In this document: positions 1 through 40,432 of the stretch, one piece after another
Layout: each line of letters begins with the position of its first letter
Position numbering within the stretch: position 1 is the first letter of the stretch
Source: Acidimicrobiia bacterium
GTDB taxonomy: Bacteria > Actinomycetota > Acidimicrobiia > Acidimicrobiales > JANYDT01
NCBI GenBank assembly: GCA_025359845.1
Contig: JANYDT010000039.1
Span: 1 to 40,432 of the forward strand
DNA length: 40,432 nt
Direction of reading: 5' to 3'
The notes under the pieces: generated by a model
What the model was told of the DNA's origin: nothing
Database searches by the model: none
What the model saw: only the letters and a program-made list of their open reading frames with translations
Position numbers and translations under genes: made by a program

Positions 1-2
1 GC

Positions 3-80
3 CAGGTACTGCCCCAATTCGTCGCCTACCTGCACGCCGCGGGCGCATCGACGATCACCGCCCAGTCTGCGATCGCGTGA
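3..80 (+). pseudogene. tyrosine recombinase N-terminal fragment, truncated
   Basis: The open frame running in from the left edge reads QVLPQFVAYLHAAGASTITA and then stops at TGA. This resembles the SAM-like N-terminal DNA-binding segment of tyrosine-type integrases, where a 'FVAYL..GAS.IT' stretch precedes the core. In intact homologs the chain continues for some 300 residues; here it ends after about 25 visible codons, so only a remnant is present or the gene is broken. The start lies outside the window. The family call rests on a short motif and is moderate at best. Together with the second broken integrase at 1456-1990 it suggests an old integration site. Confidence 0.4.
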
Positions 81-590
81 CCCGAGCCGCCCAGATCGAC
101 AAGAACCAACCCCGGCACCAACCGCACCTCAGCAGCACCCGAGGACTGCTTCTTCATGTGAGACTTCGACAACGGTGGTCCTCCTCCTTGGAACCGGCGT
201 CAGCAAATCCAACCCGCCTTCCACCAGTTCCAAGGACCGCGGGACAAACCTCAAGCAGCAACCGCAGGTGAAGCATATTTTGGAGCATGATCCGTCGGTG
301 ATACCGATGCTGTTGTCGATCTCTCCAGTTCGTTGGCCGGTCCCAAGCCCGTGTTCCATGGTCGGTGAGTACCATATGGTGATCACGGTGCCGCCGGACG
401 GCGAGGTTAGAAACCGGGAATTCGACCCCTATGTTGAGGTTGGGTAGTCGGTACGAGTACTATGTCGAACTGCCAGGGGGTCGTGTTTTTGGCTAATTCT
501 AAAACCTGAATTCTGCTCAGAGACTTTAATATCGTCAGGTTGTGTGTCGGTCGATTGGACTGGAATTAGCCGCCTTGGTGGTGATCCGAT
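81..590. other. 510-bp stretch with no recognisable gene
   Basis: The ORF track offers only short overlapping frames here (for example 129-386 minus and 175-447 plus). None shows a recognisable domain, a convincing ribosome binding site, or the third-position GC bias of the genes further right. The base composition around 430-560 is more AT-rich than the core of the window. It is most simply read as remnant DNA of a decayed mobile element. Confidence 0.45.
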
Positions 591-923
591 TTATCGTGGC
601 AATGAGTCGTTGAGGTGCTCGGTGAGGATGAGTTCGACCGCGTCGGGATCATCCGGTGTGATCGTGGGAATGACTCGTCGACCGGCGTTGATCTCAATTG
701 CTATTTTCTTACGCGGTCGCGTCGGGTCGAAGTTCCACCAGTGCACGAAGTCGCCGGAGCCCCAGATTCGCCACCTGCCGCTCAGAAGACCCCGACCGGT
801 GAGTTCGCGCCTCTGCAGCGAGCGTATCGCGGTATAGGGGATTTTCTTCGCTCCCCACAAGTAATAGCCCTGGATGATTAGGTCGGAGTCATCGCAGGTG
901 ATCCTGCCATCGTCGTAGAGCAT
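591..923 (-). CDS. small PH-like domain protein (hypothetical)
   Basis: The ORF can be extended to a TTG at 1037, but the ATG at 923 (MLYDDGRITCDDSDLIIQGYY) gives the usual N-terminus of this small actinobacterial family, with GAGG just upstream. The resulting protein has about 110 residues. It is predicted to be all-beta, with an alternating pattern including 'KKIPYTAIRSLQRREL', 'GRWRIWGSGDFVHWWNFD' and a C-terminal helix 'DPDAVELILTEHL'. This pattern is typical of bacterial PH-like proteins of unknown function. There is no signal peptide or membrane segment. It sits alone in a decayed element and may be cargo. A TATAAT hexamer lies upstream at 1110-1115 on the same strand. The fold call is inference from pattern; no biochemical role is known. 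Confidence 0.6.
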   Translation of the reverse strand: MLYDDGRITCDDSDLIIQGYYLWGAKKIPYTAIRSLQRRELTGRGLLSGRWRIWGSGDFVHWWNFDPTRPRKKIAIEINAGRRVIPTITPDDPDAVELILTEHLNDSLPR

Positions 924-1109
924 GTCCTCATTGTACTGACCCGGACCAGTTCGCCCAGCCCGCGTCCAAGAAGCCAGCCCGGACGAGGTGATCACCAGAA
1001 CCTGGTATCCGGAAGGAACGCTGCGCCCCAAACCCAATCCACAGCTCTTGACTATTTCTCGCCATTGAGTCTATACGTTATCAGAACTAGTAGCATCGCT
1101 GTTCACAAT

Positions 1110-1115
1110 ATTATA
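1110..1115 (-). promoter_or_regulatory. candidate -10 box (TATAAT) for the PH-like gene
   Basis: A perfect TATAAT on the minus strand lies about 190 bp upstream of the chosen ATG of the PH-like gene and about 73 bp upstream of the alternative TTG start. No good -35 box is visible 16-18 bp further upstream, so the assignment is tentative. It falls in an AT-richer stretch where chance matches are more likely. Confidence 0.3.
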
Positions 1116-1455
1116 GGCGTCTACTCCACACGCGCATAGAGATACGTACACCGAACGAGGCGTACGCTGATTACCGAGCCTCGATGAGGGCAGCATAATC
1201 TAAATGATAACTCCGGAAAACGTGGGGAGCGGAAATCCGAGGCGGGACCGACCGGCGATCCGTCACCTGAAACAGATCAGCGAACAACTCATCCGGGAAC
1301 AACACATGACACTGACAATGCAACGCCGACCAGCTCGAATCATCACCCACTCTGCCCGCCATGAACCAGCCGTTCCCTTCATCAAATCAGCCTGCCGCAG
1401 CGCGAGCCCAACCGTCATAACGACACCACATCACGAAGAAAGAACCACACACATG
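1116..1455. other. 340-bp stretch with no recognisable gene
   Basis: Only small overlapping frames occur (1171-1362 minus, 1204-2067 plus). The long plus-strand frame is the antisense of the integrase remnant and reads as arginine/proline-rich shadow sequence. I see no RNA gene or clear inverted repeat here. Confidence 0.4.
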
Positions 1456-1990
1456 TCATTCTCCCGGCAACCACCACGAACGCGAGGACCTCCCCGCGAA
1501 AAACACCAGCCACCTAGTTGCCGCCCGCACGATCGTGTTCGCCTTGCGGATCGCCGCCGGCTTCAGACCGTTTTTCCGCAACGTCACGTACCAACGGTCC
1601 AAATCCACGACGCCGAGCCGGTCGAGGCGGATCTCCCACAGGTGGGGACGGATCTGATTCTTGATGTACCCGGCGTACACGCTGCGAGTCGACGGCGCCG
1701 CCGGACCGGCCACCTCCAACCACCGCTCGATCAGGGTGCCGACGGTTTGCGATGTCGCCGCCACCTGGTCGACTTTCGTGGCCGAGTCGAGCTCGGCGAG
1801 CATCGCGTGCACGAGGGAATGCGCCTCACGCTTAGTCGATGCCACCGACGATTTGAACCTGCGCTTCTGTGTCACCGGTCGCGTGGCAGTTCGACTTGGC
1901 AGATCCACGAGATCGAGCCGTCCTTGTTCGTCCGTTGCCGGATTGTGCCCTTCGTGTCATCACCTCAGATGCTGTATCGCCAGTCTGAAG
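1456..1990 (-). pseudogene. decayed tyrosine-type site-specific integrase
   Basis: The minus-strand ORF 1456-1908 contains 'KRRFKSSVASTKREAHSLVHAML', then 'TVGTLIERWLEVAGPAAPSTRSVYAGYIKNQIRPHLWEIRLDRL'. These match the N-terminal arm and SAM-like core-binding domain of phage-type integrases. The upstream part lies in another frame: GTIRQRTNKDGSISWICQVELPRD runs into a stop, and restoring one base near 1875-1880 joins it to PVTQKRR. This indicates a one-base deletion, and a further in-frame stop precedes it. The C-terminal catalytic domain (the R...HxxR...Y residues) is missing: homology ends after 'AIRKANTIVRAA' and 20 unrelated residues follow. It lies just downstream of tRNA-Glu and tRNA-Gln, common integration targets. 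It should be inactive. Confidence 0.75.
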
Positions 1991-2099
1991 GCTGTACTGG
2001 ACCCCTACGCTGTATCGACGCTGTATCGACCCATCGGAAGCTGCTTGAAGGACCCGTCAGCTGCTGAAAAATCAGCCGCTGACCTGGTACTTCAACTTG

Positions 2100-2172
2100 C
2101 AGCCCCAACGGGATTCGAACCCGTGCCTCCACCTTGAGAGGGTGATGTCCTAGGCCACTAGACGATGGGGCC
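2100..2172 (-). tRNA. tRNA-Glu (anticodon CTC)
   Basis: The minus strand reads GGCCCCATCGTCTAG and ends ...TTCGAATCCCGTTGGGGCT. A 7-bp acceptor stem (with one G-T pair), a D arm, an anticodon loop CTCTCAA giving CTC, and an ACGGG/CCCGT T-stem with a TTCGAAT loop can all be drawn. Length is 73 nt with G as discriminator, and no CCA is encoded. It follows tRNA-Gln on the same strand and lies about 900 bp downstream of the glutamyl-tRNA synthetase gene. Confidence 0.95.
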
Positions 2173-2178
2173 ATGTGC

Positions 2179-2200
2179 GGTCCCCCGTCGCCGGGGGACC
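2179..2200 (-). other. perfect hairpin between the two tRNA genes
   Basis: GGTCCCCCG-TCGC-CGGGGGACC is a 9-bp perfect stem with a 4-nt loop in the 36-bp spacer between tRNA-Gln and tRNA-Glu. No T-run follows on either side, so it is more likely a processing or spacer structure in a tRNA precursor than a classical terminator. Confidence 0.6.
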
Positions 2201-2208
2201 TATGTGCG

Positions 2209-2280
2209 CTGGGGAGCAAGGACTCGAACCCTGAATAACAGGACCAGAACCTGCTGTGTTACCTATTACACCACTCCCCA
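2209..2280 (-). tRNA. tRNA-Gln (anticodon CTG)
   Basis: The minus strand reads TGGGGAGTGGTGTAATAGG, with anticodon arm GCAGG-TTCTGGT-CCTGT giving CTG, then GGGTTCGAGTCC and the acceptor complement CTCCCCA. Length is 72 nt with G as discriminator and no encoded CCA. It is the first of a tandem pair with tRNA-Glu, probably one precursor. In most actinobacteria tRNA-Gln is charged by GluRS and then amidated by GatCAB, which makes its position downstream of gltX notable. Confidence 0.95.
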
Positions 2281-2442
2281 TCGATCGCCCGAGGGCGAAG
2301 GAACAGCGTATCAGCACCGGGCCGGACCTTCGTCGGCGATCTCGACGGACAAGGCTCGCCCGCACGCCTCAGGCCATCGCCCCTCCAGGCCCGAGCAGAA
2401 TCGAGCGTATCGCCACGGCATCCCAGCCGACGCGGCCAAAGG

Positions 2443-3072
2443 CTACGTGAGACCCGAGAGTCGTCGGTATCCAATGATGCGCCCCACGGCCACCGCTGCG
2501 GCTTCCCTGGCGATCGACCGCAAGCCGCCGCGCCCTCCCGTTGAAGAGACATGCGGGCTCAGGCCGACCTCTCGGGCCGTCGCGGCCAGGCGGGCGGCGT
2601 GATAGCCACTCGACACGAGCACAACGTCGTGGACCCCGTCGCGGCGAAGGAAGCGGGCCGACGCGGCGAGCGACTCCCACGTGTTCGTGCCTTGCACCTC
2701 GCGCTTGATGCTGGCGTCGGGCACACCGTGGGAGATGAGGTAGCGGGCCGACGCCGAGGCCTCGGTCATACGGTCCCCGGCCCGACGGCCACCGGTCACG
2801 ATGATCATCGGGGCGACATTGGCTCGGTACAGCGCCAGCGCGTGTTCGAGCCGACTGCGCAGCACAGGAGAGGGACGACCGTTGTACTGCGCGGCGCCGA
2901 GCACCACGATCGCATCGACACGCTTCGGAACGTCGTTATTGCCGGCCGCGAACCAAACCTGCAGAAACGTGCCCGCCAGGTAGGCGGCCACCAGCCCAAG
3001 CGCGATCCGCCGTATCCACCGGGTCAGAAACCAGGGACCCGGAATGCGCAAGAGCCGACCAAGCGCAAACAC
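2443..3072 (-). CDS. YdcF/DUF218 family membrane-anchored protein
   Basis: This 209-residue protein starts at GTG, 6 bp after the gltX stop codon, so it is likely co-transcribed with gltX. A basic N-terminus is followed by one hydrophobic segment at about residues 22-43 (IALGLVAAYLAGTFLQVWFAA), which should anchor it in the membrane. The rest is the DUF218/YdcF domain: 'DAIVVLGAAQYNGRPSPVLRSRLEHALALYR', then 'IIVTGG', 'SARYLISHGVPDASI' and 'NTWESLAASARFL', then 'VVLVSSGYHAARL'. The DUF218 family includes SanA and ElyC, linked to cell-envelope integrity, but the enzymatic activity of most members is unknown. No specific function is assigned here. Confidence 0.85.
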   Translation of the reverse strand: MFALGRLLRIPGPWFLTRWIRRIALGLVAAYLAGTFLQVWFAAGNNDVPKRVDAIVVLGAAQYNGRPSPVLRSRLEHALALYRANVAPMIIVTGGRRAGDRMTEASASARYLISHGVPDASIKREVQGTNTWESLAASARFLRRDGVHDVVLVSSGYHAARLAATAREVGLSPHVSSTGGRGGLRSIAREAAAVAVGRIIGYRRLSGLT

Positions 3073-3078
3073 GACGCC

Positions 3079-4581
3079 TTACGCAGTCCCCAAGCGGGCG
3101 CGGGCCAGTCGCAGCCGACGCTCGCACTCGGCGCGTCCGAGCACCTCCATCGCCTCGAAGAGCGGAGGACCGATGGTGCGCCCTGTTATCGCCACCCGTA
3201 CGGCTCCCTGCGCCTTCGCCAGCTTCAAGCCATTGGCCGCGCCGACCGTCTCGACGGCGACTCGAATCTCGGCCGCCGACCAGCCAGTGGTTGCGGATTC
3301 GGTCGCGATGTTCAGGGCAGGGCCGACAACGACTGTCGGGCTGTGGACGGTCCCGGTACCGGCCTGAGGGACGACCTCAGTGCCGGTCGCGCCCGGCAAG
3401 GCCGCCAACGCCGCCAACACCCCATCGAGCATCTCGACCGGCGCCTTGCACGACGCGATGGCGTCCTCCCACGCGTAGGGGTCGTTGTAGAGGAAATCGA
3501 CCTGATTTGGGAGGTCGGTCAAGAGCCGGAGCCGCTCCTGCACAAACGGCGCCATCTTCGGAAACACGTCAACCTGCGCTGACGCACCCGCAGGCAGATA
3601 GGGCGTCGCGACTTCGACGAACTCTTCGATCGACAAGGCCCGCAGATACTCGCCGTTCATGTGCGCCAGCTTGACCATATCGAAGAAGGCCGGCGAGGTC
3701 ACCACCGCTTCGAGGCGAAACAGCTCTGTCATCTCGTCAACGGTGAGAATCTCGCGATCACCACCCGGCGACCATCCGAGCAGCACGAGGTAGTTGCGCA
3801 TGGCGTCGGGGAGGATGCCCATCGCCCGATAATCTTCCAACGCCACCTTGTCACGGCGCTTCGAGAGCTTCTTGCGCTGCGCGTTGACCAGGACGGGCAC
3901 ATGCGCCCACACCGGCAGCGCGACATCGGGGGCGAGCGCCTGCCATAGCAGAATGCCTTTGGGCGTGTTCGACAGATGCTCTTCGCCGCGTACCACGTGG
4001 GTGATGCCCATGTCGACATCGTCGACCACGTTGGCGAGAATGAACATGGCCGAACCGTCGCCGCGGGCGATCACGAAGTCTTCGATCTCGCCGTGGTCGA
4101 ACGACGGCTCGCCCCGGATGATGTCGTGCACGATGGTGATGCCGTCGCGGGGAGTGGCGAAGCGCAACGGCCGTCCCGCGCCCGGTGTCAATCCCCTCAC
4201 ACGGCAATGTCGGTCATAGCCACGATTCTCCGCGCCCGGGCCCAACGCAGCCACATTGCGGCCATCGACATCGGCTCGCGTGCAGTCGCAGTAGTACGCG
4301 TGGCCATCGGCGTGAAGCCGAAGCATCGCGTCGCCGTACAGCGCGGCGCGCTGCGACTGGCGGTACTCCTCGTCCCAATCGAGTCCTAGCCAGCGCATGG
4401 CTACCCGTATGCCGTCGACCCATTCCTCGCGGTTGCGCTCCAGGTCGGTGTCTTCGATACGCAATACGAACTGGCCGCCCTGTTGGCGGGCGATCAGCCA
4501 ATTCCACAATGCCGTGCGTCCACTACCCACATGAAAGAAGCCCGTGGGCGACGGGGCGAAGCGAAGACGGGGCGGGCTCAC
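3079..4581 (-). CDS. gltX: glutamyl-tRNA synthetase
   Basis: This 500-residue class I aminoacyl-tRNA synthetase loads glutamate onto tRNA-Glu in the cytosol. The start MSPPRLRFAPSPTGFFHVGSGRTA places the HIGH-type motif (HVGS) at about residue 17, and the KMSKS-type loop 'KKLSKRRDKV' lies near residue 238. Other family marks are 'LRIEDTDLERN' and 'VRGEEHLSNTPKGILLWQAL'. The length is normal. The C-terminal anticodon-binding domain is helical and ends 'AMEVLGRAECERRLRLARARL'. Many actinobacterial GluRS enzymes are non-discriminating and also charge tRNA-Gln; sequence alone does not settle this. YdcF, tRNA-Gln and tRNA-Glu lie downstream on the same strand, so the enzyme and two likely substrates cluster together. 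Confidence 0.97.
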   Translation of the reverse strand: MSPPRLRFAPSPTGFFHVGSGRTALWNWLIARQQGGQFVLRIEDTDLERNREEWVDGIRVAMRWLGLDWDEEYRQSQRAALYGDAMLRLHADGHAYYCDCTRADVDGRNVAALGPGAENRGYDRHCRVRGLTPGAGRPLRFATPRDGITIVHDIIRGEPSFDHGEIEDFVIARGDGSAMFILANVVDDVDMGITHVVRGEEHLSNTPKGILLWQALAPDVALPVWAHVPVLVNAQRKKLSKRRDKVALEDYRAMGILPDAMRNYLVLLGWSPGGDREILTVDEMTELFRLEAVVTSPAFFDMVKLAHMNGEYLRALSIEEFVEVATPYLPAGASAQVDVFPKMAPFVQERLRLLTDLPNQVDFLYNDPYAWEDAIASCKAPVEMLDGVLAALAALPGATGTEVVPQAGTGTVHSPTVVVGPALNIATESATTGWSAAEIRVAVETVGAANGLKLAKAQGAVRVAITGRTIGPPLFEAMEVLGRAECERRLRLARARLGTA

Positions 4582-4714
4582 GGCCGTCCAGCGTAGGCGG
4601 GCGGGTATGACAACCCGGCCGACACCGGGGCAAGCTCTCCTTGTGCGCTCGGTCGCCCTGGGAGCGACGCCCCGAGCGTGACGGCGGCAGGTGGCGGCCC
4701 GAGGGTGACCGGCG

Positions 4715-5506
4715 TTAGGTGATGCTCAAACCGCCGTCGACCACCAGCATCGTGCCGAACACGTACGACGCGTCGTCGGAGGCGAGAAAGGCGCAGGCCG
4801 ACGCCACTTCTTCGGGACGGCCCTGGCGCTTGACCGGCGGCGCGCCGGCCCGCTTGTCCATCCGTCCGTCGATCTCGCCAAACTCGCGGCGCACCATCGT
4901 GGAGTCGATCAGTCCGAGCATCATGGTGTTGGCCCGGATGCCTCGCCGGGCGTATCGCGCCGTCATGTGGCGCCCGATGGCCGGCAACGCCGCTTTACTC
5001 GTCTCATACGCGATGCCCGTCCCGCCCAACAGGCCGGCCAACGACGAGATGAACACGAACACCCCATGGCCCTGCGCCAACATCGCCGGCAGCGCCGCTT
5101 GCGCAGTGAGCACGTGCGAGCGGAGGTTGACATCGAGCTCGAAGTCGAACCCCTCGACGGTTTCGGCTTGCAACCCCCGCCCGCTGGCAATGCCCACGTT
5201 GCAAACGACCACATCCAGTCCACCCAAAGCCGACTCGGCTTGCGCGACGGCAGCGCGGCACGCGTCTGGATCGGACGCATCAGCACTGATGGCCACGTGT
5301 GGTCCTGCCGCCGCACCCGAGCACGCGTCAGCCGTCTCCTGGGCGGATGCGACCCGCAAGTCGCTGATGGCGAGACGGGCCCCTTCGGACGCGAGGCGCA
5401 GGCAGATGGCCCGTCCGTTGCCCATCGCCAAGGTCTCGCCGGCTCGAGGCGGCCCGTCCGCTCCCCCGCCCACCACCAGGACTCGTTTGCCTTCGAAGCG
5501 ATTCAT
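4715..5506 (-). CDS. short-chain dehydrogenase/reductase with expanded glycine loop
   Basis: The ORF opens at 5524, overlapping the upp stop by ATGA, but the ATG at 5506 (MNRFEGKRVLVVGGG) has AAGGG at a good distance and is preferred. That gives about 263 residues. It is an SDR Rossmann enzyme that should oxidise or reduce a hydroxyl/keto substrate with NAD(P). The nucleotide loop is unusual: instead of TGxxxGIG it reads GGGADGPPRAGETLAMGNGRA, an insertion of roughly nine residues. Later marks are canonical: 'NVGIASG' in place of NAG, 'ISSLAGLLGG' with the catalytic Ser, and YETSK with the catalytic Tyr and Lys. The C-terminus ends 'SYVFGTMLVVDGGLSIT', the usual SDR dimer edge. It is translationally linked to upp but the substrate is unknown. 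Confidence 0.88.
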   Translation of the reverse strand: MNRFEGKRVLVVGGGADGPPRAGETLAMGNGRAICLRLASEGARLAISDLRVASAQETADACSGAAAGPHVAISADASDPDACRAAVAQAESALGGLDVVVCNVGIASGRGLQAETVEGFDFELDVNLRSHVLTAQAALPAMLAQGHGVFVFISSLAGLLGGTGIAYETSKAALPAIGRHMTARYARRGIRANTMMLGLIDSTMVRREFGEIDGRMDKRAGAPPVKRQGRPEEVASACAFLASDDASYVFGTMLVVDGGLSIT

Positions 5507-5520
5507 TGCGTCGCCCTTCA

Positions 5521-6159
5521 TCATGTCGAAGTGGATTGGCCGAAGAGGCGATCGCCGGCGTCACCGAGGCCCGGCACGATGTAGCGCTTCTCGTTTAGGC
5601 CGGGGTCGTGGGCCGCGGTGACGATGCGCAGCAACGGGAAGGCTTGCTGCGCCCGGGCGACGCCTTCGGGAGCGGAGATCACGCTCACCGCAGTGATGCG
5701 CTGGGCCCCTCGAGCGGCCAGCAGTTGGCACGTGAAGGCCAGTGACCCTCCGGTGGCCAGCATCGGATCGAGCACGAACACGTCGCGGCCTTCGAGCCGC
5801 GCCGGGAGCTTCTCGGCGTACTGCTCGGGTTCGAAGGTCTCTTCATTGCGGCGCAGCCCGACCATGCCGACTTCAGCTTCGGGCAACACGCTCAAGAAGC
5901 CGTCGAGAAGGCCGAGCCCGGCCCGTAGCACTGGGACGAGCAGCGGACCTGGAGCGTGAAGGCGCGACCCGAGCGCGTCGAGGCCGGTGGGGGTCTTCAC
6001 CGTTACCGGATCGACATGCAGGTTGCGGGTCGCTTCGTAGGCCAGCAGCGCAGCAATCTCGGCCACGGCGCGGCGAAACACTGGGGAGGGCGTCTTCTCA
6101 TCGCGCAGAAGCGTGATGCGATGAGCAACAAGGGGATGGTCAACAACCAGGAGCGACAT
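5521..6159 (-). CDS. upp: uracil phosphoribosyltransferase
   Basis: This 212-residue cytosolic enzyme salvages uracil by joining it to PRPP to give UMP. Family marks are the N-terminal 'VVDHPLVAHRITLLRDEKTPSPVFRRAVAEIAALLAYEA', 'VPVLRAGLGLLDG' and the PRPP-binding loop 'VFVLDPMLATGGSLAFT' at about residues 126-142. The C-terminal uracil loop is 'YIVPGLGDAGDRLFG'. The length matches the family. Its stop overlaps the longer start of the downstream SDR by four bases. A 49-bp gap with a duplicated 18-bp segment separates it from the gene upstream on the same strand. Confidence 0.96.
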   Translation of the reverse strand: MSLLVVDHPLVAHRITLLRDEKTPSPVFRRAVAEIAALLAYEATRNLHVDPVTVKTPTGLDALGSRLHAPGPLLVPVLRAGLGLLDGFLSVLPEAEVGMVGLRRNEETFEPEQYAEKLPARLEGRDVFVLDPMLATGGSLAFTCQLLAARGAQRITAVSVISAPEGVARAQQAFPLLRIVTAAHDPGLNEKRYIVPGLGDAGDRLFGQSTST

Positions 6160-6188
6160 CAGCTCGGCACCCTACCTGTGCCGCCACC

Positions 6189-6224
6189 CTTATTCGAAGT
6201 AGAGGACTTATTCGAAGTACCGGA
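6189..6224. repeat. tandem 18-bp duplication at a gene end
   Basis: CTTATTCGAAGTAGAGGA is followed immediately by CTTATTCGAAGTACCGGA, two copies with two mismatches. On the minus strand the repeat carries the last codons of the upstream gene, so both copies read '..YFE-stop'. It looks like a small slippage duplication. It lies between the unknown gene and upp and includes two TTCGAA palindromes. Confidence 0.75.
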
Positions 6225-6720
6225 CCTCGTGGTCACTGGCCTGTAACACTGCGAACATGGCCTCGTGCAACTTGGCGTGCATCTCCCGGAAGTAGGTCGC
6301 TTCGGGGTCGTCGTCATCGACGGAAGGGGAACCCGCCGTGGTGTCGACGCCGTCGGACTCGGCCGTTTCGAGCGCCACCAGCGCCGCGTCCCAATCGGTC
6401 TGTTCGGCAGCCACATTCAAGCGCATGTTGGGGGCCTGGACCAGAGCCCGGTCGAGGTCTTGCACGATGGTCACTATCACGTCGGTGGTCGTGCGAACAC
6501 CTGGCGTCGACAATAAATTGAGAGCCTGTAGTTTGCGCATGGCCATCGCTGCTATCAGCACAGGATCAGCCATTTCGGTCACCGCCGAATCAATGGCTTC
6601 GAGGTTGAGGGAGATCCTCTGTGGAACGCCGAACCACCGCCGCAACGTGTCGAACATCTCGGTCGTCACGCTGTGCAAGGCGAGGAGTTCGTTCGGCTTG
6701 GGAAGGATCTCGCTAGCCAT
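6208..6720 (-). CDS. hypothetical protein coupled to KimA-like permease
   Basis: The long ORF in the track runs antisense-free into the permease gene, but the ATG at 6720 overlaps the permease stop by eight bases and gives a 170-residue protein starting MASEILPKPNELLALHSVTTEMF. I do not recognise a named family. It looks mostly alpha-helical and soluble, with an acidic low-complexity stretch 'ESDGVDTTAGSPSVDDDDPEATYF' near residue 140 and a helical end 'REMHAKLHEAMFAVLQASDHEVRYFE'. There is no signal peptide or membrane segment. The overlapping start suggests translational coupling with the permease, so it could be an accessory or regulatory partner. That role is inference only. Confidence 0.6.
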   Translation of the reverse strand: MASEILPKPNELLALHSVTTEMFDTLRRWFGVPQRISLNLEAIDSAVTEMADPVLIAAMAMRKLQALNLLSTPGVRTTTDVIVTIVQDLDRALVQAPNMRLNVAAEQTDWDAALVALETAESDGVDTTAGSPSVDDDDPEATYFREMHAKLHEAMFAVLQASDHEVRYFE

Positions 6721-8719
6721 GGCCGGGCGCCGACGGCCCACCTTGGTCACGACCATGGCCGTCGCCATGGGCGGTCGACTGATCGTGGGCGTCGCGCAGC
6801 ACCGCTCCAGGATCGATGCCCTTCTGGCGCACCAACTCGATATGAGACTCGGCCTCGGATGAATTGATGTTGTACGGAACACTGGTGACGACAATGCCTT
6901 CGCGCGACAGCAGTGCACTCTTCAACCGCATTGCCGTCTGATTGTGGAGCGCTTGATGGTGCCATTTGCCCACAACGAACTCGGGGATGACGATGGTAAT
7001 GGTGTCGTTGTCCCATCGGGCGTCGAGCTCATCAAGGTAGGCCGTGAGCGGCCGCACGAGCTGTCGATAAGGCGAATGAACGATCTCGAGCGGAATCTTC
7101 ACGTTGAACAGCTCCCACTGACGTTCCATATTCACTCGCTCTTCGTCGTCGCTCGCCACGAACACGGCCACGATATGTTGTGGTCGCAACGACTGCGCGT
7201 AGGCCAGCGACTTCAGCACACCCCGGTGAATCCGGCCGACCAACACGACAACGGTGTGGGTGATGGGTGGCGACGACACCATGTCGGGGGCCACGGTGAG
7301 GGCCGCTCCAACCCGTGAATAGTGCCGCTTGATCAAGACGAATTGACTCATCAAGATCGGCACGATCACCAGCGGGACCCACGCGCCCTGGGTGAACTTC
7401 GAAATGGCGACGATGAGCAACACGATGAACGTCGCCACGCAGCCCACGCCGTTGATGACCGAACTGACCTTCCAATTCTTTTCCTTGAGCCGGAAGTGAT
7501 GGACGACCATGCCCGCTTGGCTGAGCGTGAATGCCGTGAACACCCCGACGGCATAGAGCGGGATGAGAGCGTTCGTCTCGCCTCGAAACAGGATCAACAG
7601 GGCGGACGCGGCCATTGACAAGAAGATCACCCCGTTGGAGAACACCAGCCGGTCACCTCGATTGGCAAATTGGCGATGCAGATACCCGTCCTTGGCAATC
7701 AATTGGGCCAGCCGAGGGAAGTCGGCGTAGGCCGTATTTGCGGCCAGCGTGAGGATCGCGGCGGTAGCCCCTTGCAGGACGAAGAACAAGATGTTGCCTC
7801 TACCGAACACCTGCTGACCCATTTGGGCCATGGCGGTGACCTCGTGGCTGGGGAAGGGATGGGTGAGATGGGCCAGCCACGCGGTTCCAAAGAACAAGGT
7901 GCCGAGGATCACGCCCATCCAGGTCATAGTGGCGGCCGCGTTCTTCGACTCGGGCCGCTGGAACGCGGGAACGCCGTTGGAGATTGCTTCGACTCCCGTC
8001 AGTGCCACCGCGCCCGATGAGAAACCCCGGAGGAGCAGGACCAAACCGAGCGAACCGCCCGACACCTTGAGGTCGTGGATAGCTTTGGCCGAGTCGAAGG
8101 AAACTGTCGAAATACCATTGCCGAAGACCACCTTCATGACCGCCAACGCGATCATGAAAGTCAACACCCCGATGTAGAGGTACACCGGCGGAGCAAAAAG
8201 TGCACCCGACTCTTTGAGGCCCCGCAAGTTGGCGAGCATCATCAACCCCACCAGTCCCAAGCACAATAGGACCCGGCCGTGGGCCAAGCTGTGGAGCGCC
8301 GGGATCGAGATGATGGCAGCCACGCCGGCCGAGATCGACACCGCCACGGTCAGCACGTAGTCGATCAGTAACGATGCGGCGGCCAGAATCGACGGATATT
8401 CCCCGAGGTTTTCTCGGCTCACGACGTAGGAACCGCCGCCAGAGGGATAGGCAAAAATCGTTTGGCGATACGAAATCACCACGATCACCAGCAACACGGC
8501 CACGACTATCGCGATCGGGATGAGTTTGTTGAGACCGAGAGCGAGGCTGGAGGAGCCCGCCGCGATCACAAACAGGATCTCCTCGGTGGCGTACGCCGTC
8601 GACGAAATGGCGTCGGAGCTGAAGACGGGAAGGCCGATCAGCTTGCCGATGCGCTGGTGATCCAAATCGGCCGACGCGATTGGCTTGCCCACCAGCAGTC
8701 TTTTCAACGTAGAGGCCAC
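6713..8719 (-). CDS. KimA-like APC-superfamily permease (probable K+ importer)
   Basis: This 668-residue protein starts at GTG with AAGGTGA about 8 nt upstream. The first ~450 residues carry about 12 hydrophobic segments. 'SSDAISSTAYATEEIL' near residue 34 and 'YPSGGGSYVVSRENLGEYPSILAAASLLIDYVLTVAVS' near residue 91 match the KimA/YdaO branch of the APC superfamily, proton-coupled potassium importers in Bacillus. The C-terminal ~190 residues form a soluble alpha/beta region ('THTVVVLVGRIHRGVLKSLAYAQSL...HIVAVFVA'), like the USP-type tail of KimA, where c-di-AMP acts. Mycobacterial Rv2690c occupies the same place beside ceoB and ceoC. The transported ion is inferred from family and context; an amino acid substrate is the main alternative. 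Confidence 0.85.
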   Translation of the reverse strand: MASTLKRLLVGKPIASADLDHQRIGKLIGLPVFSSDAISSTAYATEEILFVIAAGSSSLALGLNKLIPIAIVVAVLLVIVVISYRQTIFAYPSGGGSYVVSRENLGEYPSILAAASLLIDYVLTVAVSISAGVAAIISIPALHSLAHGRVLLCLGLVGLMMLANLRGLKESGALFAPPVYLYIGVLTFMIALAVMKVVFGNGISTVSFDSAKAIHDLKVSGGSLGLVLLLRGFSSGAVALTGVEAISNGVPAFQRPESKNAAATMTWMGVILGTLFFGTAWLAHLTHPFPSHEVTAMAQMGQQVFGRGNILFFVLQGATAAILTLAANTAYADFPRLAQLIAKDGYLHRQFANRGDRLVFSNGVIFLSMAASALLILFRGETNALIPLYAVGVFTAFTLSQAGMVVHHFRLKEKNWKVSSVINGVGCVATFIVLLIVAISKFTQGAWVPLVIVPILMSQFVLIKRHYSRVGAALTVAPDMVSSPPITHTVVVLVGRIHRGVLKSLAYAQSLRPQHIVAVFVASDDEERVNMERQWELFNVKIPLEIVHSPYRQLVRPLTAYLDELDARWDNDTITIVIPEFVVGKWHHQALHNQTAMRLKSALLSREGIVVTSVPYNINSSEAESHIELVRQKGIDPGAVLRDAHDQSTAHGDGHGRDQGGPSAPGHG

Positions 8720-8850
8720 GTCGGGTCACCTTACTGGGAGGCTGGTCCGAGTGTCGGCCCCGACCGGAACCCGGGCAATACCCGCGGCAACGGGATGCAC
8801 GACCACACCCCGAGTTTGCGGATCGACCAATCGTGGTGTGGACTACCACC

Positions 8851-9513
8851 ATGCACGTGATCGTCGTCGGGTGCGGTCGCGTCGGTTCGGGGCTCAGCTT
8901 CGCTCTGGAAACGGCCGGCCATACCGTGGCTCTCATCGACAAGTCGGCCAAAGCGTTTCGCCGCCTCGACCCGGCCTACGTCGGCGCGAAGTTGGTGGGC
9001 CTGGGGTTCGACCGAGATACCCTGGTCGAGGCCGGAGCCGAACGTGCCGATGCCTTTGCTTCGGTGACCAGCGGCGACAACTCGAACATCTTGTCGGCCC
9101 GAATCGCCAAAGAGACCTTCGAGATCGCGTCGGTGGTCGCTCGTATATATGACCCTCGCCGGGCCGAGATTTACCAGCGCCTGGGCATCAGCACCGTTGC
9201 CACCGTGGCCTGGACCACCGATCAGATCCTGCACCGCTTGCTTCCCGGGCGGCCTCCCATCTGGACCGACCAGTCGGGCAATCTCCGCCTCGTCGAACGA
9301 AACCTTCCGCTGTCGTGGGCTGGCCACCGCCTGAGCGATCTCAACGAAGGCGATCGCTTCCGTCTGGTGGCCGTTTCTCGGGCTGGACAAGCCCGTTTGG
9401 CGAGCCCCGAAGTGATCGGACAAGAAGGCGATGTACTGCATCTGATGATTCGATCCGATGCGGCCGCCGACGTCGAAGCTCGGCTGTCGAAAACCCCCCA
9501 GGGAGGTCACTAA
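8851..9513 (+). CDS. TrkA/CeoB-like RCK protein, first of pair
   Basis: The ORF is open from 8833, but the ATG at 8851 gives the usual N-terminus MHVIVVGCGRVGSGLSFALETAGHTVALID. This is an RCK_N Rossmann domain with GxGxxG and an acidic residue at the end of beta-2 for NAD(H) or nucleotide binding. The protein has about 220 residues: RCK_N to roughly 125, then a C-terminal TrkA_C domain ('GHRLSDLNEGDRFRLVAVSRAGQARL'). Such proteins sit on the cytosolic face of potassium channels and transporters and gate them. It is divergent from the KimA-like permease with a 131-bp gap, and its TAA overlaps the next start as TAATG. The neighbours correspond to mycobacterial Rv2690c-Rv2691(ceoB)-Rv2692(ceoC). 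Confidence 0.9.
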   Translation: MHVIVVGCGRVGSGLSFALETAGHTVALIDKSAKAFRRLDPAYVGAKLVGLGFDRDTLVEAGAERADAFASVTSGDNSNILSARIAKETFEIASVVARIYDPRRAEIYQRLGISTVATVAWTTDQILHRLLPGRPPIWTDQSGNLRLVERNLPLSWAGHRLSDLNEGDRFRLVAVSRAGQARLASPEVIGQEGDVLHLMIRSDAAADVEARLSKTPQGGH

Positions 9514-10172
9514 TGAAAGTCGCCATTGCCGGTGCCGGGAACGTCGGGACGTACATCGCCGCCGACCTCAAGGAAGCGGGCCACGAGGTGGTGCTCATCG
9601 AGCAAGATCTCGATTTGGTCGCCCGTCTCAAACCTGGCCTCGATGTCACGTGGGTCGCGGCGGACGCCTGCGAAGTCTCGACCCTGGCCCGCATCGGAAT
9701 CGAGACGTGCGACGTGATGGTGGCGGCGACCGGTGACGACGAAGACAATCTGGTTGTTTCTCTGCTGGCCAAGCAGGAGTTCGCCGTTCCTCGTGTCGTG
9801 GCGCGGGTGAACAATCCGAAAAACCACTGGTTGTTCAACGAATCATGGGGCGTCGACATCGCCGTTTCCACCCCTCACCTGCTCACCGCGCTGGTCGAAG
9901 AGGCCTTCTCTGTGGGATCTCTGGTGCGCCTTCTCCAGCTCGGCGACGGCGAGGCGCGACTCGTGGAAGTCACGCTGGCCCCGTCGTCGCCGGCCGCCGG
10001 CAAGACGCTCGCGCGCTTAGGAATTCCGCGCGACGCCAGCATCGTGGCCATCGTGCGCGATCGCCACGTCGAGGTGCCTCAGCCCGAAACGGTGCTCGCG
10101 GTCGGCGACGAGGTCATCGTGCTTTCCACCGGCGAGGTCGAACCGGAGATAAAGCGCTTGCTCATCGGCTGA
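9513..10172 (+). CDS. TrkA/CeoC-like RCK protein, second of pair
   Basis: The track ORF starts at 9315, but the real start is the ATG at 9513, inside TAATG and preceded by GGGAGGT at a good distance. The 219-residue protein reads MKVAIAGAGNVGTYIAADLKEAGHEVVLIEQD, an RCK_N domain with GxGxxG and a conserved acidic residue. It continues 'VMVAATGDDEDNLVVSLLAKQEFAVPRVVARVNNPKN', and the C-terminal TrkA_C domain ends 'VLAVGDEVIVLSTGEVEPEIKRLLIG'. It probably pairs with the preceding RCK protein as a hetero-oligomeric gating ring. No TrkH/TrkG/KtrB-type pore gene is in the window, so the partner may be the KimA-like permease next door or a pore encoded elsewhere. Confidence 0.92.
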   Translation: MKVAIAGAGNVGTYIAADLKEAGHEVVLIEQDLDLVARLKPGLDVTWVAADACEVSTLARIGIETCDVMVAATGDDEDNLVVSLLAKQEFAVPRVVARVNNPKNHWLFNESWGVDIAVSTPHLLTALVEEAFSVGSLVRLLQLGDGEARLVEVTLAPSSPAAGKTLARLGIPRDASIVAIVRDRHVEVPQPETVLAVGDEVIVLSTGEVEPEIKRLLIG

Positions 10173-10222
10173 CCCGCCCTTCGCCGCACGCCAGCGGACT
10201 GGATCAACATTGCTGGAGCCGA

Positions 10223-10618
10223 CTACAGCAGTTCGTACGAGGGGTTGTAGACCGTCAACCGCGGACTCATGCCTGACGGGGTCATGCGTCCGCTCACCAG
10301 CAAGCGCTTGCCCGGAGCAACACCGCCAATGCGCCGCCGCCCCGTCCACATCGCGATTATCGTCCCGGTGCCGTCAGAAATGGAGGCCTCCAGCCACGGC
10401 GATCCGTCCTTGGGGACGATACGCAGCGATTTGATCTCGCCCGCCACCGTTGAGTGTTCGCGGGGTCGCAGTTCGCCGATCGGGGTGCACCGAGTCTGGC
10501 CGGCGCAGAAGGTTCTGAGCTTCTCGGCGTCGATTGCGTCGATCGGGGTGGCAAGGCGTTCTCGCAGCTTTCGCAGCACGACCCAGTATGCAATCACAGG
10601 CTTTGGCTTCTTACCCAA
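10223..10618 (-). CDS. OB-fold nucleic acid-binding domain protein
   Basis: This protein of about 131 residues starts at TTG (10618); no better upstream start is visible. The N-terminal third is helical and basic. From about residue 50 it shows an OB-fold pattern: 'REHSTVAGEIKSLRIVPKDGSPWLEASISDGTGTIIAMWTGRRRIGGVAPGKRLLVSGRMT', ending 'LTVYNPSYELL'. The same architecture and the C-terminal 'YNP.YEL' occur in mycobacterial Rv2694c, which also lies beside the ceoBC potassium genes. The cellular role of that family is unknown. It converges on the second RCK gene and is divergent from the helicase gene with a 25-bp gap. Confidence 0.85.
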   Translation of the reverse strand: MGKKPKPVIAYWVVLRKLRERLATPIDAIDAEKLRTFCAGQTRCTPIGELRPREHSTVAGEIKSLRIVPKDGSPWLEASISDGTGTIIAMWTGRRRIGGVAPGKRLLVSGRMTPSGMSPRLTVYNPSYELL

Positions 10619-10630
10619 ACGGCTATGACC

Positions 10631-10636
10631 TAGTAT
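10631..10636 (+). promoter_or_regulatory. candidate -10 box, possibly leaderless mrfA start
   Basis: TAGTAT lies 7 bp before the ATG of the helicase gene, the spacing expected if transcription starts at or next to the ATG. No ribosome binding site is seen upstream of that ATG, which fits a leaderless transcript, common in actinobacteria. The -35 match 17 bp upstream (TTCTTA) is poor. Confidence 0.35.
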
Positions 10637-10643
10637 CGAACGT

Positions 10644-12878
10644 ATGATCCCTTCAGCTCGACCCGTTCGGGAGTTCGAAGGGCTTCTTACCGGGCTGGCG
10701 GCGGGCGGCGAACTCGTCCATCTTGAGATCGTGGCGGCTCGGACGGCTCGACACGCCCAATTGGCAACATCGGTCCCGTTTGACTTCGAGCTATATACCC
10801 ATCAGGCCTCGGCGATCGAGTTGGTCCGGTCAGGCCAATCGATAGTGGTGGCGACGGGCACCGCATCCGGCAAGTCGTTGTGCTACCAAGTGCCGATCGT
10901 CGAGTCGGTGAAGGCGGGTGGCACCGCCTTGCTGTTGTTCCCGACCAAGGCCCTGGCCCAAGATCAACTAAGGGCCGTGGGCGCCTACGACGGTGTTGTG
11001 CCCGTGACTTATGACGGGGACTCGACGGTCGAGGCGCGCACGTGGGCTCGGCGCCACGCTTCGGTGGTGCTCACCAATCCCGACATGCTGCACGCTGGCA
11101 TCCTGCCCTTTCATGGACGCTGGGGCACGTTCTTCCGGCGATTGCGCCACGTCGTCATCGACGAATTGCATGTCTACCGGGGCACCTTCGGCAGCCACGT
11201 CGCGCACGTGTTGCGCCGCCTCCGTCGGGTCTGCGCGCTGTACGGTTCGGCGCCCACGTTCATCTTGACCTCGGCGACCATCGGCGACCCGGGCGGGTTG
11301 GCGGCGACGCTGATCGGCTCGCCGGTAGAGACGGTGAGTGACGACGCATCGCCGGCCGGCGAGCGGGTCATGGCCGTGTGGCGGCCCCAGGCCAGCCGTG
11401 ACGGTAAGCCGGTCTCGGGCAACATGGCCTCGGCCGTTCTGCTCGCCGCGCTGGTGCGAGCCGGCCACCGCAGCATCGCGTTCACCCGCAGCCGACGAGC
11501 GGCGGAGTTGGTGGCGGCGGGCGCCAAACGCCACGTCGGAACGGCGTTGGCGGCGCGCATCCGTTCCTACCGGGGCGGCTATCTGGCCACCGAGCGGCGC
11601 GAGATCGAGGCGCAACTGTTCAACGGCGACTTGTTGGGGGTGTCGGCCACCAACGCGCTCGAGCTGGGCGTCGACATCGGCGGGCTCGACGCGTGCATCG
11701 TCAACGGCTTTCCCGGCACCGTGGCGTCGTTTCGCCAGCAAATCGGACGGTCCGGTCGCGGCGCGCAACGCAGCCTGGCCGTCCTGGTGGCCGGAGACGA
11801 TGCCCTCGACCAGTGGTACGCCACCCACCCCGATCAGCTGGTGACTCGGGCCCCCGAGCCGGTCGTCGTGAACATCGCCAACCCGTTCACCCTCGAACCC
11901 CACATCGGGTGCGCGGCGTACGAGATTCCACTCGTCCCGGCCGACGCCGGTATCTGGGAGCCTGACACGTTCGATGATTGCGTCGCGCAGATGGTGGCCG
12001 ACGACCAGCTGGTGCTGGTCAACGGACGGGCGGTGTGGGCCGGACGGGGGTCACCTTCATCGCGTGTCGGCCTTCGCACCGGAGGGGCCAACCGCGAAGT
12101 TCGAATCGTTGGCGCCAACGACGATCGTTTGCTGGGCACTGTCGACGCCGAACGGGCCCTGTCGTCGGTCCATGCGGGGGCGCTCTATCTCCACCAGGGC
12201 GAGCAATACCGGGTACTCACCCTCGATCTGCAAGATCGGGTGGCGTGGGTCGAACGCAGCGACGCCGATGAGTACACCCAAGCTCGAACGGTTGGCGATA
12301 TTCGCATTATTCACGCCGAAGCCGAGACGCTACTCGGGACCCTCTCGACCACCCTTGGACGAGTGGAGGTCCACGAACAGGTGGTGGGCTACGAGCGGCG
12401 GCGAGTGACGACGGGAGCCGTTCTAGGACGAGAGCCGCTCGATCTGCCGTCGTCGGTGCTCGCCACGCGAGCGTTCTGGTTTACGGTCGATGACCGGTTG
12501 CTCGAGCGCGCCGGAATGGACGGCCCGGGCGCGTTGCGTATCCCCGGCACGGTACACGCGGCCGAACACTCGGCCATCGGCATGCTCCCGTTGTTCACGA
12601 TTTGTGATCGCTGGGATGTAGGCGGGGTCTCGACCGCTCTCCACGAACAGACGGGGGCGGCAACGATCTTCATCTTCGACGCCTATCCCGGAGGAGCCGG
12701 CATCGCCGAATTGGGATACGCCAACGCCTCGGCCCTGCTGCGCGAAACGGCCGCCGCCATCGGGCGGTGCCCGTGCCGCGATGGGTGTCCGAGCTGTGTG
12801 CAGAGCCCGAAGTGCGGTAACGGCAACGACCCCCTCGACAAGGCCGGCGCCCTCACCCTGCTCGGTTTCATCACTTGA
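10644..12878 (+). CDS. MrfA-type DEAD/DEAH helicase with C-terminal zinc cluster
   Basis: This 744-residue superfamily 2 helicase resembles Bacillus MrfA/YprA, a DNA repair helicase, and the related actinobacterial Rv3649 type. Motifs in order: Walker A 'ATGTASGKS' near residue 70, Walker B 'DELH' near 173, motif III 'TSATIG' near 209, and 'VSATNALELGVDIGGLD' then motif VI 'QQIGRSGRGAQ' in the second RecA domain. The C-terminal DUF1998-like part ends with the four-cysteine cluster 'CPCRDGCPSCVQSPKC' at about 709-724, which should bind zinc. Length is normal. It would act on DNA in the cytosol, unwinding with ATP. MrfA usually works with the exonuclease MrfB, but no such gene is nearby. Confidence 0.92.
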   Translation: MIPSARPVREFEGLLTGLAAGGELVHLEIVAARTARHAQLATSVPFDFELYTHQASAIELVRSGQSIVVATGTASGKSLCYQVPIVESVKAGGTALLLFPTKALAQDQLRAVGAYDGVVPVTYDGDSTVEARTWARRHASVVLTNPDMLHAGILPFHGRWGTFFRRLRHVVIDELHVYRGTFGSHVAHVLRRLRRVCALYGSAPTFILTSATIGDPGGLAATLIGSPVETVSDDASPAGERVMAVWRPQASRDGKPVSGNMASAVLLAALVRAGHRSIAFTRSRRAAELVAAGAKRHVGTALAARIRSYRGGYLATERREIEAQLFNGDLLGVSATNALELGVDIGGLDACIVNGFPGTVASFRQQIGRSGRGAQRSLAVLVAGDDALDQWYATHPDQLVTRAPEPVVVNIANPFTLEPHIGCAAYEIPLVPADAGIWEPDTFDDCVAQMVADDQLVLVNGRAVWAGRGSPSSRVGLRTGGANREVRIVGANDDRLLGTVDAERALSSVHAGALYLHQGEQYRVLTLDLQDRVAWVERSDADEYTQARTVGDIRIIHAEAETLLGTLSTTLGRVEVHEQVVGYERRRVTTGAVLGREPLDLPSSVLATRAFWFTVDDRLLERAGMDGPGALRIPGTVHAAEHSAIGMLPLFTICDRWDVGGVSTALHEQTGAATIFIFDAYPGGAGIAELGYANASALLRETAAAIGRCPCRDGCPSCVQSPKCGNGNDPLDKAGALTLLGFIT

Positions 12879-13018
12879 GCCAACCCGCCCCAGTCCTCGT
12901 TGTCTCCTGGTGCAGGATGGGCTGGTCGGTCAGAGCCGCGGCCCAGAAGGGGTCCGCGAGGGGCCTGTCACATGGTGGTCTGAGGGCCCTGCGCCACCGC
13001 GAGCTGGTCCTACAAGGT

Positions 13019-13783
13019 TCAGGCGAGGTGGGCCGCCAGGAAGTCCGTGGTGCGGGCCCAAGCCGCCGCCGCGGGCACCGGTTGGCTGAAGTGCGAGAAG
13101 GAGTTGTCGAAAGCGTGGCCCCCGCCCGGTTGAACCATGAGCTCGACGTTGCCGATGCTGGCGATGGCGGCCCCGATTCGGGCCACCTGCTCGTTGGGGA
13201 TGAAGGCGTCAGTGTCGCCGAAGTGAAGCAACAACGGGCACGTCACGTTCGCGACATCGCCTATCGCGTCAGCCACCCCCGACCCGTAATAAGACACTGC
13301 GACATCAGGATCGAGGTGAACGGCCGTGAGATATGCGAACGTGCCTCCGAAACAGAAACCCACGACGCCGCTACGCCCGTCACACTCGGGAAGCGATCGC
13401 ATGTGATCCAGCGTTGCGCTCAAGTCCGCGACCCCTTGCGGGCCGTCGAAACGCATCGCCAAGGCGATTCCGGTCTGGAGCTCGGCGTCGTCTTGTTTTT
13501 CGAGGCGGACGCCCGGCTCCAGGCGGTGGAACATGTCAGGTGCGATCGCCAAATACCCCATTCGACCTAAACGATCACAGACGTCGCGAATGTAGGAATT
13601 GACGCCGAAAATCTCTTGGATCACGATCACACCAGGTCGAGTGTTGTCGCCGGCCGGCACTGCGACGTGGGCTGCGAAGCCGACCCCATCGGACGCCGTG
13701 ATCGTCTCGTTGCGGGTGAGGATTTCGACGCTCGGGCTGGTCACGCTCCCGACGCTACTTGCCCTTGCTGGGGCCGGCCTCAA
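13019..13783 (-). CDS. dienelactone hydrolase family protein
   Basis: This alpha/beta hydrolase has up to 254 residues. The track start is a TTG at 13783; a GTG at 13744 (VTSPSVEILTRNE) is an equally plausible start, and neither has a decisive ribosome binding site. 'GVIVIQEIFGVNSYIRDVCDRLGRMGYLAIAPDMF' is typical of the dienelactone hydrolase N-terminus. The nucleophile is the cysteine in 'VGFCFGG' near residue 143, and the histidine is in 'GGGHAFDN' near 224. The 'FGDTDAFIPNE' segment carries the Asp. Classical members hydrolyse dienelactone in chloroaromatic breakdown, but many homologs have other ester substrates. It lies directly after the Tad locus (tadE stop 13787) on the same strand and may be a read-through gene. 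Confidence 0.9.
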   Translation of the reverse strand: MRPAPARASSVGSVTSPSVEILTRNETITASDGVGFAAHVAVPAGDNTRPGVIVIQEIFGVNSYIRDVCDRLGRMGYLAIAPDMFHRLEPGVRLEKQDDAELQTGIALAMRFDGPQGVADLSATLDHMRSLPECDGRSGVVGFCFGGTFAYLTAVHLDPDVAVSYYGSGVADAIGDVANVTCPLLLHFGDTDAFIPNEQVARIGAAIASIGNVELMVQPGGGHAFDNSFSHFSQPVPAAAAWARTTDFLAAHLA

Positions 13784-13786
13784 AGG

Positions 13787-14260
13787 TCACGGATCATCGC
13801 CCTCCACCCTCATAGTGGCCGAGGCCTCCAGCACGAGATGGGACGTCAAGATGCCGAGCACGGGTATACGCCCCGGCTCGCGGTAGCGGACCGTGGCTGT
13901 GACTCGACTGCCAACACCCGCCCGTCCACGAAGTTCAACTGTCATGTCGTCGAGTCCTCCGCTTGACCGCGCCGCCGCGACTGCGGCGGCGGGGGCCGGA
14001 TCGACGGCGGCAACCCGCGCCGCTTCACGCGCCGCGTGCACCACCATGATCTGATCGCGAGCGACCAACCCGGCTTCGATGAGCACCAAGAGGAGCCCGC
14101 ACGCCAACGGAAGGACGAGGGCCAACTCGACGACCGCCTGACCGTGCTGTCGCCGAGATCGGCGCCGAAACCGAGGAGGTGGGGCCAGGGCCCGACCCCC
14201 GGGCCGGGTCGAGGTACGCCGGTTGGCACCCGTTCGCGTCCCTCGACCCGGCCCCTTCAT
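13787..14260 (-). CDS. tadE: TadE-like minor pilin
   Basis: This protein of about 157 residues has an Arg-rich N-terminal leader that ends in 'RQHGQAVVELALVLPLACGLLLVLIEAGLVARDQIMVV', the TadE signature. The prepilin cleavage site is after Gly with Glu at position +5, then a single hydrophobic helix. The remainder is a short extracellular part with 'AAREAARVAAVDP' and 'VTATVRYREPGRIPVLG'. It is the last gene of the Tad locus, 36 bp after flp, and would be a pseudopilin in the envelope. Cleavage needs a TadV-type peptidase, which is not encoded here. The leader of about 40 residues is long, so the true start could be internal. Confidence 0.85.
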   Translation of the reverse strand: MKGPGRGTRTGANRRTSTRPGGRALAPPPRFRRRSRRQHGQAVVELALVLPLACGLLLVLIEAGLVARDQIMVVHAAREAARVAAVDPAPAAAVAAARSSGGLDDMTVELRGRAGVGSRVTATVRYREPGRIPVLGILTSHLVLEASATMRVEGDDP

Positions 14261-14296
14261 CGGGGCCTCATGGGGCGAAAGCCTCGGCCGGCGCCG

Positions 14297-14509
14297 TCAT
14301 TTGGCCTTGCCTTTGGCCAAGTTCATCATCGAGTCGAACAGGTCACCGATCGCGCCGGTCTTGCTGGCCCAGGCGATGGCGAGGCTGCCGATGACCGCCG
14401 CAACCAAGATGACGAAGGCGTATTCGACCGAGGACTGTCCGTCTTCGGTCGGGGGTTGGGGAAGGGACGCGCGTTGACGCGCGGCAAGGTAACTCAGGAG
14501 TACGAACAT
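14297..14509 (-). CDS. flp: Flp-type major pilin candidate
   Basis: This is a 70-residue protein starting at ATG 14509 with GGAAGAG upstream. The cleavage motif 'DGQSSVEYAFVILVAAVIGSLAIAW' has Gly before the cut, Glu at +5 and Tyr at +6, as in Flp prepilins, and is followed by one hydrophobic helix. The end 'SMMNLAKGKAK' is short and basic. Size, motif and location between tadC and tadE support a structural pilin, or the related DUF4244 proteins common in actinobacterial Tad loci. The leader of about 23 residues is longer than usual for flp1. Processed pilin would be about 46 residues. Confidence 0.85.
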   Translation of the reverse strand: MFVLLSYLAARQRASLPQPPTEDGQSSVEYAFVILVAAVIGSLAIAWASKTGAIGDLFDSMMNLAKGKAK

Positions 14510-14564
14510 GACTCTTCCGTTCGAAGGTTGAGGGAAACGGCCCCGCTGAGCGCGGCCGCCATGA

Positions 14565-15440
14565 TCAGAGGCGCAGCGACCTCAGGCCGCTGGCGAGAAG
14601 GGGCGCCACAGTGAGCAGCGCGAACGCCGGAAGAACACAGGAGATGAGCGGAAAGAGAAGTTTGATAGGAAGTCGCCGAGCAGCCGCTTCCGCCTGTTGT
14701 CGACGAGCGACGCGGGCATCGGTAGCCAAGCGAAGCAGCGGTTCAAGCAGCGCGGTTCCATAGCGGTCCGCCGATCCGAGAACCTGGACGAGCGGCCGAA
14801 CGCTCTCGAACGGTTCTTCGGCGCGGCCAAGCAACACCGGAAGTTCATCGAGCGCGTCGGCGAGCCTGACCCCGACGCCGTAGTTGGCGAGGACTGCGCC
14901 CATCGCGTCAGCGATGGGGCCCTGGGTTCGATGCTGAACGTGACGCAACGCTAGTAGTGGGTTGCACCCGGCCTCGACGGCGAGGGCGACGAGTTCAATG
15001 AAATCGGGAAGTTCGCGTTCGACGCGGGCCCGATGCAGGACACGTCGACGCCGTCGCCTGAGGATCGGACGGGCCAGACCGAGGAGAAGGATGATGACAC
15101 CGATCGGAGGTGAGGCCAGTCCCAAAGCGGCGGCGATCACGATCGGCACCCCGATCGAAGGGACCCACCCAGCGAGTCGTGTTTTTGAGCCCAACGCAAC
15201 CAGCGGCCTTGGCCCACGGCCCGGGGCCAGCGCCACGCTCGACCCCAGGCCGTGCGCCAAAACGCTTCTTACGGGCCTACGGCTCACGAGCCGCCGTCGG
15301 ACGACAGCCGTTCGCCGCCCCGCATACATGGCGAAGACCGCGCCGAGGGTGGCAACGGAGACGACCACGCACGAACGAAGCCGACCTGAGAACCCGGGTG
15401 GGCCCGTGACAGCCGTTGCCACGATCAGCCACCCGCTCAT
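14565..15440 (-). CDS. tadC: TadC-like type II secretion F-domain membrane protein
   Basis: The ATG at 15440 overlaps the tadB stop as ATGA, giving 291 residues; the longer track ORF overlaps tadB and is not preferred. Membrane segments flank a cytosolic T2SF domain: 'RVERELPDFIELVALAVEAGCNPLLALRHVQ' and 'LADALDELPVLLGRAEEPFESVRPLVQVLGSADRYGTALLEPLLRLATDARVARRQQAEAAARRLPIKLLFPLISCVLPAFALLTVAPLL'. This matches TadC, which with TadB forms the inner-membrane platform for pilus assembly driven by TadA. The N-terminal 100 residues are less conserved and basic between hydrophobic parts. Confidence 0.88.
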   Translation of the reverse strand: MSGWLIVATAVTGPPGFSGRLRSCVVVSVATLGAVFAMYAGRRTAVVRRRLVSRRPVRSVLAHGLGSSVALAPGRGPRPLVALGSKTRLAGWVPSIGVPIVIAAALGLASPPIGVIILLLGLARPILRRRRRRVLHRARVERELPDFIELVALAVEAGCNPLLALRHVQHRTQGPIADAMGAVLANYGVGVRLADALDELPVLLGRAEEPFESVRPLVQVLGSADRYGTALLEPLLRLATDARVARRQQAEAAARRLPIKLLFPLISCVLPAFALLTVAPLLASGLRSLRL

Positions 15441-16222
15441 GGCGCCCGCACGAGACGGCGCATCCACCAAGCTCCGAGTGCGTCGAGCGTAAGGCCGACG
15501 AGCAGGCACACACCTCCGGGCGCTGTCGCCAACAGGAAATGGGCGGCGGCACCGTTCGTCACCGCTTGGAGCGCGGCGAAGCCGATCGGCAGCAGAACCA
15601 TCACCACAGCACTCAATCGGGCCTGTGCCGCGGCAGTGCGGATTTCACCGATCACGGCGCGTTGATCTCGTAGCGACGCGACCAGCGCGTCAACGGTTCG
15701 GGCCTGTGCTCCCCCCACCTCCGCGGCGATCGCCAGGACGGTCGCTGTCATCGCGAGCGCTGGGTGCCCTATTCGACTCCTCGCGCGGTTCCGGCCCCTT
15801 CGGGATCGGTCGGCCGGAGTGAGACCGGCGGCGCAGGGCCGATGACGGGCGGCCCAGCCGTCGAGCGCTTCGGGTAGCGACGCTCCGGCGGTAACCGTGT
15901 CATGGACGCCTCGTAGCTCGACGGCGAGCGAACCCGTCGCGCCTTGGGCGCCCTCGGCCAGGGCAACGCGCAGCGACGTGCCGCTCCGCAACGATCGGGC
16001 CACGGCCTCGACGACATCGGGGAGTTGTTGATCGACTGACGATCGGTCTCGGCGAGCGCGCCGCGGCGCCATGAGAAGGGCCCGTAACGTCGCTGAGGTC
16101 GGGCCGTACACGGCTGTGTTAGAGGGGTTGCGCAAGAGTTGGGTGCGACACAGCGCCGCCAGCCGCGGCCTCCATCTGATCAAGATTGTGATAACGGCGG
16201 CGGCGACGGCCATCGGAAACAT
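15437..16222 (-). CDS. tadB: TadB-like type II secretion F-domain membrane protein
   Basis: This 261-residue protein starts at ATG 16222, overlapping the tadA stop as TGATG. It has an N-terminal membrane segment, a T2SF domain ('VDQQLPDVVEAVARSLRSGTSLRVALAEGA', 'LAIAAEVGGAQARTVDALVASLRDQRAVIGEIRTAAAQARLSAVVMVLLPIGFAAL') and a C-terminal membrane segment. It acts with TadC as the pilus platform. An Arg-rich stretch 'CAAGLTPADRSRRGRNRARSRIGHPAL' sits inside the domain, where homologs usually have a short link, so an in-frame insertion or a compensated pair of frameshifts is possible. Otherwise the call is firm. Confidence 0.87.
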   Translation of the reverse strand: MFPMAVAAAVITILIRWRPRLAALCRTQLLRNPSNTAVYGPTSATLRALLMAPRRARRDRSSVDQQLPDVVEAVARSLRSGTSLRVALAEGAQGATGSLAVELRGVHDTVTAGASLPEALDGWAARHRPCAAGLTPADRSRRGRNRARSRIGHPALAMTATVLAIAAEVGGAQARTVDALVASLRDQRAVIGEIRTAAAQARLSAVVMVLLPIGFAALQAVTNGAAAHFLLATAPGGVCLLVGLTLDALGAWWMRRLVRAP

Positions 16223-17304
16223 CAGCTGCCCACTATCTCGGTGATTCGACCTTCGGTAAACGGCCTAAGCCGCTCGGGGTCGTCGATTTCGAGAATGTGT
16301 TTCACCCGGCGACGGCCGTCGGGCAAGCGCTCCACTTGGATGACCACGTCGATCGTGGCCGCCACCTGACGGCGAACGGCCTCGAACGGGAGTTCTAGAC
16401 CGGCTTGTAGTACGAGAAACTCCAATCGCCGCAGCGCTGCGCTGGCGGTGTTGGCGTGAATGGTCGACATCGACCCGGCGTGACCCGTGTTCATGGCCTG
16501 CAGCAGGTCAAAGGCTTCCCCGCCGCGGACCTCGCCGACGATGATGCGATCGGGTCGCAATCGCAACGCCGATCGGACCAGATCGCGGATACTGACCGCA
16601 GCGATGCCATCGGCATTCGCGGGCCGAGCCTCGAGGCGCACCACATGGGGGAGCGGCAGGCGCAGCTCGGCGGCATCTTCGATGGTGACGATGCGCTCGT
16701 GGTGACCGATGGATGCGGCAAGAGCGTCCAACAGAGTGGTTTTGCCCGATCCGGTGCCGCCGCTGATCAGTACATTGCGCCGGTCTCGGACGACGGCCCG
16801 GAGCCGTTCGGCTTCGTCAGGCGGGAGGAAGGCGTCGAGCGCTATTGCGGCAGCTCCGAATCGACGAATCGACAGATAGGGGCCGTCAACGGCGACCGGG
16901 GGCATTACGGCGTGAACGCGGGCCCCGTCGGGAAGGCGAGCGTCGACAATGGGGCTGCGCCGGTCGGCGCGCAACCCGAGCGGGCCCACGATCCGTTCGA
17001 TGAGGTTTTCGAGCGCGGCGGCGGTCAATTGCACCGAAGTGCGTTCTGCCGTACCGGACCGATCGATCCACACCGACGAGGGCCCGTTCACCAACACATC
17101 GGTCACGGATGGGTCGTTCAGCAGCGCGTCGAGCGGTCCGAGACCGCGCACTTCGGCCAGGAGCTCTTCAACGACCGTGTCGAGCTGAGGATCACCGAGG
17201 AGCGGCTCTTCGCGACGCACCATCGCCCGCACCCGGCTGGGGAGTTCTTCGGCGCCGTAACCGCTGACCTGGGCTCGAACCCGTTCCAACAACGCCTCAC
17301 GCAC
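16222..17304 (-). CDS. tadA: TadA/CpaF pilus assembly ATPase
   Basis: The open frame runs back to 17739 inside tadZ, but the homology begins around '[29 protein letters not shown]', so the GTG at 17304 is taken, giving 360 residues. Domains: an N-terminal helical part ('[14 protein letters not shown]', '[23 protein letters not shown]'), then the hexameric ATPase with Walker A '[17 protein letters not shown]' near residue 180 and Walker B '[33 protein letters not shown]', which includes the His box. It powers Tad pilus assembly from the cytosolic face of the membrane. Its stop overlaps the tadB start, so the two are translationally coupled. Confidence 0.93.
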
Positions 17305-17351
17305 GACGACCAGCTTTCGACGACGCGACTCGCGGAACGCGCGCCGTTTTA

Positions 17352-18080
17352 CTAAGCGACATGGCGCAACCCCCGCTCGAGGCTGCGCGGCAGCCGGGAG
17401 CCGAACAGTCCGCTGTCGACGCCACGGGCAACGGCTGGATCGAGATCGAGCCGGGCGCAGACGGGCACGCCGAGCACCTCTTCGATATCGTCGATGCGCA
17501 GCGCCCGGCCCGGCTCGTCGATCACAACCACCGCGCTGGGACGCCGAATGCCGCTGACCGCGCGCCGCACTGCCAGATAGCACGGCCGAATCACCAGAAT
17601 CGACTTGGTGGCCGCCTTGTGGACCGCTTCGCAGGACCCGAAAGAGTTGTAAATCGGGCCCATATCGACCACGATCGGTCTTGTATCGGCCTCCAGAACC
17701 TCGACCAATCGGCTCAGATCGCCGTCCCGGCATCGACAACGATTTCCCTCGGCCGACGCCGATTTATGGATCGGCTGCGAGGGCGTCGCAGCAAGTGACG
17801 CCGCCTCAGGTGACACCGAGCCCGGTCCGAGCAATTGCACCCCGGCGCCCAACGCCATCTCGAGAGCCCGCAACGAGTCGGGGCTCACCGCGGGCCCGGC
17901 CCCAAGCCAATCAGTTACGCCCTGCGCGGGCGGATCGTGACCGAACAGTGCCGCCGCGTCGCCACCCAGGTCGACCAGCAAGACGCCGTGAGGCGCGGCT
18001 CGGGCCAACAACACCGCCAAGGCGGCAGCCACAACTGTGGTGCCCGCTCCTCCTTTCACCGACCAGCAAGCAATAAGCAT
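17352..18080 (-). CDS. tadZ: TadZ/CpaE-like MinD-family ATPase
   Basis: The ATG at 18080 has GAAGGGGG upstream at a good distance and is preferred over the track start at 18104. The 242-residue protein starts MLIACWSVKGGAGTTVVAAALAVLLARA, a deviant Walker A (KGGxGTT) of the ParA/MinD family. 'VLLVDLGGDAAALFG' is the A'-type motif. TadZ/CpaE proteins localise the pilus machine at the pole. It lacks the response-regulator-like N-terminal domain of classical CpaE, and the middle has a Ser/Cys-rich stretch 'HKSASAEGNRCRCRDGDLSRL'. It is the first gene of the Tad operon and lies downstream of the promoter at 18138-18166. Confidence 0.82.
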   Translation of the reverse strand: MLIACWSVKGGAGTTVVAAALAVLLARAAPHGVLLVDLGGDAAALFGHDPPAQGVTDWLGAGPAVSPDSLRALEMALGAGVQLLGPGSVSPEAASLAATPSQPIHKSASAEGNRCRCRDGDLSRLVEVLEADTRPIVVDMGPIYNSFGSCEAVHKAATKSILVIRPCYLAVRRAVSGIRRPSAVVVIDEPGRALRIDDIEEVLGVPVCARLDLDPAVARGVDSGLFGSRLPRSLERGLRHVA

Positions 18081-18137
18081 GCGCGCCCCCTTCAACAAGA
18101 ACATCCAATGTTGACCGGGGGGAAGTGATCAACAACG

Positions 18138-18166
18138 ATAGTACACGAGAAGGGACATGACGTCAA
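18138..18166 (-). promoter_or_regulatory. sigma-70 type promoter of the Tad operon
   Basis: On the minus strand TTGACG is followed by exactly 17 bases and then TACTAT. This is a close match to the -35/-10 consensus at ideal spacing. Transcription should begin near 18131, giving a leader of about 50 nt before the tadZ ATG. No other gene lies between. The divergent selC gene begins about 37 bp behind the -35 box. Confidence 0.75.
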
Positions 18167-18202
18167 GAGGTTTGTCGAAGAAACCCGGCTAATGTCGCGG
18201 GC

Positions 18203-18298
18203 GGAGGCGTCTGGGTTCCTGGTGGGCTCCCCCGCCTTCAAAGCGGGCGAAGCAGGCGATCCCTGCTTGGCGGGTTCGATTCCCGTCCGCCTCCGCCA
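18203..18298 (+). tRNA. selC: selenocysteine tRNA (anticodon TCA)
   Basis: This 96-nt gene starts GGAGGCGTCTGGG and ends TTCGATTCCCGTCCGCCTCCGCCA. GGAGGCG pairs with CGCCTCC, followed by discriminator G and an encoded CCA. The anticodon arm CCCGC-CTTCAAA-GCGGG gives anticodon TCA. A long variable arm AAGCAGG/CCTGCTT and a T arm GCGGG-TTCGATT-CCCGT are present. TCA plus long variable arm plus G73 identifies tRNA-Sec, which reads UGA as selenocysteine with SelB. The eighth acceptor pair (T-C) appears mismatched. SelA, SelB and SelD are not in the window. It is absent from the ORF track because it is an RNA gene. Confidence 0.93.
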
Positions 18299-18304
18299 CA
18301 ATCT

Positions 18305-18321
18305 CGCCGGCTATTCCGGCG
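18305..18321 (+). terminator. weak hairpin after selC
   Basis: CGCCGG-CTATT-CCGGCG forms a 6-bp stem with a 5-nt loop, starting 7 bp after the CCA end of tRNA-Sec. There is no following T-run, so it may help define the 3' end of the transcript but is not a classical intrinsic terminator. Confidence 0.3.
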
Positions 18322-18423
18322 CAGGCATAGGCTGGGCCATAAGTCTGGTCACCGATCGACGATACGGTACGTGAGGCGCAGTGCCCTCGCCCCGGCCCTT
18401 ATTCCTGATTCGTCGTCGCCTGA

Positions 18424-18780
18424 CTATACGATCAGCGCCGCATCAAGGTACTCCGATGCCGCGATTGCCTCAGCCCCCAGCGTTGACACGCGATGAACGT
18501 CAGCGATCTCGGCCATACGCATGGCGAGGGTCTGCATTGCCACGACTTCAATGGACGCAGGGAGAACGATAAGTTTGCGGCCCAGCGCGACCCGTTGTTC
18601 CTGCGTCCACGATCCGGTGAGCTGACGGCCACGCGCCGAGACCACGCTCTTGCACAGCCGCAACAGATAGAGGTTCGTAGTGGAGAGCTCGTGTGTTGTT
18701 TTTACGCGCGCCAGCGCTGGGCTGCATTCATCGGCGAGTACATCACGCAAAAGGTGATCGTCAAGTACTGCCTTTGTCAT
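18424..18780 (-). CDS. PIN-like / VapC-related protein, probably truncated
   Basis: The 118-residue ORF reads MTKAVLDDHLLRDVLADECSPALARVKTTHELSTTNLYLLRLCKSVVSARG and ends 'AIAASEYLDAALIV'. The opening 'VLDDHLL.DVLA' and the closing 'AEAIAASEYLDAALIV' resemble actinobacterial PIN-like proteins of toxin-antitoxin type. In those the chain normally goes on for some 20-30 residues past this point, with the last acidic residues of the fold. Here TAG follows directly, so the gene may be broken or the fold shortened. The start ATG overlaps the stop of a small upstream ORF as ATGA, the usual antitoxin-toxin arrangement. The family assignment is tentative; activity as an RNase is not shown. Confidence 0.45.
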   Translation of the reverse strand: MTKAVLDDHLLRDVLADECSPALARVKTTHELSTTNLYLLRLCKSVVSARGRQLTGSWTQEQRVALGRKLIVLPASIEVVAMQTLAMRMAEIADVHRVSTLGAEAIAASEYLDAALIV

Positions 18781-18884
18781 GTCGTGGCAAGATCCGGGTC
18801 ATCTCCGAGGGAAGCGACAAATGCGGCGTGTGCTTCACGCGAGAGCAAGTCACTCAGGAGTCGACGACCCTCGCCCTGAGGCAC
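18777..18884 (-). CDS. tiny ORF coupled to PIN-like gene (possible antitoxin remnant)
   Basis: A GTG at 18884 opens a 35-codon frame reading VPQGEGRRLLSDLLSREAHAAFVASLGDDPDLATT; its TGA overlaps the next ATG by four bases. It is too short for the ORF track. The overlap and the helical, acidic-ended composition fit the end of an antitoxin, whose N-terminal DNA-binding part would be missing or in another frame. An ATG in a neighbouring frame just upstream (MIDLGFGG...) hints at a frameshift. Whether it is expressed is unknown. Confidence 0.3.
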   Translation of the reverse strand: MPQGEGRRLLSDLLSREAHAAFVASLGDDPDLATT

Positions 18885-19153
18885 TGTCAACACCCCCAAA
18901 ACCTAAGTCGATCATGTCTACAGGGCCACCCTTATCGAGATGCCAACGATGACGGACGGACGCCGGAAGCGAGACCTGCCCTGATGTTGACACTAGGTGC
19001 TGCTGTACGGACATAGCACGATTGTACTTAGTGGCCGGGGGGCAGCCACCAAATGCGCGGTCATCAAATGCGTACTTCGGTCACCGCCGCGGGCCTGAGG
19101 ATAGGCCAGGGGCGCCGACGAGACAGAGCCGGGGGATGCGCCCCCTGAGAAAT

Positions 19154-20092
19154 CTAGACAGCGAGTAGGTCGCGGGCCCCCGTGTCGGAGGAGGGGTGGC
19201 GCAGCTTCGACATGGCCCGGGCCTCGATCTGACGAATCCGTTCCCGGGTGAGATTGAAATGCTCCCCAACTTCTTCGAGAGTCCGCGGTTCGCCGCGGTC
19301 GAGCCCGAAGCGCAGGCGCAAGATCTCGCGCTCTCGCTCGTCGAGCGGCCCCAGCAGTTTGGTGATCTCTTCGGGGAGGAGGCTGGTGGCCGCCATTTCG
19401 AAGGGGGACTCAGCCGAGCGGTCTTCGACCACGTCGCCCAACTCGGCGTCGCCATCTTCTCGGAGGGGCTCAGACAGCGACAACGGTTCCGCGGCAAAGC
19501 GCAGAGCTTCGGTGACCTTGTCTTCGGGCATCTCGACCTCGGCCGAAAGTTCGGACAGCGTGGCCGGGCGTCCCAATTTGAGTTCGAGACGGGCGCGGGC
19601 CTTCTGCAGCCGGGCGAGCGTGTCGCCGGCATGGACTGGTAGGCGGATGGTTCGGCCGGTATTGGCGATGCCACGGGTGATGGCTTGACGAATCCACCAC
19701 GTGGCATAGGTCGAGAACTTGAAACCCTTGCGCCAGTCGAACTTTTCGACCGCATGCATGAGGCCGAGATTGCCCTCTTGGATCAAGTCGAGCAGCGGCA
19801 GCCCCGAAGCCTGATATTTCTTGGCGATCGAGACAACGAGCCGCAGGTTGGACTGAACGAATGTGCGCTCGGCATCTTCACCGCCCTTGGCGTGTTTGCG
19901 GAGGTCTCGCTTTTTGGCCGCGGTGATCTCTTTGCCCCCGGCGTCAAGGGTCGTCTGTGCCTCTTTGCCCTCTTCGATGGCTTGGGCCAGCCGAACTTCG
20001 TCGTCTTTGGTGAGCAGCGCGTACTGGCCGATATCAGTCAGATACAGCCGGACAAGGTCCTCTTCATCGCGCTCGATGCGTTCTTTGGCCAC
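19154..20092 (-). CDS. sigma-70 family RNA polymerase sigma factor (primary or group 2 type)
   Basis: The start is a GTG at 20092 (MAKERIERDEEDLVRLYLTDIGQYALL), 312 residues. Region 1.2 is 'DLVRLYLTDIGQYALLTKDDEVRLAQAIEEG'. Region 2 is 'RTFVQSNLRLVVSIAKKYQASGLPLLDLIQEGNLGLMHAVEKFDWRKGFKFSTYATWWIRQAITRGIANTGRTIRLPVH'. Region 3 follows, and region 4.2 is 'RTLEEVGEHFNLTRERIRQIEARAMSKLRH'. Region 1.1 is absent, as in SigB-like group 2 factors and several actinobacterial primary factors. It directs RNA polymerase to -10/-35 promoters such as the one seen before the Tad operon. It is transcribed alone; the 160 bp upstream hold only weak promoter-like hexamers. Confidence 0.93.
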   Translation of the reverse strand: MAKERIERDEEDLVRLYLTDIGQYALLTKDDEVRLAQAIEEGKEAQTTLDAGGKEITAAKKRDLRKHAKGGEDAERTFVQSNLRLVVSIAKKYQASGLPLLDLIQEGNLGLMHAVEKFDWRKGFKFSTYATWWIRQAITRGIANTGRTIRLPVHAGDTLARLQKARARLELKLGRPATLSELSAEVEMPEDKVTEALRFAAEPLSLSEPLREDGDAELGDVVEDRSAESPFEMAATSLLPEEITKLLGPLDEREREILRLRFGLDRGEPRTLEEVGEHFNLTRERIRQIEARAMSKLRHPSSDTGARDLLAV

Positions 20093-20253
20093 GTTCGGTG
20101 GGTGTCCTTTGTTGGGGGGAGGCAGGTCGGCCGGGCTCTACAACGAAAACCAGGAGAATGCAAGGATACTGGTCCGTCAAGTGGTTGGGAACCGCCAACG
20201 CAAGAATCGTGTAGCAATAGTCAGAACGCTCGAAGACGGGAAAGGTCGCGACC

Positions 20254-20625
20254 ATGTCGGAACAACTTCAGAACCAGGTCCGAGACACCCCTCGAGACAC
20301 CCCCGGTGCGCCATCAGGAGAGGTGGAATTGACCATCGTCACCATGCGCTTCGACGCGTCTGATCCGGCCGGATTGGCCGCCACGTTGTCTAAATATGTG
20401 GTCACCACCAGGCACGAAGCCGGTTGCCGCAACGTCGATCTCTGCGTATCGGTAACCCGACCCGGGCGCTTTGTGATCATCGAGAAGTGGGAGTCGCCGG
20501 TCCATCAGCAAACCCATTTCGACGGATCGTCGATGGTCGAGATGGCAACGTCGTGCAGGGGTCTGCTTTCAATGGCCCCCGAGATCGACCTCCTCGAGGG
20601 CATCAGCGCACACGATTTGAACTGA
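20254..20625 (+). CDS. ABM-domain (putative quinol monooxygenase) protein
   Basis: This 123-residue protein starts at ATG 20254 with GAAAGG upstream. After about 24 variable residues it shows the ferredoxin-like antibiotic biosynthesis monooxygenase fold: 'VELTIVTMRFDASDPAGLAATLSKYVVTTRHEAGCRNVDLCVSVTRPGRFVIIEKWESPVHQQTHFDGSSMVEMA'. The 'EAGC' turn and the 'F.IIEKWES....H' strand with its histidine are typical. ABM proteins oxidise quinols or polyketides without cofactors, but many are of unknown function. It begins the metabolic group to the right. Its 3' end is convergent with the CoA transferase gene. Confidence 0.82.
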   Translation: MSEQLQNQVRDTPRDTPGAPSGEVELTIVTMRFDASDPAGLAATLSKYVVTTRHEAGCRNVDLCVSVTRPGRFVIIEKWESPVHQQTHFDGSSMVEMATSCRGLLSMAPEIDLLEGISAHDLN

Positions 20626-20703
20626 TCGACCCATCTTTGGCCCAATTGACTGCGCCGTCTGATCTAAGCGGAACTGGGCGGCCGTATGAAAAGAGTGGAC
20701 GGG

Positions 20704-21897
20704 TCACGTGATCACACCGGCGGCGCGCAACGCCGCGATTTGCTCGGGCGACCGACCTAGTTCGGCCAACAGCTCGTCGTTGTGCTGGCCCATGGTCGGG
20801 GCCAAGGGTGTCACGTCGGGCTGGGTCACGCTGAAGCGAACCGGATGGCGGGCTTCCAGGATGCGACCGACCGCAGGATGCCACCGCACCCGTACCGATT
20901 CGTTGTGCTGGATCTGCGGATTGTCGGGCAAATCCTGCAACGACAAGACCCTGCCAAAGGGCACCTGTTCGGCTTCGAGGCGGGCCACGAGATCGTCGGT
21001 CGCCCACGTTTCGAACGCCTCGGCCAGCGCCGCGCCGAGGTCCTCCAAATTGAGGACGCGCTGGCGGGCCGAGGCGTACCGCTCGTCTTCGACCCATTCG
21101 GGGTGCCCTAGGGCTCGATACAGACCGTAGAACTCTTGATCGGTGGCGCAAAAGTAGGTGAGGCTGCCATCCGCGGTGCGCTGGAGTCGGTATACCTGCG
21201 CGAGGGTGGGGGAGCGCTGACTCGTTTCGTTGTCGAGTAATCCGGCCGACATATAGCCATCGGGAAAGAAGAAGGCGATAGCGGCGTCGAGCATTGGTAC
21301 AATTAGGTGCTGGCCGCCCGCGCCGCGGTCGCGGGCGAACAGCGCGGCGCAGACCGATTGGGCGGTCGCCAGCGAAGTCGCTTTGTCGCACACGATGGTG
21401 CGAACAAGATCAGGAAAGGGGATCTCCGGGTTGACTTGCACCGCGACATGGCCCGAAAGACCTTGAATGATGGGGTCGTACACGCGCCGCTGGGCGTAGG
21501 GGCCGTCGGGGCCGTAGCCACTGATCGACACGTAAATGATCTGCGGGTTCACGGCGCTTACGTCGTCGTACCCCAGTCCCAACCGATCGACCACACCGGG
21601 GCGCCAGTTCTGAATGAAAACGTCGGCGTCTTTGCACAGATCGAGCACCACTTGACGGCCGGCGGCCACGGTCACGTCTATGCACAAGGCTTTCTTGCCC
21701 CGGTTGCAGTTGACGTACAGACCGCTCATGCCGTGGTGATGAGGGCCGTTCGCCATGCCGCGAGTGACGTCGCCCAGACCCGGCGATTCCACTTTGATCA
21801 CCTCAGCACCTTGATCGGCCAGCCACATCGCCGCGAACGGCCCAGAGACCACGGCCGAGAAATCGATCACCTTCACACCCACGAGCGGACCAGACAT
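20704..21897 (-). CDS. CaiB/BaiF family (class III) CoA transferase
   Basis: This 397-residue protein starts MSGPLVGVKVIDFSAVVSGPFAAMWLADQGAEVIKVESPGLGDVTRG at ATG 21897 with AAGGTG upstream, the typical N-terminus of class III CoA transferases. 'NCNRGKKALCIDVTVAAGRQVVLDLCKDADVFIQNWRPGVVDRLGLGYDDV' and 'ISGYGPDGPYAQRRVYDPIIQGLSGH' follow. The conserved Asp, which forms the CoA anhydride, is probably in 'VCDKATSLATAQSV' near residue 170, and 'GGQHLIVPMLDAAIAFF' follows. It should move CoA between an acyl-CoA donor and a carboxylic acid. Its product could feed the MaoC hydratase just upstream on the same strand. Substrate unknown. Confidence 0.93.
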   Translation of the reverse strand: MSGPLVGVKVIDFSAVVSGPFAAMWLADQGAEVIKVESPGLGDVTRGMANGPHHHGMSGLYVNCNRGKKALCIDVTVAAGRQVVLDLCKDADVFIQNWRPGVVDRLGLGYDDVSAVNPQIIYVSISGYGPDGPYAQRRVYDPIIQGLSGHVAVQVNPEIPFPDLVRTIVCDKATSLATAQSVCAALFARDRGAGGQHLIVPMLDAAIAFFFPDGYMSAGLLDNETSQRSPTLAQVYRLQRTADGSLTYFCATDQEFYGLYRALGHPEWVEDERYASARQRVLNLEDLGAALAEAFETWATDDLVARLEAEQVPFGRVLSLQDLPDNPQIQHNESVRVRWHPAVGRILEARHPVRFSVTQPDVTPLAPTMGQHNDELLAELGRSPEQIAALRAAGVIT

Positions 21898-21952
21898 GGG
21901 CGCACCTTACCGGCCTACCTTGCGAATCCAAGGGCTACGACTGCTGGGGGAG

Positions 21953-22471
21953 TCACCAAGCAGCGTCGGTCTGCGGAAACCGGTCCGGGGTATGGCCTCG
22001 CTTGGCCACGAGGAAGGTCCGAGTGAATGTGCACACGACGATGGCGTTCTGGTTCAGGCCCCGGGTCTTGACCGATACGATTCCCGAGGTCGGGCGGCTC
22101 GACGATTCGCGCTTGTCAGTGACCAACGATTCGGCGTACAGCGTGTCGCCCACGAACACCGGATTGGGGAGACGAATTTGGTCCCACGCCAAGTTGGCCA
22201 TGGCATTCTGGGTGAGGTCGCTCACGCTCATGCCGGTGACCAAGGCGACGGTGAACGTCGAGTTGACCAACGCCTTTTTGTAGATTCCCCCTTCCGAATA
22301 GTGATTGTTGAAGTGCAGCTGGTTGGTGTTGAGGGTGAGGTTCGTGAACCATATGTTGTCGGTCTCGGTGATGGTGCGACCGAGCTGGTGCTGGTAGACG
22401 TCGCCGATCTCGAAATCTTCGAAGCAGCGGCCGGTCCAGCCCGGCTGGATGGTGGCGGTGGGTTCAGACAT
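21953..22471 (-). CDS. MaoC-family hot-dog dehydratase/hydratase
   Basis: This 172-residue protein starts at ATG 22471 with AGGAG at a good distance. 'GRCFEDFEIGDVYQHQLGRTITETDNIWFTNLTLNTNQLHFNNHYSE' is the hot-dog MaoC segment resembling mesaconyl-CoA and related 2-enoyl-CoA hydratases, with 'NQLHFN' carrying the conserved His. 'PVFVGDTLYAESLVTDKRESSSRPTSGIVSVKTRGLNQNAIVVCTFTRTFLV' is the second half of the fold. It would add water to an unsaturated acyl-CoA. It lies 55 bp upstream of the CoA transferase on the same strand, so the two probably share a transcript and a pathway. Confidence 0.9.
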   Translation of the reverse strand: MSEPTATIQPGWTGRCFEDFEIGDVYQHQLGRTITETDNIWFTNLTLNTNQLHFNNHYSEGGIYKKALVNSTFTVALVTGMSVSDLTQNAMANLAWDQIRLPNPVFVGDTLYAESLVTDKRESSSRPTSGIVSVKTRGLNQNAIVVCTFTRTFLVAKRGHTPDRFPQTDAAW

Positions 22472-22590
22472 TTCGATCTCCTCGGGGCGGTACTTCGATC
22501 GTCGGGCTCTGATTCTGGCTCGGAACTGATCCGAGCTGGTCGCGCCGGTTGATCCACGGGTCGGTGTCCACGCTCGACTAAACCTGAGGG

Positions 22591-23775
22591 ATGCCTCCGA
22601 TCATCGTCGCCCGCGCCCGGCGCGATACGCCCGCCGCGTCGAAGGTGCTCCATTTCAACAACGCGGGCGCCGCCCTTCCTCCTCAACACGTCACCGACAC
22701 TGTCGTCAATCACCTGCGGCTCGAGTCCGAGATCGGGTCGTATGAGGCCGCCGCGCACGCACAAGAACGGTGTCAAGGGGTCTATTCGAGCGTGGCCTCG
22801 TTGCTCAACGCACAGCCGGGCGAGATTGCGCTGGGGGAGAGCGCCAGCACAGCGTGGGCCGCAGCATTCCACTCGATCCCGTTCCAGGCCGGCGACCGGG
22901 TGCTCACCTCCATGGTCGAGTACATCAGCAACTATCTCGGCTTCATGGTGATGCGCGATCGCGTCGGCATCGAAATTACGCCTATCCCCGACGACAATTA
23001 CGGACAACTCGACGTCGATGCGCTGCGGGCGATGCTCGACGAGCGGGTCAAGCTCATCGCCATAACCCACGTGCCCAGCAACGGCGGGCTTGTCAACCCG
23101 GCCGAGGCTATTGGCGCGGTCGCTCGCCGCAACAACATTCTGTTCCTGCTCGACGCCTGCCAGTCGGTCGGGCAGATCCCCGTCGACGTCGAAGCCATCG
23201 GCTGCGACTTTCTCTCGTTCACCGGTCGCAAGTATCTCAGGGCCCCACGAGGCACCGGCGGTCTGTACGTGCGCTCGAGCGTGCTCGAGCAGCTCACACC
23301 AAGGACGGCGGACAGTCGCTCGGCCACGTGGACGGCCCACGATCGATACGAGTACGCCCCCGGGGCGCAGCGGTTCGAGACTTTCGAACACAACGTCGCT
23401 GCCCGCCTAGGACTCGGCGCCGCCGCTGACTACGCCCAGCTGTGGGGCCTCGATGCCATCGAAGCGCGCATCGTCAAGGCCGCCACCAACTTGAGGGAGC
23501 AACTGGGCGAAATGGCCGGCGTGACAGTGCACGACAAGGGCGAGCGCAAATGCGGGATCGTGACCTTCTCGGTGTCGGGGCTGGACGCCCATCAGGTGAA
23601 GTCGGCGCTCTCGGCTGAGCGGGTCAACGTATGGGTCACAGCCAAGGAGTCAACCTTGCTTGACATGGAGGCCCGACGGATCGACACAATGCTGCGGGCC
23701 TCGCTTCACTATTACAACTCCGATGACGAGATCGACCGGTTCTGCGGGCTCATCGCCATGCTCGCCCGGCCCTGA
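22591..23775 (+). CDS. class V aminotransferase-fold PLP enzyme
   Basis: This 394-residue fold-type I PLP enzyme starts at ATG 22591. 'HFNNAGAALPPQHVTDTVVNHL' is the N-terminal arm of the class V family; 'ALGESASTAWAAAFHSI' binds phosphate. 'FLLDACQSVGQIPVDV' carries the PLP-binding Asp, and 'SFTGRKYLRAPRGTGGLYV' has the PLP lysine near residue 214. 'RRIDTMLRASLHYYNSDDEIDRF' closes it. The family includes cysteine desulfurases, isopenicillin N epimerase-like proteins and EgtE-type sulfoxide lyases. The catalytic cysteine of desulfurases is not evident. It is divergent from the MaoC gene and points towards the acyl-CoA synthetase. Substrate unknown. Confidence 0.88.
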   Translation: MPPIIVARARRDTPAASKVLHFNNAGAALPPQHVTDTVVNHLRLESEIGSYEAAAHAQERCQGVYSSVASLLNAQPGEIALGESASTAWAAAFHSIPFQAGDRVLTSMVEYISNYLGFMVMRDRVGIEITPIPDDNYGQLDVDALRAMLDERVKLIAITHVPSNGGLVNPAEAIGAVARRNNILFLLDACQSVGQIPVDVEAIGCDFLSFTGRKYLRAPRGTGGLYVRSSVLEQLTPRTADSRSATWTAHDRYEYAPGAQRFETFEHNVAARLGLGAAADYAQLWGLDAIEARIVKAATNLREQLGEMAGVTVHDKGERKCGIVTFSVSGLDAHQVKSALSAERVNVWVTAKESTLLDMEARRIDTMLRASLHYYNSDDEIDRFCGLIAMLARP

Positions 23776-23867
23776 ACCTCGGGTCTGGGGGCTGCTCCAC
23801 CCGCCAGGGCGAGTAACGCTAGGTCCAGCTAGGTCTTGCGCCGCCGAATCGACCATTCTGGACGACG

Positions 23868-25430
23868 ATGAATGAGCAACTTCCTGTCGCCGGGTTCTGG
23901 CGCGTGGCGACCGCCGATCCGGATCGAGTGGCGATCGTCGATGGCGATGGCACATCGACCACGTTCGGCCAGCTGCTGGTCACCTCGAGGGCGATAGCCC
24001 GCGGATTGCAGGCCCTCGGAGTGCACCGAGGTGACGCCGTCGCCATGGTCATACCCAACCACCGTTCCTACTTCGAGGTGATGCTCGCGGCGATGGAAAC
24101 CGGAATCTACCTGACGCCGATCAACTCGCACCTTGCCGCGCCCGAGATCGAACACGTGCTGTCCGACAGCGGGGCAAAGGCCATGTTCGCTCACGAACAA
24201 CTGGCCGATGTGTGCCAGAAGGCGGCCGACGCCGCCGGATTTCCATTGGATCGGCGCTTCTCGATCGGCGTCATTGCCGGATTTCGGCCCTACTCCGATA
24301 TGTGGGTCGAAGGCGACGCTCCGCCGGACCCCCGCAGTCCCGGTGCGCCGATGATTTACACATCCGGCACTACGGGCAAGCCCAAGGGTGTCCGGCGGGC
24401 ACTGCCCGAAGGCGACCCCGACGACGCTTTCACCCATCCCGCGGTGCTTCTGTGCAAAGGCTTCGGAATTCCCGTGGGTACGGGCTCGCATCTCGTATGC
24501 GGGCCGCTCTATCACTCGGGGCCGTTCGCCGGGGCCAACAGCAGCTTGCACGCGGGCAAGACGCTCGTGCTGATGGACCGGTGGGCGCCCGAGCGCTGCC
24601 TCGAGTTGCTCGAACGCCACCGCATCGACAGCTCCCAGATGGTGCCGACGATGTTCCATCGCCTGCTCGGACTTACCGACGCGGTACGTGCCCGATACGA
24701 CCTGTCCGCCCTGAAAAGCGTTTATCACACGGGTGCGCCTTGTCCTAGAGAGGTGAAGCAGAAGATGATGGACTGGTGGGGCCCGGTCGTGTACGAAACG
24801 TACGGCGGGACCGAGGGCGCCGCCACGGTCGCCACCCCCCGGCGCTGGCTGGAGCGCCCGGGCACTGTCGGACGGGCCATCTACAACACGACGGTTCACA
24901 TACTCGACGCGGATTTCAAGCCCGTGCCCTCCGGCGAGACCGGCGACATCTGGATCGAAAACTCCACGCACGCGCCGAGCGAGTATTTCAACGATCCCGA
25001 GAAGACGAGCCGCATGCGGCGCGGCAACATGATCACGCTCGGCGACATTGGCTACCTCGATGCGGACGGCTATTTATTTCTGCGCGATCGCAAGATCGAC
25101 ATGATCATCTCGGGCGGCGTGAATATCTACCCGGCCGAGGTCGAGGGCGCGCTTCTCTCGGCGTCTTACGTCGCCGACGCGGTGGTGATCGGCGTTCCGG
25201 ATGAGGAGTGGGGCGAGTCGGTCAAAGCCATAGTTGAGCTCCGCCCAGGTATCGATGCGACGCCCGAGTTGGAGGCCGCGCTCATCGAGCACTGTCGCGA
25301 GAGCATCGCTAAGTTCAAGCTCCCGCGGTCGGTCGATTTCGTCGCCCGACTGCCCCGGCTTCCGAACGGCAAAGTCGAGAAGCGGCGCCTCCGCGAGCCC
25401 TATTGGGCCGGCCGCAACCAAATTATCTGA
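23868..25430 (+). CDS. AMP-binding acyl-CoA synthetase
   Basis: This 520-residue ANL-superfamily enzyme activates a carboxylic acid with ATP to an acyl-AMP and then joins CoA. The P-loop motif is 'IYTSGTTGKPKGVRR' near residues 162-176; 'VYETYGGTEGAATVATP' is the A5 region. 'GDIGYLDADGYLFLRDRKIDMIISGGVNIYPAEVEGAL' is the A7-A8 hinge, and 'LPRLPNGKVEKRRLREPYW' contains the catalytic lysine near residue 501. The length and motif order are normal. It follows the PLP enzyme by 92 bp on the same strand. With the CoA transferase, MaoC hydratase and acyl-CoA dehydrogenase-like protein nearby, it is probably the entry point for a carboxylate substrate. Confidence 0.94.
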   Translation: MNEQLPVAGFWRVATADPDRVAIVDGDGTSTTFGQLLVTSRAIARGLQALGVHRGDAVAMVIPNHRSYFEVMLAAMETGIYLTPINSHLAAPEIEHVLSDSGAKAMFAHEQLADVCQKAADAAGFPLDRRFSIGVIAGFRPYSDMWVEGDAPPDPRSPGAPMIYTSGTTGKPKGVRRALPEGDPDDAFTHPAVLLCKGFGIPVGTGSHLVCGPLYHSGPFAGANSSLHAGKTLVLMDRWAPERCLELLERHRIDSSQMVPTMFHRLLGLTDAVRARYDLSALKSVYHTGAPCPREVKQKMMDWWGPVVYETYGGTEGAATVATPRRWLERPGTVGRAIYNTTVHILDADFKPVPSGETGDIWIENSTHAPSEYFNDPEKTSRMRRGNMITLGDIGYLDADGYLFLRDRKIDMIISGGVNIYPAEVEGALLSASYVADAVVIGVPDEEWGESVKAIVELRPGIDATPELEAALIEHCRESIAKFKLPRSVDFVARLPRLPNGKVEKRRLREPYWAGRNQII

Positions 25431-25457
25431 CGCCCCTGCGGCCAAGTTGCCCGCGCC

Positions 25458-26381
25458 TCACCCGAGCAGGCGCTTCACTTCGGCCATCGCCTCGACCGCA
25501 TCGGACCACCGACCCGACGCTGGATACACAGCCACGTTGAAGCCGGTGCAGCCGGCCTCCACGTAGGCATGAAAGGCCCGTGCGATGTCGTCGGGGGTCC
25601 CGCAGGGGGCAAACTTGGCGAAGCGCTCGAAGGGCACCTGGTACAAGGCTTCCATCTCCTTACCGACCGCGACCGCCCCCTCCGCGGGAGTGTCGCCCAC
25701 ACCGACCCACAGCTGCAGCCCGTGCTGCCAACCGCCGTCGGGCACCCGTGCGCCGGCCGCTTCGGAAATCGAAGCGATGCGCCCGCCGTACTGCTGGGGC
25801 GTGGTCCAGATGCCCAGCCAACCGTCACCGTAAAGCCCCGTCCGGCGCAACGCCGCAGGGGTCCGTCCGCCCACCACGATACGCACCTTGGCTGGCGGTC
25901 GAGGCAAGATTTGCGCGGCCCGCATCGAGAAGAACTCGCCTTCGTGATCGAGCGGGGCTCCGGTCAACAACGCTCGCAGCACCGAGAGGCTTTCGTTGGT
26001 CCGACGGCCCCGGGTGGCGGGATCGACCCCGCAGATCTCGATCTCGTGACGATCTTCACCGGCGACGCCGATGCCCAACTCCAAGGTCCGCGTCAGTCCG
26101 AGCGCTTGCGTCAGCGTGACGATCTGGCGGGCGACAGGCACGGGATGGCGCAGCGCCAGCAGGTACACACCGATAGCCACGTCGAGGCGGGGTTCCAGCG
26201 CGGCGAGTGTCGCGGCATGGACGATGCCGTCGATGCCCCATCCGGTATGGAAGCTGATGTGGTCGGCCGAACCGACGTGATCGAGGCCCGCGTCAGCCAT
26301 AGCTGACAAGGCTTCCCGCCACGACGAGGGGTCCTGAGTTAGCGCCTGACGGGAGAGGAACAGTCCGACGCGCGCACTCAT
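25458..26381 (-). CDS. LLM-class (F420-type) luciferase-like oxidoreductase
   Basis: The track ORF starts at 26678, but the ATG at 26381 overlaps the nitroreductase stop as ATGA, and homology begins MSARVGLFLSRQALTQDPSSWREALSAMADAGLDHVGSADHISFHTGW. The 307-residue TIM-barrel protein has 'LEPRLDVAIGVYLLALRHPVPVARQIVTLTQALGLTRTLELGIGVAGEDRHEIEICGVD', the usual cofactor and loop region of luciferase-like monooxygenases. 'RIVVGGRTPAALRRTGLYGDGWLGIW' is the phosphate-binding part. In actinobacteria these enzymes often use F420H2, but FMN use is possible. It should act on a hydrocarbon, ketone or heteroatom substrate. It is translationally coupled to the nitroreductase. Confidence 0.9.
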   Translation of the reverse strand: MSARVGLFLSRQALTQDPSSWREALSAMADAGLDHVGSADHISFHTGWGIDGIVHAATLAALEPRLDVAIGVYLLALRHPVPVARQIVTLTQALGLTRTLELGIGVAGEDRHEIEICGVDPATRGRRTNESLSVLRALLTGAPLDHEGEFFSMRAAQILPRPPAKVRIVVGGRTPAALRRTGLYGDGWLGIWTTPQQYGGRIASISEAAGARVPDGGWQHGLQLWVGVGDTPAEGAVAVGKEMEALYQVPFERFAKFAPCGTPDDIARAFHAYVEAGCTGFNVAVYPASGRWSDAVEAMAEVKRLLG

Positions 26382-27031
26382 TTCTGGCGGTTGCCCCAGC
26401 GGTCGAAGTGCGTGACGGCGGCGACGGGCTTGCGCCGGGCCTCGCCGAAGTGGCCGACCGGATAACCGACCGGCACCAGTGCGGCGATCTCCCACTTCTC
26501 GGGCGACGGCACACCCAGCGCTTCCAGCGCAGCTGCGGTTGAAATCCGGATGACCGTTGTGAGAGCGGTGCCCAACCCGAGCGAGCGGGCCGCCAACATG
26601 AAGTTCTGCACCGCGGGATAAACTGACGCGTCGAGGCGGCCAATGTCGAGCGGGCCCTCGGCGTCGGCCGTACCCCACGCAATGATCGGCTGCAGGAACA
26701 ACACCAGCACGGGCACCTCGGCCAAGTGCTCGCCGAGATAGTCGCTCGCATCACGGGTCCGGCGCCAGCTGGCTTCGTCCTCGGGCGACCGGAACGACTG
26801 AGGCGCGCCGAGCACCTTCGAGTAGCGGGCGTAGGCGTCGCGGTACAGCCCGCCGATCACCCCGCGCGACTCCGCGTCGCGGACCACGATGTACTGCACG
26901 GGCTGCACGTTGCCACCGGATGGGGCTTGCTGGGCCGCCTTCAAGCAAGTCCACAAATCGGCCTCGCTGACCGGATCGGGGCGAAACCGCCGGATGGCGC
27001 GGGTAGTCATCAGGGCTTCGATGGTGTCCAT
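26378..27031 (-). CDS. nitroreductase-family flavoprotein
   Basis: This 217-residue protein starts MDTIEALMTTRAIRRFRPDPVSEADLWTCLKAAQQAPSGGNVQPVQYIVV, the FMN-binding N-terminus of the nitroreductase fold ('TTRAIRRF', 'APSGGNVQP'). 'DASVYPAVQNFMLAARSLGLGTALTTV' forms the second half, and 'AALVPVGYPVGHFGEARRKPV' is near the C-terminus. These enzymes reduce nitro, quinone or enone groups with NAD(P)H, or act in dehalogenation. The start lies 10 bp after the stop of the acyl-CoA dehydrogenase-like gene on the same strand, and its stop overlaps the LLM start, so the three form one unit. Confidence 0.93.
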   Translation of the reverse strand: MDTIEALMTTRAIRRFRPDPVSEADLWTCLKAAQQAPSGGNVQPVQYIVVRDAESRGVIGGLYRDAYARYSKVLGAPQSFRSPEDEASWRRTRDASDYLGEHLAEVPVLVLFLQPIIAWGTADAEGPLDIGRLDASVYPAVQNFMLAARSLGLGTALTTVIRISTAAALEALGVPSPEKWEIAALVPVGYPVGHFGEARRKPVAAVTHFDRWGNRQK

Positions 27032-27041
27032 GCCCGGAGCC

Positions 27042-28157
27042 TCACAGCATTGCGATGTCGGTGTCCAAGCCGAAGGCCAACTTGGCGTAGGTGAGGAGGC
27101 TGCGGTCGCTGATCAACAGGTGGCCCGTGGCGGTGTGCACGTCGCGCAAGCAGCGCGGCAGCGGGCTCGACGAGTACACCGCGGTGCCACCCGCGCTCCG
27201 GTGGCAAAGGTCTACGGCCGTCACGGTGGCTTCGGCGGCGTGCGAGCAGGCGAGGCGGATGCGGGCCTTCTGCGCCGTGCTCACCTTTGTACCCTTCTTG
27301 GTCGTGGCCCACGCGATGGCGACTTCCTCGACGAGGAAGGACCGGGCACTTGACAGCAGCGCCTCGGCCCGGGCCAACGCCAACTGGGCCGGAGGATGGT
27401 CGGCCAACTTGGACCGCGCGAACAGGGGGGTCTTTTCCGTCGCTACCGCAGTCAGCTCCTCGATGGCCCGCCGGGCGATGCCAAGCGTGGTCGAGGCGAC
27501 GCCCGCGGCCAGTAGCGAGAAGTTGGGAAAATGGGCGAGCGGACAGTCGGGCACGGCTTTGGAAAGAAGCGGCTGCACACTGCGACCGGACGGAACGAAC
27601 ACGTCCTTGAACGCGAAGTCGGTCGACCCGGTGCCCCGCAGACCCAAACTGAACCAGGTGTCGAGATCGATCATCTCGTCGCGCGGCACGAACATGAGAT
27701 GGAACTCGCCGTTGTCGCACACCGTTCCGCCCGAAATCCATGTGCTGTGCTGCGCGCCGCTCCCCCAGGACCAGCGACCGTTCACGCGCCAGCCGCCGGC
27801 GACGGTCACGCCCTTGCCGCTGGGCGCGAACGCTCCACCCGTGGACGCCGCCGATCCGAAAACCTCTCGAGCCCAGTCAGGGCTCAGGTACCACGACATC
27901 GAACTCGTGGTTGAGGCGATGTTGGCGCACCAACCCGATGCCCCGTCAGCCGCGCTCAGCGCTTCGATCACCCCAAGGTAGGTGACCGGGTCGACTTCGG
28001 GCCCGCCGTAGACCGCAGGCACGCACATACGGAACAGATCGTTCGACTCGAGCGCGGTGACCACCTCGGGCACCAGGCGGCGAGCCTCTTCGTTGGCTTC
28101 GGCATTGGCTCTTAGGACGGGGGCGACGGAGGCCGCCGCGCTCAGCAGGGTATGCAT
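27042..28157 (-). CDS. acyl-CoA dehydrogenase-fold flavoprotein (HsaA-like monooxygenase type)
   Basis: This 371-residue protein starts MHTLLSAAASVAPVLRANAEANEEARRLVPEVVTALESNDLFRMCVPAVYGGPEVDP. The closest recognisable group is the acyl-CoA dehydrogenase-fold flavin monooxygenases (HsaA, C2-hydroxylase type): 'GVIEALSAADGASGWCANIAST', 'SWGSGAQHSTWISGG', 'FSLGLRGTGSTDFAFKDVFVP' and, near the end, 'CHRSAGGTAVYSSSPLPRCLRDVHTATGHLLISDRSL'. Such enzymes hydroxylate phenols or steroid ring products with reduced flavin supplied by a partner reductase. A true acyl-CoA dehydrogenase would need a catalytic Glu, which I cannot place. The nitroreductase next door could supply flavin; that is inference. 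Confidence 0.85.
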   Translation of the reverse strand: MHTLLSAAASVAPVLRANAEANEEARRLVPEVVTALESNDLFRMCVPAVYGGPEVDPVTYLGVIEALSAADGASGWCANIASTTSSMSWYLSPDWAREVFGSAASTGGAFAPSGKGVTVAGGWRVNGRWSWGSGAQHSTWISGGTVCDNGEFHLMFVPRDEMIDLDTWFSLGLRGTGSTDFAFKDVFVPSGRSVQPLLSKAVPDCPLAHFPNFSLLAAGVASTTLGIARRAIEELTAVATEKTPLFARSKLADHPPAQLALARAEALLSSARSFLVEEVAIAWATTKKGTKVSTAQKARIRLACSHAAEATVTAVDLCHRSAGGTAVYSSSPLPRCLRDVHTATGHLLISDRSLLTYAKLAFGLDTDIAML

Positions 28158-28176
28158 GCCCGCACGGTAGCGGCGC

Positions 28177-28199
28177 GCGCACGGTAGGCGCGCGTGCGC
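28177..28199. other. GC-rich hairpin downstream of the amidase gene
   Basis: GCGCACG and CGTGCGC form a 7-bp stem around a 9-base loop in the 45-bp gap between the amidase stop (28203) and the start of the acyl-CoA dehydrogenase-like gene. No T-run follows. It may slow transcription from the amidase gene but is not a convincing intrinsic terminator. Confidence 0.25.
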
Positions 28200-28202
28200 C
28201 CT

Positions 28203-28967
28203 TCAGCCCAAGCGGGTCGCCGCCCGCACCCCCGCCCGCACCCTGGGCAACAACGCGAAGGCGGCATCGCCAGGGCACGACGTCATCGACATCGCCCGGT
28301 GCCCTTCGATGCTGCGGGTGGTGACGGTCGTGCCCGCCGCCCACCGGTTCGAACCGCGAGACACGAAGGTCGTTGTCGCCTCCGGGACGCGGCTGAGGCC
28401 GAACCGCTGAACCAGATCGGCCAACAGACCGGTCAACGAGGTGAGCGCGGCCGGCGCCGGCGGCTCCGTGGCGTGGTTGCCGATCAGGCAGATCAACTGA
28501 CTGTGGCCTTGATTTCCACCCGTCGCGCTCCCCGCGACGGGCTCACGCAAACTGCCGAACCGTCCCTCCCAGACGCCACCGAAACGGTCGACGAAGAAGT
28601 TGTAGGCGATGTCGGGCCAATTCTTGACCGGACCGGTGTGATAATGGTGAAACCCGCGCAAGATGCCCGGGACTGCTTCAGGCCCGTACGTATTCGGCGA
28701 ATCGGAATGATGCACCAACAAGACCTTCACCGCCGACTCGACCGGGAGCCCTCCTGGATCGGCGAGAGCGCCGGAAACCCAGGCCGACCGCGGTTGCACC
28801 GTAACGCGAGAAGTCACAGCCGGACTGGAGTTCACCCCCGACTTCTGAAGCATCGGCACCGCGGCGAAGACGGCCATCGACTTGAGCGCGTCACGTCGCG
28901 ACAGGCGATTGGGCCCGCTTCCCGCCTCCATCACGGCATCGGGACTGGCGTTCGCGTCGGTCGACAT
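28203..28967 (-). CDS. Tat-exported PGRP/N-acetylmuramoyl-L-alanine amidase-like protein
   Basis: The track ORF extends back through other genes' antisense, but the ATG at 28967 gives a 254-residue protein with a twin-arginine signal: 'RLSRRDALKSMAVFAAVPML' at about 21-40. After that comes a peptidoglycan recognition domain: 'VKVLLVHHSDSPNTYGPEAVPGILRGFHHYHTGPVKNWPDIAYNFFVDRFGGVWEGR', with the zinc His in 'VHHS', then 'GHSQLICLIGNH' and 'IEGHRAMSMTSCPGDAAFALLP' carrying a later zinc His and Cys. It would be folded and exported by Tat, then cleave peptide from muramic acid in the wall. The length is normal for secreted actinobacterial PGRP amidases. No ribosome binding site is clear. Confidence 0.88.
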   Translation of the reverse strand: MSTDANASPDAVMEAGSGPNRLSRRDALKSMAVFAAVPMLQKSGVNSSPAVTSRVTVQPRSAWVSGALADPGGLPVESAVKVLLVHHSDSPNTYGPEAVPGILRGFHHYHTGPVKNWPDIAYNFFVDRFGGVWEGRFGSLREPVAGSATGGNQGHSQLICLIGNHATEPPAPAALTSLTGLLADLVQRFGLSRVPEATTTFVSRGSNRWAAGTTVTTRSIEGHRAMSMTSCPGDAAFALLPRVRAGVRAATRLG

Positions 28968-29135
28968 AGGCGACGAGGCTACCGGCGGCGGCCCTCCTGG
29001 CCGGCCTCTCCGCTGGATCGCAGAACCGACGTTGCCACGACGCACGCACCGAGACAAGGTAGGAGGCCGGGATCGACCTTGGCTCGGATCGGGGGACGGG
29101 CGCGAAAATGAACGTCGGTCTGCGAGACTGACGCC

Positions 29136-29957
29136 ATGGCCACGTCGAGCGAAACCCCCATCCCCACTTCGCCACCGAACCCCACAGGCACCGAACCGAC
29201 GGCGCCTGTGCCGCCGATTCTCGGCATCGACATCGGCGGCACAGGCATCAAAGGGGCACCGGTCGACCTCGAACACGGCGTTCTCACCATGGAACGCGTC
29301 CGCGTCGACACACCCAAACCGTCCACTCCCGAAGCACTGGCTGAAGTCGTGGCCCACATCGCCGAACAATTCGTCGGCGTGACCGGCGCGGGCCCGATTG
29401 GAATCACCTTTCCGGCCGTCGTGAAGTCGGGCGTGACCAAGACGGCGGCCAACGTCGACCACGCTTGGATCGATTGCGACGCGGCGGCGCTCTTCGCCGA
29501 GGCTACCGGCCGCCAGGTGCGGGTCATCAACGACGCCCAGGCGGCGGCGATGGCCGAGGTTCACTACGGTGCCGTCAAAGGCCATCGCGGCGTCGTGTTG
29601 ATGTTGACGTTCGGGACCGGGATCGGAAGTGGGTTGGTGATCGACGGACGGTCCGTCGAAGGAGTGGAATTCGGACATCTCGAGGTTGACGGTGACGACG
29701 GCGAGAAGTTGGCCGCAGCCAACGTGCGTGACGAACTCGACCTGTCATGGAAAGAGTGGGCCAAGCGGGTTGACAAGTACATCCACCGTCTCGAAACCGT
29801 GTTTTGGCCCGACGTGATCATCGTCGGGGGCGGCGTCAGCGAGAAGGCCGACAAGTGGGTTCCGAGACTCACGACCCGAACTCCCATCGTGGTGGCCGAA
29901 CTCCATAACGAGGCCGGCATAGTGGGCGCGGCGCTGGCGACGAGGACGGATCGCTAA
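29136..29957 (+). CDS. ppgK: polyphosphate glucokinase
   Basis: This 273-residue ROK-family kinase phosphorylates glucose using polyphosphate (and often ATP). After a Thr/Pro-rich N-terminus of about 28 residues, '[23 protein letters not shown]' forms the phosphate-binding loop. '[85 protein letters not shown]' covers the sugar-binding and phosphate-2 motifs, with the catalytic Asp in 'NDAQ'. '[58 protein letters not shown]' is typical of PPGK. The family is largely actinobacterial. A CPBP protease gene follows 6 bp later on the same strand. Confidence 0.93.
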
Positions 29958-29963
29958 GCCCGA

Positions 29964-30830
29964 ATGCTCCGACTAGGACCTCCACCCCCGGGCCATCGCA
30001 CGGTCGCCTGGGCGTTCGGTGGAATCGGCCTCTCGCTCGTCCTTCAGATCGTCACCGGCATCCCGTTAGGACTGGTGTTCGCCGCAGCCGGTCGACAAGA
30101 TCACCTGCAGGACGCTCCGGGCTTCATAGCCGCGAGCGTGCTCTTGGCCGGATTCTGCGGTTTGGCCGCTTTTACCATCGCCGCGGCGCGCATGCGCTGG
30201 TCGGTTAACGATGGCGGCATCCGAAAAGGGATCGGCTTCTGGCCTTCGTTCGGACTGACCGTTGGCGTGCTGATCGGATTCGGGGCCCTTTCGAAGGGCT
30301 GGGAAAAACTTGTGCATCCGCCCAAGGACACGCACGTGGTCATCAAGGCCCTCGAAGAACACCCTTCGTTTTGGATAGTGGTGCTTTTCGCTCTCGGTGC
30401 CGGCGTTCTGGCCCCAATTGCCGAGGAGTTGCTGTTTCGTGGACTGCTGTTTCGAGCGCTCACCAAGTTTGGACTTCCGGCCGCGTTGGTAGTCAGCGGC
30501 GCCGTATTCGGTGCGCTGCACGCGGGTGCCGTCCCGGCCAAGCTATTGCCTCTACTCGCCGTGCTGGGCGCCCTCCTCGCGTTGCTTTATGCGATGACCG
30601 GATCGATAGTCGCGCCAATGTGTCTCCACGCATTCATCAACGCGACCAGCGTGGGCCAGACGACCGGATCGACCGACGGGCAGAAAACGGTGTGGAGCGT
30701 CGCCACCCTGATCGTGGCCTGGGGCTTGATCGCGTTGCTGCGCTATGGCTATGGCCGCGGGACTTCGTTGTCGGAACCCGACTTGGCGCCCGAACTGGCG
30801 CCGGCTTCCGACGTAACCCGACCTTGGTGA
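29964..30830 (+). CDS. CPBP-family intramembrane metalloprotease
   Basis: This 288-residue protein has about seven to eight hydrophobic segments and the CPBP (CAAX protease/bacteriocin-processing) motifs: 'APIAEELLFRGLLFRAL' near residue 153 (EExxxR), 'SGAVFGALHAG' near 182 (FxxxH) and 'MCLHAFINA' near 221 (HxxxN). Glu and His should bind a metal inside the membrane. Bacterial members are mostly uncharacterised; some cleave or protect against peptides. It probably shares a transcript with ppgK. There is no N-terminal signal beyond the first hydrophobic segment. Confidence 0.9.
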   Translation: MLRLGPPPPGHRTVAWAFGGIGLSLVLQIVTGIPLGLVFAAAGRQDHLQDAPGFIAASVLLAGFCGLAAFTIAAARMRWSVNDGGIRKGIGFWPSFGLTVGVLIGFGALSKGWEKLVHPPKDTHVVIKALEEHPSFWIVVLFALGAGVLAPIAEELLFRGLLFRALTKFGLPAALVVSGAVFGALHAGAVPAKLLPLLAVLGALLALLYAMTGSIVAPMCLHAFINATSVGQTTGSTDGQKTVWSVATLIVAWGLIALLRYGYGRGTSLSEPDLAPELAPASDVTRPW

Positions 30831-30864
30831 ATCGTTGTCTCGGAGCCAGTCCTACAGTGGAGCC

Positions 30865-31353
30865 ATGAGCACTCCATTGGCCCCTTCGTCCCGGTTCGAT
30901 CTCACCGCTCCGAACGAAGCGGAACGGGCGCGACTCGAGAGCGATCTGACTTCCGCTGAGGTCGCGGTCCTGCTTCATCACGGCACGGAGGCGGCATTCT
31001 GCGGCGGCCTGCTCAACAACAAAGTCGACGGCCTGTACTGCTGCCGGTTGTGCGGCCTGCCCTTGTTTCGAGCAGCCACGAAATTCGAAAGCGGCACAGG
31101 ATGGCCAAGCTTCTACGCACCCTTCGACGCGGCCCACGTAACCGACGTGCGTGACTCCAGTTACGGCATGGTGCGCATCGAGAATCGTTGCTCACGCTGC
31201 GACAGTCACCAGGGTCACGTGTTCCCCGACGGCCCGCTCCCCGGTCGACTTCGATACTGCATCAACTCCGTCTCACTCGAGTTCGTGGCTGCGGGCGAAG
31301 CGTTACGCGACCCCCTCAGCCGAGGAGACGCCGCCGCACTGGCTACCAGCTGA
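30865..31353 (+). CDS. msrB: peptide-methionine (R)-S-oxide reductase (cysteine form)
   Basis: The ATG at 30865 (MSTPLAPSSRFDLTAPNEAERARLESDLTSAEVAVLLHHGTEAAF) is chosen over the track start at 30835; the protein has 162 residues. It reduces the R isomer of methionine sulfoxide in oxidised proteins. Two CxxC pairs, 'CRLC' near 59 and 'CSRC' near 110, should bind structural zinc. 'FESGTGWPSFYAPFD' and 'HVFPDGPLPGRLRYCINSVSLEF' hold the active site. The catalytic residue near 132 is Cys, not selenocysteine, which matters because a selC gene is in this window. Confidence 0.95.
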   Translation: MSTPLAPSSRFDLTAPNEAERARLESDLTSAEVAVLLHHGTEAAFCGGLLNNKVDGLYCCRLCGLPLFRAATKFESGTGWPSFYAPFDAAHVTDVRDSSYGMVRIENRCSRCDSHQGHVFPDGPLPGRLRYCINSVSLEFVAAGEALRDPLSRGDAAALATS

Positions 31354-31952
31354 AGCCCCGTTCGCAAGGCGAGTGCTGGGGCTCAAGACACCGCTTGCCC
31401 CCGCCTTTAAAGCCTATCGCCAAGGCGTGAACTACGTCTGGTCAATCTGTTTTCTGGACAGGGCCGGCAGGCACCCAGGAGGCGATATCCGTCGGGACGG
31501 GCTCCGTCTTGGTAACACCCGCTGTGCTCGACTCGACCAGTCAAGCGCAATTCGGGTTTGTCCGGATCCCCGTTCAGGACCACGATCAAATTGTCATCGG
31601 AGGCAGTGTTGTTCGACAGGACCCGAAGGCGGTTCTCTGGAGCGCCGGCGATGATCTAACTCCCGCGCGCCACACGGTGAGCGTGAACGCTCATGGCGGC
31701 CGTTCCATCCCATCTTCTCAGGTATTGCTCGCTACAGCGAGGAGCTTTCGCTGGGGAAATACTCCGTAAGCTCGTTCGACGGGTATCGATGGACAAATCG
31801 GGCCAAATTCGTAAAATGCCGTAAGGTACTATGCTGAGCCGTTTGGGCTGATCGTCGAGCATATTTCACCGATTTGTAAATCGGAGCGGAAGCACCCTAG
31901 GCCACTTCTGTGCTCGTTCGTCAGGCGGCTTGAGTAAGCACACAAGTTGGCC
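31354..31952. other. about 600-bp stretch with no clear gene
   Basis: The track gives only short frames. One plus-strand frame around 31680-31830 reads WRPFHPIFSGIARYSEELSLGKYSVSSFDGYRWTNR and has coding-like composition, but no start, no ribosome binding site and no recognisable family. It may be the end of a lost gene. Base composition becomes more AT-rich towards 31740-31890. Confidence 0.35.
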
Positions 31953-32345
31953 TCAGCGGCCGGCGAGGTAGCCGAGGCCAAGCGCGGCCAGAATGCAGTT
32001 GCCGGCCAGGTAACCGTCGGCGCTTTGGGCGCTCATGCCTCAGGCTGAGCCTCCGGCCTCGAACAGGCCAGTGATGAGGCCGTCCTAACCTGGCGGCGCC
32101 GTCGACCAATAGGCTGCCCAACGGTGTGCAGCGCGCCCCTGACTTGACGGCGGCGTACGAGGGGAGACTCGCCGCCTCCCACGCCGTAGGGCAAACTCGT
32201 CGAGCCAGATCCTGACCCCGTGAATGACCATTCGCCCACGTCACGAGCACGCCGTGAGGCGTAGCCACCGATCCGTGACCCCGATATGCATCGAGCCATC
32301 CATATTGGCCCCGTTTGCGTCGCCGATCGCGGTGCTCGGCGCGGG
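31953..32345 (-). pseudogene. decayed FAD-dependent oxidoreductase, C-terminal remnant
   Basis: The minus strand ends in DGLITGLFEAGGSA-stop-GMSAQSADGYLAGNCILAALGLGYLAGR, a typical C-terminus of fumarate-reductase/3-ketosteroid-dehydrogenase-like flavoproteins ('GLF.AGG...GYLAGN..L.ALGLGYLAG'). The codon between SA and GM is TGA (32040-32042). Further upstream the fragments 'HGSVATPHGVLVTWA' and 'PLGSLLVDGAARLG' lie in shifted frames. The catalytic middle (roughly 100 or more residues) and the N-terminal FAD motif are absent. Several independent lesions show a pseudogene. The TGA alone could in principle be read as selenocysteine, given selC in the window, but the other damage makes that unlikely. 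Confidence 0.65.
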
Positions 32346-32362
32346 CGTCATAGAGTCGGCGT

Positions 32363-33199
32363 ATGGAACTGCGCGACCGAATTGTTGTAGTTACTGGGGG
32401 CGGAAGCGGGATCGGCGAGGGTTTCGCTCGCCGAGCAATAGCGGAAGGGGCGCGCCACGTCGTCCTGGCCGACCTCCACGAATCCGAGGCCCAGAGGGTG
32501 GCGAACGACCTCGGGGCGGGGCGGGCCACCGCGGTCGGCGTAGATGTCGCCGACGAACCGGCGGTGCGAGATCTCGTCGCTCGGACGGTGGCCGATCACG
32601 ACCGGATCGATCTGTTCTTTTCCAATGCCGGTTACGGCAAACGCGGCGGGCTCGAACTGGCCAACGCCGACTTCCAGCGCATGTGGGAGGTCCACGTCAT
32701 GGCCCACGTGTACGCCGCTCGAGCCGTCCTTCCCGCCATGATCGAGCGCGGCGAGGGCTATCTGTTGAGCACTGCTTCGGCCGCGGGATTGCTCACGCAA
32801 ATGGATTCGGTCATCTACGCCATCACCAAGCACGCCGCCGTAGCGCTGGCGGAATGGCTGTCCATCAACCATCACCATCAGGGCGTACGAGTGTCGGTGT
32901 TGTGCCCGCAAGCCGTCGCCACCAACATTTTCGCTTCTGTGGCCAACGACGGTCGAGCCGACGATGCCAGACCGGGAGGCCAGGCCGGAAGCGACGGGGT
33001 GCTCCAACCGGCCGATGTCGCCGAAGCGTGCGTCGAGGCCGTGAGAAACGAGCGGTTCTGGGTGTTGCCACACCCCGAAGTGGCCATCTACGCCCGACGT
33101 AAGGCCGCCGACGTCGACCGTTGGCTGGCTGGGATGCGCCGCTACGGCCAAAAGCTCTGGGGCGATTCGGGTCTACCCGGCGACTGGCTCACCCAGTAA
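32363..33199 (+). CDS. short-chain dehydrogenase/reductase
   Basis: This 278-residue classical SDR starts MELRDRIVVVTGGGSGIGEGFARRAIAEG, with the TGGGSGIG coenzyme loop near residues 11-18. 'LFFSNAGYGKRGG' is the NAG segment, 'GYLLSTASAAGLL' carries the catalytic Ser, and 'YAITKHAAVALAEWL' has Tyr and Lys near 152-156. 'VSVLCPQAVATNIFA' follows. The enzyme should oxidise or reduce an alcohol or ketone with NAD(P). It stands between a decayed flavoprotein and a BNR gene with no clear operon partner. Confidence 0.92.
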   Translation: MELRDRIVVVTGGGSGIGEGFARRAIAEGARHVVLADLHESEAQRVANDLGAGRATAVGVDVADEPAVRDLVARTVADHDRIDLFFSNAGYGKRGGLELANADFQRMWEVHVMAHVYAARAVLPAMIERGEGYLLSTASAAGLLTQMDSVIYAITKHAAVALAEWLSINHHHQGVRVSVLCPQAVATNIFASVANDGRADDARPGGQAGSDGVLQPADVAEACVEAVRNERFWVLPHPEVAIYARRKAADVDRWLAGMRRYGQKLWGDSGLPGDWLTQ

Positions 33200-33297
33200 C
33201 GAACTAGATTTCGCAGCGATCAGAGTTCGCACCAACCACGGTTCCGCATCGGCCGGTCCGTCAACCCTAACAACAACACTTGAACGAAAGGATTCCT

Positions 33298-34436
33298 ATG
33301 ATGGCGCGGTCCGGTCCGGTCCTGCTCGTCGGCACCCGCAAAGGCGTATTCGTGGTGTCCGGCGATGATTCGCGCTGTGAATGGACGGTCAGCACGCCGA
33401 TGTTTCTCGGCCATATCGTCCAGCACGCAGTGCTTGACCCCCGCAACCGGCGCCGACTGCTCCTGGGTGTCAGCACCGGCCATCTCGGTCCCACGGTGTT
33501 TCATACCGATGATCTCGGCGCGACCTGGACCGAGGCAACCCGGCCGCCGGCGTTTCGTTCTCGCGAATCGTTGTCGCGAAGCCTCAGTTCCGTGTTCTGG
33601 CTGACGCCCGGCCATGTCGACGAACCCGACGTCTGGTACGCCGGAGGTTCGCCTCAAGGTTGTTCCGCACGGCCGACGGCGGGGTGACTTGGGACCCGGT
33701 CGACGGATGGAACGACCACGCGATGTGGACGACCTGGGCGGAATGGCCCGAGCAGAATACGCCCGACGGATCTATGTTGCATTCGATTACTATCGACCCG
33801 CGCGATCCAGCGCATATGTACTTGGGATTGTCAGCAGGAGGCGTGTTCGAGACCATAGATCGCGGCAACGATTGGATGGCGATCAACGCCGGATGCGAGC
33901 ACCCATTGCGGCCCGACGTGGATCTCGAGTTCGGCCACGACCCGCATTGCCTGCGGCTCCATCCACTTCAACCCGATCGGCTATACCAGCAGAACCACAC
34001 CGGCATCTATCGCATGGATCGAGCCGATGCCCGCTGGGTGCGCGTGGGTCGCAACATGCCGAGCCAGGTCGGCGACATCGGGTTTCCGATCGAACTGCAT
34101 CCCCGCGAACCCGACACGGCGTGGGTGTTCCCCATGGACGGCACCGACGTGTGGCCCCGGACCAGCCCTGACGGACACCCAGCCGTGTATCGGACGCGCG
34201 ACGGTGGCGCGTCATGGGTCAGATGCGACAAGGCCCTGCCCGCCACGGCTTGGTTCACCGTGAAACGCCAAGCCATGACGGTTGACGACGCAGAATCGGT
34301 AGGTGTCTATTTCGGCACCACGAGCGGAGAGATTTGGGCCAGCGCGGACGAAGGCGACGCGTGGCGCTGTATCGCCGCCCATCTACCCGAGATCTATTCC
34401 GTCGAGTTCGCCGATCCCGACCCGTCGATTCGGTGA
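33298..34436 (+). pseudogene. BNR/sialidase-like beta-propeller protein, frameshifted
   Basis: The ATG at 33298 has AAAGG at a good distance. The first frame (MMARSGPVLLVGTRKGVFVVSGDDS... ending DVWYAGGSPQG) runs into unrelated residues and stops. The continuation LFRTADGGVTWDPVDGW lies in another frame from about 33660. Restoring one base near 33655-33662 joins them into a chain of about 380 residues. Asp-box-like motifs are visible: 'TDDLGATW', 'TADGGVTW', 'TRDGGASW' and 'SADEGDAW'. Homologs form a beta-propeller related to exo-sialidases and VPS10-type proteins, but most have no shown glycosidase activity. A single-base lesion may also be a sequencing error. The MoaD/ThiS-like gene starts 10 bp after the stop codon. 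Confidence 0.75.
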
Positions 34437-34446
34437 AAGTCGACCA

Positions 34447-34707
34447 GTGAACGTGCGGATTCCATCGCCATTGCGTTCCTACACCGACCAAGCGACCCGC
34501 GTCGAAGCCGCCGGCTCGACGGTCGACGAAGTGCTCCTCGACCTCGACCGCCAGTTTCCCGGGCTCCGCTTTCGCGTCGTCGATGAGCAGGGCCGGCTAC
34601 GCCAGCACATGCGCGTCTTCGTGAATGAGGAAATGGCGCGCGACCTCGCCACGCCCACTGTCGGCAGTGACGAGCTGACGATCGTGCAGGCCTTATCCGG
34701 TGGCTAG
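34447..34707 (+). CDS. MoaD/ThiS-family ubiquitin-like protein
   Basis: The GTG at 34447 gives 86 residues: MNVRIPSPLRSYTDQATRVEAAGSTVDEVLLDLDRQFPGLRFRVVDEQGRLRQHMRVFVNEEMARDL..., ending LSGG. The beta-grasp pattern and the C-terminal Gly-Gly are those of sulfur carriers MoaD and ThiS, which are activated by adenylation at the diglycine. There is no E1-like MoeB/ThiF gene nearby. Its position directly after a BNR-propeller gene recurs, to my knowledge, in other genomes, but the joint role is unknown. Confidence 0.85.
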   Translation: MNVRIPSPLRSYTDQATRVEAAGSTVDEVLLDLDRQFPGLRFRVVDEQGRLRQHMRVFVNEEMARDLATPTVGSDELTIVQALSGG

Positions 34708-34953
34708 TGCCGTGACCACACACCCCTGCCCCGTCTCGTCGGCCGGATGACGCCGCTGGCGGCGTTCTCGTCATAGCGGTTGGGCACGGCAAACGCGTCT
34801 TCCTGCGTCCTTGCCAGCGACGCCCCCGACTCGACGACACAAGGCGAAGGTATGTGGTCAAGGCACTAGAGGCAGCCGCTAGGCTCTCCGTCCCGTGTGC
34901 ACCCGCCTTGTCCCCTTCTATCGCCGTCCCCGGTCGCGTGTTGGAGAGAAGCG

Positions 34954-36546
34954 ATGAACGGCGACCCTTCCGTCCTCGGCGAAGCCGCACGGCGCCGCAC
35001 GTTTGCGATCATCAGCCACCCCGACGCCGGCAAGACGACACTGACCGAAAAGTTTCTTCTGTACGCCGGGGCCCTCCAACGGGCGGGCTCGGTTCAGGCC
35101 CGTGACGGCGCTCGCTCCGCAACCTCCGACTGGATGGAGATGGAACAGACACGCGGTATCTCGATCACCTCTGCGGTGCTCCAGTTCCCTTACCGGGGTT
35201 GCGTCATCAATCTTCTCGATACGCCCGGCCACCGTGATTTCTCGGAAGACACGTACCGCGTTCTCACCGCCGTCGACGCGGCTGTAATGGTGCTCGATTC
35301 CAGCAAGGGCATCGAAAGCCAGACTCTTAAGTTGTTCGAGGTGTGCCGGGCTCGAGGCCTACCCATCATCACCTTCCTCAACAAGCTCGACCGCCCGGGC
35401 CGCTCGCCCTTGGAGCTGATCGACGAGATCGAGGAGCGCTTGATCCTCCAACCCACGCCGGTGACGTGGCCGGTCGGCGAGCCCGGTGATTTCCGGGGAG
35501 TCATCGACCGCCGCACCGACGAGTTCATCCGCTTCACCCGCACGGCGCGGGGCGCAACCATGGCCGGACAAGACGTGCTCACCGCAACCGAGGCGGCTGC
35601 CCAGCTCGGGCGAACCTGGGAGGCGGCCCGCGGCGACTGCGACTTGCTTGACGCCACGGGCCAAACTCTCGATGTCAAGACGTTCCTGGCCGGCGACTCG
35701 ACTCCAGTCTTCGCGGGATCAGCGATCACCAACTTCGGCGTCGGCCAGTTGCTCGACGCGGTCGTCGATCTGGTTCCGTCACCGTCACCGCCCTTCGATC
35801 GCGATGGCGTGCCGCGGCCTCTCGAAACGCCCTGTTCGGGCTTCGTGTTCAAGATGCAGGCCAACATGGACCCATCCCACCGTGATCGCATCGCGTTCGT
35901 GCGCCTCACTACGGGCCGGTTCGAGCGGGGCATGACCCTGACTCGAGCGGCCAATGGCAAAGCCTTCTCGACGAAGTACGCCACTACCGTCTTCGGGGCC
36001 GAGCGCGACACTGTCGAAGAGGCCTTCCCCGGCGATGTGGTTGGATTGATCAACGCCCGCGACTTGCGTATCGGTGACACTCTTTACGCGGAGCAACCGG
36101 TGGTCTTCCCGGCCTTGCCGACCTTCGATCCTGAAGTGTTCGCGTCGGCTCGACCGAGAGACACCGGCCGGTTCAAGCAGTTCCGATCGGGGCTCGCGCA
36201 ACTCGATGAAGAAGGCGTCGTGCAGGTCCTGCGCGACCCCGACACGGGCGACCGCGAGCCAACCCTGGCCGCCGTTGGCGCATTGCAGTTCGAGGTGTTC
36301 GCCCACAGGCTCGAGCATGAGTTCGGCGCCGCCGTCGAACTCGGCGGAAGCCCGTACGTCGTGGCCCGGCGCACCGACGCCGCGACGGCGGCGAAACTGC
36401 GGCGGCTCACCGGAATCCGAGTGCTCCAGCGCAGCGACGCCTCACTCGTGGCCTTGTTCGAGAGCAAGTACCGCATGGAGCGGCTGATCGCCGATAACCC
36501 CGATTTCATGTTGCCCGCCAATGCCAGCGGATTCGCCGGCTCATAA
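34954..36546 (+). CDS. prfC: peptide chain release factor 3
   Basis: The ATG at 34954 (MNGDPSVLGEAARRRTFAIISHPDAGKTTLTEKFLLYAGAL) has GGAGAG upstream and is preferred over the track start. The 530-residue GTPase recycles release factors RF1 and RF2 from the ribosome. G1 is 'SHPDAGKTTLTEK', the switch region reads 'SDWMEMEQTRGISITSAVLQF', G3 is 'DTPGHRDFSEDT' and G4 is 'NKLDR'. Domain II and the C-terminal RF3 domain follow: 'FKQFRSGLAQLDEEGVVQVL', 'VGALQFEVFAHRLEHEFGAAVEL'. The length is normal for RF3. It is transcribed alone on the plus strand. Confidence 0.96.
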   Translation: MNGDPSVLGEAARRRTFAIISHPDAGKTTLTEKFLLYAGALQRAGSVQARDGARSATSDWMEMEQTRGISITSAVLQFPYRGCVINLLDTPGHRDFSEDTYRVLTAVDAAVMVLDSSKGIESQTLKLFEVCRARGLPIITFLNKLDRPGRSPLELIDEIEERLILQPTPVTWPVGEPGDFRGVIDRRTDEFIRFTRTARGATMAGQDVLTATEAAAQLGRTWEAARGDCDLLDATGQTLDVKTFLAGDSTPVFAGSAITNFGVGQLLDAVVDLVPSPSPPFDRDGVPRPLETPCSGFVFKMQANMDPSHRDRIAFVRLTTGRFERGMTLTRAANGKAFSTKYATTVFGAERDTVEEAFPGDVVGLINARDLRIGDTLYAEQPVVFPALPTFDPEVFASARPRDTGRFKQFRSGLAQLDEEGVVQVLRDPDTGDREPTLAAVGALQFEVFAHRLEHEFGAAVELGGSPYVVARRTDAATAAKLRRLTGIRVLQRSDASLVALFESKYRMERLIADNPDFMLPANASGFAGS

Positions 36547-36561
36547 ATCGTCCGGCTGAAC

Positions 36562-38145
36562 TCAGTTGGTGAACAGCACCTCGTTGTAGCAGTCCCCGCC
36601 CGACGGCACTTTGGTCTGGATCGAGGCGGAGGGGCATCCCGGCGCTCTCGCCCGCACGGTGACGGCGTTGTCGTTCGGTGCGCCGACGTTGTCGCGTGCG
36701 TTGAATCCGTTGTCGCCGTCGGTCTCCAGGAGCGTGCACACCGATCCGACTGCAACATCGGGTACGACAACCGTCTGGCCGTTGACGAGTTCAAACGAGG
36801 TCGACAGGGGAGTTGCGCCCGTGCACGTGACCTTTACTTCAATCCCATCGCCGATCGCGATGGTCTTCGCGCTCGATCGGATAACTCGCTTCAGGCTCAG
36901 GCCGGCGTCGTCAATCCGCACCAGGAAGAGCGCGCCGATCGGGACGCTCCCCGAGAACGAAGCGTTGCCGGCGACTCGCGCCACCAGCCCTTCCGCGCAG
37001 CTGCCTTTCGAAGTGAACGCGCCGGAGAGGATCCGACTCGAGGCCGTCGTGTTCTGAAAGGTGGCCTGGCCCACCTTGGCGCTAACAGGATTGGGGTCGC
37101 AGACCGGCTGACGTTCGACGGTGGCTCGGGCCACCAGGAGTTCGCCAGTAGTCGCTCGAGGGGCCGATGTCGACGCCGCCGATGTAGTCGTAGCCGAAGT
37201 CGACGCCGGCTCTGTGACCGATGTTGAAGCCGGCGCGGTGACCGATGTTGACGCCGGCGCTGTGACCGAGGGCAAGCTCGTGCTGACGGCCGTCGTTTGG
37301 CCTGGCAAGGTGCTCAACGGGCGGGAGGTGGCGGTGATTGTGGGGGTCGCGCGCCTGCTGATCGTGGTCGAGATCGCAGCCCTAATGATCGGGGTCGGGG
37401 TCGCGGCCCCAAGGATCGTGGTAGCGATCGTGCCGGTAATCGCAGTGCCGGACGCGATGGCCGTGGCGGCTGGGTTTGGTGTCGCCCCGCTCAGGCTGGA
37501 CCGGGTCGGGCCGGAGGAACCCGCCGTCGCCGTCGTTGTCACACTCGCGGAGGACCCGGCCGGGCCCGAGACGCTGCTCGCCACTCGGGCTGTGCCACTC
37601 CCCGCTCCGGCGATCGTAATTGTCAGCGCCTGCGAGAGAATCACCGAACCGCGTTGGGTAGCGCGGATAACCACTCGATACGTGCCCAGAACAACTGAAC
37701 TCGAGACGGTAAATTTTATCTGGGCGGTCAATGCGTTCGGAATGGTCTTCGATGCGACCCCCGAAGGCAACGAACCGACCTTGTAAATGACCGGCGAACC
37801 GGGTTTGGCGTGGCTCGGCCTGACCACGACCGTACCGATCCCACCCCGAGCGACGGTCAGCGCGCTCGGGGTAACGGCAGACGGCGGCGTCGAAGGGGCC
37901 CGGGTCGGGCTCGAGGCCACTCGAGTCGGGCTCGAGTTCGGGACGAGACCGGCCCAGGCGTTCGTTGTCGTAACCACGTTCTTGTTCACGGGTGCCTTCG
38001 TAACCACTGACGCCTTTGTCGCGGGTTTCTTCACCGCCGCAGATGCATCGAACGTCGCCAAGAAAGGCGCGCCTCTCGAGACGACGCTCAAGGCGAGAAG
38101 GACGGCCGCCATGCGGCGAAGCGAGCGCAACCGGGTTTTCCTCAC
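36562..38145 (-). CDS. secreted Ser/Thr/Ala-rich protein with DUF5979-like C-terminus
   Basis: The GTG at 38145 overlaps the hydrolase stop as GTGA, giving 527 residues that begin with a signal peptide: VRKTRLRSLRRMAAVLLALSVVSRGAPFLATFDASA. Residues of about 35-330 are low-complexity Ser/Thr/Ala/Pro, including a repeated 'STSVTAPA' block encoded by a 24-bp DNA repeat. An Ig-like segment 'PSALTVARGGIGTVVVRPSHAKPGSPVIYKVGSLPSGVA' lies within it. The C-terminal 190 residues are beta-rich with paired cysteines, including 'GDGIEVKVTCTGATPLSTSFELVNGQTVVVPDVAVGSVCTLLETD', which resembles DUF5979 surface domains. There is no sortase motif. It is probably a secreted or wall-linked stalk protein; function unknown. 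Confidence 0.72.
   Translation of the reverse strand: MRKTRLRSLRRMAAVLLALSVVSRGAPFLATFDASAAVKKPATKASVVTKAPVNKNVVTTTNAWAGLVPNSSPTRVASSPTRAPSTPPSAVTPSALTVARGGIGTVVVRPSHAKPGSPVIYKVGSLPSGVASKTIPNALTAQIKFTVSSSVVLGTYRVVIRATQRGSVILSQALTITIAGAGSGTARVASSVSGPAGSSASVTTTATAGSSGPTRSSLSGATPNPAATAIASGTAITGTIATTILGAATPTPIIRAAISTTISRRATPTITATSRPLSTLPGQTTAVSTSLPSVTAPASTSVTAPASTSVTEPASTSATTTSAASTSAPRATTGELLVARATVERQPVCDPNPVSAKVGQATFQNTTASSRILSGAFTSKGSCAEGLVARVAGNASFSGSVPIGALFLVRIDDAGLSLKRVIRSSAKTIAIGDGIEVKVTCTGATPLSTSFELVNGQTVVVPDVAVGSVCTLLETDGDNGFNARDNVGAPNDNAVTVRARAPGCPSASIQTKVPSGGDCYNEVLFTN
37202..37273. repeat. three tandem 24-bp units inside the secreted protein gene
   Basis: Three units of 24 bp, the first two ending in GTGACCGATGTT and the third in GTGACCGAGGGC, follow one another with few differences. 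They encode the repeated 'SVTAPAST' type octapeptides on the minus strand. Such repeats can change in number by slippage without shifting the frame. Confidence 0.8.
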
Positions 38146-39071
38146 GCCAGTGCGACCAGAAACGGGCCGACGGCATCGAGAAACCCTTTGGTGTTGCCCG
38201 AATGGACGTTGTGCCCACAGTTCGGAACCGTTGCCAGCTGACCATGAGGTAGCGCGTCGGCGAAGCGCACGGCGGCATCCGGGGCGAAGATGTTCGATTC
38301 TGCGCCCCGCACGACCAACACCGGACAAGGCAGGTTCTTTACATCGTCGAGGGTCAACTCCGCGAAGGGCGTCGGAACCCTTCGGTGGTCGACCTTGCTT
38401 ACATATTTTCCGTCGGCCCGACGCAGCATATTGTATTTCACCGTCCGGGCAATATGAGCTCGCGTGCGAAAGCGGTCGTACTTCTCCACGTTGTCGAGAA
38501 ACTGCTCGAGGTCGTCGAATTCGACATTATGGGAGACAAAGTTGTGGATGGCCTTCGCCCCTTCGACCGTAATCTCGGGACCGATATCGACAACGACCAG
38601 CGCCTTGACCAAATCAGGTTGTTGCAGCGCAAGGGTCAGGGTGACCCGGCCGCCCATCGAATGGCCGACCACGATCGGGCGCTCCATCTTCTGATCGGCG
38701 ATGAACGCGATCGCGTCACCGACCATGGCATCGATCGAATAGTCGAGTTCGCGGTTCCATTCGGAGTCTCCGTGCCCGCGTTGGTCGAGGGCGTAAACGT
38801 GAAAGCGGTCAGCCAGGTGTAAGCTGACAAGGTCCCAGGAATGCGACGACTGGTTACCACCGTGAAGCAGCAGCACGGGCGGCCGGTCGACCCCTCCCCA
38901 TTCCGAGAAATGGAACCGCATGCCCCGCACCACCGTGTGACGCGAGGCGTAGCGAACCTCGGGCGAATGGGGCAGGCCCAAATCGCTGGCACTCGAGAGC
39001 AGGCTCGCAAACTCCTCCGAGCCGGTCATGTCTTGGGGCGCGAGGGTGGCCGCGAACTCGTTCAGGTACAT
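38142..39071 (-). CDS. alpha/beta-fold hydrolase
   Basis: The ATG at 39071 (MYLNEFAATLAPQDM) is used; the track start is a TTG three codons earlier, and another ATG lies at 39029, so the N-terminus is uncertain. The protein has about 309 residues. 'FHFSEWGGVDRPPVLLLHGGNQSSHSWDLVSLHLADRFHVYALDQRGHGDSEW' contains the oxyanion HG motif; 'PIVVGHSMGGRVTLTLAL' holds the nucleophile Ser, and 'TVPNCGHNVHSGNTKGF' the catalytic His. 'LVVRGAESNIFAPD' carries the Asp region. It hydrolyses an ester, lactone or similar bond. Its stop overlaps the start of the secreted protein by four bases, so the two are coupled. Confidence 0.92.
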   Translation of the reverse strand: MYLNEFAATLAPQDMTGSEEFASLLSSASDLGLPHSPEVRYASRHTVVRGMRFHFSEWGGVDRPPVLLLHGGNQSSHSWDLVSLHLADRFHVYALDQRGHGDSEWNRELDYSIDAMVGDAIAFIADQKMERPIVVGHSMGGRVTLTLALQQPDLVKALVVVDIGPEITVEGAKAIHNFVSHNVEFDDLEQFLDNVEKYDRFRTRAHIARTVKYNMLRRADGKYVSKVDHRRVPTPFAELTLDDVKNLPCPVLVVRGAESNIFAPDAAVRFADALPHGQLATVPNCGHNVHSGNTKGFLDAVGPFLVALA

Positions 39072-39168
39072 CCCTCGCAAGACTACGTCACAGCGGTCCG
39101 CTCGCCTCTACCGGCATGAAACCGATCCAGAATTCCCCTGCGAGGGGTCATGCGCGTAGGCTGCGCCG

Positions 39169-39825
39169 ATGGCCCTGCTTGACCTCAATCCTGACGAACT
39201 GCTGGCAACGACGCGGGCCGTGCGCAAGCGTCTCGATCTCGAACGCGACGTACCCGACGAGTTGATCCGCGAATGTGCGGCGGCCGCCCTGCAAGCGCCG
39301 TCGGGATCGAACATGATCTCGATGCAATTCGTGATCGTGAAGGACCCGGCCAAGAAACAGGCCATCGCTGATATCTATGCGAAGTCTTGGGCTGTCTACG
39401 AGAAGATGCCAGGCTTCGCAGGGGCGATCAAGAAGCCGACGGCCGAGGGACAGGCTCAGCAGGATCGCGTCGCCGATTCCGCTACGTACCTGGCCAGGAA
39501 CATGAGCAAGGTGCCGGTGCTGCTCATCGCCTGCCATAACGGTAGTCGCCTCGACGGTCTGCCCGCGTTCGCGTCGGCATCCACTCTCGGCAACATCTTG
39601 CCGGCCACGTGGAGCTTCATGCTTGCGGCTCGCGCCCGCGGCCTCGGCACGGCGTGGACGACGCTTCACCTGATGTTCGAGAAAGAAGTCGCTGAGGTGG
39701 TCGGCATCCCGTTCGACACCGTCGCACAGGTATGCCTCTCGCCGTTGGCCTACACGAAGGGCACCGATTTCAAGCCGGCCATGCGGCCCGACCCCGACAC
39801 GATCCTGCACTGGGATACCTGGTAG
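39169..39825 (+). CDS. nitroreductase-family flavoprotein (second copy type)
   Basis: This 218-residue protein starts MALLDLNPDELLATTRAVRKRLDLERDVPDELIRECAAAALQAPSGSNMISMQFVIV. 'TTRAVRKRLDL' and 'APSGSNMI' are the FMN-binding marks of the nitroreductase fold. 'ATWSFMLAARARGLGTAWTTLHLMFEKEVAEVVGIPFDTVAQVCLSPLAYTKG' is the second half. It differs clearly from the nitroreductase at 26378-27031, so it is a separate paralog. It reduces an unknown nitro, quinone or halogenated compound with NAD(P)H. It stands alone, 232 bp before the ArsR gene on the same strand. Confidence 0.92.
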   Translation: MALLDLNPDELLATTRAVRKRLDLERDVPDELIRECAAAALQAPSGSNMISMQFVIVKDPAKKQAIADIYAKSWAVYEKMPGFAGAIKKPTAEGQAQQDRVADSATYLARNMSKVPVLLIACHNGSRLDGLPAFASASTLGNILPATWSFMLAARARGLGTAWTTLHLMFEKEVAEVVGIPFDTVAQVCLSPLAYTKGTDFKPAMRPDPDTILHWDTW

Positions 39826-40004
39826 GGGGCCTCTTACCCGCGTGCTGCTAGCAGCAAACACCTGGGGCTTCGCGCACAATAAGTGCCGGGCGGGCGTGTT
39901 TGCGACCGCCGTGGCTTCAACCGCGGCGGTGCTAGTGGCGTCATTGCTGCAGCCCGTCGGCAGGCTGGCCTACCGTCCTTCCCGTAGCACTGCATCGGTT
40001 GTGG

Positions 40005-40064
40005 CTGTTGCGCGCTGGTGCGCGCTGTTGCGCGCTGGTGCGCGCCGTTGCGCGCTGGTGCGCG
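40005..40064 (+). repeat. three tandem 20-bp units before the arsR-like gene
   Basis: CTGTTGCGCGCTGGTGCGCG occurs at 40005-40024 and 40025-40044 identically, and at 40045-40064 with one change (CCG for CTG). Each unit contains two GCGCGC cores, which are self-complementary. The block lies directly over the start of the ArsR-type gene, where an operator or a start-site switch could sit. It is GC-rich and may also be slippage-prone. Confidence 0.85.
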
Positions 40065-40348
40065 CCGTCACGATCAACGACTACGATGCCTCAGATCTGG
40101 CGCGGGCCTTCGCGGCCTTATCCGACCCGGCCCGCCTTCGACTGCTCAGCCTCATCGCCACCGCCCCGTCCGGCGAAGCCTGCGCGTGCGACCTCATCGA
40201 GCCGATTGGCAAGCACCAGCCCACCGTCAGCCATCACCTAAGGGTGCTCCACGACGCCGGTCTCATCGATCGCGAGAAGCGCGGCATATGGATGTGGTTC
40301 CGCGCCAACCCCACCAAACTCGAACAACTGCGCGCCGTCCTCGGCTAG
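40058..40348 (+). CDS. ArsR/SmtB-family metalloregulator
   Basis: The GTG at 40058, within the last 20-bp repeat, gives 96 residues: VRAVTINDYDASDLARAFAALSDPARLRLLSLIATAPSGEACACDLIEPIGKHQPTVSHHLRVLHDAGLIDREKRGIWMWFRANPTKLEQLRAVLG. This is the winged helix of the ArsR family with 'QPTVSHHLRVLHDAGLI' as recognition helix. The 'ACACDL' segment matches the CxC arsenic-binding motif (ELCVCDL) of arsenite sensors. The longer track ORF from 39842 has no coding signs upstream. No ribosome binding site is seen, so the start is uncertain and the transcript may be leaderless. Genes it controls probably lie beyond the right edge. Confidence 0.85.
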   Translation: MRAVTINDYDASDLARAFAALSDPARLRLLSLIATAPSGEACACDLIEPIGKHQPTVSHHLRVLHDAGLIDREKRGIWMWFRANPTKLEQLRAVLG

Positions 40349-40364
40349 TGGTCCTCGGCTAGTG
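40337..40364 (+). repeat. tandem 14-bp duplication over the arsR stop
   Basis: GTCCTCGGCTAGTG occurs twice in a row, at 40337-40350 and 40351-40364, without mismatch. The first copy contains the stop codon of the ArsR gene (TAG). Like the duplication at 6189-6224 it spans a gene end. Confidence 0.85.
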
Positions 40365-40412
40365 ATCGGTTCAGCTGCGTGCGCGGCGGCCAGGTTGCGT
40401 GGCATTTGGAGT

Positions 40413-40432
40413 GAGTTTTCGTACGAAAACTC
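40413..40432. repeat. 20-bp perfect palindrome at the right edge
   Basis: GAGTTTTCGTACGAAAACTC is its own reverse complement and ends exactly at the last base of the window. It is AT-rich compared with its surroundings. It could be an operator for the ArsR-type regulator, the end of a mobile element, or a fold-back artefact at a contig end. What follows is not visible. Confidence 0.8.

Follow-up and report, generated by a model that had tools for sequence, protein, structure and literature searches.

Selenocysteine (Sec) is the 21st amino acid. The tRNA of bacterial Sec decoding (tRNA-Sec, encoded by selC) and tRNA-Ser are both charged by SerRS, and in E. coli neither selC nor selD is linked to selAB. 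Departures from the standard form of bacterial tRNA-Sec have been described, including 7/5 pairing of the acceptor and T stems and bulges (PMC5330540). A 2016 survey defined selenoprotein-rich organisms as those with six or more selenoprotein genes, the majority of which belonged to the Deltaproteobacteria, Clostridia, and Synergistetes (PMC5029168). A 2026 selenoprotein inventory includes FdhA, SelD, Prx and Prx-like proteins, UGC-containing TlpA, and CMD-like proteins with a CxxU motif (PMC13188914).

Here, we describe a selC gene in a 40,432-nucleotide stretch of DNA (the window) from contig JANYDT010000039.1 of an Acidimicrobiia bacterium (order Acidimicrobiales, phylum Actinomycetota). 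The genome that contains it (G000; GCA_025359845.1) is a draft MAG of 4.69 Mb in 254 contigs, with 93% completeness and 2.5% estimated contamination. As judged from sequence comparison, the gene almost certainly encodes a functional bacterial tRNA-Sec belonging to an apparently live selenocysteine system. Like other bacteria with the Sec-decoding trait, this organism has SelA, SelB, SelC, and SelD, an overlap between selA and selB, and a SelD that is itself a selenoprotein; as in E. coli, the selAB pair is linked to neither selC nor selD.

Identification of selC

ARAGORN identified positions 18203–18298 on the forward strand of the window as tRNA-SeC(tca). Rfam model RF01852 matched positions 18203–18294 over its full length with 68.3 bits (E = 5e-12), above its curated gathering score of 47 bits. 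An earlier reading of the window, made from the sequence alone, had recognized a tRNA with a long variable arm, a TCA anticodon, and G73 followed by an encoded CCA and had proposed a covariance check; ARAGORN and RF01852 both call tRNA-Sec here, and the sequence itself shows each of these features. Homologs were identified in 39 of the 59 genomes of the order at 58–70 bits and other RF01852 matches in these genomes scored at most ~51 bits, indicating that the call is not due to chance.

Selenocysteine Machinery in the Same Genome

The sequence-only reading had inferred UGA-to-selenocysteine decoding and suggested that the genome be searched for selA, selB, selD, and a UGA-containing formate dehydrogenase (FDH) gene. 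All four were found, and their occurrence alongside selC argues that the organism probably does decode UGA in this way. SelA, encoded at positions 5063–6550 of contig C4, scored above the TIGR00474 cut-off. The selB gene overlaps the end of selA and runs to position 8271; its product scored 259.5 bits, over the cut-off, and a further match in its C-terminal part covered model positions 529–577. SelD, encoded on contig C50, scored 362.8 bits, and its gene has a single in-frame TGA within the motif SHGAGUACK. Another user of SelD, the selenouridine synthase SelU (TIGR03167), had no match in G000. Named relatives of SelA were mostly from MAGs of the Acidimicrobiaceae, Acidimicrobiales, and Ilumatobacteraceae, which makes an Acidimicrobiia host the most likely one.

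No SelA, SelB, or SelD was detected among the window ORFs scanned, as had been noted from the sequence, and selC is indeed detached from the rest of the system, with selAB and selD on other contigs and no closer to it than 18 kb. Elsewhere in the order, selC and selA are separated by distances of about 1 to about 80 kb. In some relatives (L105 and L107 among them) selC is directly downstream of selAB, in G019 and G046 it adjoins selD-selA, and in G006 and G029 it is tens of kilobases away. Since the separation in G000 falls within this range, it is ordinary.

Candidate Selenoproteins

Two classical selenoproteins were identified in G000, SelD (GAG-U-ACK) and the formate dehydrogenase FdhA (contig C96, NRTUHAPSVVGL). 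Ten more genes (L206–L215), recovered from the two Pfam families that were searched (AhpC-TSA and CMD), have a UGA at a redox position. These comprise one PrxQ/Bcp-like gene (C241, PGUTIQGC), five UGC redoxins with WUGC or YUGC (C156, C164, C140, C176, and C193), one UxxC Prx-like gene (C78, LAULPC), and three CMD genes with CxxU, two of them with NDCHYU (C117) and NDCFYU (C56) and the third with HDCKTU (C60). The copy on C176 is frameshifted in the assembly, which leaves 11 of the 12 candidates without a visible break. The count of 12 refers to SelD and the FDH, AhpC-TSA, and CMD families, and is thus a sample by family. Another gene, the FDH-like molybdopterin oxidoreductase on C197 (L084, G000:C197:7874–9886), was rejected as a selenoprotein, having a TGA where Trp is expected as well as a TAG; it is a pseudogene or an assembly error.

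With about a dozen candidates, as predicted from sequence, G000 would exceed the six genes that define selenoprotein-rich organisms, but it differs from those previously listed in belonging to the Actinomycetota, outside the three groups named (PMC5029168). The decoding trait itself had been anticipated by the sequence-only reading; the number of candidates is far higher than that reading implied.

Hairpins Downstream of In-Frame UGA Codons

A gapless alignment of the region after the UGA in 16 Sec-type SelD genes revealed two hairpins as potential SECIS elements. The second (GGCGCA-nGUnn-UGCGCC in G000) retains six of its seven pairs in 94–100% of the 16 Sec forms, with exchanges of the types GC/CG/TA and GC/AT, and is disrupted in three Cys-type SelD genes. 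The first hairpin was considered as the SECIS and rejected: its pairing is less consistent, its loop has no constant motif, and the second covaries better. When the 71 nucleotides following the SelD UGA were folded alone, the energy was not significant (z = -0.06); the hairpin became visible only through comparison across species.

A hairpin with a stem of 6 bp or longer and a loop that opens with GU (an nGU loop) follows 9 of the 12 UGA codons in G000 versus 6.5% of the other codons at the same loci, where the count of nine includes UGC paralogs that are not mutually independent. A 6-bp stem on C156 was left uncounted by this rule because its loop is CGGGU. The precise limits of the SECIS elements given here are predicted ones.

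We propose that transcription of selC starts at or near G1 from the gene's own promoter and that the tRNA would be charged with serine by SerRS. SelA would then convert the Ser-tRNA using selenophosphate supplied by SelD, and SelB would bring the resulting Sec-tRNA to UGA codons that are followed by a hairpin. The probable targets would be SelD itself and formate dehydrogenase, together with the products of about ten thiol-redox genes in which a UGA occupies the position of the catalytic Cys.

Distribution of the Trait across the Order

The patchy distribution that had been expected of the trait was evident within the order: tRNA-Sec or SelA was identified in 41 of the 59 genomes and neither in 18. 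With tRNA-Sec scored as present above 55 bits, 36 genomes have both tRNA-Sec and SelA and five have only one (Fisher P = 3e-10, with P values here overstating the number of independent events since the genomes share ancestry). In G030 and G047, SelA was found without tRNA-Sec; in G001, G018, and G050, tRNA-Sec was found and SelA was not detected. These split cases may reflect incompleteness, which may account for some of them, or partial loss.

Genes with an in-frame TGA follow the same pattern. SelD with a TGA is present in 22 genomes and the UGC redoxin with a TGA in 21 genomes of different families, all of them among the 41 Sec-positive genomes and none among the 18 Sec-negative genomes. 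Likewise, FDH with an in-frame TGA (at least 30 genomes) and Prx with a TGA (at least eight genomes) were restricted to Sec-positive genomes, with 0 of 18 Sec-negative genomes among the matches listed, and the Prx distribution was not significant on its own (P = 0.09). In Sec-negative G022, the UGC redoxin ortholog has WCGC, where Cys replaces the Sec of WUGC, and the orthologs in Sec-negative G003 and G023 are without a TGA.

A second type of FDH, distinct from that of G000 and mostly larger (about 1,050–1,120 amino acids), also has one in-frame TGA. It was observed in at least G007, G009, G010, G013, G018, G028, G029, G036, G038, G041, G047, G049, G050, and G055.

The decay or error apparent on C197 and the frameshift on C176 would be consistent with a functional system in a genome that is not selenoprotein-rich, in which most of the ten additional genes owe their UGA to pseudogenization or to a sequencing error. 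We consider this very unlikely, given that the UGA falls at the CxxC or peroxidatic position in all ten, that hairpins with an nGU loop follow most of them, and that the UGC form recurs across different families and only in genomes with the Sec trait.

Structure and Promoter of selC

The 5' strand of the acceptor stem, GGAGGCGU (18203–18210, forward strand, as for all features below), pairs with 18287–18294 through seven standard pairs; the eighth is U.C. This U8.C66 position is common to every member of the order examined but one, which has G-C. Pair 6 is C-G in the window and U-A in most relatives, a compensatory exchange. The D arm, GGGU-U-CC-UGGU-GG-GCUC (18213–18229), would form 6 bp with one bulged nucleotide and a UGGU loop. 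Comparison favors a layout of 4 bp, the bulged nucleotide, 2 bp, and the loop, and the register that we infer is backed by changes from family to family (GGGT/GCTC, GCTG/CAGC, and GGCG/CGCC). The anticodon UCA, which reads UGA, is at 18238–18240 (ARAGORN position 36). The sequence and the minimum free energy fold agree on a long variable arm of 7 bp, AAGCAGG-CGAUC-CCUGCUU (18250–18268), and sequence and fold also indicate a T arm (18269–18287) of 5 bp, GCGGG/CCCGU, or 6 bp if G18269-C18287 is added. G73 is at 18295 and CCA at 18296–18298.

In all members of the order examined, G18269-C18287 or its equivalent could provide six T-stem pairs. The 13 layers of the acceptor and T stems are retained, and the U.C at pair 8 may yield to the sixth T-stem pair, and acceptor/T pairing in the tRNA-Sec of this order could be 7/6 instead of 8/5. 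The selC genes of Clostridia and Collinsella are likewise without a standard pair at 8/66 (G.A or G.G). Relative to RF01852, the window's tRNA shares with bacterial tRNA-Sec a 13-layer acceptor/T domain, a long D stem and variable arm, the UCA anticodon, and G73 followed by an encoded CCA; it differs in the U.C at the eighth acceptor position, the possible sixth T-stem pair, and the D-stem bulge. These differences represent a lineage form, as they are common to the order.

Upstream of the gene, a -10 element, TAATGT (18190–18195), is positioned 7 nt from the tRNA 5' end. Among 47 distinct regions upstream of selC, 31 have TANNNT at -13 to -8, compared to a mean of 0.46 at other offsets. This conservation, together with the TAATGT present here, makes it very probable that selC is transcribed from a promoter of its own.

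The U.C pair, the distance of selC from selA, selB, and selD, and the frameshifted redoxin on C176 could each be taken as signs of a relic, that is, a gene kept after the system stopped working. The sequence-only reading would have viewed the gene in this way had SelA, SelB, and SelD been missing and the covariance score poor; all three are present. SelA, SelB, SelD, and the UGA genes, including two classical selenoproteins, are intact in the same genome, which already largely argues a relic away, and the occurrence of U8.C66 in nearly every order member examined, the compensatory change at pair 6, and the retained promoter point in the same direction. A relic is accordingly extremely unlikely.

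Just as improbable, in our estimation, is that binning has combined the window's selC with sel genes of a different organism. Such a mixture could be envisioned in a draft MAG of many contigs with some estimated contamination and with these genes on separate contigs, but G001, the other member of the same family, has both tRNA-Sec and a Sec-type SelD, the SelA of G000 is closest to proteins from Acidimicrobiia-type MAGs (58%), and tRNA-Sec is common in the order. Least credible of all is an opal-suppressor tRNA-Ser, or some other tRNA decoding UGA as Ser or as a different amino acid, which would share the long variable arm and charging by SerRS with tRNA-Sec but is at odds with the 13-layer acceptor/T domain, the 6-bp D stem, an RF01852 score of 68 bits versus at most about 51 for other tRNAs of the same genomes, and UGA codons at catalytic Cys/Sec positions.

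Comparison to Known Selenoproteomes

A functional tRNA-Sec thus remains the preferred interpretation, and the selC gene itself is ordinary: the tRNA, the enzymes, and the selenoprotein families are all of known kinds. The candidate families are known because UGC-containing TlpA, CMD-like CxxU proteins, and Prx are already in the 2026 inventory, with which the G000 candidates agree in family, Sec motif, and position; G000 differs in having five UGC redoxin paralogs in one genome and an Acidimicrobiia host (PMC13188914). What is new, as far as we have searched, is a selenoprotein-rich actinobacterial lineage unreported in the open-access literature, where a search of titles and abstracts recovered no paper on selenocysteine in Acidimicrobiia. 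The dozen or so genes that appear to use selenocysteine exceed the number that we found described for this bacterial group. Tentatively, and with slightly more doubt than confidence, we suggest that this unreported lineage has duplicated UGC redoxins as selenoproteins, has a selenoproteome devoted mostly to thiol redox chemistry, and has a tRNA-Sec whose 13th domain pair has moved out of the acceptor and into the T stem (7/6 pairing in place of 8/5).

Genes with an in-frame UGA are easily mis-annotated as truncated, so that the selenoproteome of an uncultured lineage may go unnoticed. Here, visual recognition of one tRNA was the starting point for finding about a dozen candidates in a single genome, from a phylum outside those listed as selenoprotein-rich. 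The added interest lies in this count for an actinobacterial lineage and in the clean pattern of presence and absence. Across the order, that pattern and the Cys ortholog in a Sec-negative genome offer a natural experiment for studying the reasons behind the retention or loss of selenocysteine in bacteria.

Genomic Neighborhood of selC

The sequence-only reading had placed selC between a Tad operon and a PIN-like gene. The former was recovered, as a TadA-type ATPase, two T2SSF proteins, a CbiA/ParA-type protein, and TadE; the latter was not, as the adjoining 118-amino-acid ORF (18424–18780, reverse strand) had no PIN or other Pfam match even at E = 10. This ORF may not be a gene. No duplicated tRNA 3' end that would mark an integrated element was found in the window within 5 mismatches of 22, and a GC3 test detected no UGA-containing genes there. 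The MsrB of the window (SelR domain, 30835–31353, forward strand) was rejected as a selenoprotein since it has Cys at the site (RYCIN), as previously read. MsrB keeps its Cys even though the cell can probably make selenocysteine. TGA also serves as an ordinary stop codon, terminating 15 of the 26 window genes.
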